NCBI GenBank assembly: GCA_951812345.1
Contig: OX638295.1
Span: 124,001 to 188,000 of the forward strand
Reading direction: 5' to 3'
Source of the DNA: Rhodothermales bacterium
GTDB taxonomy: Bacteria; Bacteroidota; Rhodothermia; Rhodothermales; VXPQ01
DNA length: 64,000 bases
The translations under genes and the position numbers were made by a program. Numbering within the stretch: the stretch's first letter is position 1; each line of letters starts with the position of its first letter. This document shows, in pieces, positions 1-64,000 of the stretch. The notes under the pieces are model-generated. The model did no database searches. It was not told the DNA's origin and saw only the letters and a program-made list of their open reading frames with translations.

Positions 1-2
1 AC

Positions 3-890
3 GAAGACGGCAAGCCGGCTGCGTTCGGAGATCCTGCGATGAGCGGCCTCACGTATACGGCGAGCAGTGCGGACAGCACCGTGGTGGAGGTAGCCGTGCA
101 GGGCTCCGTCATAACGCTTACGCCCGTGTGGCGTACGGACGAGGCATCTACCGACGTTACGGTGGTGGCCACGAACGCCAGCGAAGAAGCCATCTCGCAA
201 AGCTTCGGCGTGACGGTCCACGGCGCCACGTTCCCGGTCGTGCGGACCGTCATCGAGAACATTACGCTGAATACGGGCGATCCTGCGACGGTTCTGGATT
301 TGCGGAATCTGTCGGGCGGAAAAGAGGCCGATCCCGCTTTCCTGGATCCGAATGCGAGAGCGGGCGACGCGCTTCCCGGAGGGTTGTTCTACGAGATGGA
401 GGTGGACGCCCCGCACAAATCGCCGTCGAGCACCGCGACCTATGTGATCACCTCGGCCATGAAGTTGACGCTGGATCGATCCGAGGCCACGCTGACGATC
501 TTGCCGCTCGGATACAACTCGGCCAAGGTCACGCTTACGGCGACCGATCGCGAGAGGAAGGAGGCTTCGCAGACCTTTACGATCTCCGTGATTTCGGGTA
601 CCGGCACGGAAGACGAGGAACTGCCGACGGAGGTTGAACTCTCTCGGAACTACCCGAACCCGTTCAACCCGCAAACGACCATAGACTACGCTTTGCCGCA
701 GGCGGGCGACGTGAGCCTGATCGTATACGACATGCTGGGGCGCGAGGTGGAGGTGCTCGTCGACGGTCCGAAGACGGCAGGTCGTCACACGGTGCGTTTC
801 GGTGCGAACGACTTGCCGAACGGCGTCTACGTGTATCGCCTGGCGGCGGGCGAGAAGACGATCGTGCGCACGATGGTTCTTGTCAAGTAA
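3..890 (+). CDS. Secreted protein with C-terminal type IX secretion sorting domain (5' truncated)
   Basis: The reading frame is already open at the window edge and upstream of the first ATG (position 39), so the start lies outside the window. The visible part is Thr/Val/Ala-rich with Ig/cadherin-like beta repeats (for example the stretches ending in VTVVATNAS and VTLTATDRERK). The last ~80 residues carry the NYPNPFNPQTTIDY motif, then VYDMLGREV and a final NGVYVYRLAAGEKTIVRTM segment. This is the layout of the Por/T9SS type A sorting domain, which directs export across the outer membrane and is then cleaved. The protein is therefore probably a cell-surface or released multidomain protein; substrate and role cannot be told from this fragment. 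It converges on pyrG. Confidence 0.85.
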   Translation, partial: EDGKPAAFGDPAMSGLTYTASSADSTVVEVAVQGSVITLTPVWRTDEASTDVTVVATNASEEAISQSFGVTVHGATFPVVRTVIENITLNTGDPATVLDLRNLSGGKEADPAFLDPNARAGDALPGGLFYEMEVDAPHKSPSSTATYVITSAMKLTLDRSEATLTILPLGYNSAKVTLTATDRERKEASQTFTISVISGTGTEDEELPTEVELSRNYPNPFNPQTTIDYALPQAGDVSLIVYDMLGREVEVLVDGPKTAGRHTVRFGANDLPNGVYVYRLAAGEKTIVRTMVLVK

Positions 891-930
891 AAAACGGCAG
901 CCGAAGTTCTCTCTCGGCTTATGCTCGACA

Positions 931-966
931 AAGGGTTCCCGTTGCCGTACGGCGGCGGGGACCCTT
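931..966. terminator. Strong hairpin between convergent genes
   Basis: A 36-nt near-perfect inverted repeat runs from AAGGGTTCCC to GGGGACCCTT around a TACGGC centre, with mismatches that become G-U pairs in RNA. It lies between the stop of the T9SS protein and the stop of pyrG. There is no long T-tract, so termination in either direction is inferred from position and stem strength. Confidence 0.5.
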
Positions 967-1012
967 GCCGTTTATGGGCGGCGGGGTCGCTAAAGACGGT
1001 GCCGCGGGGCGC

Positions 1013-2988
<1,976 letters not shown>

Positions 2989-3044
2989 TGCGCTGTAACG
3001 GCATGGTGCGCGTCCCGGTTTCCATGCGTATCCTATACTTTATC

Positions 3045-3866
3045 CTATGCTTTTTTGCACGCAACGAGGATCAGCCCCGTACCGGTTTCGTTGCGGCTGC
3101 GCACATCCATCGCGTTCAGGATCAGACCCACAGGCAGGGCCGCAAGGTAATAGACCGGCAGCACCGCGAAAGCCAGTCGCGTGGCCGCCAGCATCCGCAT
3201 GGGCCATTTGACGAGTATCCGCCAGGCTTTCGAACCGTATCTCCCATAGGTGTACCGGGCGCGCACCGTTTCAAGCCCCGCCTCCTCCATTTTCTCCCGC
3301 AGCTCCGCAAGACCGTATCCGGGGCGGACATGCTCATCCACAAATCCCTCCTCGCCGTGCGTCTCCGTATCCGATCCCCCCTGGTCCGACGGCGTGTTGA
3401 CGATGACGTGCCCCCCGTCCCTCAGCATCTGCGCAAAATTGCGGAAAACGGTCCGGTCGTCTTCGATATGCTCCATCACATCGACCGAAACGATGAGGTC
3501 GAACGCCTGGTCCAGAGGCGGTCCGGTCAGGTCGTATTCGCGAAATGCGATGCGATCCCGAAGCCCCGTCCGCTCCACGAACCGCTTCAGATCGGCGAGA
3601 TAATCCAGCTTGATATCCACAGCAAGCACGCGGGCGCGCGGAAACCTCCGGGCGATATACGCCGCATACTGCCCGAATCCCGTTCCCGCATCCAGCACCT
3701 CCAGAGGCCGCCCCGCCGGCGCATCCCCCAAGAGCGTATGCACTTCCCGCCGCACGTACCACGACCGCAGAAACACGGTGTGGAGCAGCGCGAAAAACAG
3801 GCGATGCAACACAGGGTGAATGCGAAAAAACCTTCCCAGCGTGTCCTTGACCGGATCGTATTGCAT
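3045..3866 (-). CDS. SAM-dependent class I methyltransferase
   Basis: A 273-residue protein with a Rossmann methyltransferase core. Motif I is VLDAGTGFGQYAAYIA, followed by VLAVDIK (acidic end of beta2) and FDLIVSVDVMEHIEDD (motif IV region). The C-terminus has one or two hydrophobic stretches (LAFAVLPVYYLAALPVGLIL), suggesting membrane association. The ATG at 3866 was chosen because the open frame upstream runs into the end of the neighbouring glycosyltransferase and looks non-protein-like. Only 4 bp separate it from that gene, so it is the last gene of a minus-strand GT2-GT4-methyltransferase operon. A role in modifying a surface glycan or glycolipid is inferred from context; the substrate is unknown. 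Confidence 0.85.
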   Translation of the reverse strand: MQYDPVKDTLGRFFRIHPVLHRLFFALLHTVFLRSWYVRREVHTLLGDAPAGRPLEVLDAGTGFGQYAAYIARRFPRARVLAVDIKLDYLADLKRFVERTGLRDRIAFREYDLTGPPLDQAFDLIVSVDVMEHIEDDRTVFRNFAQMLRDGGHVIVNTPSDQGGSDTETHGEEGFVDEHVRPGYGLAELREKMEEAGLETVRARYTYGRYGSKAWRILVKWPMRMLAATRLAFAVLPVYYLAALPVGLILNAMDVRSRNETGTGLILVACKKA

Positions 3867-3870
3867 ATCC

Positions 3871-5022
3871 CTACAACATGGTTTCAAGCGTATCCAGCAG
3901 CCGCCCCCACGAAAAACGCTCCCGTTCCCGCCGCACTCCTTCCGCAAAAGCGGCTTCCCGGTCTTCTTCGAAATAGCGTATGACGGCATCCGCCAGCGTC
4001 TCCGGGTCGCCGGGCGGGACCACATACCCCGATACGCCGTCTGTGACCACCTCGGCCAGCCCGCCCACATCCGTAACCACCACGGGCCGTTCGAAATGAT
4101 ACGCCGTCTGCACCACGCCGCTCTGCGTGGCCGATTCGTAGGGCTGCACCACCATATTCGCCGCCGAAAAATAGAGGCCCACCTCGTCCTCCGGAATATA
4201 TTCCGCCCGCAAAAGCACCGTATCCTCGAGACCCAGCGACGCGATCAGATCGCGGTACGTCCGCTCGTCGTCATAAAACTCTCCCGCCACGACGAGCCGT
4301 GCCCTGGGCCGTCGGGCCAGAATCCGGGGCAGGGCCCGCAGCAGCACGGGCAATCCCTTGTACGCCCGGACGAATCCGAAGAAAAGCAAGAGGTCGGCGT
4401 CTTCCGGCATCTGCAAGCGACGCCGGGCCTCCTCGCGCGGGAGCGGATCCCCGAAATGCCCGTAGACCGGATGCGGCGCCATCTGCACAGGGGCGGCGAC
4501 GCCCATCGCCCACAGATCTTCAGCCACCGCGTCGGACAGCGCAAGCAGCGCCTCGCACCGCTTCAAAAAATACCCCGCAAGGAGGGAAACGAAACCGTGC
4601 CGCTTCTCGTGCGGGTACACGTTGTGGACGAGCGACGCAACCCGGACGCCCCGTGCAGCCAGCCGCCGCGCCATCACGCCGTAGGCCGGCGCAAAAAAGG
4701 GCGTCCAGTACTGGAACACGACGGCCGCCGGATCCTGCTCCGCAATCGCCTTCGCCGCGGCGCCCCAGGTACCCGGTCCTATGGAGTCGATCAGCCGGTG
4801 CGTACCCGGCGCCGGCGCCCGGCCCGGATCGAATTGCGACGTTCCGGGAAAAAGAAACCCCGGATACTGCCGCCGGAATGTCGCCATGTACACCGGCCAG
4901 CCGCGATCCCGAAGCCCTGCCGCCACCGTGTCGGTAAACTGCGCAATCCCTCCCCGAAAAGGCGCAGCCGGCCCCACGAGAGCGATCTGCCGTTGGGTTC
5001 GTTCGGACGCCTCGACTGCCAT
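3871..5022 (-). CDS. Glycosyltransferase family 4
   Basis: A 383-residue GT-B fold glycosyltransferase. The N-terminal domain starts RQIALVGPAAPFRGGIAQFT, with the Gly-rich acceptor-side loop, and the middle has SLVHNVYPHEK. The donor-binding C-terminal domain shows LLFFGFVRAYKGLPVLL, ARLVVAGEFYDD and the segment NMVVQPYESATQSGVVQTA, where the usual E-x7-E signature is modified. It would transfer a sugar from a nucleotide sugar to a lipid-linked or surface glycan. It follows the GT2 gene by 12 bp and precedes a methyltransferase by 4 bp, so the three are likely cotranscribed. Confidence 0.88.
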   Translation of the reverse strand: MAVEASERTQRQIALVGPAAPFRGGIAQFTDTVAAGLRDRGWPVYMATFRRQYPGFLFPGTSQFDPGRAPAPGTHRLIDSIGPGTWGAAAKAIAEQDPAAVVFQYWTPFFAPAYGVMARRLAARGVRVASLVHNVYPHEKRHGFVSLLAGYFLKRCEALLALSDAVAEDLWAMGVAAPVQMAPHPVYGHFGDPLPREEARRRLQMPEDADLLLFFGFVRAYKGLPVLLRALPRILARRPRARLVVAGEFYDDERTYRDLIASLGLEDTVLLRAEYIPEDEVGLYFSAANMVVQPYESATQSGVVQTAYHFERPVVVTDVGGLAEVVTDGVSGYVVPPGDPETLADAVIRYFEEDREAAFAEGVRRERERFSWGRLLDTLETML

Positions 5023-5034
5023 GATCCTTAAAGT

Positions 5035-6003
5035 TCAGTCCGCCGGGGGCAAGGTAGCCATCACGCGGTACGAATCGGTGCGCTCCATCCCGGGCCGGAC
5101 AATCATCTCCCCCAGCAGGCCCGTCGTGAACATCTGCACACCCACGACCATCATCAGCGCACCGAGCAGGAGCAACGGCCGGTCCCCGATGGGATTCCCG
5201 AAGGCGATCTTGTCGATGGAAAGCCACAGAGACAGGACAAACCCGATAAAGAACGCCAGCGTGCCGAACGCACCGAAAAAGTGCATCGGGCGGACAGCGA
5301 ACCGGGTCAGAAAGGTCACGGAAATCAGGTCCAGAAATCCCTTGATGAACCGGTCCAGGCCGAACTTGCTGCGCCCATGGCGCCGCGCGCGGTGCTCCAC
5401 CACGACCTCGGATATCCGGTCGTATCCTTCCCACTTGGCCAGCAGCGGGATATACCGGTGCAACTCTCCGTAGACGCGCACGCTCTTCACCACCTCCCGG
5501 CGATACGCCTTCAGGCCGCAATTGAAATCGTGCAGCCGGACCCCGGAAATAATTCGCGTCACCCGGTTGAAAAATTTGCTGGGCAATCGTTTGCTCAGCG
5601 GATCGCGCCGCGTTTTCTTCCAGCCGCTCACCAGGTCGAACCCCTCCTCGATCCGGGCAATCAGACCTGGAATCTCGGCGGGCACATCCTGCAGATCGGC
5701 GTCCATCGTCACGACATAGTTACCCCGAGCCTCTTTGAACCCGAGCGCCAGAGCCGCCGATTTGCCGTAGTTGCGCCGGAGCCGCAGGCCGGCAATGCGG
5801 GCGTCTTCCTTGTGCAAGGTCTCGATGACTTGCCAGGAAGCATCCTGTGATCCGTCGTCGACGAACCATATCTCGAAGCGGTACCCGGCATCCTCGCACG
5901 CCGAGCGGATCTCGCGGGTGAGTTCGGTCAGGGAATCCGCCTCGTCGTACACGGGCACGACGACGGAAACGTCGGGGCAATCCTGTCGATCGGAATGGTC
6001 CAA
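5035..6003 (-). CDS. Membrane-anchored family 2 glycosyltransferase (DPM1/GtrB-like)
   Basis: A 322-residue GT-A protein. The N-terminal catalytic domain has SVVVPVYDEADSL, FVDDGSQDAS and the metal-binding VVTMDADLQDVP motif, then SGWKKTRRDP. The C-terminal ~90 residues hold two hydrophobic helices (FFGAFGTLAFFIGFVLSLWL and LLLLGALMMVVGVQMF). This layout is that of polyprenyl-phosphate glycosyltransferases, which load a sugar on undecaprenyl phosphate for surface glycan synthesis. The start is a TTG at 6003, directly abutting the end of a repeat element (6004), and no ATG lies nearby in frame. The original 5' end or leader may therefore have been displaced by the repeat. First gene of a three-gene minus-strand operon. 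Confidence 0.88.
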   Translation of the reverse strand: MDHSDRQDCPDVSVVVPVYDEADSLTELTREIRSACEDAGYRFEIWFVDDGSQDASWQVIETLHKEDARIAGLRLRRNYGKSAALALGFKEARGNYVVTMDADLQDVPAEIPGLIARIEEGFDLVSGWKKTRRDPLSKRLPSKFFNRVTRIISGVRLHDFNCGLKAYRREVVKSVRVYGELHRYIPLLAKWEGYDRISEVVVEHRARRHGRSKFGLDRFIKGFLDLISVTFLTRFAVRPMHFFGAFGTLAFFIGFVLSLWLSIDKIAFGNPIGDRPLLLLGALMMVVGVQMFTTGLLGEMIVRPGMERTDSYRVMATLPPAD

Positions 6004-6118
6004 GGATGCTCTAATTAAGTCCGCAAAGATTCAGAGGCCGAAAGGGGCGCGCTGGCAAGGAATGACGAAGCAAGTAGTGTGGCGGCCGCGCATAATGAGG
6101 AATGACACAGCCGGTGCG
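6004..6118. repeat. MITE-like repeat, partial copy B
   Basis: Begins GGATGCTCTAATTAAGTCCG and continues through GGCAAGGAATGACGAAG and CATAATGAGGAATGACACAG, i.e. one terminus and about half of the element in reverse orientation to copy A. It fills the whole gap between the TTG start of the GT2 gene and the stop codon of gyrB. Confidence 0.8.
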
Positions 6119-8473
<2,355 letters not shown>

Positions 8474-8509
8474 TTGTAAGATACAAAATAGAGCGGTGGA
8501 ATGCTCGTT

Positions 8510-9184
8510 TTACGCTTCCAGATACCGCAGAAATTCCTCGGCGCGCCACTGCATTTCCTCGTCCACGGAATCGTCGCTGAAGACGGCTACGACATGGTAG
8601 CCGTAGTGTTCGAGCAGATGCCGCACGCGGGAGGCGCTTTGCACATTCAGCTTGAGCGTGACGCGTACTTTGCCGCCCGGGGTCCGGGGGCGTTCGCACA
8701 CGATGGACAGGATGCGAATGTCGTTCTGTTCGATGGCGTGGACCAGTTGCGACAGCGAGTAGCTGTCCGGGTCTTCTTCGAGCGCCACGATGGCGCCGGA
8801 TTCCTGGGTGGAAAGCATCGCCGCGAACTGCTCGAACAGGTCATTCCGGCGGATCAGGCCCTCGTAGCGGCCTGTTTCGTCGACGATGGGAAGGGTGGTG
8901 AGATCGTGCCCGACCAGAATTTTTGCGGCCTCGAAGAGGTGGGCGTCAGGCGGGACGGAAAGGGGAGCCAGATCGGGAACGCTGGCTATCTCGGCGTCCG
9001 GGCCCGCAGCGGATTCCAGGATATGCTCCTCCGAAACGATTCCGAGGAGGAACCCGTCCGCATCCACTACCGGGAAGTGCCGCACGCGCAGTTCCATGAG
9101 AAGGCCCAGCGCATATTCCGCCGTATCGCGCGGCCCGAGAGGCAGCGGCGAAGCCAGCATCATATCCCGGATGGTCGTTCCCAT
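8510..9184 (-). CDS. CBS-domain pair protein with C-terminal ACT-like region
   Basis: A 224-residue cytoplasmic protein. Two CBS modules are visible: roughly residues 5-60 (TIRDMMLASPLP, VRHFPVVDADGFLLGIVSEE) and 70-130 (HLFEAAKILVGHDLTTLPIVDETGRYEGLIRRNDL). The last ~80 residues (VHAIEQNDIRILSIVCER, VRVTLKLNVQSASRV) look ACT-like. CBS pairs usually bind adenosyl ligands and act as energy or nucleotide sensors; the partner is unknown here. The start at 9184 fits the usual short distance to the first DMM motif; an in-frame ATG at 9202 adds six residues. It is a single gene between a repeat element and the defence island. Confidence 0.82.
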   Translation of the reverse strand: MGTTIRDMMLASPLPLGPRDTAEYALGLLMELRVRHFPVVDADGFLLGIVSEEHILESAAGPDAEIASVPDLAPLSVPPDAHLFEAAKILVGHDLTTLPIVDETGRYEGLIRRNDLFEQFAAMLSTQESGAIVALEEDPDSYSLSQLVHAIEQNDIRILSIVCERPRTPGGKVRVTLKLNVQSASRVRHLLEHYGYHVVAVFSDDSVDEEMQWRAEEFLRYLEA

Positions 9185-9392
9185 AGCGTCAGAGACCCCC
9201 ATAACGTCAAAAACCTGCGGCGTGCCCGTCTGTATTGGTCATTTACGAATAAGAATGGATAAGCGCAAGGGGTAGCGAAAAAGAGTGCGCCTGCAAGGGG
9301 AATTTACAGGGGAAACTTGCAGGGGAAACGCGCCGGGAAAAGGGGGCGGAAAAATAAGAACAGTACAGGGACCAATCAGTTTACGGGAAAAT

Positions 9393-9428
9393 GGGGGTAG
9401 GAGTTGCGGGGTGGGGGTGGAAAGGGGG
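9393..9428 (+). other. Potential G-quadruplex tract
   Basis: Four G-runs of 5, 4, 5 and 5 bases are separated by loops of 10, 1 and 6 bases. It lies downstream of sspA (transcribed on the opposite strand) and upstream of the CBS gene. Structure formation is inference. Confidence 0.4.
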
Positions 9429-9440
9429 TAAAAAAGCGGC

Positions 9441-9557
9441 CATGGAAGCGGCCAAAAATGCGGCCATTTTAAAAGGAAAAGGTATTATAAATATCTGTTA
9501 TTTTTAGTTTTATGACGAATAATAAAGCGGACATGGAAGCGGCCAAAAATGTGGCCA
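9441..9557. repeat. Pair of 26-bp direct repeats
   Basis: The unit CATGGAAGCGGCCAAAAATG followed by YGGCCA occurs at 9441-9466 and 9532-9557, differing at one base. Each unit contains a GGCC-N8-GGCC element. The second copy ends 34 bp before the sspA stop codon. No function recognised. Confidence 0.7.
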
Positions 9558-9591
9558 GCGAGCGGCAGGCCCAAACCAACCTCCCCAAGCC

Positions 9592-10779
9592 TCAAACGAG
9601 ATGCAACTGCTCGACCGCGGAGAGTTTTTCCAGTGCGGCTTCGATCAGTTCCACAGTCGCTTCCACATCTTCGTCGCTGGTGTCGAAACCGAGGCTGAAT
9701 CGAATGGAGGATTCCGCCTCGTCGCCGGAAAGGCCAATCGCCTTGAGCACATGGGACGGCTCCGGCGTACCTGAAGTGCATGCGGAACCGGTTGACGCCG
9801 CAAGATGGGGTTGCAAGGCGCCCAGGATATCGTGCGCCGAAAACCCTGTAAAACGGATATTCGCGTTCCCGGGATGGCGAGCCAGCGACGAGGGGCCGTT
9901 GAGTGCCACAGGCCACGACGAGCGGCGAAGTCGCTCCACAAACGCATTACGGCGCAGTGACAACTCCGAACGTTTTGCGGCAATCTCTTCCGTGCGCAAC
10001 ATCTCTGCCGCCGCTCCCATGCCCACGCACAAGGGAACCGGCGTCGTGCCTGACCGCAAGCCATGCTGCTGACCGCCGCCGTAGATCAACGGTTCGATGC
10101 GCGGCTGCACCGCATGGGACAAATGCAAGGCTCCGATCCCTTTCGGGCCGTACATCTTGTGCGCGGAAAGGCTCACCATGTCCGCAAGAGACGCGAGGTC
10201 ATCTATGGGCATGGCGAGAGACGCCTGGGCAGCGTCGCAATGAAAAACGGCGCCGCACGCTTTGGTTACCTCTGCAATCCGCGCTACGTTCTGCACCGTC
10301 CCGACTTCGTTGTTGACGGCCATGATCGACACGGCGAGCACCTCTTCGTCCAAGGCGTCGAGGAGCGCCTTCATGTCTACGAATCCCTCCCGGTCCACCG
10401 GGATATGCTCGACGGAAAAACCCAGTTGTTCTTCAAGCGCCCGTCCGACCGCAAGCACGGATTTGTGCTCGATGGCGCTCACCAGCACCCGGCGGCGCTT
10501 GCCCCCTGCTGCGCGTCGGGCCAGTCCCAGCAATGCCATATTGTTGGATTCGGTGGCACCCGATGTGAACAGGATTTCGTCGGGGTCCGCGCCAATCAAC
10601 CGCGCCACCTGCTCCGCCGCCAAGTCAACAGCCTGCGAGGACTTCCAGCCAATGGCGTGATCCGACGAATGCGGGTTGCCGAACGCTTCCGTAAGCCAGG
10701 GCCGCATCGCGACCAGCACGTCCGGATGGGTGGGCGTAGTGGCTTGGTGATCCAGGTATATGGATTTGCCGACGCGCAT
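9592..10779 (-). CDS. sspA: Cysteine desulfurase, SspA/IscS-like (phosphorothioation sulfur donor)
   Basis: PLP enzyme that takes sulfur from L-cysteine as an enzyme persulfide. The 395-residue product shows the class V aminotransferase/NifS layout: YLDHQATTP at the start, FTSGATESNN, the PLP lysine in SLSAHKMYGPKG (Lys208) and the catalytic cysteine in STGSACTSG (Cys334). It is transcribed away from sspB across a shared 328-bp promoter region. Placed next to a DUF4007 protein, a giant P-loop ATPase and a PAPS-reductase-like protein, it most likely feeds sulfur to DNA backbone phosphorothioation. A housekeeping IscS role remains possible because no other desulfurase is visible, but no isc or suf genes are adjacent. 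Confidence 0.85.
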   Translation of the reverse strand: MRVGKSIYLDHQATTPTHPDVLVAMRPWLTEAFGNPHSSDHAIGWKSSQAVDLAAEQVARLIGADPDEILFTSGATESNNMALLGLARRAAGGKRRRVLVSAIEHKSVLAVGRALEEQLGFSVEHIPVDREGFVDMKALLDALDEEVLAVSIMAVNNEVGTVQNVARIAEVTKACGAVFHCDAAQASLAMPIDDLASLADMVSLSAHKMYGPKGIGALHLSHAVQPRIEPLIYGGGQQHGLRSGTTPVPLCVGMGAAAEMLRTEEIAAKRSELSLRRNAFVERLRRSSWPVALNGPSSLARHPGNANIRFTGFSAHDILGALQPHLAASTGSACTSGTPEPSHVLKAIGLSGDEAESSIRFSLGFDTSDEDVEATVELIEAALEKLSAVEQLHLV

Positions 10780-11107
10780 GGATCAATGGGCAGAAATAAT
10801 GGACTGAGGCCCCTCGAATGGAACTATGTACATATTTTGTACATACACACACCAAGAAACGTTCCATGAGTGCACCGCAGGTAAGGTAGGCGAAAAAGAT
10901 CGTCTTCCGCAATTAAGCGGGCATGTTGGAATCCAGCGAAAAAATATCGAACTTGCGGAGCATGTGTAATACTTGACGGAACGCCCGCCAAGGTCGCCCG
11001 GAATTTTCGGACCTGCCTCCCGAAAACGCCGAGCGGCTTACGGCCCAACTCACCCACCTCATAGCGTTTCAGTCGAGTAGGATACCATATCCGGCCAACG
11101 AGGAAAC
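10780..11107. promoter_or_regulatory. Divergent promoter region sspA / sspBCD-FGH
   Basis: A 328-bp gap between the two divergent starts with no convincing gene. It includes a palindrome near sspA (separate entry) and, just before sspB, the sequence CGAGGAAAC five bases from the ATG, a plausible ribosome-binding site. Promoter elements cannot be assigned with certainty. Confidence 0.5.
10826..10844. promoter_or_regulatory. Palindrome ATGTACA-N5-TGTACAT, candidate operator
   Basis: Perfect 7-bp inverted arms spaced by TATTT, about 47 bp upstream of the sspA start codon. Its place in the divergent region suggests a dimeric repressor site controlling the phosphorothioation genes. No regulator gene lies in the island, so the binding protein is unknown. 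Confidence 0.5.
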
Positions 11108-12070
11108 ATGGCGCGTGGACCATTATATAGGGATGACTATACGCCTCGATTCTCGGGGCATGAAACGTTCCCGTTGCGCTACGGATGGCTGAAAAAGGTT
11201 TTCGATCGCGTCAGCGAGACAGAGGGAGAACCCAATCAAAAGGCCGCTTGCTGGGGCGATGACGCCATCGCACGATTCGGCGTCGGCAAAAACATGGTCG
11301 CCTCCATGCGACACTGGGCTATAGCCACCGGGATTATCGAGGAGCCGCCCGGCGAGAACTCGGTTCGGACAACAGAACTCGGTCAGATGCTGTTTGAGAA
11401 CAAGGGTCTGGATCCATACATGGAGGACCCTTCCACCCTCTGGCTACTCCATGTGCAAATCGCAACCCACCCGGAAAAAACAACCTGGCTCTGGGCATTC
11501 AGTTACTATCCCGCTGTGACATTCGAGCGGGAAACCATGATCGCGCAAATCGAACGCCTTGCACGAGATTGCGGCGTGTCCAGGCCGTCCAACACCACCA
11601 TCAAAAATGATGTGGCTTGCCTGATCCGGACCTATGTCGCCCGGCCATCGTCGAGCCAAGCCGGACATGACGGCATACTCGAATCGCCGTTGACCGAACT
11701 GGGGCTAATCAAGGCAATAGACAAAAAAGACGGGTTTCGCTTTGTGCGAGGCCTCAAGCCGACCCTTGGCAATGGAGTATTCGCCTATGCACTGGCGAAG
11801 TTCTGGAAAGCATACTCCTCCGGTACCGATACGCTGCCTTTCGAGGCCATTGCCCACGAACCCTGTGGACCGGGCCGCGTGTTTGGCCTCGGTGAAAACG
11901 ATCTGATAGACCGTTTAATTTTTCTTGAAGAGGTTACAAAAGACACCTTCAAATGGTCTGAAACGGCGGGCCTAAAGCAACTCGTGCGAACCAGGGAGAT
12001 AACAGATCACGAAGCGCTGAAATACATACGGAGCGATTACAGGAAAATCACCGAAAAACAGGCCGCCTGA
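11108..12070 (+). CDS. sspB: DUF4007 family protein, SspB-like
   Basis: A 320-residue soluble protein. The N-terminal signature PRFSGHETFPLRYGWLKK (residues 13-30) and the following GVGKNMVASMRHWAIATGI block are typical of DUF4007. In characterised SspABCD systems the DUF4007 member SspB is the DNA-nicking component that opens one strand for sulfur insertion. The match here is by family and gene order. The stop overlaps the start of the next gene (TGATG), indicating translational coupling in a sspBCD-FGH operon. GC is lower than in the flanking housekeeping genes. Confidence 0.82.
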   Translation: MARGPLYRDDYTPRFSGHETFPLRYGWLKKVFDRVSETEGEPNQKAACWGDDAIARFGVGKNMVASMRHWAIATGIIEEPPGENSVRTTELGQMLFENKGLDPYMEDPSTLWLLHVQIATHPEKTTWLWAFSYYPAVTFERETMIAQIERLARDCGVSRPSNTTIKNDVACLIRTYVARPSSSQAGHDGILESPLTELGLIKAIDKKDGFRFVRGLKPTLGNGVFAYALAKFWKAYSSGTDTLPFEAIAHEPCGPGRVFGLGENDLIDRLIFLEEVTKDTFKWSETAGLKQLVRTREITDHEALKYIRSDYRKITEKQAA

Positions 12071-15000
12071 TGCCGCTGAACGAACGCGTACATATAGCCC
12101 GACGCTTCCTCAGATCGATTCGTATCGACGCTGATCTCGATACAAGCTCGGCGCTTGAAGGTTTTGTTTGCCCGGCATCCTCCGCCCGCGTGCTGGAAAC
12201 CATGACTCGTCATGTTTCCGAAACAGGGCAGGGCGCCTTCATCTGGACAGGGCCATACGGAAGCGGCAAATCGAGCCTTGCGGTGGCGCTGAGTGCTCTA
12301 TTGAGCCATGATGTCGCTTTGAGAAAGTCGGCCAAAAACATCTTCGGCCCATCGCTTACGAAAAAATTCCGGACGGGCCTGCAAGCCACCACCAAGGGAC
12401 ATTGCATCATTCCGGTGGTGGGCAGGCGAGATAACCCCGCGACCGTTATCGGAGAAGCCCTTCGGAAGGCAGAAGTCGTTGTACGGCGGCCCCGTGGCGG
12501 CTGGACCGAAAGCAAGGTAATCTCATATCTGACGGAGGCTGCCGTTTCCGATGAACACGATGGGGTCATCCTGTTCATCGACGAAATGGGGAAATTCCTC
12601 GAGGCTGCGGCACAGAACGACGCCGACGTATACATTTTTCAGCAACTCGCCGAGGCCGCCTCTCGAAGCAAGGGACGTTTCCTGATCATCGGGGTACTGC
12701 ACCAGGCATTTGATGAATACGCCCATCGCCTTTCGCACGAAATGCGTGACGAATGGGCCAAGATTCAAGGGCGCTTCATTGATCTCGTCGTAAATGCCGC
12801 TGGCGAAGAGCAAATCGACCTGATTTCTCGCGCCATCGAGGGTGATCCTTCGTCTGAAGAAGCCGCTTCACTACCTGTTAAAAAAGTGGCTGCCTGTGTA
12901 CACCGGGAACGGGCAGAAGAGATCGCTCCGCTGGCCGATATGCTTGAAGGATGCTGGCCACTGCACCCCGTGACAGCCTGTTTGCTCGGTCCCATATCGC
13001 GGCAGCGTTTCGGGCAAAACCAGCGCAGCGTTTTCGGTTTTCTGAACTCCTCCGAACCCCACGGCTTTCAGGACTTTCTGAAACAGGCCGAAGACGATGA
13101 CCTGTACAGACCGAATCGTCTCTGGGATTACCTGCGCGTCAATCTTGAACCATCCATTCTGGCCTCCCCGGACGGGCATCGCTGGGCATTGGCGGTGGAG
13201 GCTCTCGAACGTTGCGAATCGCTGGGAAGCGCTCCGCTCGACCTTCGATTACTTAAGACCATCGCCGTCATCGACCTGTTCAAAGAGCGATCAGGAATCG
13301 TTGCGAACATAGACCTGTTGGCGTCCTGTTTTCCCGAAACGTCCCGCAAAAAACTCCAAGGAGCTTTTTCCCGGCTGAAGAAAGGGTCGTTCATCATTCT
13401 CAAAAAGTTTCTGGATGCGTATGCCGTATTCGCAGGGAGTGATTTCGATATAGAGCAGGCTACGCAGGATGCGCTGGACGATATAAACGAAATCGATTTT
13501 CAATCCCTTAACGCTCTGGCCGGCCTTCATCCAATTCTTGCCAAGCGGCATTATCACGAAACGGGCGTGCTGCGCTGGTTCGATGTGAAGATGGCACCGG
13601 CGTGCGACCTTCTGGAACACGCTACCCGCTTCGAGCCGAAAGGCGGGTCTACAGGCCAGTTCCTGCTTGCCATTCCAACGAAGGGGGAAACCGAACAACA
13701 GGCTACCGACTTTTGCTGGCAAGCCGCTCGTTATGACAAGAATGGAGATACCATCGTTGGCATCGCAGAAAAACCGGATGTTATTGTCTCCCTTGCCCGA
13801 GAATTGCTCGCGCTGGACAGGGTGAGAAACGATCATCCCGAATTGGCCGGGGATCCCGTAGCCCGGCGCGAAGTGTCTGCTCGCTATGCAACTGCACAGG
13901 CTCTGCTTGAAACCGAATTGCGTCAGGCATTCGATCATGCCTTATGGTTCCACAAAGACAAGGAATCCAAGCGCTACCGACATGTAGCCCTGAATGACCT
14001 TGCCTCCGATCTGGCGGATCACCGGTTCGAAAAATCTCCTCAACTGCATAACGAACTTCTTAACCGGCAGAAGCCATCGGCCAGCGCGGTTTCCGCACAG
14101 AATAACCTGCTGCGCCGAATGGTGTTGCACGAAAGCGAAGAACGGCTGGGCATCAAGGGATTCCCTGCGGAGGGAGGGCTCTTCGTCTCCATACTGGAAT
14201 CGACCGGTCTCTATGCTCAAGAGGACAATTTTTGGCGTTTTACCTCGCCCGTGGAGAGCAAAAACGACCCACGTAACTTGGCCCCCATGTGGAAGGCAGC
14301 GCTTGAACATGTGCAGGAACATGCCGGACGGACGGTTGCTGTCTCGGAATTGTTCGATCTCTGGCGAAAGCCGCCCTACGGCATCATGAATGGCTTAATG
14401 CCCATTTTTGCAGTAGCCTTTCTACTGTCTCAAAAGGACAAACTCGCTATTTACCGGGAAGGCTTGTTCAGAGCCCGGTTTGACGATGTGGATGTCGAGT
14501 ATCTTGCCAAAAAGCCCTCCAGCATTCAGATGCGCTGGATGGACATGGACGACACGGCACGCCGATTGCTGTCGGATATGGCAGACATCGTACGCAGCCT
14601 CGACTGCACCAATACGCTCGTTCACCTGAAGCCCCTGGATGTTGCGCGTGGCCTGATAGCCATTTACGATGCTTTGCCGCAATGGACCAAGCGGACCATG
14701 CAACTGTCTGCAAACGCAAAAAGTATACGAGACATCTTCAAACGGGCGCAGGACCCGAACAAGCTTCTCTTTGACGACATTCCGGGCGCCTTCGGAGAAA
14801 AGGTCACCTCTGCTGACGAAGAAAGTTTGCGCAGAATTACAAAAAGCATGCGCGAGGGACTGGAGGAACTGGTAGCGGCCTATCCTGCAATGTTGCATCG
14901 CCTGCACGACATCATGCTTGCAGAACTGCGCGTTCCGAACACTTCTCCCGCCTCCATGGCCGAATTGTGTGCCCGGGCCAAGAATATAAAGCATATATCC

Positions 15001-15453
15001 GGGGATTTTCGGATCGAAGCATTCGTCGGAAGGCTGTCCGTTTTCGCTGGCGATGATGAAACCTTCGAGGGCATAGCCAGCCTTGCCGCAAACAAGCCCC
15101 CACATACCTGGGTCGATCCCGACCTGGACAGAGCAACCATAGAGATCGCCGATCTGAGCCGAAGCTTTGTCAGAGCGGAGACCTTTGCAGGGGTTCAGGG
15201 CCGGACTGCGAAACGACAATCAATGGCTGTCATTGTACCTATACATGGCCGACCTACTCCTTTTCTGAAGGAGTTCGACATTGCCGATACCGATCGCGCC
15301 AGTGTGGATAAAATGACCCGGGCCATCAAAAACGCGGTCAAAGAGGTTGGTACCAACCGGCAAGATGTGATTCTGGCAGCACTGGCAGAAACCAGCAGGG
15401 ATATAGCTCAGGACACACCGCCTGTGAAGGAGAAGAAAAAGGAGGCCTCCTGA
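12070..15453 (+). CDS. sspC: Large P-loop ATPase, SspC-like
   Basis: An 1127-residue protein. Walker A is GPYGSGKS (Lys67) and Walker B is VILFIDE (Asp171/Glu172), so the ATPase core is at the N-terminus. The remaining ~850 residues are mostly helical with no membrane segments, and the end is Lys-rich (KEKKKEAS). It lies between DUF4007 and PAPS-reductase-like genes with TGATG overlaps on both sides, the expected place of SspC, the ATPase of single-strand phosphorothioation systems. A coupling role for DNA remodelling during nicking and sulfur transfer is inferred. I cannot tell from sequence alone how far the C-terminal region is conserved. Confidence 0.8.
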   Translation: MPLNERVHIARRFLRSIRIDADLDTSSALEGFVCPASSARVLETMTRHVSETGQGAFIWTGPYGSGKSSLAVALSALLSHDVALRKSAKNIFGPSLTKKFRTGLQATTKGHCIIPVVGRRDNPATVIGEALRKAEVVVRRPRGGWTESKVISYLTEAAVSDEHDGVILFIDEMGKFLEAAAQNDADVYIFQQLAEAASRSKGRFLIIGVLHQAFDEYAHRLSHEMRDEWAKIQGRFIDLVVNAAGEEQIDLISRAIEGDPSSEEAASLPVKKVAACVHRERAEEIAPLADMLEGCWPLHPVTACLLGPISRQRFGQNQRSVFGFLNSSEPHGFQDFLKQAEDDDLYRPNRLWDYLRVNLEPSILASPDGHRWALAVEALERCESLGSAPLDLRLLKTIAVIDLFKERSGIVANIDLLASCFPETSRKKLQGAFSRLKKGSFIILKKFLDAYAVFAGSDFDIEQATQDALDDINEIDFQSLNALAGLHPILAKRHYHETGVLRWFDVKMAPACDLLEHATRFEPKGGSTGQFLLAIPTKGETEQQATDFCWQAARYDKNGDTIVGIAEKPDVIVSLARELLALDRVRNDHPELAGDPVARREVSARYATAQALLETELRQAFDHALWFHKDKESKRYRHVALNDLASDLADHRFEKSPQLHNELLNRQKPSASAVSAQNNLLRRMVLHESEERLGIKGFPAEGGLFVSILESTGLYAQEDNFWRFTSPVESKNDPRNLAPMWKAALEHVQEHAGRTVAVSELFDLWRKPPYGIMNGLMPIFAVAFLLSQKDKLAIYREGLFRARFDDVDVEYLAKKPSSIQMRWMDMDDTARRLLSDMADIVRSLDCTNTLVHLKPLDVARGLIAIYDALPQWTKRTMQLSANAKSIRDIFKRAQDPNKLLFDDIPGAFGEKVTSADEESLRRITKSMREGLEELVAAYPAMLHRLHDIMLAELRVPNTSPASMAELCARAKNIKHISGDFRIEAFVGRLSVFAGDDETFEGIASLAANKPPHTWVDPDLDRATIEIADLSRSFVRAETFAGVQGRTAKRQSMAVIVPIHGRPTPFLKEFDIADTDRASVDKMTRAIKNAVKEVGTNRQDVILAALAETSRDIAQDTPPVKEKKKEAS

Positions 15454-16289
15454 TGGCTGGCCTCGTCAAACATGTTTTGGGACTCTCCGGCGGACGCGAC
15501 AGCGCGGCACTTGCCGTCTACATGCGTCAGTATCACCCCGAGTTGGAGATCGATTATTTCTTTACGGATACCGGTAAGGAATTGCCAGAAGTCTACGAAT
15601 ACCTCGGGCGATTGGAAGGTCTGCTGGGCCGCCCCATTCTCCGGCTCAATCCAGACCGGGATTTCGACTTCTGGCTCAAGCAATACAATGGGTTCCTCCC
15701 CTCGCCGCAAACCCGCTGGTGTACCCGCCAGTTGAAATTGCGACCCTTCGAACACTGGGTGCGCCCGATGCTCGATGACGGCGCAACCGTTTACAGTTAC
15801 GTCGCGATCCGCAGCGACGAATCATACCGGGAAGGCTACGCCTCCAAGCACGAAAACCTGATCGTGCGGCTCCCTTTCAAAGAGGCAGGTATCGACAAAG
15901 CGGGTGTCTTGGAGATTCTTGAATCGGCAGGTATCGGTCTGCCAACGTACTACTCCTGGCGCACGCGCAGCGGCTGCACATTCTGTTTCTTCCAGCAGAA
16001 AATCGAGTGGGTGCGCCTCAGAGAAGAGCATCCCGAAGCGTTCGAGGAAGCCAAGGCATACGAAAAAAACGCCCTTGACGATGGCTCGCCGTTTACCTGG
16101 AGTCAGGGCGAATCACTGGACGAATTGGAACAACCGGAACGGATTGAGCAAATCAGACAGGATCACGAGGAACGGCTTGTTCGTATGCAGGCGCGAGTTC
16201 AACAAAATCCGCTAAGGCCGGATAGCGAGCCTTTGGATATTGACGATCTGTATGGGAAAGCAAAGGTTTGTTTGGCATGTCACAAGTAA
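15453..16289 (+). CDS. sspD: PAPS-reductase-like PP-loop protein, SspD/DndC-like
   Basis: A 278-residue PP-loop protein. The pyrophosphatase loop LSGGRDSAALAVYM is at residues 11-24, followed by FFTDTGKELPEV and WCTRQLK (Cys90). Two CxxC pairs (CTFC at 175-178, CLAC at 273-276) could hold a metal or iron-sulfur cluster. In phosphorothioation systems this family (SspD, DndC) activates the DNA backbone with ATP so that sulfur from the desulfurase can be inserted. The start overlaps the sspC stop (TGATG) and the end overlaps the start of the helicase gene by 13 bp. Confidence 0.85.
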   Translation: MAGLVKHVLGLSGGRDSAALAVYMRQYHPELEIDYFFTDTGKELPEVYEYLGRLEGLLGRPILRLNPDRDFDFWLKQYNGFLPSPQTRWCTRQLKLRPFEHWVRPMLDDGATVYSYVAIRSDESYREGYASKHENLIVRLPFKEAGIDKAGVLEILESAGIGLPTYYSWRTRSGCTFCFFQQKIEWVRLREEHPEAFEEAKAYEKNALDDGSPFTWSQGESLDELEQPERIEQIRQDHEERLVRMQARVQQNPLRPDSEPLDIDDLYGKAKVCLACHK

Positions 16290-17905
16290 CTGATAACTAT
16301 GTAGGAGAAACGCCAGGACTGCGGCCCTCACAGATTTTCGAAAATCTTGACGATTGCCGGGCAGAGCGACTTCTACCCAAAGGAGCGTTCAAACTAATCC
16401 AAACTCTGGCCCCCGAACGCCTCAATAGCTCCAAGCGAGCAGAGACCCTCGGGGAGATGCTCTCAATCGAAATCGCGATCAACGATCCCGAGAGACGACT
16501 GATCCTGCTGGACGCTGTACCGACATTCAAGATCGGTGAACTAGAGGGGCGAATCGGGATGAGCATTGATGAACTACAACAAAAAAACGAACTTGAGCAG
16601 TCACTACGTCAGGAATTAGCGGGATTTTTGGGATCGGCGGCAACCGCTGATCGGCCCATTATTGCTTCTGAGGTGGCCGAGACCGTGAAACCAACGAGAG
16701 GTTTGTTTCCTCATCAGAAACAGGCTGCTAGTGACGTTGAGCGGTATCTATATTACGAAAATCACCGTGTCATGCTGCACCTGCCAACAGGTGTTGGGAA
16801 AACGCGGACAGCAATGAGTATTATTGCTACCCATCTTCGAAGCCGTTTCCCAGGATTGGTGATTTGGCTGGCTGCAACTCGGGAACTCCTTGAACAGGCA
16901 GCCGGTGAGTTTGAACTAACCTGGAAATCTGTAGGGGATCGACAAGTCGATTGTCTGCGTTTCTGGTCGCATCATAATTCACCAATCGACAAGGTGACGG
17001 ACGGTATTGTCATCGCTGGCTTAGCCAAGTTACATTCTTATGGGAAGAAGAGGGAACGGCTATGGGATTTGGGAGACCGTACAACAATGGTGGTGTTCGA
17101 TGAAGCGCATCAGGCTGTGGCTACCACATACCGAGATATTGTCGAAACGATTGTCTGCCGAAAGACCGCACCCCTTCTTGGATTAAGTGCAACGCCTGGA
17201 CGTACTTGGGGAAACCCTGAAGTGGACGCTGCGGTTGCTGAATTATTTTTAGAAAACAAGGTAATGCTTGATTTTGGGGGTACTAATCCGATTAGGCATC
17301 TTACAGATGAGGGATATCTCGCTGCCGTCGATTTCTCACTTCTCAACAGTGAGCCAGGTATACAACTCTCTGACGCAGACATTGCAGATATATCAAAAGC
17401 ATTGGATATTCCCGATGCCCTAGCTGCTCGACTGGGCGAGGACGAACAGCGCAACCTGCGCATTGTTCAGAAGCTACTTGAACTCGCAGAAACACATCCA
17501 CGTATCCTCGTTTTTGCAGCTTCTGTGGACAATGCATTGTTATTGGAAAGTGTTTGTAAGGCCGTTGGCCTCAAGGCTGAGGCAGTTACTGGAAAAACTG
17601 ATGCCACTGTACGAAAGCACATGATCGACCGATTCAAGAGAAGGGATGCCTATAGTCGTATACTGATCAACTTTGGCGTACTTACAACGGGATTCGATGC
17701 TCCGGCAGCCAGTGCTGCGCTGATTGCTCGTCCGACAAAATCCTTGGTTTTATACAGCCAAATGGTGGGGCGCGTTATTCGAGGCCCCTTGGCAGGAGGA
17801 ACCGAACGATGCGAAGTAGTAACCGTGGTCGACACTACTTTACCTGGTTTCGGCGATATCGCCGAAGCGTTCACAAACTGGGAAGACGTATGGAACACAA
17901 CTTGA
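16277..17905 (+). CDS. sspF: DEAH-box SF2 helicase, SspF-like
   Basis: A 542-residue superfamily 2 helicase: motif I HLPTGVGKTRTA, motif II VVFDEAHQAV, motif III LGLSATPGRTW, motif V VLTTGFDAPAAS and motif VI QMVGRVIRG. The first ~140 residues are a separate domain without known motifs. No nuclease domain is seen, so cleavage would have to come from a partner. The ATG at 16277 follows AAAGG by 10 bp and lies inside the sspD end; a TTG at 16268 is an alternative. Together with the next two genes it fits the SspFGH effector module described as acting on DNA lacking phosphorothioation. Base composition turns AT-rich from here on. Confidence 0.78.
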   Translation: MSQVTDNYVGETPGLRPSQIFENLDDCRAERLLPKGAFKLIQTLAPERLNSSKRAETLGEMLSIEIAINDPERRLILLDAVPTFKIGELEGRIGMSIDELQQKNELEQSLRQELAGFLGSAATADRPIIASEVAETVKPTRGLFPHQKQAASDVERYLYYENHRVMLHLPTGVGKTRTAMSIIATHLRSRFPGLVIWLAATRELLEQAAGEFELTWKSVGDRQVDCLRFWSHHNSPIDKVTDGIVIAGLAKLHSYGKKRERLWDLGDRTTMVVFDEAHQAVATTYRDIVETIVCRKTAPLLGLSATPGRTWGNPEVDAAVAELFLENKVMLDFGGTNPIRHLTDEGYLAAVDFSLLNSEPGIQLSDADIADISKALDIPDALAARLGEDEQRNLRIVQKLLELAETHPRILVFAASVDNALLLESVCKAVGLKAEAVTGKTDATVRKHMIDRFKRRDAYSRILINFGVLTTGFDAPAASAALIARPTKSLVLYSQMVGRVIRGPLAGGTERCEVVTVVDTTLPGFGDIAEAFTNWEDVWNTT

Positions 17906-19794
17906 TAGAGGATATGCAACCAAGACAACAAGAACTTGAATTTTCAATCGTATCACCGAGACTCACCCTCGAAGCGATGCGTGATAGCGGATACAAAAGC
18001 ACGGATCACGCACTTGCCGAGCTTATCGATAATTCTGTGGATGCTGGAGCTAGCTTGGTGGAAATAATCGCAGTCGAAGCACCCCCCAATCCTAACCAAG
18101 CCTACGCGCGCGCTCGAGTCAGCGAGATTGCGGTAGCCGACAATGGTGAAGGAATGGATAAAATTACTCTAAGGCGTGCGTTGAGATTCGGTGATGGAAC
18201 GCGTCTTGATCGACGGAGGCGGGGTATAGGCCGCTTCGGCGTCGGGCTCCCCCAGTCCTCGATTTCACAGTGTCAGCGGGTAGATATTTGGACATGGCAA
18301 AATGGCCCCGATAATGCCTTCCATTGCTATCTTGATCTTGACGAAATCAAAAACAGTGGGCGAGGAGACGTACCCGAACCATCCATTAGTAAAGTTCCGG
18401 ACAGGTGGCGGAGGGTAGTATCAAACACCTCTGAAAAAACTGGAACCTTGGTAGTGTGGAGCAAACTTGATCGGGTTCGATTGAAAGGAGGAGCAAAAAA
18501 CCTGAAACAAACCGCAGACCTTTGTGGGCGGATTTATCGAAAGTATCTCACAGATGACAAAAACCAGATTCTGATCAATTTGATGCTTGCTGCCTCCGAT
18601 GAGGACAACTGTCTGACAATTAAGCATGAGGAAGACTGCCCGCCGAACGATCCTCTTTATCTGATGTGTCCTTCTTCGACTCCTGAACCATTTCAGGATC
18701 AACCTATGTTTAAGCTGTTTAACGAACGAAAGTGGTTGATTAAGGTTGACGAAATAGAAGGACAAATTCACGTGCGTTGTACAATGGCTCGTCCAGATGC
18801 TATAAATGAGAGATTGTCTAATATCGCTTGGCCTAAATCATTTCCCAAAGCTGGCAGCGCTCCTTGGGGTAAGCATGCTGATAGGAATAAAGGAGTTTCT
18901 ATTGTCCGAGCCAGACGTGAACTCGAAATGAGCACTGCTTGGATCAATAACCATGAACCAGAAGAACGTTGGTGGTCTATAGAGATTGAATTTGATCCGA
19001 TTTTTGATGATATATTTGGCGTAGTAAATAATAAACAACATGCTAATATTTTTGTTAGTGGTGCAGGTTTCGACAATAAAGAGGGTTATAAAGAATATTT
19101 GGAAGATGATGAAACATATGGCCAATTTGTAGATCGGTTGCAAGAAACATCCGATCCCAGATACCACCTCGTGGAAATATGGAATTGGATTAATGACCAA
19201 ATCAGACAAATGAGAGAGGAGAGAAAAAAAATTATGCGAGGTACAGGCCCCGAACCTCGTCATCCACAAACTGGAGTGAAGGTCGAAGATTCTGCAAGTG
19301 ATGTAATTAATGATCAAAAAGAACGCGGTGAAATGGGGGACACAGATAATGCTCCCATAATAAGTGACGAAGAAAAAATTGGACAAATCACTGAATCAGC
19401 CAAACAATTTCGTGTGGAAGAAAAAACTGCTCGAAAATGGGCTGAAGAGACTGTGCATAGTGGTCGGCGAGTGCAACTTAAATCGGTTACTCTGGGCCAT
19501 CGTGATGCTTTTTTCGATGTCGAACCGGTAAATGACGTAATTCAAGTGTGGCTAAATGATAGGCATCCGGTCTATGAACATTTTATTGATGTTTTGACTT
19601 CTGAAATTGAAGACCAGACTACAGCGGAACTTGCTGAACGTCTTGAAAAGGCATCGTTTACGCTTCGAATGCTATTAATCGCTTGGGCGCGATACGAAGA
19701 TAAATCACCATCAGGCATGAAAGACAACCTTGAGGATATTCGAATGGATTGGGGACGAGAGGCACGGAAATTCCTAAGCGTGATTGAAACATGA
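17890..19794 (+). CDS. sspG: GHKL (HSP90-like) ATPase, SspG-like
   Basis: A 634-residue protein with an N-terminal GHKL ATP-binding fold: N-box HALAELIDNSVDAGAS, G1 VADNGEGMDK, and the G2 region RRGIGRFGVGLPQSS. The middle and C-terminal parts are unassigned; residues near 500 are charged and probably helical. Two starts are possible: ATG 17890 (GGAAG five bases upstream, 16-bp overlap with the helicase) and ATG 17914 (AGAGGAT just before). Such ATPases often act as clamps or switches beside a helicase and nuclease. Strikingly AT-rich: I count 17 G/C in the 60 bases 19021-19080. The SspG name rests on operon order. Confidence 0.72.
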   Translation: MEHNLIEDMQPRQQELEFSIVSPRLTLEAMRDSGYKSTDHALAELIDNSVDAGASLVEIIAVEAPPNPNQAYARARVSEIAVADNGEGMDKITLRRALRFGDGTRLDRRRRGIGRFGVGLPQSSISQCQRVDIWTWQNGPDNAFHCYLDLDEIKNSGRGDVPEPSISKVPDRWRRVVSNTSEKTGTLVVWSKLDRVRLKGGAKNLKQTADLCGRIYRKYLTDDKNQILINLMLAASDEDNCLTIKHEEDCPPNDPLYLMCPSSTPEPFQDQPMFKLFNERKWLIKVDEIEGQIHVRCTMARPDAINERLSNIAWPKSFPKAGSAPWGKHADRNKGVSIVRARRELEMSTAWINNHEPEERWWSIEIEFDPIFDDIFGVVNNKQHANIFVSGAGFDNKEGYKEYLEDDETYGQFVDRLQETSDPRYHLVEIWNWINDQIRQMREERKKIMRGTGPEPRHPQTGVKVEDSASDVINDQKERGEMGDTDNAPIISDEEKIGQITESAKQFRVEEKTARKWAEETVHSGRRVQLKSVTLGHRDAFFDVEPVNDVIQVWLNDRHPVYEHFIDVLTSEIEDQTTAELAERLEKASFTLRMLLIAWARYEDKSPSGMKDNLEDIRMDWGREARKFLSVIET

Positions 19795-20705
19795 AAACCC
19801 TAGGCGACGATATTGTTTCACTCCTTGGTTCGGCCAAGCATAACGCTCTGGTCGTAGCGCCGTTTATGCGTTCGGAGGCTCTATCCCGTCTTCTCGACAG
19901 CATTTCTGATGGTGTAGAAATTACTGTGGTTACGCGATGGCGCCCTGCGGATTTGCTGTCAGGTGCATCTGATCTTGACATATACGATGTAATTAAATCA
20001 AAGAATGCAGCTTTATACATCCGACATGATCTGCATGCGAAACATTTTGCTGCAGATGACAGGTGTCTGATCGGATCAGCTAACGTTACTCTCACCGCCC
20101 TTGGATGGCGAACACCTGCCAATTTGGAATTACTTACACCCATCAGTCGAAAGTCCCAGTCTATTATAAATTTTGAAAAGGTATTGTTTTCTGGAACAAT
20201 ACTTGCAACTGCACAGCAACGCGATTTTTTGACTAAATTTCTTTCCCAACTTCGCAAGTTAGACATTTCAATACCAAATGCAGGAGATGATAAATGGTAT
20301 CCTTTACCCCCGGATTGGATTCCGCAAATAAGAAATCCTGAAGAACTCTATTCTGTATATAATCAAAATACCGATGTCAGTCGCACTGCTTTGAAAAGTA
20401 TGAAGAAAGAGATCGATCAGATTGGTGTTATTCCCGGACTGAATGAAGAGGAATTTCGGATGTGGATTGCGGCAAAAATTGGCCAAGCGCCCCTTATCGT
20501 ACAAGTCATTCAGCATATTGAAGAGCATGGCGACATGACCGAAGATGCTCTCAGTGATATACTGAATCAAACCGACAGTGACGAGACAAGACCCGAAGCA
20601 CGAGAGGTGCTTGAGGTACTCAAATACTGGCTTACGTACTTCCTGCAAACGCACTACCAAACTGCACCAGACTCAATTAAGCTAATACGAGCCAAAAACA
20701 TATAG
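19791..20705 (+). CDS. sspH: Phospholipase-D-fold putative nuclease, SspH-like
   Basis: A 304-residue protein with one clear HxKx4D motif (His82, Lys84, Asp89) followed by GSANVT, the signature of PLD-superfamily nucleases and phosphodiesterases. These usually work as dimers so that two HKD halves form one active site. The rest is mainly helical, ending in a region reminiscent of a small winged-helix (EEHGDMTEDALSDIL). The ATG overlaps the stop of the preceding gene by four bases (ATGA). As the only nuclease-like product in the operon it is the best candidate for the DNA-damaging subunit of the effector module. Confidence 0.75.
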   Translation: MKTLGDDIVSLLGSAKHNALVVAPFMRSEALSRLLDSISDGVEITVVTRWRPADLLSGASDLDIYDVIKSKNAALYIRHDLHAKHFAADDRCLIGSANVTLTALGWRTPANLELLTPISRKSQSIINFEKVLFSGTILATAQQRDFLTKFLSQLRKLDISIPNAGDDKWYPLPPDWIPQIRNPEELYSVYNQNTDVSRTALKSMKKEIDQIGVIPGLNEEEFRMWIAAKIGQAPLIVQVIQHIEEHGDMTEDALSDILNQTDSDETRPEAREVLEVLKYWLTYFLQTHYQTAPDSIKLIRAKNI

Positions 20706-20756
20706 AACGCCAGTTCAGAGATACTCTGTCTCCGTCCATAAACAAACTCACACCCC

Positions 20757-21965
20757 ATGACCACCCCACACCTCCCTCACCGGGCCGCGATCCTGGCCGC
20801 CCTGATCCCGTTGATGCTGCTGTCCTGCGGAAGCCCCTCCAACTCTGCCCAGGACGCCGATCCGAACAACGCGGCCTTCGTCACCCTGCTGGGCAACGAT
20901 ACGCTCGCCGTGGAGCAGTTCGTACGGACACCCACCCGGATAGTGGCCGAAGTCGTGCTGCGCACGCCCACTACCACCGTGCGCGAGTATCTGCTGGAGA
21001 CGGACGAGGCCGGCGCATTGCAGCAATACATAGCATTGATTGGAGCGCCTTCCGACTCCGCCGATGCTCTTCTGCCGGTCCGGGCTGAGGTAAAAACCCT
21101 CGTGGGCGATAGCCTGATCACCGTCGTCACGGAAGGAGACGTAGACGATCCCCGTATCTCCCGCACCGCCATCGCCGCACACGGCGGCATGCTACCCTTT
21201 CTCGACATGATCCACTGGCCCTTCGAATTGATGCTGACGCGCGCCTACGCTTCCGGCGCCGACAGCGTCTCGCAGGACCTCTTCACCGGTCGCGGCTCCA
21301 TGTCGTTCGTTGTCCGGCGCATCTCCGACAACGCCATGACCGCGCAGCATCCCTTCCGGGGCACGATGGACGTCCGGGTAGACGAAGCGGGGCGGCTGCT
21401 CCACCTCGACGCCGGAGCCACCACGCGCAAACTGACCGTCGAACGCGTACCGTCGGTAGATATCGAAGGACTGGCGGAATCCTTTGCCGCGCGGGACCGG
21501 GAAGGCCGTTCGTTCGGCGCCCTGTCGGGCCGGGGCGAGGTCAACGCCACGGTGCATGGCGCGGCCATCCAGGTCGACTACGGCACGCCCTCGAAACGGG
21601 GCCGCGAACTCTTCGGCGCGCTGGTCCCTTACGGCGAAGTCTGGCGGACCGGCGCCAACCGGGCCACGCACTTTACCACGGACCGCAACCTCGTCGTCCG
21701 CGACCTTGAAGTGCCTGCCGGCGAATACACCCTCTACTCCATCCCCTCCGAAGAAGGCGGCCTGCTGCTCATCAACACGCAGACGGGCCAGGGCGGCACG
21801 ACCTACAATGAGGACCAGGACCTGGGCCGCGTCGAACTAACCCGGACCACCCTCGACGAATCGGTTGAAGTCTTCACCATCCTTGTCGAAGAAACGGACG
21901 AAGGCGGCGAACTCAAATTACAGTGGGGCATGACGGAATTGTCCGTTCCGTTCGGGGTGGAGTAG
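20757..21965 (+). CDS. Exported lipoprotein with DUF2911 domain
   Basis: A 402-residue protein with a lipoprotein signal (hydrophobic AAILAALIPLMLLSC, lipid-modified Cys24). The C-terminal ~140 residues are a DUF2911 domain (VDYGTPSKRGRELFG, PYGEVWRTGANRATHFTTD, VPAGEYTLYSIP). The middle part is a beta-rich domain found with DUF2911 in related genomes. Function of the family is unknown; periplasmic or outer-membrane location is inferred. GC returns to the high chromosomal level here, marking the right border of the defence island about 50 bp upstream. Confidence 0.82.
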   Translation: MTTPHLPHRAAILAALIPLMLLSCGSPSNSAQDADPNNAAFVTLLGNDTLAVEQFVRTPTRIVAEVVLRTPTTTVREYLLETDEAGALQQYIALIGAPSDSADALLPVRAEVKTLVGDSLITVVTEGDVDDPRISRTAIAAHGGMLPFLDMIHWPFELMLTRAYASGADSVSQDLFTGRGSMSFVVRRISDNAMTAQHPFRGTMDVRVDEAGRLLHLDAGATTRKLTVERVPSVDIEGLAESFAARDREGRSFGALSGRGEVNATVHGAAIQVDYGTPSKRGRELFGALVPYGEVWRTGANRATHFTTDRNLVVRDLEVPAGEYTLYSIPSEEGGLLLINTQTGQGGTTYNEDQDLGRVELTRTTLDESVEVFTILVEETDEGGELKLQWGMTELSVPFGVE

Positions 21966-22092
21966 GGTTTCGATTTCCGTAAAAAGAGGATGAGTACGAA
22001 AAAAATGAAGCCCGCAGGGCCAAGCCTGTAATCAACATCCATGTCGTCAATCAAGTGGACCCCACATCGGCACAATCAAGAGTATCAGTGAT

Positions 22093-22674
22093 ATGGATGA
22101 TTTCGAGATAACGCGAATTCCAGCCGCTTTGCCGGCAATTGAAGCCGATACCATGGTTTCCGGGTTCGATATGCCATCCGAACGCCGGACAGGGGCTCTT
22201 TTACAGCTTCTGGCGGCAAGCAAACCGAACGGCCGGTTTCTGGAAATCGGTACGGGAACCGGTTTGGCAACCGCCTGGCTTCTGAGCGGAATGGATGCGC
22301 GTTCCACATTGATATCGGTCGACGCCGATCAAAAGGTGAGCGATATCGCCTCTCGGCATTTGGGGGAGGATCGCCAACTGACTCTTGTAGTCGATGATGC
22401 GAGCATATGGCTTCAGAATGTGGCGGAAGAGGCGTTCGACCTGATATTTGCAGATGCCATGCCCGGAAAATACGAGCACTTCGACCTTGCGTGGAAGGCA
22501 CTGTCTGTCGGCGGTTTTTATGTGATTGACGACATGCTTCCACAGGACAATTGGCCGGATGGACACGAAGCCAATGTCGAGCGATTGTTATCGCAAATCG
22601 AGAGCCGAAAAGATTGTCGGCTCGTAAAGCTGGACTGGAGCAGCGGAATAGTATTGGTCGTTCGTACCCGGTAG
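22093..22674 (+). CDS. O-methyltransferase-like SAM-dependent methyltransferase
   Basis: A 193-residue class I methyltransferase: FLEIGTGTGLATAWLLSGM (motif I), STLISVDADQ (motif II), FDLIFADAMPGKYEHF (motif IV), ending in GIVLVVRTR. The compact form resembles the catechol/caffeoyl-CoA O-methyltransferase-like group. It stands alone in the + direction between the DUF2911 gene and a convergent methyltransferase-like gene. The substrate is unknown. Confidence 0.8.
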   Translation: MDDFEITRIPAALPAIEADTMVSGFDMPSERRTGALLQLLAASKPNGRFLEIGTGTGLATAWLLSGMDARSTLISVDADQKVSDIASRHLGEDRQLTLVVDDASIWLQNVAEEAFDLIFADAMPGKYEHFDLAWKALSVGGFYVIDDMLPQDNWPDGHEANVERLLSQIESRKDCRLVKLDWSSGIVLVVRTR

Positions 22675-22681
22675 GCTCGTA

Positions 22682-23515
22682 TTATGAAGAGGGTTGCCGG
22701 CCCGCCTCCCTTTCCAACCAAACCTCCTTCGGAAACTCGACGTAGCCCACCACCCGGTGGCGTACGTCGTGCCTGGGGTCTATCTCCGGTTTCGGACCCA
22801 GTTCCCACATCCATTCCCGCCCGCCTTCGGGCAATGCGATCCCCCACAGGGATTCTCCCCGGCTCACGACATCCTCCCCGTCGCAAAACAACCGCTCAAG
22901 GTCGGATATCAGGCACACATGACCCGGAAACGAGGCCAGCCAGTCCAGATGATCGACTGCCAGACGGCGGGAAAACGCCCGCACCCGCCAGGGTTCCGCC
23001 CGGTTTCTCTTTCGGGACGCATAACGAACGGGCGCCAAAGGGAGTTGGGAAAGGATATTGGCCGAAACGATCAGGTCGAACCCGTCTTCCAGAAAGAAAT
23101 CCGGCGTGCGCTCCGTCCCTTCCAGCGCCTGTCCGATACGGGTCAGGGCATGCGCATCCTCGAGCACGCCGGTCACGTCCATGCATTCGAGGCGCACATT
23201 GGGATACCGGCGCACCGCCGAACGGGCCCTCCACAGATGCAACAGGTCTACCAGAACGACTTCCTGGAAACGCTCGCTCAGTTCCTTGACCGGCACATCG
23301 AAAAGCGGACCCGAACCGAGGACCAGCGCTTTCCCGCTCCGGCCGCAACGATCCGCCGCCTCGAGAATCAGCGACCGGCTGCGCGCCACATGCGGCGCCC
23401 ACGCGACCTCGCAGCGCCGCCCCCGGGCGTCGAGCCGCTTCAGCCCGCGCGTGTATCCCATGTCCCTCAGGTAACGAGGAACCGGCATCGCCAGATACCT
23501 GATCCGGTTCCACAT
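22682..23515 (-). CDS. Methyltransferase-fold protein of unknown function
   Basis: About 277 residues from the ATG at 23515 (a GTG at 23602 would add 29). The segment ALVLGSGPLFDVPVKEL resembles SAM-binding motif I, EVVLVDLLHLWRARS gives an acidic strand end, and DGFDLIVSANILSQLPL matches motif IV of class I methyltransferases. The glycine-rich loop is degenerate, so activity is uncertain. It converges on the O-methyltransferase gene with a 7-bp gap. Not otherwise recognised. Confidence 0.7.
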   Translation of the reverse strand: MWNRIRYLAMPVPRYLRDMGYTRGLKRLDARGRRCEVAWAPHVARSRSLILEAADRCGRSGKALVLGSGPLFDVPVKELSERFQEVVLVDLLHLWRARSAVRRYPNVRLECMDVTGVLEDAHALTRIGQALEGTERTPDFFLEDGFDLIVSANILSQLPLAPVRYASRKRNRAEPWRVRAFSRRLAVDHLDWLASFPGHVCLISDLERLFCDGEDVVSRGESLWGIALPEGGREWMWELGPKPEIDPRHDVRHRVVGYVEFPKEVWLEREAGRQPSS

Positions 23516-23602
23516 CAGATCGTTGTTGTCTCCTGGGGAATACGTACGGTCCACCACCCGAAAGCGAACGGGCGCCGACGGCTTCGCGAACCTCCCCGTC
23601 AC

Positions 23603-23842
23603 CCCACGCCTTGATTCGACAGGCCCCGTCGGCTACATTGGCTCAATCTCGTTTCGGAGGGCGGGAATAGCAAGGAAACACCCAACCAAAATCCGCCCCG
23701 GACTCGTTTCGGGCAACGGGAATCCAACCAAAATCCGGAAAAAGCGCCTTTTCTATACCTTTTCTACTCCTTTTTTATACCATTTATATACCTTTTTTAC
23801 TCATTTCCTGAAAACTGCGGCTCCGCTCCGCACCCCGGCGCC
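23603..23842. other. Intergenic region with an imperfect direct repeat
   Basis: No gene seen. CTCGTTTCGG followed by a CCAACCAAAATCCG block occurs twice (about 23648-23695 and 23703-23736). A pyrimidine-rich stretch with repeated TATACC/TTTTCTA elements (about 23750-23800) follows, ahead of the BtuF-like gene, and may hold its promoter. Confidence 0.5.
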
Positions 23843-24778
23843 ATGACCAATCGCATCATTACCCTCATCGCCAGCGCTACGGAAATCGTGTGCGCCCTGG
23901 GCTTCGAGCAACAGCTCGTGGGCCGGTCCCACGAATGCGATTATCCGCACTCCACCGCCTCGCTCCCGGTCTGTTCGAGCTCGAAAATCGAGGTGAAAGC
24001 CAACAGCCGCTCCATCGACGACCAGGTGCGGACGATCGTGGCCGAGGGCCTGTCCGTGTACCGCGTGGACGCCGAACTTCTCGACCGCCTCGCGCCGACC
24101 GTCATCATTACGCAGACCCAGTGCGAAGTCTGCGCCGTGAGCCTCAAGGACGTGGAAAAGGCGGTGTGCGAACTCGTGGGCTCGCAGCCCCGAATCGTGT
24201 CCCTCGAACCCATGTCCCTCGGCGATGTATGGAAGGACATACGGATCGTCGCAGCAGACCTCGGCGACCCGGCGCGGGGGGACGATCTCGTGGCGCGCCT
24301 CACGGACCGGCTCGAAGCGCTACGCGCCGAAACGGCCTCTGCCGGAAGCCGCCCTTCTATCGCATGCATCGAGTGGATCGACCCCCTGATGACCGCAGGC
24401 AACTGGGTACCGGAACTGGTCGAATGCGCGGGCGGCGCGAATCTCTTCGGCGAGCCCGGAAAACACTCCGGGTATTTCGATATCGAACAACTTGCCGAAG
24501 CCGATCCGGACGTGATCGCCATCATGCCGTGCGGTTTCGGCATCGAGCGGTCCTGCCGGGAAATGACGCCGCTGGCAACGCACCCGTTATGGCGGGAACT
24601 GTCCGCCGTCAAACAGGGGCGCGTGGCCGTGACGGACGGCAATCACTTCTTCAATCGCCCCGGACCACGCATGGTGGAATCGGCCGAAATTCTGGCGGAG
24701 TTTCTGCATCCGGGGCGCTTCGATTTCGGACACCGCGGACGCGGGTGGAGATACTGGAATGGCCACGAAAACATCTGA
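23843..24778 (+). CDS. BtuF-like cobalamin-binding protein without signal peptide
   Basis: A 311-residue protein of the periplasmic-binding-protein type III fold (ITLIASATEIVCALGFEQQLVGRSHECDYP; later VPELVECAGGANLFGEPG, DPDVIAIMPCGF, FNRPGPRMVESAEIL). This is the group annotated as cobalamin-binding. No secretion signal is visible; it starts MTNRIITLIAS directly, so it is probably cytoplasmic and not an ABC importer component. No permease or ATPase genes are adjacent. Its end overlaps the small Cys-rich gene by 20 bp. A link to B12 handling would fit the B12-dependent MetH in this window but is inference. Confidence 0.8.
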   Translation: MTNRIITLIASATEIVCALGFEQQLVGRSHECDYPHSTASLPVCSSSKIEVKANSRSIDDQVRTIVAEGLSVYRVDAELLDRLAPTVIITQTQCEVCAVSLKDVEKAVCELVGSQPRIVSLEPMSLGDVWKDIRIVAADLGDPARGDDLVARLTDRLEALRAETASAGSRPSIACIEWIDPLMTAGNWVPELVECAGGANLFGEPGKHSGYFDIEQLAEADPDVIAIMPCGFGIERSCREMTPLATHPLWRELSAVKQGRVAVTDGNHFFNRPGPRMVESAEILAEFLHPGRFDFGHRGRGWRYWNGHENI

Positions 24779-24956
24779 CGAGGAAGCGCAGGCGGGGCTT
24801 TGCCTCCATTGCCGGCACGCCCGTATCGTCGTTTCCCGGGCGGAAAGCCGGTTCTACCTGTGCAAACGCTCCAGGACCGACTCGGCGTACCCGAAATACC
24901 CGCGCCTTCCGGTGTTGCGATGCGACGGGTATGAGCGGGATAACCCTCCGGCATAA
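24759..24956 (+). CDS. Small Cys-rich (zinc-ribbon-like) protein
   Basis: 65 residues with CLHC (Cys15, Cys18), Cys35 and Cys55, and the pattern SRFYLCKRSRTDSAYPKYP then PVLRCDGY. It resembles small conserved proteins found beside BtuF-like genes in several phyla. Four cysteines suggest one bound metal ion. The ATG lies inside the 3' end of the BtuF-like gene, so the two are translationally coupled and probably functionally linked. Function unknown. Confidence 0.75.
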   Translation: MATKTSDEEAQAGLCLHCRHARIVVSRAESRFYLCKRSRTDSAYPKYPRLPVLRCDGYERDNPPA

Positions 24957-24963
24957 CCCGGTT

Positions 24964-25482
24964 TCATGTCCCTGCTTTTATCAAGTTTTGCACCTCTGTA
25001 GCAACACCCTCCTGAAGATGAGCGAGTTGAACCTGCTCTTGGAGAACCGCCGCCGCAAGGAGGTCGGTGACGCACCTTCTTGATAACCGACAGTATCGCT
25101 TGTTCTCTATTGCATTAATAATGTGATGAGCCACTTTCCCAAGGCGTACGTAGTCTAGTCGGCATACGTCAACATGTAGCTGGGTCAGTTCCAAGACAGG
25201 TGTTTGCCCCTCGGTGTCCTTCAAATATTGACCGGTATCGAGTAGTTCGTTCTCGGCCAACCAGACAATTTCTATCTTTTCCACCCTATCGCGCGTAGCG
25301 GCTATCGCCAAGGCCACCTTTTCGAGTTCGTCCTTTGTCCCTGTAGGACACCGCCAGAAAGACAACGAATTGTCTTGCGTTCTCAGGTCGGCAGTTACCG
25401 CATCAGCCGCTATTTCGCCTTCTGCAAGTTGTCCTTTTTTATGGACCCACTTGGCGCGCGTGATCTTGCGAGCTAAGAACAT
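24964..25482 (-). CDS. Hypothetical protein, third gene of TIGR04255 operon
   Basis: A 172-residue soluble protein not recognised. It has a Trp/Cys-containing N-terminal half (LSFWRCPTGTKDELEKVALA), a region IEIVWLAENELLDTGQYL, and a mainly helical C-terminal half with an IINAIENKRYCRLSRRCVTDLLAAAVL segment. It lies 3 bp downstream of the 239-residue gene, so it belongs to the same minus-strand operon, and converges on the small Cys-rich gene with a 7-bp gap. Confidence 0.65.
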   Translation of the reverse strand: MFLARKITRAKWVHKKGQLAEGEIAADAVTADLRTQDNSLSFWRCPTGTKDELEKVALAIAATRDRVEKIEIVWLAENELLDTGQYLKDTEGQTPVLELTQLHVDVCRLDYVRLGKVAHHIINAIENKRYCRLSRRCVTDLLAAAVLQEQVQLAHLQEGVATEVQNLIKAGT

Positions 25483-25485
25483 CGG

Positions 25486-26205
25486 TCATTCTTGCAGGTC
25501 GTCTATGACTTCCAGAATGTACTCCTGAAGCCACGACTCCGGTTCGTTATGTAACATCAGAACATTTACCACTTCCCGTCCACCCCACGATTCTGCCGCT
25601 TGTACCGCGGCATCCCTGATCTCGATATCGTCTGTAGCTAACGCGTTGCGTACAAGTTGGGCGCGCCATGCGTCTGTGCCTATATGCGTTTGGCGACCTA
25701 AACAGCGCAAAACCGAGGACGCTAAATTCGGACGTTCCGTATCCAAACAGAAAGCGCTAAGCCAATCAAGAATACTTTGACTTCCGCTGGACCGCAGTGC
25801 ATTTTCAATGATCTGATCGGCTGGATGGTCCATTCCATCTTCAAAGGGCTCGATTTCAAAGGCCATCCGCAACCTGTACGCAAGCCGCTCTTCTTCCCGG
25901 CTTTCGACAAGCGCCTGCTCGGTCGCTGGTTCAAAGCAGGCTATATCCACAAGCATTGGAAAAAAACTTGAACCCATCGGATTGCCAACTACTACCTCGT
26001 ACCCCCGATTATGCAGCATTCTATTTAGAGACTCCGCTATTTCTTTTTCCAGTGACGCGGCGTGCGGAGAGATTGCAAATGAGCCTGTTCCCGGGGGCAA
26101 CAAACGTGGAGGATTATACGTGCCAGATTGATCCAGCGCGAATGAATCCTCCAGACCAAAAATGGAGGCAGTGGAATCCTGAAAAAAACGGGCTTCAGTC
26201 TGCAT
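25486..26205 (-). CDS. Hypothetical protein, second gene of TIGR04255 operon
   Basis: A 239-residue acidic soluble protein. The C-terminal half looks like short helical repeats of HEAT type (WRAQLVRNALATDDIEIRDAAVQAAESWGG and the following helix ending in VIDDLQE). The first half has a Gly/Pro-rich linker (PPRLLPPGTGSFAISP), then helices. The start overlaps the end of the TIGR04255 gene by 11 bp. Function unknown; coupling to both neighbours implies a common complex or pathway. Confidence 0.65.
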   Translation of the reverse strand: MQTEARFFQDSTASIFGLEDSFALDQSGTYNPPRLLPPGTGSFAISPHAASLEKEIAESLNRMLHNRGYEVVVGNPMGSSFFPMLVDIACFEPATEQALVESREEERLAYRLRMAFEIEPFEDGMDHPADQIIENALRSSGSQSILDWLSAFCLDTERPNLASSVLRCLGRQTHIGTDAWRAQLVRNALATDDIEIRDAAVQAAESWGGREVVNVLMLHNEPESWLQEYILEVIDDLQE

Positions 26206-26968
26206 CGAAGAGCTCCCTTGCTTTATCCGTGATAACGGTTTCGAACGCCGTTCTTTCCCGGTCTCTCAAATCACCGGCTTTCGCCAGCGCTTCGTCCCGC
26301 TTAACCAACTCTGTGGTCTCCCAGATGACGTCAAGATCAAGAAGAAATCCCTCTTGCCCTGGCGGAGTCTGGAGCAACCCTTGAGATAGAACAAGACGCA
26401 CATCGTCTTCATAGACACTGTCGATCCGGCTAATAAAGCCGTTCAGGCGATCAGGCAACCCTGGCACCCGCGGTAAGGCGCATTTGAGATAATCCTCAAC
26501 CTCTACCGTTTCCTGGGGAATCACAATCTTGTTTATGTACCGAATGCCGATCCGACATACTCCGCCCGGCTTCACCACCTCCCAATATGCATCGAGCGCC
26601 TCCGAAATGCGGGGCTGAAACTCTTCCCACCCACCTTGATCAGATCGAAGAGGATCGTGATAAGGACGCAACATATGAACGGTTAGCACGTCCTGCCCCA
26701 CTCCCACCATCCTCTTACCATTCTCCGTGACAAGCTGAATCTTTGCCATCCCTTCGCCATACCGCAGATTAGCGGGCTTGTCTTTATGAGTCTCAAGTCC
26801 GATTTCAACGACTCTTTGCTCCCGCGCCTTACCAGCATACTGGTTACCCAATACGTTCTGAAGCTTGCCGGGAATGGTAGGATCCCAATCTTGCCTTGGA
26901 CCGAAGCGAAACTCACAAACAGCCTCCTCTATGGGAGGATTTTTGTAGCGACGCCGGTGGTTTTGCAT
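26195..26968 (-). CDS. TIGR04255 family protein
   Basis: A 257-residue protein with the N-terminal family signature YKNPPIEEAVCEFRF, the downstream AKIQLVTENGKRMVGVGQD and the conserved RIGIRYINKIVIP block. TIGR04255 proteins occur sporadically in bacteria, often with a small partner gene, and their function is not established. It is the first gene of a three-gene minus-strand operon joined by an 11-bp overlap and a 3-bp gap. The upstream region (26969-27277) holds only a weak 44-codon open frame. Confidence 0.8.
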   Translation of the reverse strand: MQNHRRRYKNPPIEEAVCEFRFGPRQDWDPTIPGKLQNVLGNQYAGKAREQRVVEIGLETHKDKPANLRYGEGMAKIQLVTENGKRMVGVGQDVLTVHMLRPYHDPLRSDQGGWEEFQPRISEALDAYWEVVKPGGVCRIGIRYINKIVIPQETVEVEDYLKCALPRVPGLPDRLNGFISRIDSVYEDDVRLVLSQGLLQTPPGQEGFLLDLDVIWETTELVKRDEALAKAGDLRDRERTAFETVITDKARELFDAD

Positions 26969-26994
26969 GGATTTTCTTCTCTGAATTGATTCTG

Positions 26995-27129
26995 CTACAG
27001 GCTGCGAACGTTGAGGCGACCACGCTGTTCCAGAATAGCGACAGGATTAGCCCCGGTAACATTATCCTTGAAGCCGTTATCACGGAAAGTCACCGTACTG
27101 CTCCAGTATGTGCAGGGTCGCAATATCAT
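26995..27129 (-). pseudogene. Possible relic of a beta-helix repeat protein tail
   Basis: A 44-codon open frame on the minus strand reads STVTFRDNGFKDNVTG followed by PVAILEQRGRLNV. The pattern is like one turn of a parallel beta-helix repeat. No upstream continuation is visible, so it could be a fragment or chance. It lies between the TIGR04255 gene start and the small HTH gene; nothing else is seen in 26969-27277. Confidence 0.2.
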
Positions 27130-27277
27130 ACACGAATAGAACCGTAGAGTTGTTCGAGCGAACCAGTCTTCTTTTTAGGTGTTCTGTTGCGTTCAACCCA
27201 CACTGTCCCGGAGAACGGCTTCTTTAGATGGAACACATTGCCGGACGTACGATTCTCGAGCACTCGGAGGGAAAATA

Positions 27278-27487
27278 ATGGCTGACCAAAAGCACATCGG
27301 CGCGAATGCCGACCACCCGGGACCGATCCCGGAATCGGTTCAAGAGAACCCTGCGCGAAAGGAAGAACTCTTCCTGTTTGTACGACAAGCGCTTGAGCAA
27401 GAATATATCTCCCTTGGGCGCGCCGCCGAGATTCTGGGGCTCCACCGTGAAGAAATGAGAAAATATGCGCGTGAATGGGTGGGGTAA
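27278..27487 (+). CDS. Small helix-turn-helix protein, antitoxin-like
   Basis: 69 residues: a disordered Pro/Asn-rich N-terminus, then LFLFVRQALEQEYISLGRAAEILGLHREEMRKYAREW, a small HTH with the ISLGRAAEILGL pattern seen in UPF0175-type antitoxins. GGAGGG lies 7 bases before the ATG, supporting this start over an upstream one. Antitoxins of this kind normally sit next to a PIN-domain toxin. The next ATG (27488) opens only 26 codons, so no toxin is visible. Orphan or decayed toxin-antitoxin locus is inferred. Confidence 0.6.
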   Translation: MADQKHIGANADHPGPIPESVQENPARKEELFLFVRQALEQEYISLGRAAEILGLHREEMRKYAREWVG

Positions 27488-27609
27488 ATGGCATCCAACC
27501 CCCTCCACATCAACGAACGCGTAATAGCGCGTTTCACGGCGGAACTTGCCAGGCGCACTTCTACCTGATCACCTTCATCCCGAAAAAGAGACCATCCATC
27601 CAGAACACC

Positions 27610-28059
27610 CTACTCCTTATCCGCACACCAGCTGCAACCCATCAGGTGCGCGCCCATCGCGCCCAAAAGCAGGGGTAGCGCGGCGTCGATGATGATCCAT
27701 GCGAGCGAAACCGCCTGCGGGCCTATGGCCGTGAATTCGGGACTCCAGAGGTTGAACCAGTTCCAGAAGAACATAATCCCGATAAAGAGCGTGCCGAAAT
27801 ACAGCACGTTCGCGCACAGGTAGGCGCGGGTTACCGGCCCGCTTTCCCCTTCGCTGCACACGCGTTTCATGCGCAGATGTCCGAACAACACGGCCAGCGC
27901 AATGGCCAGAGCCATGCACGGATTCAGGATATTCCAGAACGGGCTGTACGGGTCCGCTTCGGTGGAAGCGTAATAGAGCGGCTCCACGACGGTGTGCACC
28001 GCAACCGCGACGCCCACCAGAAGGAGATATACGCCCACAATGCGTTTGAGGGTACTCAT
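27610..28059 (-). CDS. Small four-helix membrane protein of unknown function
   Basis: 149 residues with about four hydrophobic helices: IVGVYLLLVGVAVAVHTV, NPCMALAIALAVLFGHL, LCANVLYFGTLFIGIMFFW and AWIIIDAALPLLLGAMGAHLM. The last residues carry GCSWCADKE with two cysteines. Inner-membrane location is inferred. Single gene convergent with the HTH gene; it has no recognisable family signature. Confidence 0.7.
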   Translation of the reverse strand: MSTLKRIVGVYLLLVGVAVAVHTVVEPLYYASTEADPYSPFWNILNPCMALAIALAVLFGHLRMKRVCSEGESGPVTRAYLCANVLYFGTLFIGIMFFWNWFNLWSPEFTAIGPQAVSLAWIIIDAALPLLLGAMGAHLMGCSWCADKE

Positions 28060-28138
28060 AATTCCATCCTGTGTATGATAATTCCGGGGGATAGATATGG
28101 ATACGGAAAAAACCCCGGAACCGCAACGCAGAACGCGA

Positions 28139-29479
28139 TCACTCCTGGGCGCAAATCCGCAATCCGGCGAATCGTTTCAGGACGGGGCGGATGTCCCGGT
28201 CGAACTTCCGGGGACACCGGAAACGCAGCCGGGCGACGGGGATCGGATCTTCGGGCGCCTCCTCGTCTGCCGGCTCCCCGTTTCGGGCGTACAGATATTC
28301 TTCGGCCACCACCTCCGCTTCCCGGTGAATGCGCGCGATCATTTCCCATTCCGCAAGGGGAACGTACGCGGTCCGCTCCACGAAATCGTGTTCGATCACG
28401 CCCAGCAGGCGTTCCTTCAGGTCGCTGAGGCCGATCCCGCGCAGCGCCGACACGAAAGCCGCCTCGGGAAAACGGGACCGGAGCGCACCGAGGAGTTCCG
28501 GCTCTTCCAGCCGGTCCACCTTGTTGAATACGGGAAGAAGCGGTTTGTCCGCCACGCCCAGTTCCCCCAGCGTCGCGCGCACCACGTCGATGTGATCCTC
28601 GTGCCGGGGATGCGTCATGTCGATCACATGCACCAGCACATCGCTCTCGCGGACCTCGTCGAGGGTGCTCTTGAAGCTTTCGATCAGGTTGTGGGGCAGC
28701 TTGCGAATGAATCCGACCGTGTCGGAAAGCAGCACCTGCCTGTTGGCGCCCAGTCGGACCTGCCGCGTGGTGGCGTCGAGCGTGGCGAAGAGACGGTCCT
28801 CGGCAAACACCTCCGCGTCGGACAGGACATTCATCAGCGTGGACTTGCCCGCATTCGTGTACCCGACCAGCGCAACGCGGGTAAATCCTTTGCGCCCCTT
28901 GCGCTGGATGGTGCGCTGCCGGTCGATCTTCTCCAGGCGCTCCTTGAGGACGGCAATACGATTCCCGATGAGCCTGCGGTCGGTTTCGATCTGCGTTTCC
29001 CCCGGTCCCTTCGTGCCGATGCCGCCCTTCTGGCGGGAAAGGTGGGTCCAGTGCCGGGTAAGGCGCGTCCTGAGATAATCGAGTTGCGCCAGTTCGACCT
29101 GGGTCTGCGCGGCCGCCGTGCGGGCCCTCGTGGCGAAAATATCCAGAATCAGCCCCGAGCGGTCCAGCAGTTTGCAGTCGAGGGCCTTTTCCAGATTGCG
29201 GAGCTGCATCGGGGACAAATCGTCGTCGAAGATGACGAGATCGCTACCCCGCGCCCCGATAAGACTCTTCAATTCAGCGACCTTGCCCGTCCCGATATAC
29301 GTCGTCGGATTCACCCTGGCGAGGGACTGCGTCATCCGATCGGTAACCACGGCGCCTGCTGTGGAGGCCAGTTCGGCCAGTTCGTCGAGCGAGTCGTTGA
29401 CGTCCCAGCGGGAGGCGTCAGGCGTCACGACGCCCACAAGCACCGCCTTTTCGGTGTCGGGAAGTTTGTGTTCGTGCAA
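28139..29479 (-). CDS. hflX: GTPase HflX
   Basis: A 446-residue ribosome-associated GTPase that splits stalled or stressed 70S ribosomes in characterised species. The N-terminal HflX domain has NPTTYIGTGKVAEL and VIFDDDLSPMQLRNLE; a helical linker includes GETQIETDRRLI; the G domain has GYTNAGKSTLMN (G1), DTVGFIRKLPH (G3) and NKVDRL (G4). The C-terminal ~90 residues hold RTAYVPLAEWEMIARIHREA. The start is a TTG at 29479, since an in-frame stop lies upstream and no ATG precedes the conserved region. Single gene. Confidence 0.93.
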   Translation of the reverse strand: MHEHKLPDTEKAVLVGVVTPDASRWDVNDSLDELAELASTAGAVVTDRMTQSLARVNPTTYIGTGKVAELKSLIGARGSDLVIFDDDLSPMQLRNLEKALDCKLLDRSGLILDIFATRARTAAAQTQVELAQLDYLRTRLTRHWTHLSRQKGGIGTKGPGETQIETDRRLIGNRIAVLKERLEKIDRQRTIQRKGRKGFTRVALVGYTNAGKSTLMNVLSDAEVFAEDRLFATLDATTRQVRLGANRQVLLSDTVGFIRKLPHNLIESFKSTLDEVRESDVLVHVIDMTHPRHEDHIDVVRATLGELGVADKPLLPVFNKVDRLEEPELLGALRSRFPEAAFVSALRGIGLSDLKERLLGVIEHDFVERTAYVPLAEWEMIARIHREAEVVAEEYLYARNGEPADEEAPEDPIPVARLRFRCPRKFDRDIRPVLKRFAGLRICAQE

Positions 29480-29517
29480 AGAGAGGGGAGGGCTTGGGAT
29501 GTTTCAGCGAGCGGATA

Positions 29518-29666
29518 GGATACTCCGATCAAGTCCGCAAAGTTCAGAGGCTGAAAGGGTTGCACCGGCAAGGAATGACGAAGCAGTGTGGCCTGCCCCC
29601 CGCATAATTGAGGAATGACGCGGCCAGCGTACCCCTCTCTGCCTCCCGAAAGGCGCGTCACGCCCG
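29518..29666. repeat. MITE-like repeat, partial copy D
   Basis: Begins GGATACTCCGATCAAGTCCG and continues with GCAAGGAATGACGAAGCAG, CATAATTGAGGAATGACG and a CTGCCTCCCGAAAGGCGCG segment, i.e. one terminus plus roughly the first 150 bp of the reverse-oriented element (compare 52080 onward). The other terminus is missing. It fills most of the 365-bp gap between hflX and the DUF3500 gene; the remainder shows nothing recognisable. Confidence 0.8.
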
Positions 29667-29844
29667 CGCCGCCCTGTTGAAGGGTCCCGGGTTTGAGAAA
29701 GGCCGAAAAATGCTGCGGCCCGGAGTTGCACGGCAGGAACAGGCGGATAGATAGCACCTTCAAAAAAATACCCCGTTTGGAATGAAACGCCCCTTGCCGG
29801 GGTATAACGAATTCAGGCACCGCATCAAAAGACAATCTTTCCCC

Positions 29845-30930
29845 ATGCTCCGTAAACCGTCACGCATTCTCATCCTTGCATTCCTTGTACTCGCCGTCTC
29901 GGTCGCGGCGCACAGCGAAACGGCAAGGACTTCCGGAAACCATCCCGCTCCGAACAAAGAGGCGGCGCAGCCCCCAAGCGCCGCTTCGAACCCCGACAAG
30001 GCAGCCGAAGTGGCGGCCGCCGTCGAAGCGCTGTATGCTACGCTCGACGAGGACCTGCTGGAGCAAGTGAAGTACGATCTGGACGACGAAAAACGCCGGA
30101 ACTGGTCGAATCTGCCCGCGAACATCCTCCGCTTCGATCGGAACGGCATCCGCATGGGCGACCTGAACGAAGAGCAACTGGCCTCGGTGTTGGCTGTGCT
30201 GGAGACGTCCCTGAGCAAGGAAGGCTTCGAGAAAGTGCGCCTGATCGTGCGGGCGGACGAGATCCTGGCGCAATCGTCGCCTCGCGCAGCCCGGTTCGGC
30301 TGGACGGAAGACAATTACTGGTTTGCCGTGTTCGGCACGCCTTCCGCAACGGAAGCCTGGTCATGGCAATTCGGAGGACACCACCTTGCCGTGAACGTGA
30401 CGTTCGACGAAGGGCGGATGTTCTTGAGCCCCACGTTTCTTGGCGTGGAGCCGGCAACGTACGAGGAAGGCGGAAAAACTTTCGCGCCCCTGAAAGCGGA
30501 ACTCGAGGGAGGGCTTGCGCTGGTGCAGGCACTGGACGAGACGCAGCGAGCCGCCGCCCTGGTAACCGATCGTCCGAGGGAGGTGTACGCCGGAGCCGGC
30601 CGGGACGGGGTGCTTCCGCCCATGGAAGGCGCCCTCGTGGAAGAGTGGCCGTCCGCGCAGCAGGATATGCTCGTGGAACTGATCGACCTGTGGATCGGCT
30701 TATTGCCCGAAGCAGCGGCGGAAGCGCGTCATGCAGAGATCGCCCCGGACCTGAATGAAACCCGGTTCGCCTGGCATGGTCCTGTCGACGGCAGCGGCAG
30801 CGTGTATTATCGCATTCAGGGGCCGCATCTTCTGATCGAATTCTCCACGCAGGGCAATATTGGAGACGACGCCGGACACAATCATTCCGTATACCGGGAC
30901 CCGACCAGGGAATACGGGGGCACGCTATGA
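29845..30930 (+). CDS. Exported DUF3500 protein
   Basis: 361 residues from the ATG at 29845, chosen because it opens a good signal peptide (RKPSRILILAFLVLAVSVAAHS). The DUF3500 hallmarks follow: NWSNLPANILRFDRNGIRMGDL, DNYWFAVFGTPSATEAWSWQ, FGGHHLAVNVTF and near the end GHNHSVYRDPTREYGG. The family is common in Bacteroidota and Planctomycetes and its function is unknown; conserved His residues suggest a metal site. It converges on the BatA gene, the two stops overlapping by 6 bp. Confidence 0.87.
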   Translation: MLRKPSRILILAFLVLAVSVAAHSETARTSGNHPAPNKEAAQPPSAASNPDKAAEVAAAVEALYATLDEDLLEQVKYDLDDEKRRNWSNLPANILRFDRNGIRMGDLNEEQLASVLAVLETSLSKEGFEKVRLIVRADEILAQSSPRAARFGWTEDNYWFAVFGTPSATEAWSWQFGGHHLAVNVTFDEGRMFLSPTFLGVEPATYEEGGKTFAPLKAELEGGLALVQALDETQRAAALVTDRPREVYAGAGRDGVLPPMEGALVEEWPSAQQDMLVELIDLWIGLLPEAAAEARHAEIAPDLNETRFAWHGPVDGSGSVYYRIQGPHLLIEFSTQGNIGDDAGHNHSVYRDPTREYGGTL

Positions 30931-33084
30931 CCCGGTCCCGGCGAACACGGATGTTCCTTCTTTCGCCGTCGGGCGCCATCCCTTCGCCACCACCATTTCC
31001 GCCGCCAGAAACAGCAACGCCAGGAGCAGGAACGCCTTCCACAGTTCCCGCCCCGTACGCTGCTCCGCCACCGCCTCCACGACATCCCCGGCAGAGCGCC
31101 CCCCTGCCGCTATGATTTCGACCGGCGCGCCAACCGCTTCGGTCAGGCGGCGCCGCGCCTCCCTATCCTCCAGAACGAGCATATCCGATTCCCGCGCGTC
31201 CACATTGAACGCAATGCGGCGCACGATTTCGTCGCCGGCGTATACGTCGTAGACGCCGGAACGCTCGACGGCCTCGTCATCGATTATCAGCAACGCAGCG
31301 TCGAACAGGTCGCGCTGCTCGGGCACATATTCCGTTCCATCGGGTCCCGTCAGACGCAGCAACGCCTCTCCTGGAGGGCGGGCAATGCGGAGCTCGGCAG
31401 AGCGGGCCGCCGGAAACTGCTCGCCGGAAATGGATTCGTACGCCGACAGATAGTACAGGGAGCGATACATGAGCGGGATGAACAGGCCGCGGACGGGCAG
31501 TTCGCTCCAGCGCGCGTCGGGCGCCACGGCAAGCAGCAGCACTACGCCCCGTCCGTGCTGGATTTCCTGCAGAAACGGATCGCCGTTGGACAGGCGAATA
31601 ATGGACTGCTCCCCTGCGCCTTCCGGTTCGTAGCGCGCAGCGAACCATATCTCCGGACGCTCCACATTCGGTGCGTCCCCTTCCGCCTCGGTTTGAAAAA
31701 CGCCCTCGAAAAGCGGGTGCTCCAGTTCGACGCGGTCGAACGAGGCAATGCGGGTTGGGGACCCGAGCGATCCGTTGAAACCGGTTATGCGACCGCCCCC
31801 GACCGCGTCGAGCAAGGCGTTGTACTCCTGCCCCTCTTCCTGTCCCGCGGAGGACGGGCTAAGCAGCAATCCGCCCCCGCCCGCAACGTACCGCGCGAGC
31901 ACCTCCGTTTCTCCGCTGGACAGGGTCTGCGCTCCCGCAACCACCACCGCATCGTACGCTTCCGGCCCCGTCGCGGCCAGACTCGTTTCCGGAATAACGG
32001 TCACGTCGAAGGCGACCCGTCCCCTTGCCAGTTCCGGCGACAGGGCCAGTTCCAGAAAACCGGTGTTCTCGCCTTCCCCCCGCACGATCAGGATGCGCCG
32101 CCGTTCGGGCACGTGCAGCGTGAAATAGCGCTGGTCGTCGAAGGAATACACATCCTCCTCGATCTGCACCACGCCGGAGAGCCACCCGCTACCCGGCGGC
32201 GTAATCGTGAAGGACACCTCCGTCGGCTCGCGCGGCGGAATGTCCGCAGTGGCCTGGGCCAGCCGGCGGCCCTCCAGAAAAACGCTGGCCACATATCCCT
32301 CGACGGGGTCGTCCGCGTAATTCACCAGCGTGGCCGATAAGCGCACCGGCTGACCCGCTTCGACAATGCGGCTGTCGATACGCACATCGACTACGGCTAC
32401 GTTGGCCTGCGCCCTGCCCCCGACCGGCAACACATACGCCCGGATGTCCTCCCCTTGCGCAGCGCGCGCGGTGTCCGCCAGCGCCGGAGCCTGCATGTCG
32501 CTCACGATATACATTTCCCGGTTCGGATGCGCGGCTTCCTCAAGCGCTTCTGCGGCAGAAGCGACGGCTCCGGTCAGCGACACCCCGGCGGCGGAGGCCT
32601 GGATATCCTCGACGATATCTATGGCGGCAGCGGGCGAAAGAGGCCCCTGGGGCACATCGCCCCCGGCCGTTGTCCGCAGAAAAATCTCGTCGCGCTCCTC
32701 GAATTCCCGGATCAGACCGGAAACGATGTCTTTGGCCTGACGGAGATATTCCCCCTCCGCATCCCGCAGCGTCATCGAGAGCGAATTGTCGACGACAAGC
32801 GCTGCGGAAGACCGCGCCACGCCGCCGACCGCGCCTGCCACCTGGCCCGTAAGGGAGGGACGGGCGAAGGCGGCCACCAGGCAGACGATCGCAAGGAGGC
32901 GGAGCGCAAGCAGCAGCCACTGCCGCAGCCGCACCCGCTGCATCGTGGTTTTCTGCAATTCCCGGACGAACGTCAGCGAACTGAAATCCACTTTCCGCGG
33001 ACGGCGGAAATGGAACAGATGCACGATCACCGGGAGCGCCGCCGCGCCCAGCGCAAAAAGCATGAATGGATTGAGAAACTCCAT
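30925..33084 (-). CDS. BatA-domain membrane protein with VWA-like region
   Basis: A 719-residue inner-membrane protein. The N-terminal BatA region is MEFLNPFMLFALGAAALPV with HLFHFRRPRKVDFSSLTFVR, then a second helix (WLLLALRLLAIVCLVAAFA). A von Willebrand A-like domain follows (ALVVDNSLSMTL, a degenerate metal site), then beta domains and a glutamine-amidotransferase-like region (YDAVVVAGAQTLSSGE, RYVAGGGGLLLSPS). A final helix (AFLLLALLFLAAEMVVA) lies at the C-terminus. Such proteins often sit in MoxR/Bat clusters; here it is alone. Function unknown, probably cell-envelope maintenance by analogy. Confidence 0.85.
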   Translation of the reverse strand: MEFLNPFMLFALGAAALPVIVHLFHFRRPRKVDFSSLTFVRELQKTTMQRVRLRQWLLLALRLLAIVCLVAAFARPSLTGQVAGAVGGVARSSAALVVDNSLSMTLRDAEGEYLRQAKDIVSGLIREFEERDEIFLRTTAGGDVPQGPLSPAAAIDIVEDIQASAAGVSLTGAVASAAEALEEAAHPNREMYIVSDMQAPALADTARAAQGEDIRAYVLPVGGRAQANVAVVDVRIDSRIVEAGQPVRLSATLVNYADDPVEGYVASVFLEGRRLAQATADIPPREPTEVSFTITPPGSGWLSGVVQIEEDVYSFDDQRYFTLHVPERRRILIVRGEGENTGFLELALSPELARGRVAFDVTVIPETSLAATGPEAYDAVVVAGAQTLSSGETEVLARYVAGGGGLLLSPSSAGQEEGQEYNALLDAVGGGRITGFNGSLGSPTRIASFDRVELEHPLFEGVFQTEAEGDAPNVERPEIWFAARYEPEGAGEQSIIRLSNGDPFLQEIQHGRGVVLLLAVAPDARWSELPVRGLFIPLMYRSLYYLSAYESISGEQFPAARSAELRIARPPGEALLRLTGPDGTEYVPEQRDLFDAALLIIDDEAVERSGVYDVYAGDEIVRRIAFNVDARESDMLVLEDREARRRLTEAVGAPVEIIAAGGRSAGDVVEAVAEQRTGRELWKAFLLLALLFLAAEMVVAKGWRPTAKEGTSVFAGTGS

Positions 33085-33091
33085 GGAGATG

Positions 33092-33180
33092 GGATACTCC
33101 GATTAAATCCGCAAAGTTCAGAGGCTTGCGAGAAGTGCGCTGGCAAGGAATGACGAAGCAGCATGGCAGGCTCCATGTAT
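33092..33180. repeat. MITE-like repeat, short copy E
   Basis: Starts GGATACTCCGATTAAATCCG, then GGCAAGGAATGACGAAGCAG; truncated after about 90 bp. It lies between the BatA gene start and the hipA stop and is directly adjacent (7 bp) to the BatA start codon. Confidence 0.75.
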
Positions 33181-33195
33181 CCCACAAATACTCAG

Positions 33196-34500
33196 CTACA
33201 GGATTGCCGCCTCCTCAATACGCTCTCGGATGGCGTCTCGTTGCACGGCCCTGACACGCGCTGCTTCCGCGTAGTCCGGCCAGCGCGAAACGACGTCGCG
33301 AACTTCGGCGCAAATAGCCTCCGCACGCCGTCTTTTCATAGAGGCAGTCCGGGCGCAGGCGCGAAAATCTTCCATAGTGAAGGCTTCCTGTTTTCCGTTC
33401 AGCGTCATCTGATGGGTCGATGTCCACTTGCTCGCCGGGTTACAGGCATAGGTCAGGTCGAATGCAGGCGCCAGCCGCCATGCTCCGGTCCGATCCATGA
33501 GAAAGGCAGTGTTTTTGACATGATCGTCCTGATTGCGCGCAAAAACATTGAAAGCCATGCGACGGAACTGTTCCTCTATCGCGCCCATCGAAAGTCCCAA
33601 TCGCCGGATGACCATGAGCGCCTGTTCATAAGAATAAACGCCTGCCTCGTTGAAATCGAAGTGCGCCATCGCCCCGAGCGACTGCATATGCAATTTCGCC
33701 CCATCGGGCAGCCGGTCGAAGCGCCGGGCCATGAAATGCCGCCGCCCGCTTTCTTCGAACAAGCGGCAATCGGCCATTTCGATACCGGCGTCCCGCGCCA
33801 TAAGGTGATAAGCATATTCGATGGCGCCGTATCCCCTGGGGGCCGCCAGCGTTCCGTCTTGTTCCCCGCCGACGCCGTCAAACTTGATCAACCAGTGTTC
33901 GAACCCGGCGGCAACGTCCGCCTGTCCTGAGCAAACCTCTTTTGTTCGAGGATTCCAGGCAATCACGGCCTTTGCGCGGGCGCCCCCTGCAGATGTGCCC
34001 ACGCGCAGGATATCCCGGAGCGGCGCTTCGTCGTCTTGCTCGCCAAAGGACAAATGCAATGCTTCGCGTTGCTGCAGGATTTCGGCAGCCAATGCGGCCA
34101 GCCGATCCACCCGAAGGAGTTGCCCCTGGTCGGATTGAGGTCCTGTTGCGGGCTCGAACTCAAGGGCGCCCATCCCCCGGGACCCTGTGTAACACAGCCG
34201 CTCGACGGTATTAAGGGAACCCGGCTCTCTTCCCTGTGTCGCCAGCCAGGCATCGATCACGGCATGGCCGAAGCGGTCCGGCAGAGAATCCGCCAACATA
34301 CCGGGAAGACCGTAAAACGATTCGCGGCGCAGCAGAGGAAACCGGTATACCCTGCCGGACAAGGGCATGGTAAGGGGCGCCGGCTCTATGCCGCTTTTCA
34401 GAAATTCCGGAGCAAACTGGAAATCGGCGACCTCTTTACCGTCCTCGAGCGTTACGGCGCCGACCGTACTTCCCCAAAGCCTGACTTCGGCGTGCGTCAT
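33196..34500 (-). CDS. hipA: HipA-type serine/threonine kinase toxin
   Basis: A 434-residue HipA kinase (about the length of the E. coli protein). The N-terminal HipA couple domain starts AEVRLWGSTVGAVTLEDG. The kinase domain has the Ser-containing P-loop GTSAGGARAK (168-177), the catalytic loop RNQDDHVKN (322-330) and the metal-binding PAFDLTY (345-351). HipA of E. coli phosphorylates glutamyl-tRNA synthetase and induces dormancy; the target of this one is unknown. The start overlaps the stop of the HTH antitoxin gene (ATGA), the normal hipBA order. All key residues are present, so it looks active. Confidence 0.93.
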   Translation of the reverse strand: MTHAEVRLWGSTVGAVTLEDGKEVADFQFAPEFLKSGIEPAPLTMPLSGRVYRFPLLRRESFYGLPGMLADSLPDRFGHAVIDAWLATQGREPGSLNTVERLCYTGSRGMGALEFEPATGPQSDQGQLLRVDRLAALAAEILQQREALHLSFGEQDDEAPLRDILRVGTSAGGARAKAVIAWNPRTKEVCSGQADVAAGFEHWLIKFDGVGGEQDGTLAAPRGYGAIEYAYHLMARDAGIEMADCRLFEESGRRHFMARRFDRLPDGAKLHMQSLGAMAHFDFNEAGVYSYEQALMVIRRLGLSMGAIEEQFRRMAFNVFARNQDDHVKNTAFLMDRTGAWRLAPAFDLTYACNPASKWTSTHQMTLNGKQEAFTMEDFRACARTASMKRRRAEAICAEVRDVVSRWPDYAEAARVRAVQRDAIRERIEEAAIL

Positions 34501-34853
34501 GTTTCATCTCCCCATCGCCACGCTGCGGGCTGTTCTCTCACGGCTCCGGTTTGGGGAGACCGTGCCCGTTGACGCTGTTTGCCTTGCATGTTGAGGACAT
34601 CCATAGGGCGCGGACCGGCCTTCGGAACCAGCGCATCGAGGTTCGGAACAAGATGCAATGCCCTGAGCACGCGGATAATGCTGGTAAACTGGACCGCCTC
34701 GCCCGACTCGATGCGCTCCAGCGTACGCTTGGATATTCCCGCCTCGAAAGCGAGATTGGCCTGGGTGATCCCCATATCGAGACGCTGGCGGGCGAAACGC
34801 TTGCCGAGTTCGGTAAGCAGGTATTCGTCGGTATTCAGGTTTTGAAAAGACAT
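34497..34853 (-). CDS. hipB: HipB-like XRE antitoxin
   Basis: 118 residues with a clear XRE helix-turn-helix (LGKRFARQRLDMGITQANLA, then GISKRTLERIESGE, residues ~15-55), followed by a Pro/Arg/Gln-rich tail longer than in E. coli HipB (88 residues). It neutralises HipA by binding and represses the operon by binding upstream palindromes. Translationally coupled to hipA. Several inverted repeats lie just upstream. Confidence 0.88.
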   Translation of the reverse strand: MSFQNLNTDEYLLTELGKRFARQRLDMGITQANLAFEAGISKRTLERIESGEAVQFTSIIRVLRALHLVPNLDALVPKAGPRPMDVLNMQGKQRQRARSPQTGAVREQPAAWRWGDET

Positions 34854-34892
34854 AATTCGCTCTATTTGGCGATAAGATTGATATAATGTACT

Positions 34893-34971
34893 ATTATTCG
34901 TCTTTAAATACGAATAATATTTGATGTTATTTCAAATCGCGATAAACGACGATTTAATGGGAATAAATCCC
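34893..34971. promoter_or_regulatory. Three inverted repeats upstream of hipBA, candidate HipB operators
   Basis: In an AT-rich leader before the hipB start are ATTATTCG-N10-CGAATAAT (34893-34918), AAATCG-N10-CGATTT (34934-34955) and GGGA-N5-TCCC (34959-34971). The first two share a 10-bp spacing, fitting one dimer per site. The region 34854-35007 contains no gene. Confidence 0.6.
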
Positions 34972-35007
34972 TTTATATCGTCTTTTATAGCGAATTGTAT
35001 ATCATAA

Positions 35008-35141
35008 GGATACGCCCGCGAAGTTCAGACGCTGCGAGGGGTTCGTTGGCGCGTCATTCCTTAATTATGCGGGGGCAGGCCACATTGCTTCGTCATTTCT
35101 TGCCAGCGAACCCCTCTCAGCCCCCCGACGTTAGAGTATCC
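35008..35141. repeat. MITE-like repeat, internally deleted copy F (134 bp)
   Basis: Left end GGATACGCCCGCGAAG, right end TTAGAGTATCC, with the central CATTGCTTCGTCATTTCTTG block. Both termini are present but about 110 bp are missing compared with full copies. It lies between the hipBA promoter and metF. Between it and the metF start (35142-35352) nothing is recognised. Confidence 0.75.
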
Positions 35142-35352
35142 TTTGCAAACCAGACGCGGCGTGTCGCCCGAAGCCATTGCACAAAGCGACACACTGCCCT
35201 GCGAGCACGCCTCACACACCCCTTTTTGAACGAATCGCTGCTTCGGCCCCGCTGGGCAACCGTTCGAAAACCGGCCATTGGCGCAATCGCCTGTCGTCGC
35301 ATCGCCAGGGAAGCACCCGCGGCCGAGTCAGGTCGCCCCACCACCCCGCACC

Positions 35353-36171
35353 ATGACCTTCTCCCTGGAATTCTTTCCGCCGCGCACACCGCTTGCCGAG
35401 GAACGGCTCCAGGCAAATCTACCCGCGCTGCTTGCGCTGGAGCCGCGCTTCGTAAGCGTGTCCTGCGGAGCGGCGGGGTCGTCGCAGGAGGGTACGTTCG
35501 AGCTGGTGAGCGCATTGCGCACCAACCACCGCTTGACATGCTGCCCCCACATGTCAAGCGTTGGCCGCACGCGCACCCGGATCGCCCGCGTAGCGCGCGC
35601 GTATGCCGAGCTTGGCGTCCGGCGCTGCATTGCCCTGCGGGGCGACAAGCCGGAGGGGTATGTGTCAAACGAAGCGCACTACACCTCGTCCTGGGAGCTG
35701 ATCGCGGGGCTCAGGGAGATCGTCCCGGAGTTTCAAATTGGCGTCGGCTGCTATCCGGAAGGACACCCCGAAGACCGTAGTCCCGACGACCGGTTCACGA
35801 TCCTAAAACGCAAAATGGAGGCCGGCGCCCATTTCGCTATCTCGCAGCTTTTCTTCGACACGGACGCCTTCCTGGCGTTTCGGGACGAGTGCGCCCGGCG
35901 CGGTATCACGACGCCCGTCTGGCCAGGCATTATGCCAATTCATAACTCTGCCCGGGTATTCGGGTTTGCCGACAAATGCGGAACGGTCGTGCCCAATGCG
36001 CTACGCGCCAGATTCGAGGAAAAAAGCGACGAAGAAACGTTTGAGATCGCCCGGGACATCGTCTGCAAACAGGCCGTGCGGCTCAAAGCGGAAGGGGTGG
36101 AGCACATGCACCTGTATACGCTGAACCGGGGCCGGCTGGCGACAGAAATTGTTCGGACGCTGAAAACATGA
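35353..36171 (+). CDS. metF: Methylenetetrahydrofolate reductase
   Basis: Reduces 5,10-methylene-THF to 5-methyl-THF, the methyl donor for methionine synthase, using FAD. The product from the ATG at 35353 is 272 residues, typical of the bacterial single-domain enzyme, and starts [16 protein letters not shown] (the conserved EFFPP motif). Further motifs are [45 protein letters not shown] and PGIMPI. An upstream in-frame ATG (35278) would add 25 poorly conserved residues. The stop overlaps the metH start by four bases. Confidence 0.95.
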
Positions 36172-39100
36172 GTAGCAGAACGAAGCGCCTCGACTGGCTG
36201 CACCAGACCATGAGCAGGCGCATTGTCCTGCTGGATGGGGCCTACGGCACGATGGCGCAGTCCCTTGGGCTGGACGAAGACGCCTTTCGCGGGCAGCGAT
36301 TCAGGGATTCCGAACAGGATCTCAGGGGGAACATCGATGTTCTGTGCCTGACGCAGCCGCATGCCGTCGTCGATATCCACGAGCAGTATCTGGCTGCCGG
36401 CGCAGACATCCTGACCACGAACAGTTTCACGGCGAACGGGCCGTCCCAGGCCGACTACGGCCTGGAACATCTCGTGTTCGAAATGAACCGGAGCGCGGCG
36501 GCGCTTGCACGGGAAGCAGCCGACCGATGGACCCGCCAAACGGGCGCCTTCCGGCTGGTGGCGGGCAGCATGGGCCCCACCAACCGCACCCTGTCCATGT
36601 CGCCCAGGGTCGAAGACCCCGGCTACCGGGCCACCACGTTCGACGAACTGAGCAGCACGTACTACGAGGCGGCAAACGGCCTGTACCGGGGCGGCGCCGA
36701 TTTGCTGCTGCTGGAAACCATCTTCGATACGCTGAATGCGAAAGCGGCCCTGTACGCGGTCGGCCGGCTCGAGCGGGATACGGGCGCAACGATTCCGGTG
36801 ATCATATCGGGCACCGTCACCGACCAATCCGGACGCACGCTGTCGGGGCAAACGCTGGAGGCGTTCTTCATTTCCATTCGCCACGCCCGCCCGCTGGCCG
36901 TGGGTCTCAACTGCGCGCTCGGGGCCAGCGATCTCGACCGGCACATCCGTGAATTGTCCCATATCGCCGATACGCCGATCAGCCTGCATCCGAACGCCGG
37001 CTTGCCGAACGAGTTCGGCGCATACGACGAGACGCCGGAAACCACGGCAGCGATTCTGAAAGAGATCGCCGAAGACCGCGTGGTGAACATACTCGGCGGC
37101 TGCTGCGGGACGACCCCGGCGCATATCGAAGCGATCCGGGATGCGATCGCCTCGGCAGCGCCGCGCAAGACGCCGGAGACGAAGCGGCGCATGCGCCTGG
37201 CGGGCCTCGAACCGCTTACCAGGACGGAGACCACCGGCCTGCTGCACATCGGCGAGCGCACCAATGTGGCCGGTTCGAAAGTTTTCCTGCGGTGCATCCG
37301 GGACGAAGATTTTTCCGGCGCGCTGAAAATCGCCGCGGAACAGGTGACAGGCGGCGCCAACATCATCGACGTCAACATGGACGAGGGCATGCTCGACGGC
37401 AAAGCGGTCATGCAACGGTTCCTGAACCTGTTGGCCTCCGAACCCGATATAAGCCGCGTGCCGGTCATGGTGGATTCCTCGCGCTTCGAGGTGCTCCAGG
37501 CCGGTCTCGAATGCCTGCAGGGCAAAGGGGTCGCCAACTCGATCAGCCTCAAGGAAGGTGAGGACGTCTTCCTGCATCAGGCACGGACGATCCGCGATCT
37601 GGGACATGCGCTGGTGGTCATGGCGTTCGACGAAGAAGGACAGGCAACGACCATCGAACGCCGGGTGGAAATATGCGCGCGCAGTTACGCGCTGCTTGTG
37701 GAGCGGCTCGGCTTCGCGCCCGAAGACATTGTTTTCGATCCCAATATTCTGGCCATAGCCACCGGGATCGAAGAGCACGACGGGTACGCCCGCTCGTTCA
37801 TCGACGCCATCCCGCGCATCAAGGCGGCCTGCCCCGGCGCGCTGGTGAGCGGCGGGGTAAGCAACGTTTCCTTTGCCTTTCGGGGCAACGGGCCGGTGCG
37901 CCGCGCCATGCACGCCGTATTCCTGTATCACGCGACCCGCGCCGGACTGGACATGGCGATCCTGAATGCAGGCTCCCTGGTCGCGTACGACGACATTCCG
38001 GACGCGCTGCGCGAGGCGGTCGAGGACGCGATCCTGAACCGGCGCACCGACGCGACCGAACGATTGCTGGAGATAGCGCAACATGTGGGCAAAACGCCCG
38101 AAACGAGCCACGAAGTGGTGGACGCCTGGCGCGAATTGCCCGTCGAAGCCCGGCTGGAGCATGCGCTGGTGCATGGTATCGATGAGCATATCCTGAGCGA
38201 CGTCGAGGAAGCAAGGCGGGCGGCGGCGCGCCCGCTGCATGTGATCGAAGGCCCCCTGATGAACGGCATGGATCGGGTGGGGGACCTGTTCGGCGCCGGA
38301 AAGATGTTTCTCCCGCAGGTCGTTAAATCGGCGCGCGTGATGAAGAAGGCCGTGGAATATCTCGTGCCGTTCATGCAAGGAGACGAAACCGCTTCGATCT
38401 CGCACGGACGCGGCAAGGTGGTGATGGCGACCGTCAAGGGCGATGTACACGATATCGGCAAAAACATCGTCAGCGTGGTGCTGCAATGCAATGGCTTCAC
38501 GGTCGAGGATCTCGGGGTCATGACGCCTTGCCAGCGCATCCTCGACACGGCCCGCGAAAAGAATGCGGACATGATCGGCCTGTCCGGGCTGATTACGCCG
38601 TCGCTCGACGAAATGGTGCATGTCGCCGGGGAAATGCAGAAGCAGGGGTTCGGCATGCCGCTGCTGATCGGCGGCGCCACTACTTCGCCGATTCATACGG
38701 CGGTAAAGATCGACCCGGTGTATACCGGACCCGTCGTGTACGTGAAGGACGCTTCCCGCGCCGTGGGGGTGATGAAGAAATTGGTCGGGGACCGGCGCAG
38801 CGACTATGTCAGGTCGGTGGACCTCGAGCATGCCGCCCGGCGAAAACGGCATGCGCAGCCCAGGCGCCGGCTCCCGAACCTGACCCTCGACGCAGCCCGC
38901 GCAAACCGCTTCGATGGGGACTGGGATGCCTGTTCCCCACCGAGACCGGCCCAACCCGGCGTGCATATCATCGATCCGCAACCGCTGGAAGAACTCGTCG
39001 GGTACATCGACTGGCGGCCCTTTTTCTCGGCCTGGGAAATGCAGGGGCTGTTTCCCGCCATCCTCGAGGATCCGGTAAAAGGCGAGGCTGCGCGCGAACT

Positions 39101-39860
39101 ATACGACGCCGGGCGCGCCATGCTGGATCGCATCGTGAAGGAGGAGTGGCTCCTCGCGCGCGGCGTATGCGGCCTCTTTCCGGCGGCAGCGACCGAAGAC
39201 GACGATATCATCGTTTTTGCCGACGAACCACGCCGCGCCGAACAGATGCGTCTTTCGACGCTCCGCCCGCAGCGGACATTGCCCGAAGGCGTGCCGCACC
39301 GCGCATTGTCGGATTATGTGGCGCCCATCGGGCAGGGCGTCGACGACTGGGTCGGGGCATTCGCCGTCACCGCAGGGCTGGGAGCGTCGGAGCGGACAGC
39401 CGCCTTCAAGCAGGCAGGCGACGACTACAACGCCATCATGCTGCAGGCGCTGGCGGACCGGCTGGCCGAGGCATTCGCCGAGGTTCTGCATCTTCGGGTG
39501 CGCCGCGAATTCTGGGGCTACGCGCCAGAAGAATCGCTGAGCAATGCCGATCTGATCTCTGAATCGTACCGGGGCATTCGTCCCGCTCCGGGCTACCCGG
39601 CCTGTCCGGAACACAGCGAAAAAGAGAAACTCTGGGAACTGCTTGACGTGCGGCGGAAGATCGGCGTGGAACTCACCGAATCCTGGGCGATGTTGCCGGG
39701 CGCCTCGGTCAGCGGGTGGTACTTCTCGCACCCGAAGGCGCGCTACTTCGACGTAGGGTTGATCGGCAGGGACCAGGTCGAGGACTATGCCCGGCGGAAG
39801 GGACTGCCGGTTGCGGAAGCCGAACGGCTGCTCCGGCCAAACCTTGGCTACGAGGTCTGA
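36168..39860 (+). CDS. metH: B12-dependent methionine synthase (full length)
   Basis: Transfers the methyl group of 5-methyl-THF via cobalamin to homocysteine. The 1230-residue product has all four modules: homocysteine-binding domain ([12 protein letters not shown]; zinc ligands in GLNCALGA and [10 protein letters not shown]), pterin-binding domain ([25 protein letters not shown]), cobalamin domain ([20 protein letters not shown]; the His is the lower cobalt ligand) and the C-terminal SAM-dependent reactivation domain ([18 protein letters not shown]). The ATGA overlap with metF shows coordinated expression of two consecutive methyl-cycle steps. No metE or riboswitch is seen. Confidence 0.97.
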
Positions 39861-40009
39861 GGGCGGCTTAATCTTCCATTCCGCCTGCATCCTATCCGCG
39901 CCGTATGCGTTGGACAAGGTTTGTCCTTTTTCCCTGTTTACTGCTTCGCAATTCCTTGCGGCGCGTGCAACGGCTCGCTTGCGCATGCGCACGGCCCGCA
40001 TCTGCACGC

Positions 40010-42886
40010 ATGGCGACTACCCGGAACCCGATCCCTGCGAAAGCGCAACCCGGCGCTGCATCCCGCTCGCCGCGCTCTGCCCGGCGGCCCATTGTCATTC
40101 GCGGCGCCCGGCAACACAATCTGAAAGGGATTGACCTGGAGTTGCCGCGCAACAAGATCATCGTCTTCACCGGGCCGTCCGGCTCGGGTAAATCGTCGCT
40201 TGCCTTCGACACGATCTACGCAGAGGGGCAGCGGCGCTATGTCGAAAGCCTGAGCGCCTACGCCCGGCAGTTCCTCGAACGCATGGACAAGCCGGATGTC
40301 GATCTGATCACCGGACTGGCGCCGGCCATCGCCATCGAGCAGAAAACGACGTCGAAAAACCCCCGCTCGACGATCGCTACGCAAACGGAAATCTACGATC
40401 ATCTCCGGCTCCTTTTTGCACGGATCGGCCGCACGATCTCCCCTGTGAGCGGCGAAGAAGTAACCCGGGACGCTCCCCGGTCCGTGGCCGAGCGGTTGCA
40501 CGCCATCGCGGAAGACCGGACGCGGTTCTACGTGTGCTTTCCCATCCCCGATCACAAAAAGACTTCCCTCGAACAGGAACTGGGCACGCTGCGGCAGCGG
40601 GGATTTTTCCGGCTGCTGCTCCTCCCTTCCGGAAAAGGAAAAAAGGCCGATAACGAGGAACGCATTCTCGATCTGAACGAGGAAACCCCCGAAAAAGCCG
40701 CCGGATATCCCCGCAAGCGCTTGCTCGTGCTGGTAGATCGGCTGGCCGTCCGTCACGGGAACGAGGACAACCTTTCGCGCATCTCGGATTCGGCGGAGCA
40801 GGCGTTCCGGGAGAGCGCCGGGCGCTGCGTCGTGCATATTCACGGGGGAGAGACGCTGCACTTCAGCGAATTCTTCGAACGCGACGGAATGCGTTTCGAA
40901 GAACCGTCTCCGCTCCTGTTCTCGTTCAACAGCCCGTTGGGGGCATGCCCCGCCTGTCAGGGGTTCGGACGGATCACGGGCCTGGACGAAGACCTCGTCA
41001 TTCCCGACCGCAACCTTTCGATCCGGCAGGGCGCGATCGCCCCGTTCCGGACCGAACGCTGGAGCCGGTATTTCCGGGACCTGGTCCGGGTCGCCGCCGA
41101 ACGCCGCATCGACATCGACACGCCCTGGCGCGAACTGCCGGAGGAGGTGCGCGACCTGGCATGGAACGGGGGAGACAACTACATCGGCGTCCGGGGCTTC
41201 TTCGAATTTCTGGAGAAGAAGAAGTACAAGATGCATTACCGGATCTTCCATGCCCGGTTTCGGGGCTACATGCCGTGCCCGGAATGCGACAGCTATCGCG
41301 TGCGCCGGGAAGCGCAGTACGTGAAAGTCGGGGGGCTGCATATCGGCGAAATATGCGAACTGACGACGAAAGACGCCCGCGACTTCTTCAGGGACCTGAC
41401 GCTCACCGATCACGAAGAACAGATCGCGGGCCGCGTGCTGGAAGAGATTCGCAAGCGGCTGAGTTACCTCGTCGATGTGGGGCTCGACTATCTCTCGCTG
41501 GACCGCCTCTCGCAAACGCTTTCGGGCGGCGAAAGCCAGCGCATTCATCTTTCGACTTCGCTCGGATCGTCGCTGGTCGGGTCGCTCTATGTACTCGACG
41601 AACCCTCCATCGGGTTGCACCCCCGGGATAACGATCGGCTGATAAGCATCCTCGAAAACCTGCGCGACATCGGGAATACCGTGCTGGTCGTGGAACATGA
41701 AGCGGCCATGATGGAACGAGCGGATCAGGTGGTCGATCTGGGCCCCGGCGCCGGCCGACTCGGCGGAGAGGTAATCTTCCAGGGCAGCTACGACGAACTG
41801 CTGCGCGACCCGGACTCGCTGACCGGAGCCTACCTGAGCGGACGGGAACAGATTCCCGTGCCCGCAACGCGCAGGCCGGTCTACGACGAGAATGCCCTGT
41901 ACGTCGAGCATGCCCGGCAGCACAATCTGAAACGTCTGGACGTGCAGTTCCCTCTGGATATGATCACCTGCGTGACCGGGGTCAGCGGCTCCGGCAAATC
42001 GACGCTGGTGCACCAGACGCTGTACAACGGCCTGATGCGCCTCAAAGGCTACCGGGTCGAGGGCGGCGTGGGCGTCCACGATATCCTCCGCGGTTACCAA
42101 CTCGTTGACCGCATCGAAATGGTCGATCAGAATCCCATCGGGAAATCTCCCCGCTCCAATCCGGCCACCTACACCAAAGTGTTCGATCACGTGCGGGAAA
42201 TCCTGGCCAACACGCACCAGGCCCGCATGCAGGGATTGAAGCCGGGCTATTTTTCGTTCAACGTGCCCGGCGGACGGTGCGAAACCTGCCAGGGCGAGGG
42301 CATCGTGAAGGTCGAAATGCAATTTCTTGCGGACTTGTATCTCGAATGCCAGGCGTGCCGGGGAAGCAGGTACAAAAAGGAAACCCTCGAAATCCGGTAC
42401 CGGGGCAAACATGTGGCCGATATCCTCCGGATGACCATCAACGAGGCAGGCGATTTCTTTGCGGACCATGCTCCCATCATGAGCAAGCTGCGGGTGCTGC
42501 AGAATATCGGCCTCGGATACCTGACCCTGGGACAACCTTCCAACACCCTTTCGGGAGGCGAATCGCAGCGGCTGAAACTGGCCTCCTTCCTCGGGAAACC
42601 CTCCCGGGACCGGGTGCTGTACATGCTGGACGAACCCACCACGGGCCTGCATTTCGACGATATCCGAAAACTCGTGGCGGCATTGAACGCGCTCGTCGAA
42701 GAAGGCCATTCCGTGATCCTTATCGAACACAATATGGATGTGATAAAGTGTGCGGATTGGGTAATCGATCTCGGTCCGGAAGGCGGAAGACGCGGCGGAT
42801 TCGTGGTGGCGGAAGGAACGCCCGAAGAGATTGCCGCTATGCCGGACAGCCACACCGGAAAATTTTTGAAAGATGTTTTGACGTAG
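40010..42886 (+). CDS. uvrA: Excinuclease ABC subunit A
   Basis: Damage-recognising ATPase of nucleotide excision repair, working with UvrB and UvrC. The 958-residue product has two ABC ATPase modules: FTGPSGSGKSSLAFDTIYAEGQ with signature TLSGGESQRIHLST, and VTGVSGSGKSTLVHQTLY with TLSGGESQRLKLAS; Walker B segments are LYVLDEPSIGLHPRD and LYMLDEPTTGLHFDD. Zinc modules are CPACQGFG with CPEC, and CETCQGEG with CQAC. Start ATG 40010 was chosen because the upstream extension to 39905 is Arg/Cys-rich and not UvrA-like. With mfd in the same window, two nucleotide excision repair factors are present, but they are not linked. Confidence 0.95.
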   Translation: MATTRNPIPAKAQPGAASRSPRSARRPIVIRGARQHNLKGIDLELPRNKIIVFTGPSGSGKSSLAFDTIYAEGQRRYVESLSAYARQFLERMDKPDVDLITGLAPAIAIEQKTTSKNPRSTIATQTEIYDHLRLLFARIGRTISPVSGEEVTRDAPRSVAERLHAIAEDRTRFYVCFPIPDHKKTSLEQELGTLRQRGFFRLLLLPSGKGKKADNEERILDLNEETPEKAAGYPRKRLLVLVDRLAVRHGNEDNLSRISDSAEQAFRESAGRCVVHIHGGETLHFSEFFERDGMRFEEPSPLLFSFNSPLGACPACQGFGRITGLDEDLVIPDRNLSIRQGAIAPFRTERWSRYFRDLVRVAAERRIDIDTPWRELPEEVRDLAWNGGDNYIGVRGFFEFLEKKKYKMHYRIFHARFRGYMPCPECDSYRVRREAQYVKVGGLHIGEICELTTKDARDFFRDLTLTDHEEQIAGRVLEEIRKRLSYLVDVGLDYLSLDRLSQTLSGGESQRIHLSTSLGSSLVGSLYVLDEPSIGLHPRDNDRLISILENLRDIGNTVLVVEHEAAMMERADQVVDLGPGAGRLGGEVIFQGSYDELLRDPDSLTGAYLSGREQIPVPATRRPVYDENALYVEHARQHNLKRLDVQFPLDMITCVTGVSGSGKSTLVHQTLYNGLMRLKGYRVEGGVGVHDILRGYQLVDRIEMVDQNPIGKSPRSNPATYTKVFDHVREILANTHQARMQGLKPGYFSFNVPGGRCETCQGEGIVKVEMQFLADLYLECQACRGSRYKKETLEIRYRGKHVADILRMTINEAGDFFADHAPIMSKLRVLQNIGLGYLTLGQPSNTLSGGESQRLKLASFLGKPSRDRVLYMLDEPTTGLHFDDIRKLVAALNALVEEGHSVILIEHNMDVIKCADWVIDLGPEGGRRGGFVVAEGTPEEIAAMPDSHTGKFLKDVLT

Positions 42887-42924
42887 CCACGTTACTTTTC
42901 GGGGTTTTCCTGCGGCTTAACTAA

Positions 42925-42961
42925 GGATGCGCTGATCGAAGTGGACTTAATCAGAGCATCC
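42925..42961. repeat. Solo 37-bp hairpin copy of the MITE-like repeat (copy G)
   Basis: GGATGCGCTGATCGAAGT is followed directly by GGACTTAATCAGAGCATCC: the two terminal inverted repeats fused with the interior lost. It forms a long hairpin between uvrA and the next glycosyltransferase gene. Confidence 0.75.
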
Positions 42962-43026
42962 CTACGTCAGCGGGGAATTTCGGGGATCAACGCGTTCTCC
43001 GGACCATTGCCGCGCACACAGGCTCC

Positions 43027-44301
43027 ATGCAGTACAAAACGTATACGATGCACCGGGAACGCATTCGGGTAGGGCCGCCGGCCCTGCGCCGGGTAGCGCT
43101 TTTTACGGGCGCATACAACCACATCGCCGACGGCGTATCGCTCACGTTGAACCGGCTGGTGTCCTACCTCGAAGCGCACGATACGGAAGTACTGATCTTT
43201 GCGCCGACCATTGCCGACCCGCCCGTGGATCATGCCGGCATCTTGGCCCCTGTTCCCTCGGTGCCGGTGCCGCAACGGGCCGAGTATCGTCTTTCGCTGG
43301 GTCTCACGTCGAACGCCCGCTCCCTGCTTCGAACCTTCCGGCCCCACCTGTTCCACATCGCCACGCCCGACTTGCTGGGGTATCAGGCGCTGCGCTTCGC
43401 CAAAAGAGAAGGCATTCCTGCGGTGGCCTCCTACCATACGCACTTCTCTTCGTATCTCAAGTACTACGGTTTCGGTCGGCTGGAGAACCAATCATGGAAA
43501 TACCTCCAGCACTTTTACAATCGGTGCCGGCATGTGTACGTCCCCTCGCAGTCCATGGCCGAGGTACTGCACTCCCGGGGGATCAGCAAGGAAATACGCC
43601 TCTGGATGCGCGGCGTCGACACGCATCGCTTCAATCCGGCGCACTACGACACGGGATGGCGCCGCTCGATCGGCGTGGAAGACGACGAGGTGCTCGTAAG
43701 CTTCATCGGGCGAGTCGTCCGGGAAAAGGGCATGCACATCTTTGCGGATGTCGTGAAAAACCTGGAGCAGCGGGGCATAAAGCACCGGAGCATGATCGTG
43801 GGAGACGGACCCGTGCTGGGCGAACTCCGCAACCAGCTCCCTCATACCATCTTCACCGGACGGCTTGAAAACGAGCAACTCGCCCGCGCATACGCCTCCT
43901 CGGAGGTGTTTTTCTTCCCCAGCGATACGGAAACGTTCGGCAACGTTACGCTCGAAGCCATGGCTTCCGGACTCCCGACGGTGTGCGCCGACGCCACGGG
44001 AAGCCGCACCCTTGTGGAACACGGCAAAACCGGGCTGCTGGCCCCTCCCGGCGACGCCCGCGCCTTTGTGCAGGCCGTGCAGCATCTGATCCAGCATGAA
44101 CCCGAACGCCGTCGCATGGGCGCCGCGGCCCGGGACTGCGCGCGCCAATACGACTGGAATACGGTCATGGCCCACATGGTGCGTTATTACGACGAGATTT
44201 TGTATCCGGAGGCGCCGTGGTCCGGCGACGGCTATGCGGGCGACGGGTATGCCGGCAACGGACTCGAAATACCGACCACCCAGGCCATCCGAGTGCCCTG
44301 A
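43027..44301 (+). CDS. Glycosyltransferase family 4 (SQD2/MgtA-like)
   Basis: A 424-residue GT-B protein. N-terminal VALFTGAYNHIADGVSLTLN and ASYHTHFSSYLKYYG resemble the diacylglycerol glycosyltransferase/SqdX-MgtA group. The C-terminal domain has VSFIGRVVREKGMHIF, SMIVGDGPVLGEL and the E-x7-E signature in PSDTETFGNVTLEAMASGLP. A glycolipid or surface polysaccharide product is likely. The tail has an unusual GDGYAGDGYAGNG repeat. It is followed 21 bp later by a second GT4 gene in the same direction. Confidence 0.88.
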   Translation: MQYKTYTMHRERIRVGPPALRRVALFTGAYNHIADGVSLTLNRLVSYLEAHDTEVLIFAPTIADPPVDHAGILAPVPSVPVPQRAEYRLSLGLTSNARSLLRTFRPHLFHIATPDLLGYQALRFAKREGIPAVASYHTHFSSYLKYYGFGRLENQSWKYLQHFYNRCRHVYVPSQSMAEVLHSRGISKEIRLWMRGVDTHRFNPAHYDTGWRRSIGVEDDEVLVSFIGRVVREKGMHIFADVVKNLEQRGIKHRSMIVGDGPVLGELRNQLPHTIFTGRLENEQLARAYASSEVFFFPSDTETFGNVTLEAMASGLPTVCADATGSRTLVEHGKTGLLAPPGDARAFVQAVQHLIQHEPERRRMGAAARDCARQYDWNTVMAHMVRYYDEILYPEAPWSGDGYAGDGYAGNGLEIPTTQAIRVP

Positions 44302-44322
44302 GGCTGTATTCCGTAGCCGCCT

Positions 44323-45486
44323 GTGCGCATCCTGTACGTTTCCCATTCCTTTCCTCCGAGGAACCGCCCGCTCGCGAATATCGGCGGCATGCAGCGCGTC
44401 GCGGTGGACCTGCACAATGCATTGCTCGAATGCGATGCACGGGTCAAACCCCTCATCCTGCGTACTTCCTGGCGCTGGACCCACGTCCGGACGAGCCTGT
44501 TTCTCGGGTCGAGCCTGTTCAGAATCGCAGCAGCAGCGAAGCGGGGAAAAGTGGACGCCGTGCTCTTTTCCTCGATGGTGACGGCCTCGCTCGCGCCTCT
44601 GTTGCAAAGAACGCTTCGCAAGCATGGCGTGGTATCGGGGGCTATCGTGCATGGCCGGGACGCAACCCTGCTCTCGGCCCCGTATCAGTTGCTGGTGCCG
44701 CGCATATTCGCTGCGCTCGACGCCGTATTCCCGGTCAGCCGCGCCACTGGAACGGCCTGCCTCGAACGCGGGCTGGAGGCGGAAAAGCTGCATGTCGTGC
44801 CGAACGGCGTATCGCCGGACCGCTTCGCATCGGACTGGTCCCGGGCTACCGCGCGCACCATGCTGTTCGAGCGGTTCGGACCGCCGGAAAACACTGCCGG
44901 GAAAAACTCCGGACGCGTTCTGCTCCTGTGCAGCGCGGGCCGTCAGGTAAAACGGAAGGGGTTCGTATGGTTCGTTGAACAGGTCCTGCCCCGACTCCCC
45001 GAAGACGCGCAGTATTGGCTGGCCGGGGAAGGCCCGGAAGCGGAACGCATTCTGCATGCTGCCGAACAGTCCGGTGTCGCGCACCGCGTGCGGCTCCTCG
45101 GGCGCCTGTCCGACAGGGAACTGGAGGGCATGTACCGCGCCGCCGATCTCTTCATCATGCCGAATGTACCCGTCCCGGGAGATATGGAAGGATTCGGCAT
45201 AGTCATGCTGGAGGCGGGGTTGTGCGGATTGCCCGCCGTCGCTGCCAACCTTGAAGGCATCGCCGACGTCATCGAAGACGGAAAAAACGGACGGCTTGTC
45301 CGATCAGGGGACGCCGAGGCCTTCTCCGAGGCCATTCTGGGGTATTGCCGCGAACCGGAAACACTCGATGAGGCCAGCCGGCGCACGGTAAGCCATGTGC
45401 TGGAACACTTCGGCTGGAATACAGCGGCGGAAAAGTACCTGCGCATCCTAAGGGCCTGCTCCTCCCGGCGGCGCGCTGTCGCATGA
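44323..45486 (+). CDS. Glycosyltransferase family 4
   Basis: A 387-residue GT-B protein starting with a GTG codon (RILYVSHSFPPRNRPLANIGGMQR). The donor-binding half has LLLCSAGRQVKRKGFVWF, YWLAGEGPEAERI and MPNVPVPGDMEGFGIVMLEA, which includes the E-x7-E pair. Likely adds a sugar to a surface glycan together with the preceding GT4. It converges on the RND exporter gene. Confidence 0.87.
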   Translation: MRILYVSHSFPPRNRPLANIGGMQRVAVDLHNALLECDARVKPLILRTSWRWTHVRTSLFLGSSLFRIAAAAKRGKVDAVLFSSMVTASLAPLLQRTLRKHGVVSGAIVHGRDATLLSAPYQLLVPRIFAALDAVFPVSRATGTACLERGLEAEKLHVVPNGVSPDRFASDWSRATARTMLFERFGPPENTAGKNSGRVLLLCSAGRQVKRKGFVWFVEQVLPRLPEDAQYWLAGEGPEAERILHAAEQSGVAHRVRLLGRLSDRELEGMYRAADLFIMPNVPVPGDMEGFGIVMLEAGLCGLPAVAANLEGIADVIEDGKNGRLVRSGDAEAFSEAILGYCREPETLDEASRRTVSHVLEHFGWNTAAEKYLRILRACSSRRRAVA

Positions 45487-45501
45487 AAAGCAGCGGCGCG
45501 G

Positions 45502-48027
45502 CTACGAGGCGCCCGTATCGACCGCAGCGGGAGCACGGCGGTCTTCCAGCCATTGCAACGCCGCCGGCAGAAAGAGAATTGCTGCAAGCAGCGTCGCCCC
45601 GATACCCACTACGGCCAACTCGCCGATCGAATGCAGGCCGGGGTGAAAACTCAGCAGCAATCCTGCAAAACCGATCATGGTCGTAAAGGACCCCATGGCG
45701 ATATGTTCCCCCGTATAACGGAGCACGCGCCGGATGGAACCGGGCCCTTCCTCCTGGTAACGATGGACCAGATGCACGCCCGCATCGTTGCCGATGCCCA
45801 GAATGGCGGGCAGCACGATCATGTTATAGAAATTGAGCTGGAGGCCAACGATTTCTATGACAAGGATCATCCATAACACGCCTACCACGAGCGGCGCCGT
45901 AGCCAGCGCGACCCACCGCACTGCGCGGAAGTTGATCCACATGAGCAGGATCACCATAATCAGGGCGCCTGCCATCATCCATGGCGCATCGCTGCGCATC
46001 AGACGCAGCATATCCGCGGCGACAATGGATGGAGAACCCGCGTAGTACGTATTTCCGTCTTCGGTAACGATCTTGCCCACATCGTCGGCGAACGCCATGG
46101 AAGCCCGCCCGTCGGCAAGCCCCACCGAAGGGTATATCACGACGAATCCCCCCAACTCGCCGGTTTTGGATATAAACCGATTGCGAATACTCTCGGGCAG
46201 TTGTTCGATCACAAGCGGCTGGACCGTCCCCGCCGCGCGCTCGACGCGCGCAAGCGCTTCATCCATGTCGGCCTGCAGGAACGGGTCGGCAAGCAGCGCG
46301 CGGATTCCGGCAATGCGATCCAGCTTGTACTGCTGTTTCCCCTCGACCATGGGAAACCTTTCCTGAAGGGTTTCCGCCCGGTCGATCGTGGGCGACAGCG
46401 TATCCGTCTGCGCATGCCGTTCGATAGCCTCCTCGACCGCGGGCGCTTCGGACGGATTGTCCACAAGCACATAGGCCGGGTTGCGCCCTCTCGACGGATA
46501 TACTTCGCCGATAAGATTCCTTTTGGCGTCGTACGCTTCATACACGGGATCGAGCGCGCCGAAATCGTACTGAAAGCCCACCCTCGGAAGGAACACGAGC
46601 GCGGCGATAACCAGCCCCATGCTGCCCAGCACCAGCCCCTGGGCGCCGGGAATTCTCCCATATCCTTGCAGGGCCGACCGCACCCCGGCATCCGCCTCGA
46701 AATTGAGCAGGCGATAGCGCTCGAAAAGGACCAGCAGAGCCGGCATTACGATCGTCATCGCCCCCACGGCAAAAAGAATACCCGTACCCGCGATGAAACC
46801 GAATTCGCTGAACCCGCGGAAATCCGCGCCGGTCAACACATACAAGGCGGCGGCTGTCGTAAAGGCGCCCAGTGCGATGGCCTTCCCGGTACTCGTGAAT
46901 GTGTTTTCCGCCGCATCTGCGACCGTACGGCCCAGGCTGCGCTCTTCCGTATAGCGGGCATAAAAATGTATGCCGTAGTCGATGCCGAGACCGAACAGTA
47001 CAAGCCCAAGCGTCGACGTCATCATATTGAGCATCCCGAAGGCAAACCAGGCCACGCCCAGCGTCCAGGAAAGGCTCATAAGGAGGGGTATCCCGATAAG
47101 GCAGGCCAGCGCCGGAATGCGCACCAGTTGCGCAACCAGTACGCGCCGGGAGAATCGGTGACCTGCGCGGGCCGTATACCCCTTGTAGAAGAAATATCCC
47201 ATCACCAGCAGCAGGACGGCCGTCACGCCCGCCGCAAAGGAATTGAGCACATCGTCGGAGATCGCTCGCACTTCCACGAGCTGTCGCAGCAGCCGCCCCG
47301 CCGGAACTACCTCCATTTCCGGGTGATAGGCGGTCGGATTCAACCCGGCGATCAGCGTATCCAGGTCGCCATAGAGCGTCTCGATGAACCCGATGTCGGT
47401 CTGCGATCCGCTCGGATAGAACCGGAGCGCCATGATCGTGCTGTCCTCGTTGACCGGATAGCGCTTTCCGACAATATGATCGTACACTTCCTCCAGATCC
47501 CGCTCGGGGTCGTATGCCGCCTCGTCATCGGATTCGTCCTCTTCGTCGTCCAGATCGAAGAAAAACGGATTGGCCTCCAGCCTCGCATCGCGGATCTTGT
47601 CGCGGAGATACGACTCCAGACTGTCCAGTTCCGCATACGTCGCGAAATACAGCGCGTTTTGCTCCAGAAACGCTGTGTCCTTCTCGAAATCGACCCGACG
47701 CAGATACGGTTCGGCCTCCGGCCCCGGCGCAAGGGCCAGCGCATGCGGAATCAACTGTTCGGCAAATGCCTTGTTGGCTTCAAACGACGGACTCACGATC
47801 GCCACGTCCACAGTCGCTTCGCTCCCCACGGTCTCGCGCAGCGCTTCCAGCGCCTGCACGCTGGGATAATCACGCGGAACAAGGTTGGAAAAATCCGTAT
47901 CGATACGAAGTTGCCGGGCGAACCAGAAGCCCACTACAGACACGACAAGGGCAAGGAGCGCCACCGCCCAGGCTTGCCGAACCACCAACCGGATAAAGAC
48001 GCGCAGCGCGTCGGAGAAACGACTCAT
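45502..48027 (-). CDS. RND/MMPL-superfamily exporter
   Basis: An 841-residue inner-membrane protein with about 12 helices in two halves: WAVALLALVVSVVGFWFA, a periplasmic domain, the FGLGIDYGIHFYARYTEE block with helix-borne charged residues typical of proton-coupled RND pumps, and in the second half IGNDAGVHLVHRYQEEG. This shape is that of MMPL/hopanoid-transporter (HpnN)-like exporters, which move lipids rather than drugs. It overlaps the upstream DUF3047 gene by four bases (ATGA). No membrane fusion protein or outer-membrane channel gene is adjacent. Lipid export is inferred. Confidence 0.85.
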   Translation of the reverse strand: MSRFSDALRVFIRLVVRQAWAVALLALVVSVVGFWFARQLRIDTDFSNLVPRDYPSVQALEALRETVGSEATVDVAIVSPSFEANKAFAEQLIPHALALAPGPEAEPYLRRVDFEKDTAFLEQNALYFATYAELDSLESYLRDKIRDARLEANPFFFDLDDEEDESDDEAAYDPERDLEEVYDHIVGKRYPVNEDSTIMALRFYPSGSQTDIGFIETLYGDLDTLIAGLNPTAYHPEMEVVPAGRLLRQLVEVRAISDDVLNSFAAGVTAVLLLVMGYFFYKGYTARAGHRFSRRVLVAQLVRIPALACLIGIPLLMSLSWTLGVAWFAFGMLNMMTSTLGLVLFGLGIDYGIHFYARYTEERSLGRTVADAAENTFTSTGKAIALGAFTTAAALYVLTGADFRGFSEFGFIAGTGILFAVGAMTIVMPALLVLFERYRLLNFEADAGVRSALQGYGRIPGAQGLVLGSMGLVIAALVFLPRVGFQYDFGALDPVYEAYDAKRNLIGEVYPSRGRNPAYVLVDNPSEAPAVEEAIERHAQTDTLSPTIDRAETLQERFPMVEGKQQYKLDRIAGIRALLADPFLQADMDEALARVERAAGTVQPLVIEQLPESIRNRFISKTGELGGFVVIYPSVGLADGRASMAFADDVGKIVTEDGNTYYAGSPSIVAADMLRLMRSDAPWMMAGALIMVILLMWINFRAVRWVALATAPLVVGVLWMILVIEIVGLQLNFYNMIVLPAILGIGNDAGVHLVHRYQEEGPGSIRRVLRYTGEHIAMGSFTTMIGFAGLLLSFHPGLHSIGELAVVGIGATLLAAILFLPAALQWLEDRRAPAAVDTGAS

Positions 48028-48728
48028 GGGAGGTTCGTGAGCATAATGTTGTCGAAATCAACCTCCGCCACGGAGTTCGTATTGTCGGAATCGCTCCATA
48101 GCGTGATCGTCGTCGGAGCATTCGGCGGCGCTGTACCGAATACCTTCTGATAATCTTCCACCACATTGCGCGTTACCTGTACCCACTCGCCCGTTTTCTC
48201 AAGGCCGCTGGAAACCACGATGACCTTTACGTTGCCGGTCGAAACCACAGATTCCCGGGGCAACGCAGTGCTGTACACGTACTTTATGCTGAGCGGACGT
48301 CCCAGCCAGTCGGTCTTCGCAAAGGATATGTAGACCGCCGCGCCAGAGTCGTTGACCCGATCCTCGCGGGCCCCCTCGGGCAAATGGTGGGCACGCCACA
48401 TCCACCGCAGGTATGGCAACCCCGGCAGGTCCCAGTGAAAGGCCTCGCTTGGCAGGGAGATGCGCCGTGCCGTACCCGTCGTATAGGCGCGGAGGAAACG
48501 ATTGCCGTGTTCCTGCATCACGAAGAACCTCCCTGCTGCGTCCATAAGACGGTCCGCCGCCTCAAAACGGCGCTTCGAGCGGGAAAAGAAGCGCCACTCG
48601 GCGGGTAAGCCACCCTCGGCATCCGTTTCGAAGTTCTCCAGAACGACGGTCGTGTCCGGAAGTGTCGTACAGGCCGCGGGCTCCCCGAAGACCAGCAACA
48701 GACCGACTATGGGAAAAAGCGTACTCAT
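48024..48728 (-). CDS. Exported DUF3047 protein
   Basis: A 234-residue protein with a short N-terminal signal (LFPIVGLLLVFGEPAACT; possible lipoprotein Cys20). DUF3047 features follow: GLPAEWRFFSRSK, PYLRWMWRAHHLPEGA, AAVYISFAKTDWLGRPLSIKYVYS and the end VAEVDFDNIMLT. The fold is expected to be a beta-sandwich. Coupling to an RND exporter suggests an envelope accessory role such as lipid handling; this is inference. Confidence 0.8.
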   Translation of the reverse strand: MSTLFPIVGLLLVFGEPAACTTLPDTTVVLENFETDAEGGLPAEWRFFSRSKRRFEAADRLMDAAGRFFVMQEHGNRFLRAYTTGTARRISLPSEAFHWDLPGLPYLRWMWRAHHLPEGAREDRVNDSGAAVYISFAKTDWLGRPLSIKYVYSTALPRESVVSTGNVKVIVVSSGLEKTGEWVQVTRNVVEDYQKVFGTAPPNAPTTITLWSDSDNTNSVAEVDFDNIMLTNLP

Positions 48729-48857
48729 ACCTGCCGCAGCATGTTATACCTATTCGTCCCGAATATCCGACCGTCCCTTCCTGTTCTGTACGGCAACATC
48801 CGGGTACAGGTTACCTGCGAGGATAACGCGGGGGTTTACGAAACGCCTTTTTTGAGC

Positions 48858-48886
48858 AAAAAGTGTTCCTGAATAGGCCACTTTTT
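48858..48886. terminator. Bidirectional intrinsic terminator
   Basis: Stem AAAAAGTG / CACTTTTT with a 13-base loop gives a hairpin with a U-run on either strand. It lies 17 bp past the stop of the flippase-like gene (minus strand), ending the 51253-48903 unit. Confidence 0.65.
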
Positions 48887-48902
48887 ACATATTAACAATT
48901 TT

Positions 48903-49922
48903 TTATGACAAATCGGTCCCGGGGCTATCTTCTTCGGTTTCGTCTTTTCCTGACCAATCCGCGAGCATAGCGGCATCCGGTGCGGGCGCCGGGGGCATCC
49001 CATGGCGGCGCTCCCACCACACGCTTGACACAAAGAAACACAGGCTGAGAAGACGATTCACGGCGCTGCTAACCAGCAACATGCCGACCACCGACGCCAC
49101 CGGCGCATCGAGGTACGGCGTAATGCTCGCCCCCGCGCTCACGAATACAAGATCGCTCGAGGGTACGAACGGTGTTCTGTTGATTACGACAAAGACCACG
49201 AGCAGGATAGCCCATGTTTCGAACGGAACATCAGGAAGAACCACCCACCAGGACGCTACCTGCAGTACAAACCCCACCAGAAAACGGGACACATGCGCAG
49301 CAGTCAGGATGGCCAGCGTACGGCGGGAGAGCGAAAAAATCTCGTGCCGAAAACGGTATACGAGCACACCAATGAATACAGCAACCAGAACGCCAAGGCC
49401 CACATACAACGGACCGGGTATTTCGACGACTTCGCCAAGGGCCAGAGGAGCGGAAAGAAGCACGCCCCCTATAAGAAGCGACGCGGAAAGCAGAGAGGAG
49501 ACCGAGGAAGTGATCAGGTTATCCTTGATGACGCCCATTACGGCCTTGCGAGCAAGCTGCACACGGTCCTTCGCCCACATGAACAGGTACACTTCGCCGG
49601 AGTAGCCGAGTACATCCATGTTCAGCACCCTTTTGCGAATCATCACGGCGATGCATTGCCAGGGCGGCATCGACCAGATACGCCCGTAAATCATGGCCTC
49701 CGTAACCGGAAGCAGAAAATACATGGCGAGCAACAGTACATAGAACGCCGGCTCGGACGGAAGCGCATGGAGTAAACGATCCCACCCGATTTTCCAGATC
49801 TGGTAGATCAGCACACCGATGATCGCCACGAGGAAAACACCTCGCAGAACACGTAGCAGCCGTTTGCCGGCAGCCGTGCCGGCAAACGCCCGCCAGCGTT
49901 CCAAAATGGGAGGAATATCCAT
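48903..49922 (-). CDS. Lysylphosphatidylglycerol synthase TM / flippase-like membrane protein
   Basis: A 339-residue integral membrane protein with about 7-8 helices (VFLVAIIGVLIYQIW, AFYVLLLAMYFLLPVTEAMIY, LYVGLGVLVAVFIGVLVY, WAILLVVFVVINRTPFVPSSDLVFVSAG). The pattern resembles the UPF0104/LPG-synthase transmembrane superfamily, members of which translocate or transfer lipids and glycans. No C-terminal synthetase domain is present. It follows a GT4 gene by 2 bp, suggesting a glycan or glycolipid export pair. Confidence 0.72.
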   Translation of the reverse strand: MDIPPILERWRAFAGTAAGKRLLRVLRGVFLVAIIGVLIYQIWKIGWDRLLHALPSEPAFYVLLLAMYFLLPVTEAMIYGRIWSMPPWQCIAVMIRKRVLNMDVLGYSGEVYLFMWAKDRVQLARKAVMGVIKDNLITSSVSSLLSASLLIGGVLLSAPLALGEVVEIPGPLYVGLGVLVAVFIGVLVYRFRHEIFSLSRRTLAILTAAHVSRFLVGFVLQVASWWVVLPDVPFETWAILLVVFVVINRTPFVPSSDLVFVSAGASITPYLDAPVASVVGMLLVSSAVNRLLSLCFFVSSVWWERRHGMPPAPAPDAAMLADWSGKDETEEDSPGTDLS

Positions 49923-49924
49923 GG

Positions 49925-51253
49925 CTACCGGCCTGCAAGGGCGTCAAGCGTGCGGACAAATTCGCGCGTGGTCGCCCGCGCATCGTGCCGCATGATTTCT
50001 TCCGGTTTCGGATCGAACGGGATGGGCAATGGCTGCCCAAGCTCATGGGCATGGATGCAATCCGCCAAAAGGCGCACCGCCGCTGTCTTGTCCTGTATCT
50101 GTACCCCGGTCCCGGTGCGCTGGAGCATTTCCCCCACTTCCAGATTCGTCGAGAGCGAGAGGATGGGGCGCCCCGCCGCAAGATACTCGAAAATCTTTGC
50201 GGGGACGACATGACGGGGGTGCATATCGTTGATTACAAGCAAAAGATCGAACCGGCGAAGCGTGGAAAGCGCCCGTTCAAGCGGAACAGCGTCCTCGCAT
50301 ATGAACTGCCCTTCGAGTCCATGGGTGCGCGCCTGCGCAGCGTCGGTCTCGGAGAGCGGCCCGAAAGAATGTATGCAAACACGCTCTGAGAGAGAAGCTC
50401 GCCGCTTCCGAAGTTCGACCAGTACATCCATAATGGGCGCAGCAGGCGATATGGCCCGAAAACGCCCAAAAAAGCCGATCCGCAACATGGACGAGGGATC
50501 CGAAAGAACATCCTTCCTATCGAAACGGCTCTCTACGGAAATGGGGTCGTCAAAAACATCCGGATCGAAACTGTTTCCAATGACGACCATCGCAGGATCG
50601 AGGCGGGCATAGCGTTCCCGGTATGCATCGGCCAATCGTCGGGTTTGAAACATGAGTACATCCGCTCCAGCCACCACCCGGCGTTCCGCATTCCTGTCGA
50701 TCCGTTTCACCCAACTCCATTTTTCCCTGGTGCGCACCTCGGACAGCGTCCAGGGATCGCGAAAATCTGCGATGTACGGAACGCCGAGCCGCTTGCTCAA
50801 CCACTGCCCTGCCACCAGACCGGACCAGGGATTGCCGGTAGCCCAGACGACCTGTGGATCGACTTCGGCCGCTTGCCGGAGCATCGTCCCGGATTTTGCA
50901 GCAAAAAGGGGAAGCCAGGTATCTACGGGAAACTGCCGATCCAGCGCGGCAATCCATGAAGCCAGCGCGCCCTGGCGGGACCCGCCCCCTTTTCCCGACA
51001 GCGCTCCCAACTGACTCTCGGACCGGAACGTGTGGTCCATGGGCGATGCAATGGTCAGCACGCGAATGTCCTTCAGAAGATGCGTCTCCTTGTCGGTAAG
51101 TTGGTCCTCCGGGGACGCAATGGTCAGAATCGTCGGCTCCCAGCCGAATTCACGCAGATGAATGGCAAATCGGAACGGGCGCATGGACCCTACACGGCGG
51201 CGGGGTAGAAAGTAAGGCGCCAGAAGAAGAACTCTTTGGGAAGATGAATGCAC
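49925..51253 (-). CDS. Glycosyltransferase family 4-like
   Basis: About 442 residues. The N-terminus has QRVLLLAPYFLPRRRVGSMR and WEPTILTIASPEDQL, and the middle has VVWATGNPWSGLVAGQWLS with PYIADFRDPWTLSEV, typical of GT4 enzymes of the capsule/LPS type. The C-terminal donor domain has MLRIGFFGRFRAISPAAP and KIFEYLAAGRPILSLS. The start is uncertain: GTG 51253 or TTG 51289, and no ATG precedes the conserved region. First gene of a two-gene unit with the flippase-like protein. Confidence 0.82.
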   Translation of the reverse strand: MHSSSQRVLLLAPYFLPRRRVGSMRPFRFAIHLREFGWEPTILTIASPEDQLTDKETHLLKDIRVLTIASPMDHTFRSESQLGALSGKGGGSRQGALASWIAALDRQFPVDTWLPLFAAKSGTMLRQAAEVDPQVVWATGNPWSGLVAGQWLSKRLGVPYIADFRDPWTLSEVRTREKWSWVKRIDRNAERRVVAGADVLMFQTRRLADAYRERYARLDPAMVVIGNSFDPDVFDDPISVESRFDRKDVLSDPSSMLRIGFFGRFRAISPAAPIMDVLVELRKRRASLSERVCIHSFGPLSETDAAQARTHGLEGQFICEDAVPLERALSTLRRFDLLLVINDMHPRHVVPAKIFEYLAAGRPILSLSTNLEVGEMLQRTGTGVQIQDKTAAVRLLADCIHAHELGQPLPIPFDPKPEEIMRHDARATTREFVRTLDALAGR

Positions 51254-51454
51254 AGAACGTCGGCAATCAGGGAGCACATCGGGCAACAAGCCCGTACAAA
51301 ACGCGTCGAAAATAAGAATTTTTCAAGGAAGTTTCGTACCGCAGGGGTATTTGTGGGAAACAATCGGCTTTCGATTTTCGCCAGAGGTTCGTTTATTACA
51401 AGCTTGCATGGATTAAACGCGTTCGACAAACGCCCGCCCTAAACGGCCTGAAGA

Positions 51455-51937
51455 ATGAATACATATGAGAAAATAAACATAGGCGATTGCTTTTCAACCA
51501 CGCGCTTTTTGTCCGTGGAAGATGTGCAGACGTTCGCGGACCTGACCGGGGACGATAATCCAATCCATGTGGATCCCGAATACGCAGCCACGACGCAATT
51601 CGAGCGGCCGATCGTACACGGTATCCTGCTGCTGGGCATCATCTCCAAGGTGCTTGGGCGAGATTTTCCGGGCCACGGTTGCATTGCCGCCTCCATTTCC
51701 TGCCGCTTTCTGCGCCCCGTGCCTGTGGGGTCTGAAATCACGGTCGAGATCAAGATCAGCGAAAAGATCGAGAAACGGAAGCACGTCAGAAGCCGGGTAT
51801 ACGTCTACTATGAAGGACGCCTGGCCGTTGGGGGCGAGGCTACCATTGTCCCTCCCTCTGAGGAAAACGTGAGAGAAAACGGCGCAGCGTCCGACGCGGA
51901 TCAGGAACAGATGGTCCCTGCGGAAAAAGAGGCTTAA
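51455..51937 (+). CDS. MaoC-like (R)-specific enoyl-CoA hydratase
   Basis: A 160-residue hotdog-fold protein with the hydratase 2 motif FADLTGDDNPIHVDPEYAA (catalytic Asp and His) and VHGILLLGIISKVLG. Members hydrate trans-2-enoyl-CoA to (R)-3-hydroxyacyl-CoA in fatty-acid or polyhydroxyalkanoate metabolism. The C-terminal ~30 residues form an acidic Glu/Gln-rich tail not needed for the fold. Single gene; two repeat remnants and a parS site lie directly downstream. Confidence 0.88.
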   Translation: MNTYEKINIGDCFSTTRFLSVEDVQTFADLTGDDNPIHVDPEYAATTQFERPIVHGILLLGIISKVLGRDFPGHGCIAASISCRFLRPVPVGSEITVEIKISEKIEKRKHVRSRVYVYYEGRLAVGGEATIVPPSEENVRENGAASDADQEQMVPAEKEA

Positions 51938-51976
51938 GAGATACTCTGAACTTTGCGGACGTAATAATATTATCCT
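51938..51976. repeat. MITE-like repeat, degenerate remnant H
   Basis: AGAGATACTCTGAACTTTGC, then GGACGTAATAATATTATCC: both ends of the repeat in decayed form with the interior lost. It begins right after the stop codon of the MaoC-like gene. Confidence 0.5.
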
Positions 51977-52042
51977 TAAATGCTTGTTAATAAAGGATTT
52001 ATGTGAAAAAATTAACACAGGGCAAGCCTGTTGATGCTCAAA

Positions 52043-52058
52043 TGTTTCACGTGAAACA
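52043..52058. other. parS chromosome partitioning site 1
   Basis: TGTTTCACGTGAAACA, a perfect 16-bp palindrome identical to the bacterial ParB/Spo0J consensus. It lies in an AT-rich gap (51977-52079) between the MaoC-like gene and the recF end. ParB binding nucleates the partition complex near oriC. parA and parB are not in this window. Confidence 0.92.
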
Positions 52059-52079
52059 TTTGAGGCGTATATCCTTTAA

Positions 52080-52322
52080 GGATGCTCTGATTAAGTCCGC
52101 AAAGATTCAGAGGCTGAAAGGGGTGCGCTGGCAAGGAATGACGAAGCAATGTGGTAGGCCCCACATAATGAGGAATGACACAGCCAGCGCGTCTCTGTCT
52201 GCCTCCCGAAGGGCGCTTCACGGCCGAGACGACCCGAATCCGCCGTGTTTTTCTCTGCCATCATGTCGTTCTTTACGCGTGAAAGTGAAGCGCTGATCGA
52301 AGTGGACTTGATCAGAGCATCC
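52080..52322. repeat. MITE-like repeat, full-length copy I (243 bp, reverse)
   Basis: Left end GGATGCTCTGATTAAGTCCG, right end GGACTTGATCAGAGCATCC. It is opposite in orientation to copies at 2737 and 8229 and carries the same core (GGCAAGGAATGACGAAGCAA, CATAATGAGGAATGACACAG). It lies between parS site 1 and the recF stop. Confidence 0.85.
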
Positions 52323-52343
52323 TTAACGGCTTCGCGGCAGCGA

Positions 52344-53504
52344 CTATGCGTCCGGTTCGGTAGACGTCAGAGCACGCACTTGCCCGTTCTCTATGAAAAG
52401 TGCTTGGTGTTGCCCCTTGTCGAAAGGAACAAGCCCGTCGAAAGATCGCCGATCTGTGGCGGAAATGATTGTTTGCCCGATGCGGTCGGATTGAAGCAGA
52501 TCGAGAAAGGCTTTCGACCGGGAAGCATCCAGATGTTCAAATACGTCGTCGAGAAGCAGGATAGGGCGCTCCCCGGTGCGTTCCTGCAGAAAAGCGTACA
52601 TGGCCAGCTTCAGAGCCATGCCGAACGTGCGATGCTGCCCCTGCGAAGCATACCGGCGGACCAGCATATCGTCCAGACGAAACGCCAGATCGTCGAGGTG
52701 CGGCCCGGCGAGCGTGGTTCCCCGGCGGCACTCGTCCTCGAAGACAGCGGCCAATTTATCCCGGTAGGCTGCCTGGATCGTTTCAAGGGGCTCGGGCGCG
52801 GAAAGGCGCAGATTGGCATGGTACTCCATGGTTGGTTTTTCCGCCACGGACTCGATGGCCTTATAGGCGTGATCAAGGTACTCTGCAAACGCATCCGTAA
52901 AGCCCTGCCGGGCCTGCACAATTTGGCTTCCGAATACCACCAGTTGTTCGTCCCAGGAAGCAAGTATTTCCGGCGTATCGATAGACTCGCCTCCCTTAAT
53001 GCTGGCGAGGTAGCGGTTGCGCTGCTTCAGTACCCGCCGAAACCTGAGCAGGGCGTCGAGATACAACGGGGTAGCCTGACAAAGGAGATTGTCCAGGAAG
53101 CGGCGGCGATTATCAGGCCCCCCGGAGGTCAGAGCGTAATCCTGCGGAGCGCACGCGACCACCGGCAATTGCCCTACCATGGAGGATACCCGCTCCTGCG
53201 GAACCCCGTTGACGAACATCCGCTTCCCCTCTCCCGGTACATACGCCATGCGCACACGCCGGTCCCGGCCGCCATCGCTCACGAACAAGCCTTCCACTTC
53301 GGTATGCTTCGCACCGCGCCGTACAATATACCGGTCGCCTGACGTGACGAAGCCTTTGGACAGGCAGGCATAATGAATTGCATCCAGCACATTCGTCTTC
53401 CCTGCCCCATTGGGGCCATACAGGAGATTCACCGATGGGGCAAACGTACACTCGGTACGCTCGTGCACGCGGAAATCCGTAAGGCGAATCGACTTGAGAT
53501 ACAT
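52344..53504 (-). CDS. recF: DNA replication and repair protein RecF
   Basis: SMC-like ATPase that loads RecA at gaps with RecO and RecR. 386 residues from the ATG at 53504: the start YLKSIRLTDFRVHE is the usual RecF N-terminus, while the longer frame to 53564 adds 20 unlike residues. Walker A is YGPNGAGKTN; later RRGTTLAGPHLDDLAF, the signature ASQGQHRTFGMALKLA and Walker B PILLLDDVFEHLD are clear. It is not in a dnaN-recF-gyrB cluster here but lies between two parS sites, consistent with an origin-proximal place. Confidence 0.95.
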   Translation of the reverse strand: MYLKSIRLTDFRVHERTECTFAPSVNLLYGPNGAGKTNVLDAIHYACLSKGFVTSGDRYIVRRGAKHTEVEGLFVSDGGRDRRVRMAYVPGEGKRMFVNGVPQERVSSMVGQLPVVACAPQDYALTSGGPDNRRRFLDNLLCQATPLYLDALLRFRRVLKQRNRYLASIKGGESIDTPEILASWDEQLVVFGSQIVQARQGFTDAFAEYLDHAYKAIESVAEKPTMEYHANLRLSAPEPLETIQAAYRDKLAAVFEDECRRGTTLAGPHLDDLAFRLDDMLVRRYASQGQHRTFGMALKLAMYAFLQERTGERPILLLDDVFEHLDASRSKAFLDLLQSDRIGQTIISATDRRSFDGLVPFDKGQHQALFIENGQVRALTSTEPDA

Positions 53505-53633
53505 GGCTTGCTCATGACATCGCTGCATATGTACGTCGGCTGCGATGATTTCGTTCGGCGGCACAGCACTCGACGGATCTGTGCCTCAGATCGGGGACTC
53601 GGCCACCAATTTCTGTAATTCCAACCGGATCGT

Positions 53634-54563
53634 ATGCCACAAACCGAACCGCCTCCCCTTTTCTCGGAACTCGAGCACCTGGCCACGGAACAACGTAATC
53701 CCAGGTCCCGGGGTATCGATCTGGCGACCGTGTCCGAAATCCTGGAGATCATCCATGCAGAGGACCGGAAGGTCCCCGAAGCCGTTCACTCGGAGATTCC
53801 ATACATCGCCGAGGCCGTCGATTTGATCGTGGATGCCTTCAAGCAGGGCGGGCGGCTGTTTTATGTGGGTGCAGGAACGAGTGGGCGCCTTGGCATCGTG
53901 GATGCATCGGAGTGTCCACCTACTTTCGGAAGCGATCCCGAGATGGTGCAGGGCATTATTGCGGGAGGTCCCGCAGCGGTTTTCCGTTCGCAGGAAGGGG
54001 CAGAGGACCTCGAGTCCAACGGCGTCGACGCATTGACCGAAGCCGGCGTGCGGCCTCCCGATGTCGTGTGCGGGATTGCGGCGAGCCGACGAACCCCGTT
54101 TGTAGTGGGCGCAATCCGGCATGCCCGCTCCATCGGCTGTAAAACAGTCTATGTAACCTGCAATCCGCGCGAGCACTTCGACCTGGAGGTGGATGTGGCC
54201 ATCTGCCCGGTGGTCGGCCCCGAAGTAATCATGGGTTCGACGCGCATGAAATCCGGAACGGCGCAGAAACTGGTGCTCAATATGCTCACGACCGCCTCGA
54301 TGATTCGCCTCGGCAAGGTGTACGAGAATATGATGGTGGATCTGCAGATGACGAACGCGAAGCTGGTCGAGCGATCGAAACGCACCGTAATGACAGTGAC
54401 GGGGGTATCTTATGCCGAGGCAGGAGAATTACTGGATCGCGCCGGGGGACACGTAAAGACGGCGCTGGTCATGCATTTTGCCGGGGTGGATGTGGAGGAG
54501 GCGGCCAAGCGGCTTGAGAAAGCAGGAGGGTTCGTGCGGGCGGCGATCGGGGAATCGGAGTGA
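53634..54563 (+). CDS. murQ: N-acetylmuramic acid 6-phosphate etherase
   Basis: Cleaves the lactyl ether of MurNAc-6-phosphate to GlcNAc-6-phosphate and lactate in peptidoglycan recycling. The 309-residue product has the SIS fold with the conserved TEQRNPRSRGID start, GGRLFYVGAGTSGRLGIVDA, the catalytic ECPPTFG and the MGSTRMKSGTAQKLVLNML block. Divergent from recF across 129 bp. Its TGA is followed immediately by parS site 2. Confidence 0.95.
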   Translation: MPQTEPPPLFSELEHLATEQRNPRSRGIDLATVSEILEIIHAEDRKVPEAVHSEIPYIAEAVDLIVDAFKQGGRLFYVGAGTSGRLGIVDASECPPTFGSDPEMVQGIIAGGPAAVFRSQEGAEDLESNGVDALTEAGVRPPDVVCGIAASRRTPFVVGAIRHARSIGCKTVYVTCNPREHFDLEVDVAICPVVGPEVIMGSTRMKSGTAQKLVLNMLTTASMIRLGKVYENMMVDLQMTNAKLVERSKRTVMTVTGVSYAEAGELLDRAGGHVKTALVMHFAGVDVEEAAKRLEKAGGFVRAAIGESE

Positions 54564-54579
54564 TGTTTCACGTGAAACA
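54564..54579. other. parS chromosome partitioning site 2
   Basis: A second perfect TGTTTCACGTGAAACA, starting at the base after the murQ stop, 2521 bp from site 1. It is followed by about 60 bp of very AT-rich sequence. Confidence 0.92.
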
Positions 54580-54670
54580 ATAAAATGTAATTTTTTATAA
54601 GTTATTATTTTTCAAGTGTTTATTGTTAATTTTGCAGGGCAAATTATGGGCTTTTACGAGTTCGTCCCCG

Positions 54671-54904
54671 TCACCCGGACGCGGCGACGAACTGAAACAC
54701 TTCTTCGAGGGGCTTGCCGAACACATCGGCAATCCGGAACGCGACTTCAAGCGACGGCGAGTACTTGCCGCCCTCGATCGCGTTGACCGTCTGCCGAGTG
54801 ACGCCGACCTGGTCGGCGAGTTGCTGCTGCGTCATCTCACCGTGGTGGAACCGGAGGGTCCGGATCTGGTTGCGGATGCTCGTTCCCGACTGAGCCATGT
54901 TCAT
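54671..54904 (-). CDS. Small XRE-family transcriptional regulator
   Basis: 77 residues from ATG 54904 that are almost entirely one HTH: IRNQIRTLRFHHGEMTQQQLADQ, VGVTRQTVNAIEGGKYSPSL and AFRIADVFGKPLEEVFQF. This compact group is typically encoded beside a small DUF2178-like membrane protein and represses its own operon. The start overlaps the stop of that upstream membrane gene (ATGA). An upstream frame extension to 55054 is not regulator-like. Confidence 0.85.
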   Translation of the reverse strand: MNMAQSGTSIRNQIRTLRFHHGEMTQQQLADQVGVTRQTVNAIEGGKYSPSLEVAFRIADVFGKPLEEVFQFVAASG

Positions 54905-55320
54905 ATCCCCCGGCGGTAGTAAACGATCTGCAACACGTCCTTCGCTACCTCGGAACCGAACAGCGAGATGAGAAGCAGGTGCGCCACCCAGACGCCGCCG
55001 ACCGACAGGATCAGCGCCATGATCGCACCAATGACCCCGACGCCCAGTATCCACGACGACCGGCTCTCTGCGCGCCAGCCGATGAGCCGATCGCGCTCGT
55101 CGGCCTCGTCCAGTCGGCTGGCGATCGCCGCAACGACGTGTCCTGCGATGTTGACGGCCACGATGAAAATGATCGCCACGGCGAAGACCGGCACGAAGGG
55201 CGGCAGGACACTGACGCCGTTCGACAGCATGAGGCCGGCGACGATCAGGTACCCGCCCAGGCCGACGACGAGACTGACGAGTTGAATCCAGACGCTTTTC
55301 TCTTCGAAGGACGTATCCAT
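54901..55320 (-). CDS. Four-helix membrane protein (DUF2178-like)
   Basis: 139 residues with four hydrophobic helices: IQLVSLVVGLGGYLIVAGLML, VFAVAIIFIVAVNIAGHVVAA, SWILGVGVIGAIMALILSVGG and VAHLLLISLFGSEVAKDVL. It is encoded directly before the XRE regulator (four-base overlap), an arrangement common for this pair. Function unknown, perhaps a membrane sensor for the regulator. Confidence 0.78.
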   Translation of the reverse strand: MDTSFEEKSVWIQLVSLVVGLGGYLIVAGLMLSNGVSVLPPFVPVFAVAIIFIVAVNIAGHVVAAIASRLDEADERDRLIGWRAESRSSWILGVGVIGAIMALILSVGGVWVAHLLLISLFGSEVAKDVLQIVYYRRGI

Positions 55321-55355
55321 GGAGTCTTCCTATTCTGATGAAGTGACTGATTTAG

Positions 55356-55370
55356 TTGACATGATGTCAA
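55356..55370. promoter_or_regulatory. Palindrome TTGACAT-G-ATGTCAA, candidate operator
   Basis: 7-bp arms around one central base, 36 bp upstream of the membrane gene start; a half-site (ATGTCAA) recurs at about 55392-55398. It probably binds the XRE regulator encoded in the same operon. Confidence 0.5.
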
Positions 55371-55481
55371 AAATACTATACACATCCTGATATGTCAAGG
55401 ATTATTGGAAGAATGGCAAATTACGGGCTTGCGCGATGGGGAAAAGACCGGGAATGTGTCCGCTAAACTGTGTAAGCGGGA

Positions 55482-55613
55482 TTATTGTTCAATAGGGACA
55501 CGGTCCCCGTAGAGTATGACGAACCGATTGAGTGCGGCCTTCCAGTCGCGTATAGGTCGCTTCCATTTCTTCGAGGCTTCCCGCAGGCCGAGCCATAGCA
55601 GTTCGGGAAAGCG
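55482..55613 (-). pseudogene. 3' fragment of an IS256-family transposase
   Basis: The minus frame ending in TAA at 55482 reads RFPELLWLGLREASKKW, RPIRDWKAALNRFVILYGDR and ends PIEQ. This is the typical C-terminus of IS256-family DDE transposases. The sequence just beyond (GTGTCCGCTAAACTGTGTAA, about 55456-55475) resembles an IS256-type terminal repeat. The catalytic part is missing, so this is a relic. The rest of the gap 55321-55640 shows only the palindrome and one direct repeat. Confidence 0.75.
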
Positions 55614-55640
55614 CCCTTGTCCTTGACGATCCCGTCCGGA

Positions 55641-56438
55641 CTAATTCGCGACCGAGGCGGCCTCCGCTTCCTCAAGCGACGGGAGCAACGTGTGCTTCAC
55701 CCATCCGAACTCGGGGTTGATCTCAAGCGCCCGCTCGAATGCCGTCCGGGCCTCCTCCAGATTGCCCCGATCCAGAAAGACAATCCCGAGGCGCGCATAC
55801 GTATCCTCGTGACCCCATGACGGCAAAACAGGATCTTCCACCACTTCTTCCTCGAAGAGGCGGGCCGCTCTATACAGCCCCTCCAGTGCGCGGTCCTTGT
55901 TCCCTCCCACAATGCGCGGGAGATTATAGGCGGTAATAGCTCTCAATAACACAACTCTCGGATTATCGGGGGCGAGTTCCCGGGCCCTGGACATAGCCCT
56001 GTTGAACTTGCGTCCCAGGGACACGGCTTGCAGGGGTCGCACCGTCATCTTCTGGCCATATGCGGCGGAAAGCATTAACCATCCCTCGGCAAACGTTTCG
56101 TCCCGATCGGTCGCGGCTTCAAGATGGTCAATGGCGTAGTTGACGTACTCCAGAAATTTACGATTTCGATCTGAGTCATCCATTTCATGCAGAATATTGG
56201 CCAATTCGCTTGCCGCCGACGCAGCATAGTAATGGGCGAATATGCCCAGACTGTCGTCATGGACGGCTTGCTCGAAAAGCGCGCGGACCTCCAGGAGTTT
56301 GTTCTGATCGTCATGATTGGCTCCGTCCGTCAGCATCTCCTTGCCTTCGAGCAATAGCTGCCTGGTTGACTGTGCCTGAACGGGTGCGCTGCATGCAACA
56401 AGCGCCGCAAATACAACGATGGTGATCGAATTTCGCAT
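55641..56438 (-). CDS. Exported TPR-repeat protein
   Basis: 265 residues from ATG 56438, which opens a signal peptide (RNSITIVVFAALVACSAPVQA). Tetratricopeptide-like helices follow, with a clear TPR near the end (YARLGIVFLDRGNLEEARTAFERALEINPEFG). Middle repeats are AHYYAASAASELANI and AEGWLMLSAAYGQKM. Periplasmic scaffold role is likely; partner unknown. It is enclosed by two 37-bp direct repeats and lies next to an IS relic. Confidence 0.75.
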   Translation of the reverse strand: MRNSITIVVFAALVACSAPVQAQSTRQLLLEGKEMLTDGANHDDQNKLLEVRALFEQAVHDDSLGIFAHYYAASAASELANILHEMDDSDRNRKFLEYVNYAIDHLEAATDRDETFAEGWLMLSAAYGQKMTVRPLQAVSLGRKFNRAMSRARELAPDNPRVVLLRAITAYNLPRIVGGNKDRALEGLYRAARLFEEEVVEDPVLPSWGHEDTYARLGIVFLDRGNLEEARTAFERALEINPEFGWVKHTLLPSLEEAEAASVAN

Positions 56439-56700
56439 GATCCCTTCGCGCCGGGAAAAGATGAGGAAGTTCAATATAATGCAGAATGACAAGTTACGGG
56501 CTTGTGCGATGGGTTAAAGACTGGCGCTCTTCTCCCTTGATCCTTTTCCAACCACGTTTTGGAACATGGAATCGCTTCCTCTCAAGCATCTCGTTAAAGG
56601 ATCACACCCTACTCCGCAAACTCGGCGATCCTCGCCTCGACCAATTGACGAACGAGTCCGGCTGGCAAGCCGGCCAGATATTCATCGATGATGCGAGAGT

Positions 56701-57501
56701 TCACGGCTCGGTACCACTTTCTTTCGGGGCCCGTTTGCGGGTCCGCCCGGACTCGCCCAGAATCCACCGGGGCTTCAGATTGAGGTGGAATCGCGTGTTG
56801 GCTGCCTTGACAATGGTGGAGATCGCTTCCTCAGGGGAGTCGGTAATTATCCACCGGGCGGCATCCTCCGGACTGATCGTTCCTTCGCGAACCATGGTAT
56901 GGGAGACAAAGTCGATCATCTCCGCCCAGTACTCGGCGCCCATCACGACGACCGGCAAATCCAGTATTTTCTCCGTCTGCACCAGGGTAAGCGTTTCAAA
57001 TATTTCGTCCATGGTGCCAAAACCACCTGGCAGCACCACGAAGGCATAGGAGTATTTGACCAGCATCACCTTGCGGACAAAAAAGTGGTTGAAATCCACC
57101 CACTGGTCCAGATACCGGTTGCGTTCCTGCTCCTCGGAAAGTTCAATGCTGCAACCTATACTGAATCCGCCCGCCTCCTGGGCTCCGCGGTTGGCGGCCT
57201 CCATAATGCCGGGCCCTCCTCCGGTCATCACAGTGAACCCGGCTTCGGCCAGTTGGCTACCTACCTGCCGGGCCAACTGGTAGTAGACGTGATCTTCGGA
57301 AAAGCGAGCCGATCCGAAAACCGTTACGCAAGGCCCGACAAAATGCAACTTCCGAAAGCCCCGGAGAAACTCCAGGAAGATGCGCCCGGCCCGGATCAAT
57401 TCGGCCAGCCGCCTGCCCGGCCCACTCAGAAAAAAGCGTTCCTCCAGCGTGCTTTTTTCGGAACGCGCCGACCCTGGAGGTGTGTTCTTCGATGTTTTCA
57501 C
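56701..57501 (-). CDS. LOG family protein (TIGR00730, lysine-decarboxylase-like fold)
   Basis: A 266-residue Rossmann-fold protein with VTVFGSARFSEDH, TGGGPGIMEAANRGA and the VLPGGFGTMDEIFE motif that defines the LOG/TIGR00730 family. Characterised members are cytokinin-activating nucleotide 5'-monophosphate phosphoribohydrolases; in bacteria a nucleotide-salvage or AMP hydrolase role is often assumed. The start codon is GTG at 57501. Single gene. Confidence 0.9.
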   Translation of the reverse strand: MKTSKNTPPGSARSEKSTLEERFFLSGPGRRLAELIRAGRIFLEFLRGFRKLHFVGPCVTVFGSARFSEDHVYYQLARQVGSQLAEAGFTVMTGGGPGIMEAANRGAQEAGGFSIGCSIELSEEQERNRYLDQWVDFNHFFVRKVMLVKYSYAFVVLPGGFGTMDEIFETLTLVQTEKILDLPVVVMGAEYWAEMIDFVSHTMVREGTISPEDAARWIITDSPEEAISTIVKAANTRFHLNLKPRWILGESGRTRKRAPKESGTEP

Positions 57502-57532
57502 TTGCCGGGGTTGCTATACGCGCATTCTCTTT

Positions 57533-58084
57533 CTACCGTATAGCTACCTTGGCGCACAACTCCGACCGGTGTGGATTCCGGTCCACCCCAGGCGGACTCG
57601 CAAGTGGACACAAGCGCAGCACTCCGTGAACCATGGCGCCGCTATCTGCAGCCTGATCCCATGCCTTCGCCTCCTTTTCCCATAGCGCTGCCTCCTGCTC
57701 CCATATTTCCGCCTCGCGTTCCTGTGCTTCCACGACTCCCCACCACTTGTCCGGGGTTTCAATCCGGGCCATATAGGATGCCTCCGCCGCCAATCTCCGC
57801 GCCGTTTTCGCGTGCTGGAACGCCTCTGCCGCCGCAGCCCGCGCCTGCACCGCCAATGCGTCGTATTCCGCCGCATTCCGGGAATCGTTACGGACCGCCC
57901 GCGCCAGGGTAGTGAATGCCGCCGGACGCATCGCTCTTAGCTTTTTCCTCTGGGCCTCCTCCCGTTGATCATGATCATTGATTGAGCCGCCTGTCGTGCC
58001 TTCCCATGTTTGCCCTTGCACTACACAGGGCAACATGACAAGCAGAATCGGCAGGAAGACAATGCGTACAGCTGATCGCTTCAT
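57533..58084 (-). CDS. Exported coiled-coil hypothetical protein
   Basis: 183 residues with a signal peptide (AVRIVFLPILLVMLPCVVQG) followed by an Ala/Glu-rich helical region (YDALAVQARAAAAEAFQHAK, EAEIWEQEAALWEKEAKAWD) likely to form a coiled coil. The C-terminus has two Cys (LRLCPLAS, ELCAKV). Not recognised. Divergent from mfd. Confidence 0.6.
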   Translation of the reverse strand: MKRSAVRIVFLPILLVMLPCVVQGQTWEGTTGGSINDHDQREEAQRKKLRAMRPAAFTTLARAVRNDSRNAAEYDALAVQARAAAAEAFQHAKTARRLAAEASYMARIETPDKWWGVVEAQEREAEIWEQEAALWEKEAKAWDQAADSGAMVHGVLRLCPLASPPGVDRNPHRSELCAKVAIR

Positions 58085-58152
58085 GGCTTGGCGTGTTTTG
58101 CGAGAAAAGATTTCGTAAAACAGGGATACCGCTGGGCGCCCTCAAGCGTTCC

Positions 58153-61100
58153 ATGTCCCACCCTTGCGAACCTCCCGACCCGTTTCGTCGTTTTTCGACG
58201 CGCCCCGTACGCGGGCGCTCGCCATACGGCAGCGTTTCTGCGTCTTTTCCCACCAAATCCGTTCCTCCCGTGGCTCTTGCTTCGATCCATAGGCAGCTGG
58301 CCTCCACGGACGCCTTCCGCAAGGCGTCCGCATGGTGCAAGCAGATGGATCCCCGGGCGCCATCCACCCTCCAGGTAAAAGGACTGGCCGGGTCCGTCTC
58401 GTCTTTCCTGCTTGGACAACTCCACGAAACCGCAAAGGCGTCGAAGACCCTCTGCGTCTACATAGCGCCGGACGAAGAAACAGCGGCCTGGGCTTTCGGG
58501 GACATTGCCCAACTGGTCGAGGAAGACCAGGGCGCCGTGCGGCTGCCGGCCACGGGACACAAACCCTACGACACCGAACAACTGGACGATCCGGCCCCGC
58601 TCATTGCCCGGGGCGATGTGCTTCAGCAGATAACCGAAGGGTTCCGCGGCCTCGTGGTAACCAGCGTCGAGGCGCTCGCAGAAATGGCCCCGGCGACGGA
58701 AACGATCCAAAACCGGACGATTTCCATCGCTTCGGGCGCCGTATTTCCGCCTGAGGACCTTGCAAACCGCCTTGTGGAGCTGGGCTTCGAACACGTCGAG
58801 TTCGTGGAACGGCCCGGGGAAATAGCGCTCCGGGGCGGTATCCTCGACATCTATCCGTTTACCGGCTCGTGGCCGGTCCGGGCTGAATTCTTCGGCGACG
58901 AGATAGAATCCCTACGCGAATTCGACCCCGGCTCGCAACGATCCGTCAGCCGCCTGACCGTGGCCCGCCTCGTTCCGAATATGGGAAGCGACCTGTCCGG
59001 CACAAGCGCACACGCCCCCATCTTCGAACAATTTCCCGAACGAACCCTCCTCGTCACCACGGACGAAGAAGGACTTGTAGAGAAAGCCGCCGAACGGTTC
59101 GACGCCGCCGAAAAAGCCTGGCGCCATACACTCGATGAAAACAACGAGGCGCCCGCACCTGCCGCGCGGTATCTCTCCGCCGAAATCTTCGAGCAATCCC
59201 TGCTCCGATACAATCGGGTGCTGCTCGGTTCGTTCGCCGGCACCGGCGAAGACATCCTCCAATTCGACGCCGCGCCCCAACCGGATTTCAATGGAAACAT
59301 CGGCCTTCTGCGCACCCGTATTCTGGCTAATGCCGAACACGGCGCCAGCACGTTTATCCTCTGCGACAGCCGGGGACAGGAGGTCCGCCTGTCCGAACTG
59401 CTCGACGACGAAACCGCGCAACAAAGCGTCCGCATCTCCATCGAATCGCTGCACGAAGGGTTCGAAATCCCTTCGCTCGGCCTCGCCGTCTACACGGATC
59501 ACCAGATATTCAACCGGTACCACCGCCCCTCCGTGCGTGGCCAAAAGAAACGCTACGGCGGCCTTAGCCTGCAAGCGCTCAAGAATCTCTCGCCCGGCGA
59601 TTTCGTGGTCCATGTGGATTACGGCATCGGGCGGTTCGCCGGACTCCATCGCATTACCGTACGCGAAAAACAGCAGGAATCCGTCAAAGTGCTTTTTCGG
59701 GACGAAGATGTCCTGTATGTCAATGTCAACGCACTTCACAAACTCCACAAATACTCGGGCAAGGATGGTCATTCGCCCACGCTCACCAAACTCGGTTCCG
59801 GGCAATGGGAACGCACGAAATCGCGCACCAAGAGCAAGGTCAAGGACATTGCGCGCGACCTGATCGCGCTCTACGCAAAGCGGAAGCAATCCGCCGGGGT
59901 CGCCTTTTCTCCGGACACGGTCTGGCAACGAGAAATGGAAGCCTCGTTCCGCTACGAAGACACGCCGGATCAGACCACCGCAACGGATTCCGTCAAAAGC
60001 GATATGGAAGCTCCGGTGCCTATGGACCGGCTCATCTGCGGAGATGTCGGGTTCGGCAAAACGGAAGTCGCTGTCCGGGCAGCCTTCAAGGCCGTGCAGG
60101 ACGGCAAGCAGGTGGCCGTACTGGTACCCACGACCATCCTTGCCGCACAACATCTCGAAACCTTCTCGAAAAGGCTGGACAAGTACCCGGTAAACGTGGA
60201 GATGATGTCGCGTTTCCGTTCCGGCGCCATGCAAAAGCAGATTGTCAAAAAGATCGCGGCAGGAGCCGTCGACATCGTGGTGGGCACGCATCGCCTGACA
60301 TCGCAGGATATCCGATTCAAGGACCTGGGGCTGCTCATTATCGACGAGGAGCAGCGTTTCGGGGTAGCCGTCAAGGAGCGCCTGCGGAAACTGCGTGCCG
60401 AAGTGGACACGCTTACCCTTACGGCGACGCCCATTCCCCGAACGCTCCAGTTCTCGCTGCTGGGCGCCCGCGATTTGTCGCTCGTCACGACGCCGCCACC
60501 GAACCGGCGACCCGTCAACACCGAGATTCACACCTTCGACAGGAACCTGATCCGGGACGCGATCCTGTACGAAATCAGCCGGGGCGGGCAGATATTCTTC
60601 CTGCACAACAACATCTGCAATATCGACGAAATGGCCGACAGCCTGCGCCTCATCGCACCGGATGTGCGCATGCGGACGGCGCACGGGCAAATGAAATCAA
60701 GCGAGCTGGAGCGGGTCATGGCAGACTTTGTTGCAGGGCGTTTCGATGTACTCGTCAGTACCAGTATCATCGAGAACGGCCTCGACATACCCAACGCCAA
60801 TACGATCATCATCAATCGGGCCGACCGGTTCGGACTCGCTGAACTGCACCAGTTACGCGGGCGCGTCGGGCGCTCGGATCGGAAGGCCTTCTGCTACCTG
60901 CTTGTTTCGTCTATCCACGGGCTTACGCGCGAGGCAAGGCGCAGACTGCAAGCCGTCGAAGAGTTTTCGGAGCTCGGGAGCGGTTTCAATCTGGCCATGC
61001 GCGACATGGACATTCGAGGAGCCGGGAATCTCCTGGGAGGCGAGCAAAGCGGCTTTATCGAGGACGTAGGCTTCGAAACCTACCACAAGATTCTCGAAGA

Positions 61101-61641
61101 GGCCGTGCTGGAACTCCGGGAAGAGGAATTCCCGGATGTGCTGGACCACGAAACGGCTCCGGCCGTACCCGAAACCACGGTGGATATCGAGGAAGACGCC
61201 TTCATTCCGGAGCACTACGTCTCGAACAACGTAGAGCGCCTGAATATCTACCGCCGCATCAGTGAAGCCGCAGACACCCCGGCGCTGGCTATCATCCGCG
61301 ACGAGATGCAAGACCGTTTCGGCGCCCTCCCCGCCGAAGTGAATCACCTGTTTACTGCGGCCGAAATGAAATTCCTCAGCCAGACGCTGCGACTGCCCAG
61401 GGTGCTTTTCAAGAACGAGCGGCTTTTTCTATACATGCCGTCCCAGGAAAGCGATCCGTATTTCCACGAGCAGCTCTTCTACGATTTTCTCGAGCGGCTG
61501 AGCGGGCTGGACCGGAGGTATGTATTGAAGGAAACGAAAAGCCAGACGCTGCGGGCGATCGTGCAGGAGGTGCCGAAGCTTTCCGACGCCCAAAAGATTC
61601 TGCACCGCTTGCAACCCGAACAAGCGAAAACGGCAGCATAA
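58153..61641 (+). CDS. mfd: Transcription-repair coupling factor Mfd
   Basis: Removes stalled RNA polymerase from lesions and recruits UvrA. 1162 residues: a UvrB-like N-terminal module, the RNA-polymerase-interacting CarD-like domain (PGDFVVHVDYGIGRFAGLHRI) and the translocase with CGDVGFGKTEVAVRAAFK, LLIIDEEQRFGVAVKE, TLTATPIPRTLQFSLLG, VLVSTSIIENGLDIPNANT and QLRGRVGRSDRKAFCYLL. A TRG-like segment (DMDIRGAGNLLGGEQSG) and the C-terminal autoinhibitory domain follow. ATG 58153 was preferred to an upstream GTG (58093). The first ~80 residues are poorly conserved, so the true start could be further downstream. Confidence 0.95.
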   Translation: MSHPCEPPDPFRRFSTRPVRGRSPYGSVSASFPTKSVPPVALASIHRQLASTDAFRKASAWCKQMDPRAPSTLQVKGLAGSVSSFLLGQLHETAKASKTLCVYIAPDEETAAWAFGDIAQLVEEDQGAVRLPATGHKPYDTEQLDDPAPLIARGDVLQQITEGFRGLVVTSVEALAEMAPATETIQNRTISIASGAVFPPEDLANRLVELGFEHVEFVERPGEIALRGGILDIYPFTGSWPVRAEFFGDEIESLREFDPGSQRSVSRLTVARLVPNMGSDLSGTSAHAPIFEQFPERTLLVTTDEEGLVEKAAERFDAAEKAWRHTLDENNEAPAPAARYLSAEIFEQSLLRYNRVLLGSFAGTGEDILQFDAAPQPDFNGNIGLLRTRILANAEHGASTFILCDSRGQEVRLSELLDDETAQQSVRISIESLHEGFEIPSLGLAVYTDHQIFNRYHRPSVRGQKKRYGGLSLQALKNLSPGDFVVHVDYGIGRFAGLHRITVREKQQESVKVLFRDEDVLYVNVNALHKLHKYSGKDGHSPTLTKLGSGQWERTKSRTKSKVKDIARDLIALYAKRKQSAGVAFSPDTVWQREMEASFRYEDTPDQTTATDSVKSDMEAPVPMDRLICGDVGFGKTEVAVRAAFKAVQDGKQVAVLVPTTILAAQHLETFSKRLDKYPVNVEMMSRFRSGAMQKQIVKKIAAGAVDIVVGTHRLTSQDIRFKDLGLLIIDEEQRFGVAVKERLRKLRAEVDTLTLTATPIPRTLQFSLLGARDLSLVTTPPPNRRPVNTEIHTFDRNLIRDAILYEISRGGQIFFLHNNICNIDEMADSLRLIAPDVRMRTAHGQMKSSELERVMADFVAGRFDVLVSTSIIENGLDIPNANTIIINRADRFGLAELHQLRGRVGRSDRKAFCYLLVSSIHGLTREARRRLQAVEEFSELGSGFNLAMRDMDIRGAGNLLGGEQSGFIEDVGFETYHKILEEAVLELREEEFPDVLDHETAPAVPETTVDIEEDAFIPEHYVSNNVERLNIYRRISEAADTPALAIIRDEMQDRFGALPAEVNHLFTAAEMKFLSQTLRLPRVLFKNERLFLYMPSQESDPYFHEQLFYDFLERLSGLDRRYVLKETKSQTLRAIVQEVPKLSDAQKILHRLQPEQAKTAA

Positions 61642-61658
61642 ACGCCCGGCAGACCGGG

Positions 61659-62306
61659 TCAAGCACGGGGCGCGCAGGCAAGGATCGCCTTGTCACGGAA
61701 CCAGAGGCGCTGGTCCATATCCGCAAGTTCGATCCGTTCGATATCCGTCTCGCCGGCGACGGACGCCATTTCATCCGTGAGATCGCCCCCCTTGAGGCAA
61801 ATCACGCCGGGCCGCCATGTATCCGCATTGATCGGGCGGGCGCAAGGCTGTGCAATCCGGCCATGCCATTCCCGTAAATCCCTGAGCGGCGCCGTGGCGC
61901 GCGATACCGAATAGGCGCATTCGGCAGGCGTGTCCGCGGCGAATGTTTCGGCGAGGCTGTGCCGGGCCGCTATGTTTGCGAGCCCGAGCCGCCGGATCAT
62001 GGCGCGCAGGGCCTGCACTTTCTTCTCTACCTTGTCCACGGCAATCACCCGGATATGCGGGCACGCGATCGCAAGGGGGACAGCCGGGAGCCCGCCCCCT
62101 GTCCCCCAATCGACCACCACAGCCCCCGGAGGAAACCGCCGGTACGTCAGAAACAGGCAGTGCAGGCAATGCATCCGGACCGCTTCCGCATCGGCGTCGC
62201 GCGAAATGAGATTGATGCGCCGGTTGAAATCGAGAAGCATCGCCTGATAGGCATTCAGGAGACGCCGCTGCTCGTCGCTCAGTTGCCGAAAAGGATCCCA
62301 GGGCAT
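61659..62306 (-). CDS. rsmG: 16S rRNA (guanine527-N7)-methyltransferase RsmG
   Basis: A 215-residue SAM-dependent methyltransferase that modifies G527 of 16S rRNA. Motifs are LLDFNRRINLISRD, VVDWGTGGGLPAVPLAIA, VIAVDKVEKKVQALR and AYSVSRATAPLRDL. It lies 10 bp downstream of mnmG on the same strand, the classic gidA-gidB pair that is commonly origin-proximal. Convergent with mfd. Confidence 0.94.
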   Translation of the reverse strand: MPWDPFRQLSDEQRRLLNAYQAMLLDFNRRINLISRDADAEAVRMHCLHCLFLTYRRFPPGAVVVDWGTGGGLPAVPLAIACPHIRVIAVDKVEKKVQALRAMIRRLGLANIAARHSLAETFAADTPAECAYSVSRATAPLRDLREWHGRIAQPCARPINADTWRPGVICLKGGDLTDEMASVAGETDIERIELADMDQRLWFRDKAILACAPRA

Positions 62307-62316
62307 ACGGGGACCC

Positions 62317-63999
62317 TCAGGTAGCCACGGGCGAGGCGGGCTGCTTCCTTGCCGGGCGCTTCCGAAGCATCACCAGAAGCACCGACACATCCGCCGGACT
62401 GACCCCGCTGATGCGCGACGCCTGCCCCAGATTGTCCGGGCGGATTTTCGACAATTTCTCCCGCGCTTCCAGCGTGATATGATCGACGGCCTCGTAATCG
62501 AAATCCTCCGGCAGCCGAAGCGATTCCATTTCCTCCATCTTCCGCACCATGTCGCGCTCGCGGTCAAGGTATCCCTCGTACCGCAAATCTATCTCGATTT
62601 GTCGCGCTACAGATTCCGTCCCCGGCGCCGGCGTGACCAGTTCCTCCTTGCGGCCTATGTGGTCCAGCAGGTCGTCGAGCGAGATTTGCGGACGCTTCGC
62701 CAGTTGCAAAAGGCGTTCGGGCCTCCGGAGAGGGTCTGTGCCCACCTGCTCCAGATAGGCATTCACTGCGTCGGGCGATACGGTTACCGCCTCGAGGGTC
62801 GCCCGTGTCGCCTCGATGGCATGCCGCCGGGCCTGCATCCGTTCGTAGCGGGCGTCCGTCGCGAGACCCAGCGCATGGCCCAGCGCCGTCAGGCGTTGGT
62901 CGGCATTGTCCTGCCGCAAGAGCAGCCGGTGTTCGGCCCGCGAAGTAAACATGCGGTAGGGTTCGTCCGTACCCTTGGCCACCAGGTCGTCGATGAGCAC
63001 GCCAATGTAGGCCTCCGAGCGTTTCAGGACGACCGGGTCTTCGCGCCGCAAGTACCGCACCGCATTGATCCCGGCCATGAGACCCTGTGCGCCGGCTTCC
63101 TCGTAACCCGTCGTGCCATTGATCTGCCCGGCGAAAAACAATCCCCGGACCCGCTTCGTCTCCAGGCTGTACCGTATTTGATACGGAGGGAAATAATCGT
63201 ATTCGATGGCGTAGCCGGGACGCAGCATGTGCGCCTGTTCGAGACCGGCCACGTTGCGCAGCGCCGCGAACTGCACCTCTTCCGGAAGGCTGGTCGAGAA
63301 ACCGTTCACATACACCTCGTAGGTATTGCGGCCTTCCGGCTCCAGAAAGAGCTGGTGGCGGTCCTTTCCGACGAATCGGTCGATCTTGTCCTCGATCGAC
63401 GGGCAATACCGGGGCCCGGCGCCCTCGATCCGCCCGGCGAACATGGGACTCCGGTCGAATCCTTCCCGCAGCGCGTCATGCACCTCGGGAGACGTATAGG
63501 CGATCCAGCAAGGTATCTGATCTTCCGGAAGCCGATCGGTAAGAAAGGAAAACGGGGTCGCCGCCGGATCGCCCGGCTGCTCTTCCAGTCGATCGTAGTC
63601 GATCGTACGCCCGTCAATGCGCGGCGGGGTGCCCGTTTTCAACCGCCCGCTCTCGAACCCGAGCTTCTCGAGGCACGCGGTCAATCCGGTCGAGGCGCGC
63701 TCGCCCATGCGCCCGCCCCCGTATTGGCGTTCCCCGATATGAATGACCCCGTTCATGAACGTGCCGCTGGTCAGAATGACCGTGGGGGCATGAAACGTCT
63801 GCCCGATTTGCGTGCGTATGCCCGTCACCCGACCCTGCTCCGTACACACCTCGACCGCCATATCGGACCGCATGAACAGACCGGGAATGTCCTCCAGCTC
63901 CTCCCGGACCGCCGACGCATAAGCTACCCGGTCGCATTGCGCGCGCGGCCCCTGCACGGCAGGACCTCTCCGCTGGTTCAGCATCCGAAACTGTATGCC
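62317..63999 (-). CDS. mnmG: tRNA uridine-5-carboxymethylaminomethyl modification enzyme MnmG (5' truncated)
   Basis: FAD-dependent enzyme that, with MnmE, modifies wobble U34 of certain tRNAs. About 560 residues are in the window. The frame is open to the edge and starts GIQFRMLNQRRGPAVQGPRA, an internal MnmG motif, so roughly the first 80-90 residues with the FAD-binding GxGxxG lie outside. Visible motifs are TSGTFMNGVIHIG, GRLKTGTPPRIDGRTIDY, FFAGQINGTTGYEEA and the C-terminal helical domain with YEGYLDRERDMVRKM and GVSPADVSVLLVML. First gene of an mnmG-rsmG operon. Confidence 0.95.
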   Translation of the reverse strand, partial: GIQFRMLNQRRGPAVQGPRAQCDRVAYASAVREELEDIPGLFMRSDMAVEVCTEQGRVTGIRTQIGQTFHAPTVILTSGTFMNGVIHIGERQYGGGRMGERASTGLTACLEKLGFESGRLKTGTPPRIDGRTIDYDRLEEQPGDPAATPFSFLTDRLPEDQIPCWIAYTSPEVHDALREGFDRSPMFAGRIEGAGPRYCPSIEDKIDRFVGKDRHQLFLEPEGRNTYEVYVNGFSTSLPEEVQFAALRNVAGLEQAHMLRPGYAIEYDYFPPYQIRYSLETKRVRGLFFAGQINGTTGYEEAGAQGLMAGINAVRYLRREDPVVLKRSEAYIGVLIDDLVAKGTDEPYRMFTSRAEHRLLLRQDNADQRLTALGHALGLATDARYERMQARRHAIEATRATLEAVTVSPDAVNAYLEQVGTDPLRRPERLLQLAKRPQISLDDLLDHIGRKEELVTPAPGTESVARQIEIDLRYEGYLDRERDMVRKMEEMESLRLPEDFDYEAVDHITLEAREKLSKIRPDNLGQASRISGVSPADVSVLLVMLRKRPARKQPASPVAT

Positions 64000-64000
64000 G

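What the first reader, a model, noticed from the sequence alone, without database searches (positions are those of the whole stretch)
24964..26968. Uncharacterised three-gene operon led by a TIGR04255 protein
Three minus-strand genes are joined by an 11-bp overlap and a 3-bp gap. The first is TIGR04255 (unknown function), the second has HEAT-like helices, and the third is unrecognised. They lie beside an orphan antitoxin-like gene, between housekeeping genes, a context like an accessory or defence cassette. This is the best candidate here for an undescribed system.
Basis: partly seen in the sequence, partly recalled or inferred. Interest (0 to 1): 0.52.

Follow-up and report, generated by a model that had tools for sequence, protein, structure and literature searches.

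The report
Three-part toxin cassette with TIGR04255 controller
Three neighbouring genes of unknown function form a mobile cassette that recurs across bacterial phyla, plasmids and prophages; it looks like a toxin (probably an ADP-ribose-transferring enzyme) held in check by a partner and a shared controller protein, a kind of arrangement not listed in the defence, family and paper collections searched here.

Summary
In detail: genes T (26968-26195, TIGR04255), H (26205-25486, HEAT-like) and C (25482-24964, unnamed) lie on the minus strand with an 11-bp overlap and a 3-bp gap. The trio is not unique. T-H-C recurs in order in Pseudomonadota, Myxococcota, Entotheonella and, with diverged H, on a cyanobacterial plasmid, Acinetobacter plasmids and Acinetobacter prophages near the integrase. 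In the window's genus it is present or absent at one site (empty site in two sister genomes). T is the shared first gene of a wider class: 50 of 59 T loci are followed within 30 nt by two small genes (control 3 of 39). Slot 3 varies and includes known toxins (PIN, MazF/PemK, HEPN, zeta); in one locus slot 2 ends in a DUF2281 antitoxin tail before its PIN toxin. So C sits in a toxin slot. Its predicted fold matches ADP-ribosyltransferases (first 25 rows of the structural list) with an R-S-HxD/E motif. Best reading: a tripartite toxin-antitoxin-like, probably anti-phage, cassette working like CmdTAC but without a recognisable SecB-like chaperone. Toxicity, neutralisation and phage defence are inferred. 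Defence-island enrichment was inconclusive. Novelty: new variant of a known kind.

The parts
26195..26968 (-). T: TIGR04255 protein, 257 aa; shared first gene (proposed controller/sensor or antitoxin chaperone)
   Evidence: NCBIfam TIGR04255 128 bits; model pLDDT 81, pTM 0.81; partner-swapping clade
25486..26205 (-). H: HEAT-like middle protein, 239 aa (proposed antitoxin/adaptor specific to C)
   Evidence: HEAT_2 E 2.9e-6; related to middle proteins of Acinetobacter sets (hhalign 91.7%; phrog_21208 E 5e-4)
24964..25482 (-). C: 172 aa, phrog_10743 family, predicted ADP-ribosyltransferase fold (proposed toxin/effector)
   Evidence: phrog_10743 E 2.1e-30; structural matches; R5, S41, H103-x-D105
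24941..27445 (.). segment absent from sister genome G249 (about 12 bp in its place): extent of the presence/absence difference
   Evidence: blastn of window against L179
27179..27487 (+). orphan UPF0175-like antitoxin gene beside the cassette (not part of T-H-C)
   Evidence: sub-threshold UPF0175 match

Best explanation
T-H-C is a horizontally moving three-component toxin-antitoxin-type cassette. C is the toxin: a small enzyme with an ADP-ribosyltransferase fold, predicted to use NAD+ to modify a nucleic acid or protein and stop growth. H, the HEAT-like middle protein, is the antitoxin or adaptor specific to C. T (TIGR04255) is the shared controller that keeps the H-C complex silent or stabilises H, and is the likely place where infection is sensed. 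Loss of T or H control, for example through a phage protein that captures T, would free C and abort the infection, as capsid protein does for CmdTAC. Shown here: gene order, conservation, partner swapping, known toxins and one antitoxin tail in the corresponding slots, mobile carriage, presence/absence at one site. Predicted: C's fold. Inferred: toxicity, neutralisation, trigger, anti-phage role.
For: (1) The C family is third of three in all 12 full-length copies examined: T recognised in 10, broken in L098, not recognised in L031. (2) 50 of 59 TIGR04255 loci are followed within 30 nt by two small same-strand genes, against 3 of 39 control genes of similar size. (3) Slot 3 holds known toxins by Pfam: PIN (L027, 1.5e-11), PemK/MazF (L105, 1.1e-18), HEPN (L036, 4.2e-6), zeta (L037, 3.1e-12). 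(4) In L027 the middle protein ends in DUF2281 (res 113-146, E 6.3e-7) directly before the PIN gene; PMC4963859 lists DUF2281 as antitoxin partner of PIN toxins (passages). (5) Middle families track slot-3 families while T is shared. One T clade of 10 with 99% SH-aLRT support holds 7 C-type sets plus PIN (L027), DUF7689 (L028) and L029; C also pairs with a distant cyanobacterial T lineage. (6) C's model matches ADP-ribosyltransferases in the first 25 of 50 rows: Tpt1 8tg4 Z 7.1, 2.7 A over 85 residues; KptA 9ld4 6.5; VPA0770 toxin 8gug 5.9; DarT 7omw 5.8; Rhs toxins, NarE, PARP1. S41 and H103 are invariant, residue 105 is D/E in 12 of 12, and an Arg sits on the first strand. (7) Mobility: prophage end near the integrase, plasmids, empty sites in G249 and G250, decayed copies in G247 and G277, GC 51.5% against a 59.5% median.
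Against: Foldseek alone gives C no significant hit (best E 0.22 in PDB; 0.053 in viral models); Z of 5-7 lies in the range the tool calls common; four of the five C models had lower pLDDT (68.6 to 53.9); profiles of C find no ADP-ribosyltransferase in the PDB by sequence. The usual last ART pair ExE (recalled) is HxD/E here. hhalign does not link C to the two other unnamed slot-3 families printed (F1, F2: prob under 1%). Defence-gene enrichment near T was not shown (94 against 89 PADLOC families). The first gene of the Acinetobacter prophage set is not recognisably TIGR04255 (E 0.17).
Confidence: 0.55

Rival explanations
1. Pure addiction or stabilisation module: the trio is a tripartite toxin-antitoxin set that keeps plasmids, prophages and islands in place, with no role against phage.
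For: Carriage on a small mobilisable plasmid, a large plasmid and prophages; toxins in slot 3; PADLOC enrichment inconclusive.
Against: Position at the prophage end near the integrase is typical of cargo (recalled); the T-HEPN set of G003 follows BREX genes; absence from the same chromosomal site in sister genomes suggests weak addiction.
Confidence: 0.25
2. C is an RNA 2'-phosphotransferase-like or other NAD+-using RNA enzyme (Tpt1/KptA-like) that repairs or edits RNA under stress, with T and H as partners, not a toxin.
For: The best structural rows are Tpt1/KptA.
Against: Only Tpt1 residues 92-181 align, so C lacks a counterpart of the N-terminal part; the same slot is filled by established toxins; sporadic, mobile distribution (3 of 296 genomes of the phylum).
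Confidence: 0.1
3. T is an enzyme, not a chaperone: it has the guanido/protein-arginine kinase fold and switches the H-C pair by phosphorylation or nucleotide binding.
For: VIA list for T is led by guanido kinases (4woe Z 8.4, 3.9 A over 182 residues; McsB 8wtc Z 7.6), spanning residues 5-253; charged residues E15, R139, R143, D211, D213 are conserved in 72-84% of 58 sequences and lie in strands of the model.
Against: Z about 8 is in the tool's background range; Foldseek prefers AdoMetDC with TM 0.28; no sequence match; the Acinetobacter T of L032 lacks several of these residues.
Confidence: 0.15
4. Ordinary metabolic or housekeeping operon of unknown pathway.
For: The window site lies between ordinary genes (BtuF-like and HflX-like by eye).
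Against: Presence/absence in the genus, phage and plasmid carriage, toxins as alternative third genes.
Confidence: 0.04

Closest known systems
CmdTAC (toxin-antitoxin-chaperone anti-phage system, PMC11618068)
   Same: Three genes; an ADP-ribosyltransferase-type toxin; an antitoxin; a third protein that controls them; anti-phage role there (abstract, sections 4 and 12 and passages read).
   Different: CmdC is SecB-related; T has no Pfam SecB match and is 257 aa. CmdT has an H-Y-[E,D,Q] triad, C has R-S-HxD/E. Order here is T-H-C. Function untested.
TAC modules with SecB-like chaperones (PMC5105189, PMC6377645; seen in search listing only)
   Same: A third protein controls a toxin-antitoxin pair; toxins vary between systems.
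   Different: Different shared protein; no chaperone-addiction tail was tested here.
DarTG and other ART toxin-antitoxin pairs
   Same: Predicted ART fold of C (DarT rows).
   Different: No macrodomain antitoxin (DarG's nature recalled); HEAT-like partner and a third gene instead.
phrog_10743 / Acinetobacter prophage set (phrog_13731 or 19817, 14576 or 21208, 10743)
   Same: Same C family in the same third position; related middle protein.
   Different: Function unknown there too; first gene strongly diverged.

Membership tests
TIGR04255 | NCBIfam model over its curated cut-off | tested here: met
   T 128 bits against 30
Tripartite toxin-antitoxin system | Three adjacent co-directional genes conserved as a unit | tested here: met
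Tripartite toxin-antitoxin system | Slot 3 is a toxin | tested here: inconclusive
   known toxins in slot 3 of other T loci; C itself only by predicted fold; toxicity not testable here
Tripartite toxin-antitoxin system | Slot 2 neutralises slot 3 | not testable with these tools
   one supporting case: DUF2281 tail before PIN in L027
SecB-type TAC (CmdTAC) | SecB-like chaperone as third component | tested here: not met
   by sequence: no Pfam match of any kind for T up to E 1; by fold inconclusive, as SecB is not in the listed rows
ADP-ribosyltransferase superfamily | ART fold | tested here: inconclusive
   first 25 VIA rows all ART-type, Z up to 7.1; Foldseek not significant
ADP-ribosyltransferase superfamily | R-S-E or H-Y-E catalytic triad | tested here: inconclusive
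   R on strand 1, S41 on strand 2, H103-x-D/E105; the classical ExE is not present
Known anti-phage defence system | Match to PADLOC-DB 2.0.0 | tested here: not met
   0 families for T, H and C up to E 1

The most novel reading that the evidence does not exclude
TIGR04255 is the universal control subunit of a large undescribed class of effector-swapping three-gene immune systems (T + matched antitoxin/adaptor + interchangeable toxin: ADP-ribosyltransferase-like, PIN, MazF, HEPN, zeta and several unnamed families), with T using a kinase-like fold rather than a SecB-like chaperone; the window carries a member with a new family of ADP-ribosyltransferase toxin.
Probability: 0.3. Interest if true: 0.8.

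Novelty: new variant of a known kind. Interest (0 to 1): 0.6.

Why it matters
TIGR04255 occurs sporadically in about 5-9% of sampled genomes in three phyla (12 of 247, 24 of 299, 13 of 146), and no paper in the library searched mentions it. If it is a general controller into which different toxins are plugged, it gives a handle to find and name many toxin and antitoxin families at once, and a second, non-SecB solution to the question of how tripartite toxin systems sense infection. The window's C family adds a candidate ADP-ribosyltransferase that is also carried by Acinetobacter prophages (26 IMG/VR viral contigs hold the gene whole or in part).

Tried and rejected
Unifying C with the other unnamed slot-3 families: by eye several share R...LS...HxD/E, but hhalign gives C against F1 0.7% and F2 0.1% probability (pairs under 20% were otherwise not printed), so they are kept apart. 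F1, F1b, F2 and F7 do link (F1-F1b 95.3%, F1-F2 71.5%, F1b-F2 53.8%, F2-F7 93.4%), and F3 with F4 (64.5%).

Finding C relatives in viral contigs with the window's own C or the A4 profile: none; they were reached only through the Acinetobacter copy. Genome contigs with C: none by pattern, though relatives exist.

Defence-island test: 132 neighbours of 20 T loci (133 called, one over 1100 aa dropped) gave 94 PADLOC families at E 1e-10, 121 control neighbours about 60 kb away gave 89; the counts do not differ, and the output does not tell how many proteins were hit. Qualitatively the test set holds PglZ, BrxHI, BrxA, AbiE and type I restriction parts; PglZ of G003 lies 1 kb before its T.

SecB as identity of T: no Pfam match; absent from the listed fold rows, which excludes nothing. 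Guanido kinase as identity of T: Z near background. Sigma-70 promoter scan: none found. PDB by sequence: nothing useful for T or C; H matches only designed repeat proteins. Papers; nothing on this trio. No claim beyond that library.

L029's third gene looks like a PIN protein by eye but has no Pfam match at 0.01. L024's C is split over two frames; left as it is.

Full report
What is there. T is TIGR04255 over its whole length (128 bits). H has a HEAT_2 match (E 2.9e-6). C has no Pfam or NCBIfam family but matches phrog_10743 (E 2.1e-30), a phage protein family of unknown function. None of the three has a PADLOC match up to E 1.

The trio is real and travels together. C relatives are third of three genes in Acinetobacter prophages (Ab105-1phi, MD-2021a) and Acinetobacter plasmids, on a Crinalium plasmid and in two genomes of G370's phylum, taken to be cyanobacteria. 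In all 12 full-length copies that I aligned, C is third; T is recognised in 10, broken in L098 and not recognised in the prophage copy L031 (E 0.17). The middle protein of the Acinetobacter sets is related to H (hhalign 91.7%); that of the Crinalium set has only weak HEAT matches. In the prophages the set lies at the end of the late genes; in MD-2021a a transposase stands between it and the integrase. 26 IMG/VR contigs carry the Acinetobacter-type C gene whole or in part.

It comes and goes. Within the genus, G248 has the cassette at the same site. G249 joins window position 24940 to 27446 with about 12 bp between, and G250 joins 24940 to 27607. G247 has only a piece of H and C on another contig, and G277 (same order) a T with stops. 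G294 and G252 of the order gave broken or weak C matches, and G251 of the genus (87% complete) none. The 3' end of the UPF0175 gene that remains at the G249 junction suggests deletion there, which I did not test. Cassette GC is 51.5% against a median of 59.5% (rank 16 of 248 two-kb windows). Across the phylum C is rare: 3 of 296 genomes.

T is a shared first gene. TIGR04255 was found in 12 of 247 genomes of the window's phylum, 24 of 299 of G367's phylum and 13 of 146 of G370's phylum. Of 59 loci with a T of at least 200 aa, 50 have two further same-strand genes of 90-340 aa at gaps of at most 30 nt; of 39 control genes of 200-320 aa taken from the same contigs, 3 do. The 59 were gathered in different ways, partly by likeness to the window's own genes, and include near-copies (L128/L129). 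The nine exceptions include two MazF sets, where a small middle ORF was missed by the rule (it is seen), and loci near contig ends. Slot 3 is occupied by different families: by Pfam PIN (L027), PemK/MazF (L105), HEPN (L036), zeta (L037) and DUF7689 (L028), and by families without Pfam match. By clustering the HEPN group has 5 loci and the MazF group 3, although L120 of the HEPN cluster has no Pfam match itself. Middle families follow the slot-3 family. In L027 the middle protein ends in DUF2281, which PMC4963859 lists as antitoxin beside PIN toxins (passages only). On the T tree a clade of 10 with 99% SH-aLRT support holds seven C-type sets together with L027 (PIN), L028 (DUF7689) and L029; 13 partner groups need 20 changes, 12 being the least possible, shuffled mean 38.8. 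So partners are inherited for a while and also swapped. The tree is the quick kind with long branches, and L032's place is unsure.

What C is likely to be. The AlphaFold2 model of C (pLDDT 81.6, six sequences; the four other models 68.6 to 53.9) gives no significant Foldseek hit (best E 0.22, an Rhs toxin). In the second look by VIA-align the first 25 rows are all of the ADP-ribosyltransferase superfamily (my assignment of the rows by name, partly recalled): Tpt1/KptA Z 7.1-6.5, VPA0770 5.9, DarT 5.8, several secreted toxins, NarE and PARP1. The Z values are in the range that the tool calls common; the uniformity of the list is what carries weight. W12, S41, W43 and H103 are invariant in 13 sequences, residue 105 is D or E in 12 of 12, and an Arg stands at or one residue from position 5 in all 12. 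Arg on strand 1, Ser on strand 2 and an HxD/E on a later strand correspond to the R-S-E arrangement (motif recalled), with the usual ExE changed. C profiles find no ADP-ribosyltransferase in the PDB by sequence.

What T may be. Its model (pLDDT 81, pTM 0.81) is best matched in the second look by guanido kinases including the protein-arginine kinase McsB (Z 8.4-7.3 for the leading rows, over about 170-186 residues), but Foldseek's own top hits are AdoMetDC with TM 0.28. I treat this as a lead. T has no Pfam match, SecB included.

How it most likely works. By analogy with CmdTAC (PMC11618068: abstract, sections 4 and 12 and passages read), C would be the toxin, H its antitoxin or adaptor, and T the shared protein that keeps H and C silent and can be titrated or switched by a phage component. 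What is shown is anatomy, conservation, swapping and mobility; the enzyme is predicted; toxicity, neutralisation, trigger and phage defence are inferred. The defence-island test was inconclusive: 94 PADLOC families among 132 neighbours of 20 T loci against 89 among 121 control neighbours, although one T set (G003) directly follows BREX genes. A pure stabilisation role therefore remains open.

Known or new. TIGR04255 is a named but unexplained family; no paper in the library of 5.39 million mentions it, and seven other searches found no account of this trio (listings and abstracts seen). The library lacks most subscription papers and all preprints. I rate it a new variant of a known kind (tripartite toxin-antitoxin-type systems), with a possible new class behind TIGR04255.

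Noticed in passing
window 27179-27556; L181:8217-8726: The orphan UPF0175-like gene is followed in the window by a 59-bp relic (27498-27556) that matches the end of a 169-aa ORF, PIN-like by eye, lying beside the cassette in sister genome G248; the site seems to be a spot where toxin-antitoxin genes gather and decay.
   Followed up: partly
L166-L173 (viral contigs): Eight IMG/VR contigs carry TIGR04255; in seven of them the third gene belongs to groups F1 or F2 (unnamed families, linked by hhalign at 71.5%, with an R...LS...H pattern by eye), and L166 looks the same but is cut by the contig end.
   Followed up: partly
L091, L104, L107, L114, L116 and L127-L129: Two related slot-3 families with an S/T-x-T-C-D motif by eye and no Pfam match for those scanned (L104, L127) recur behind TIGR04255.
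   Followed up: no
L102, L103: Slot-3 proteins of 214-233 aa that look papain/NlpC-like by eye, without Pfam match for L102.
   Followed up: no
L089 (G003:C1:1624028-1633744): The TIGR04255-middle-HEPN set directly follows BREX genes (PglZ E 7e-293) and is followed by what looks like UmuD/UmuC by eye; the Acinetobacter prophage set is followed by a 49-aa ORF annotated as lesion-bypass polymerase V.
   Followed up: partly
hits H1, H2 (NZ_CP077849.1, NZ_CP064203.1): Two Acinetobacter baumannii records in the plasmid collection are 3.7-4.0 Mb long and are probably chromosomes.
   Followed up: no
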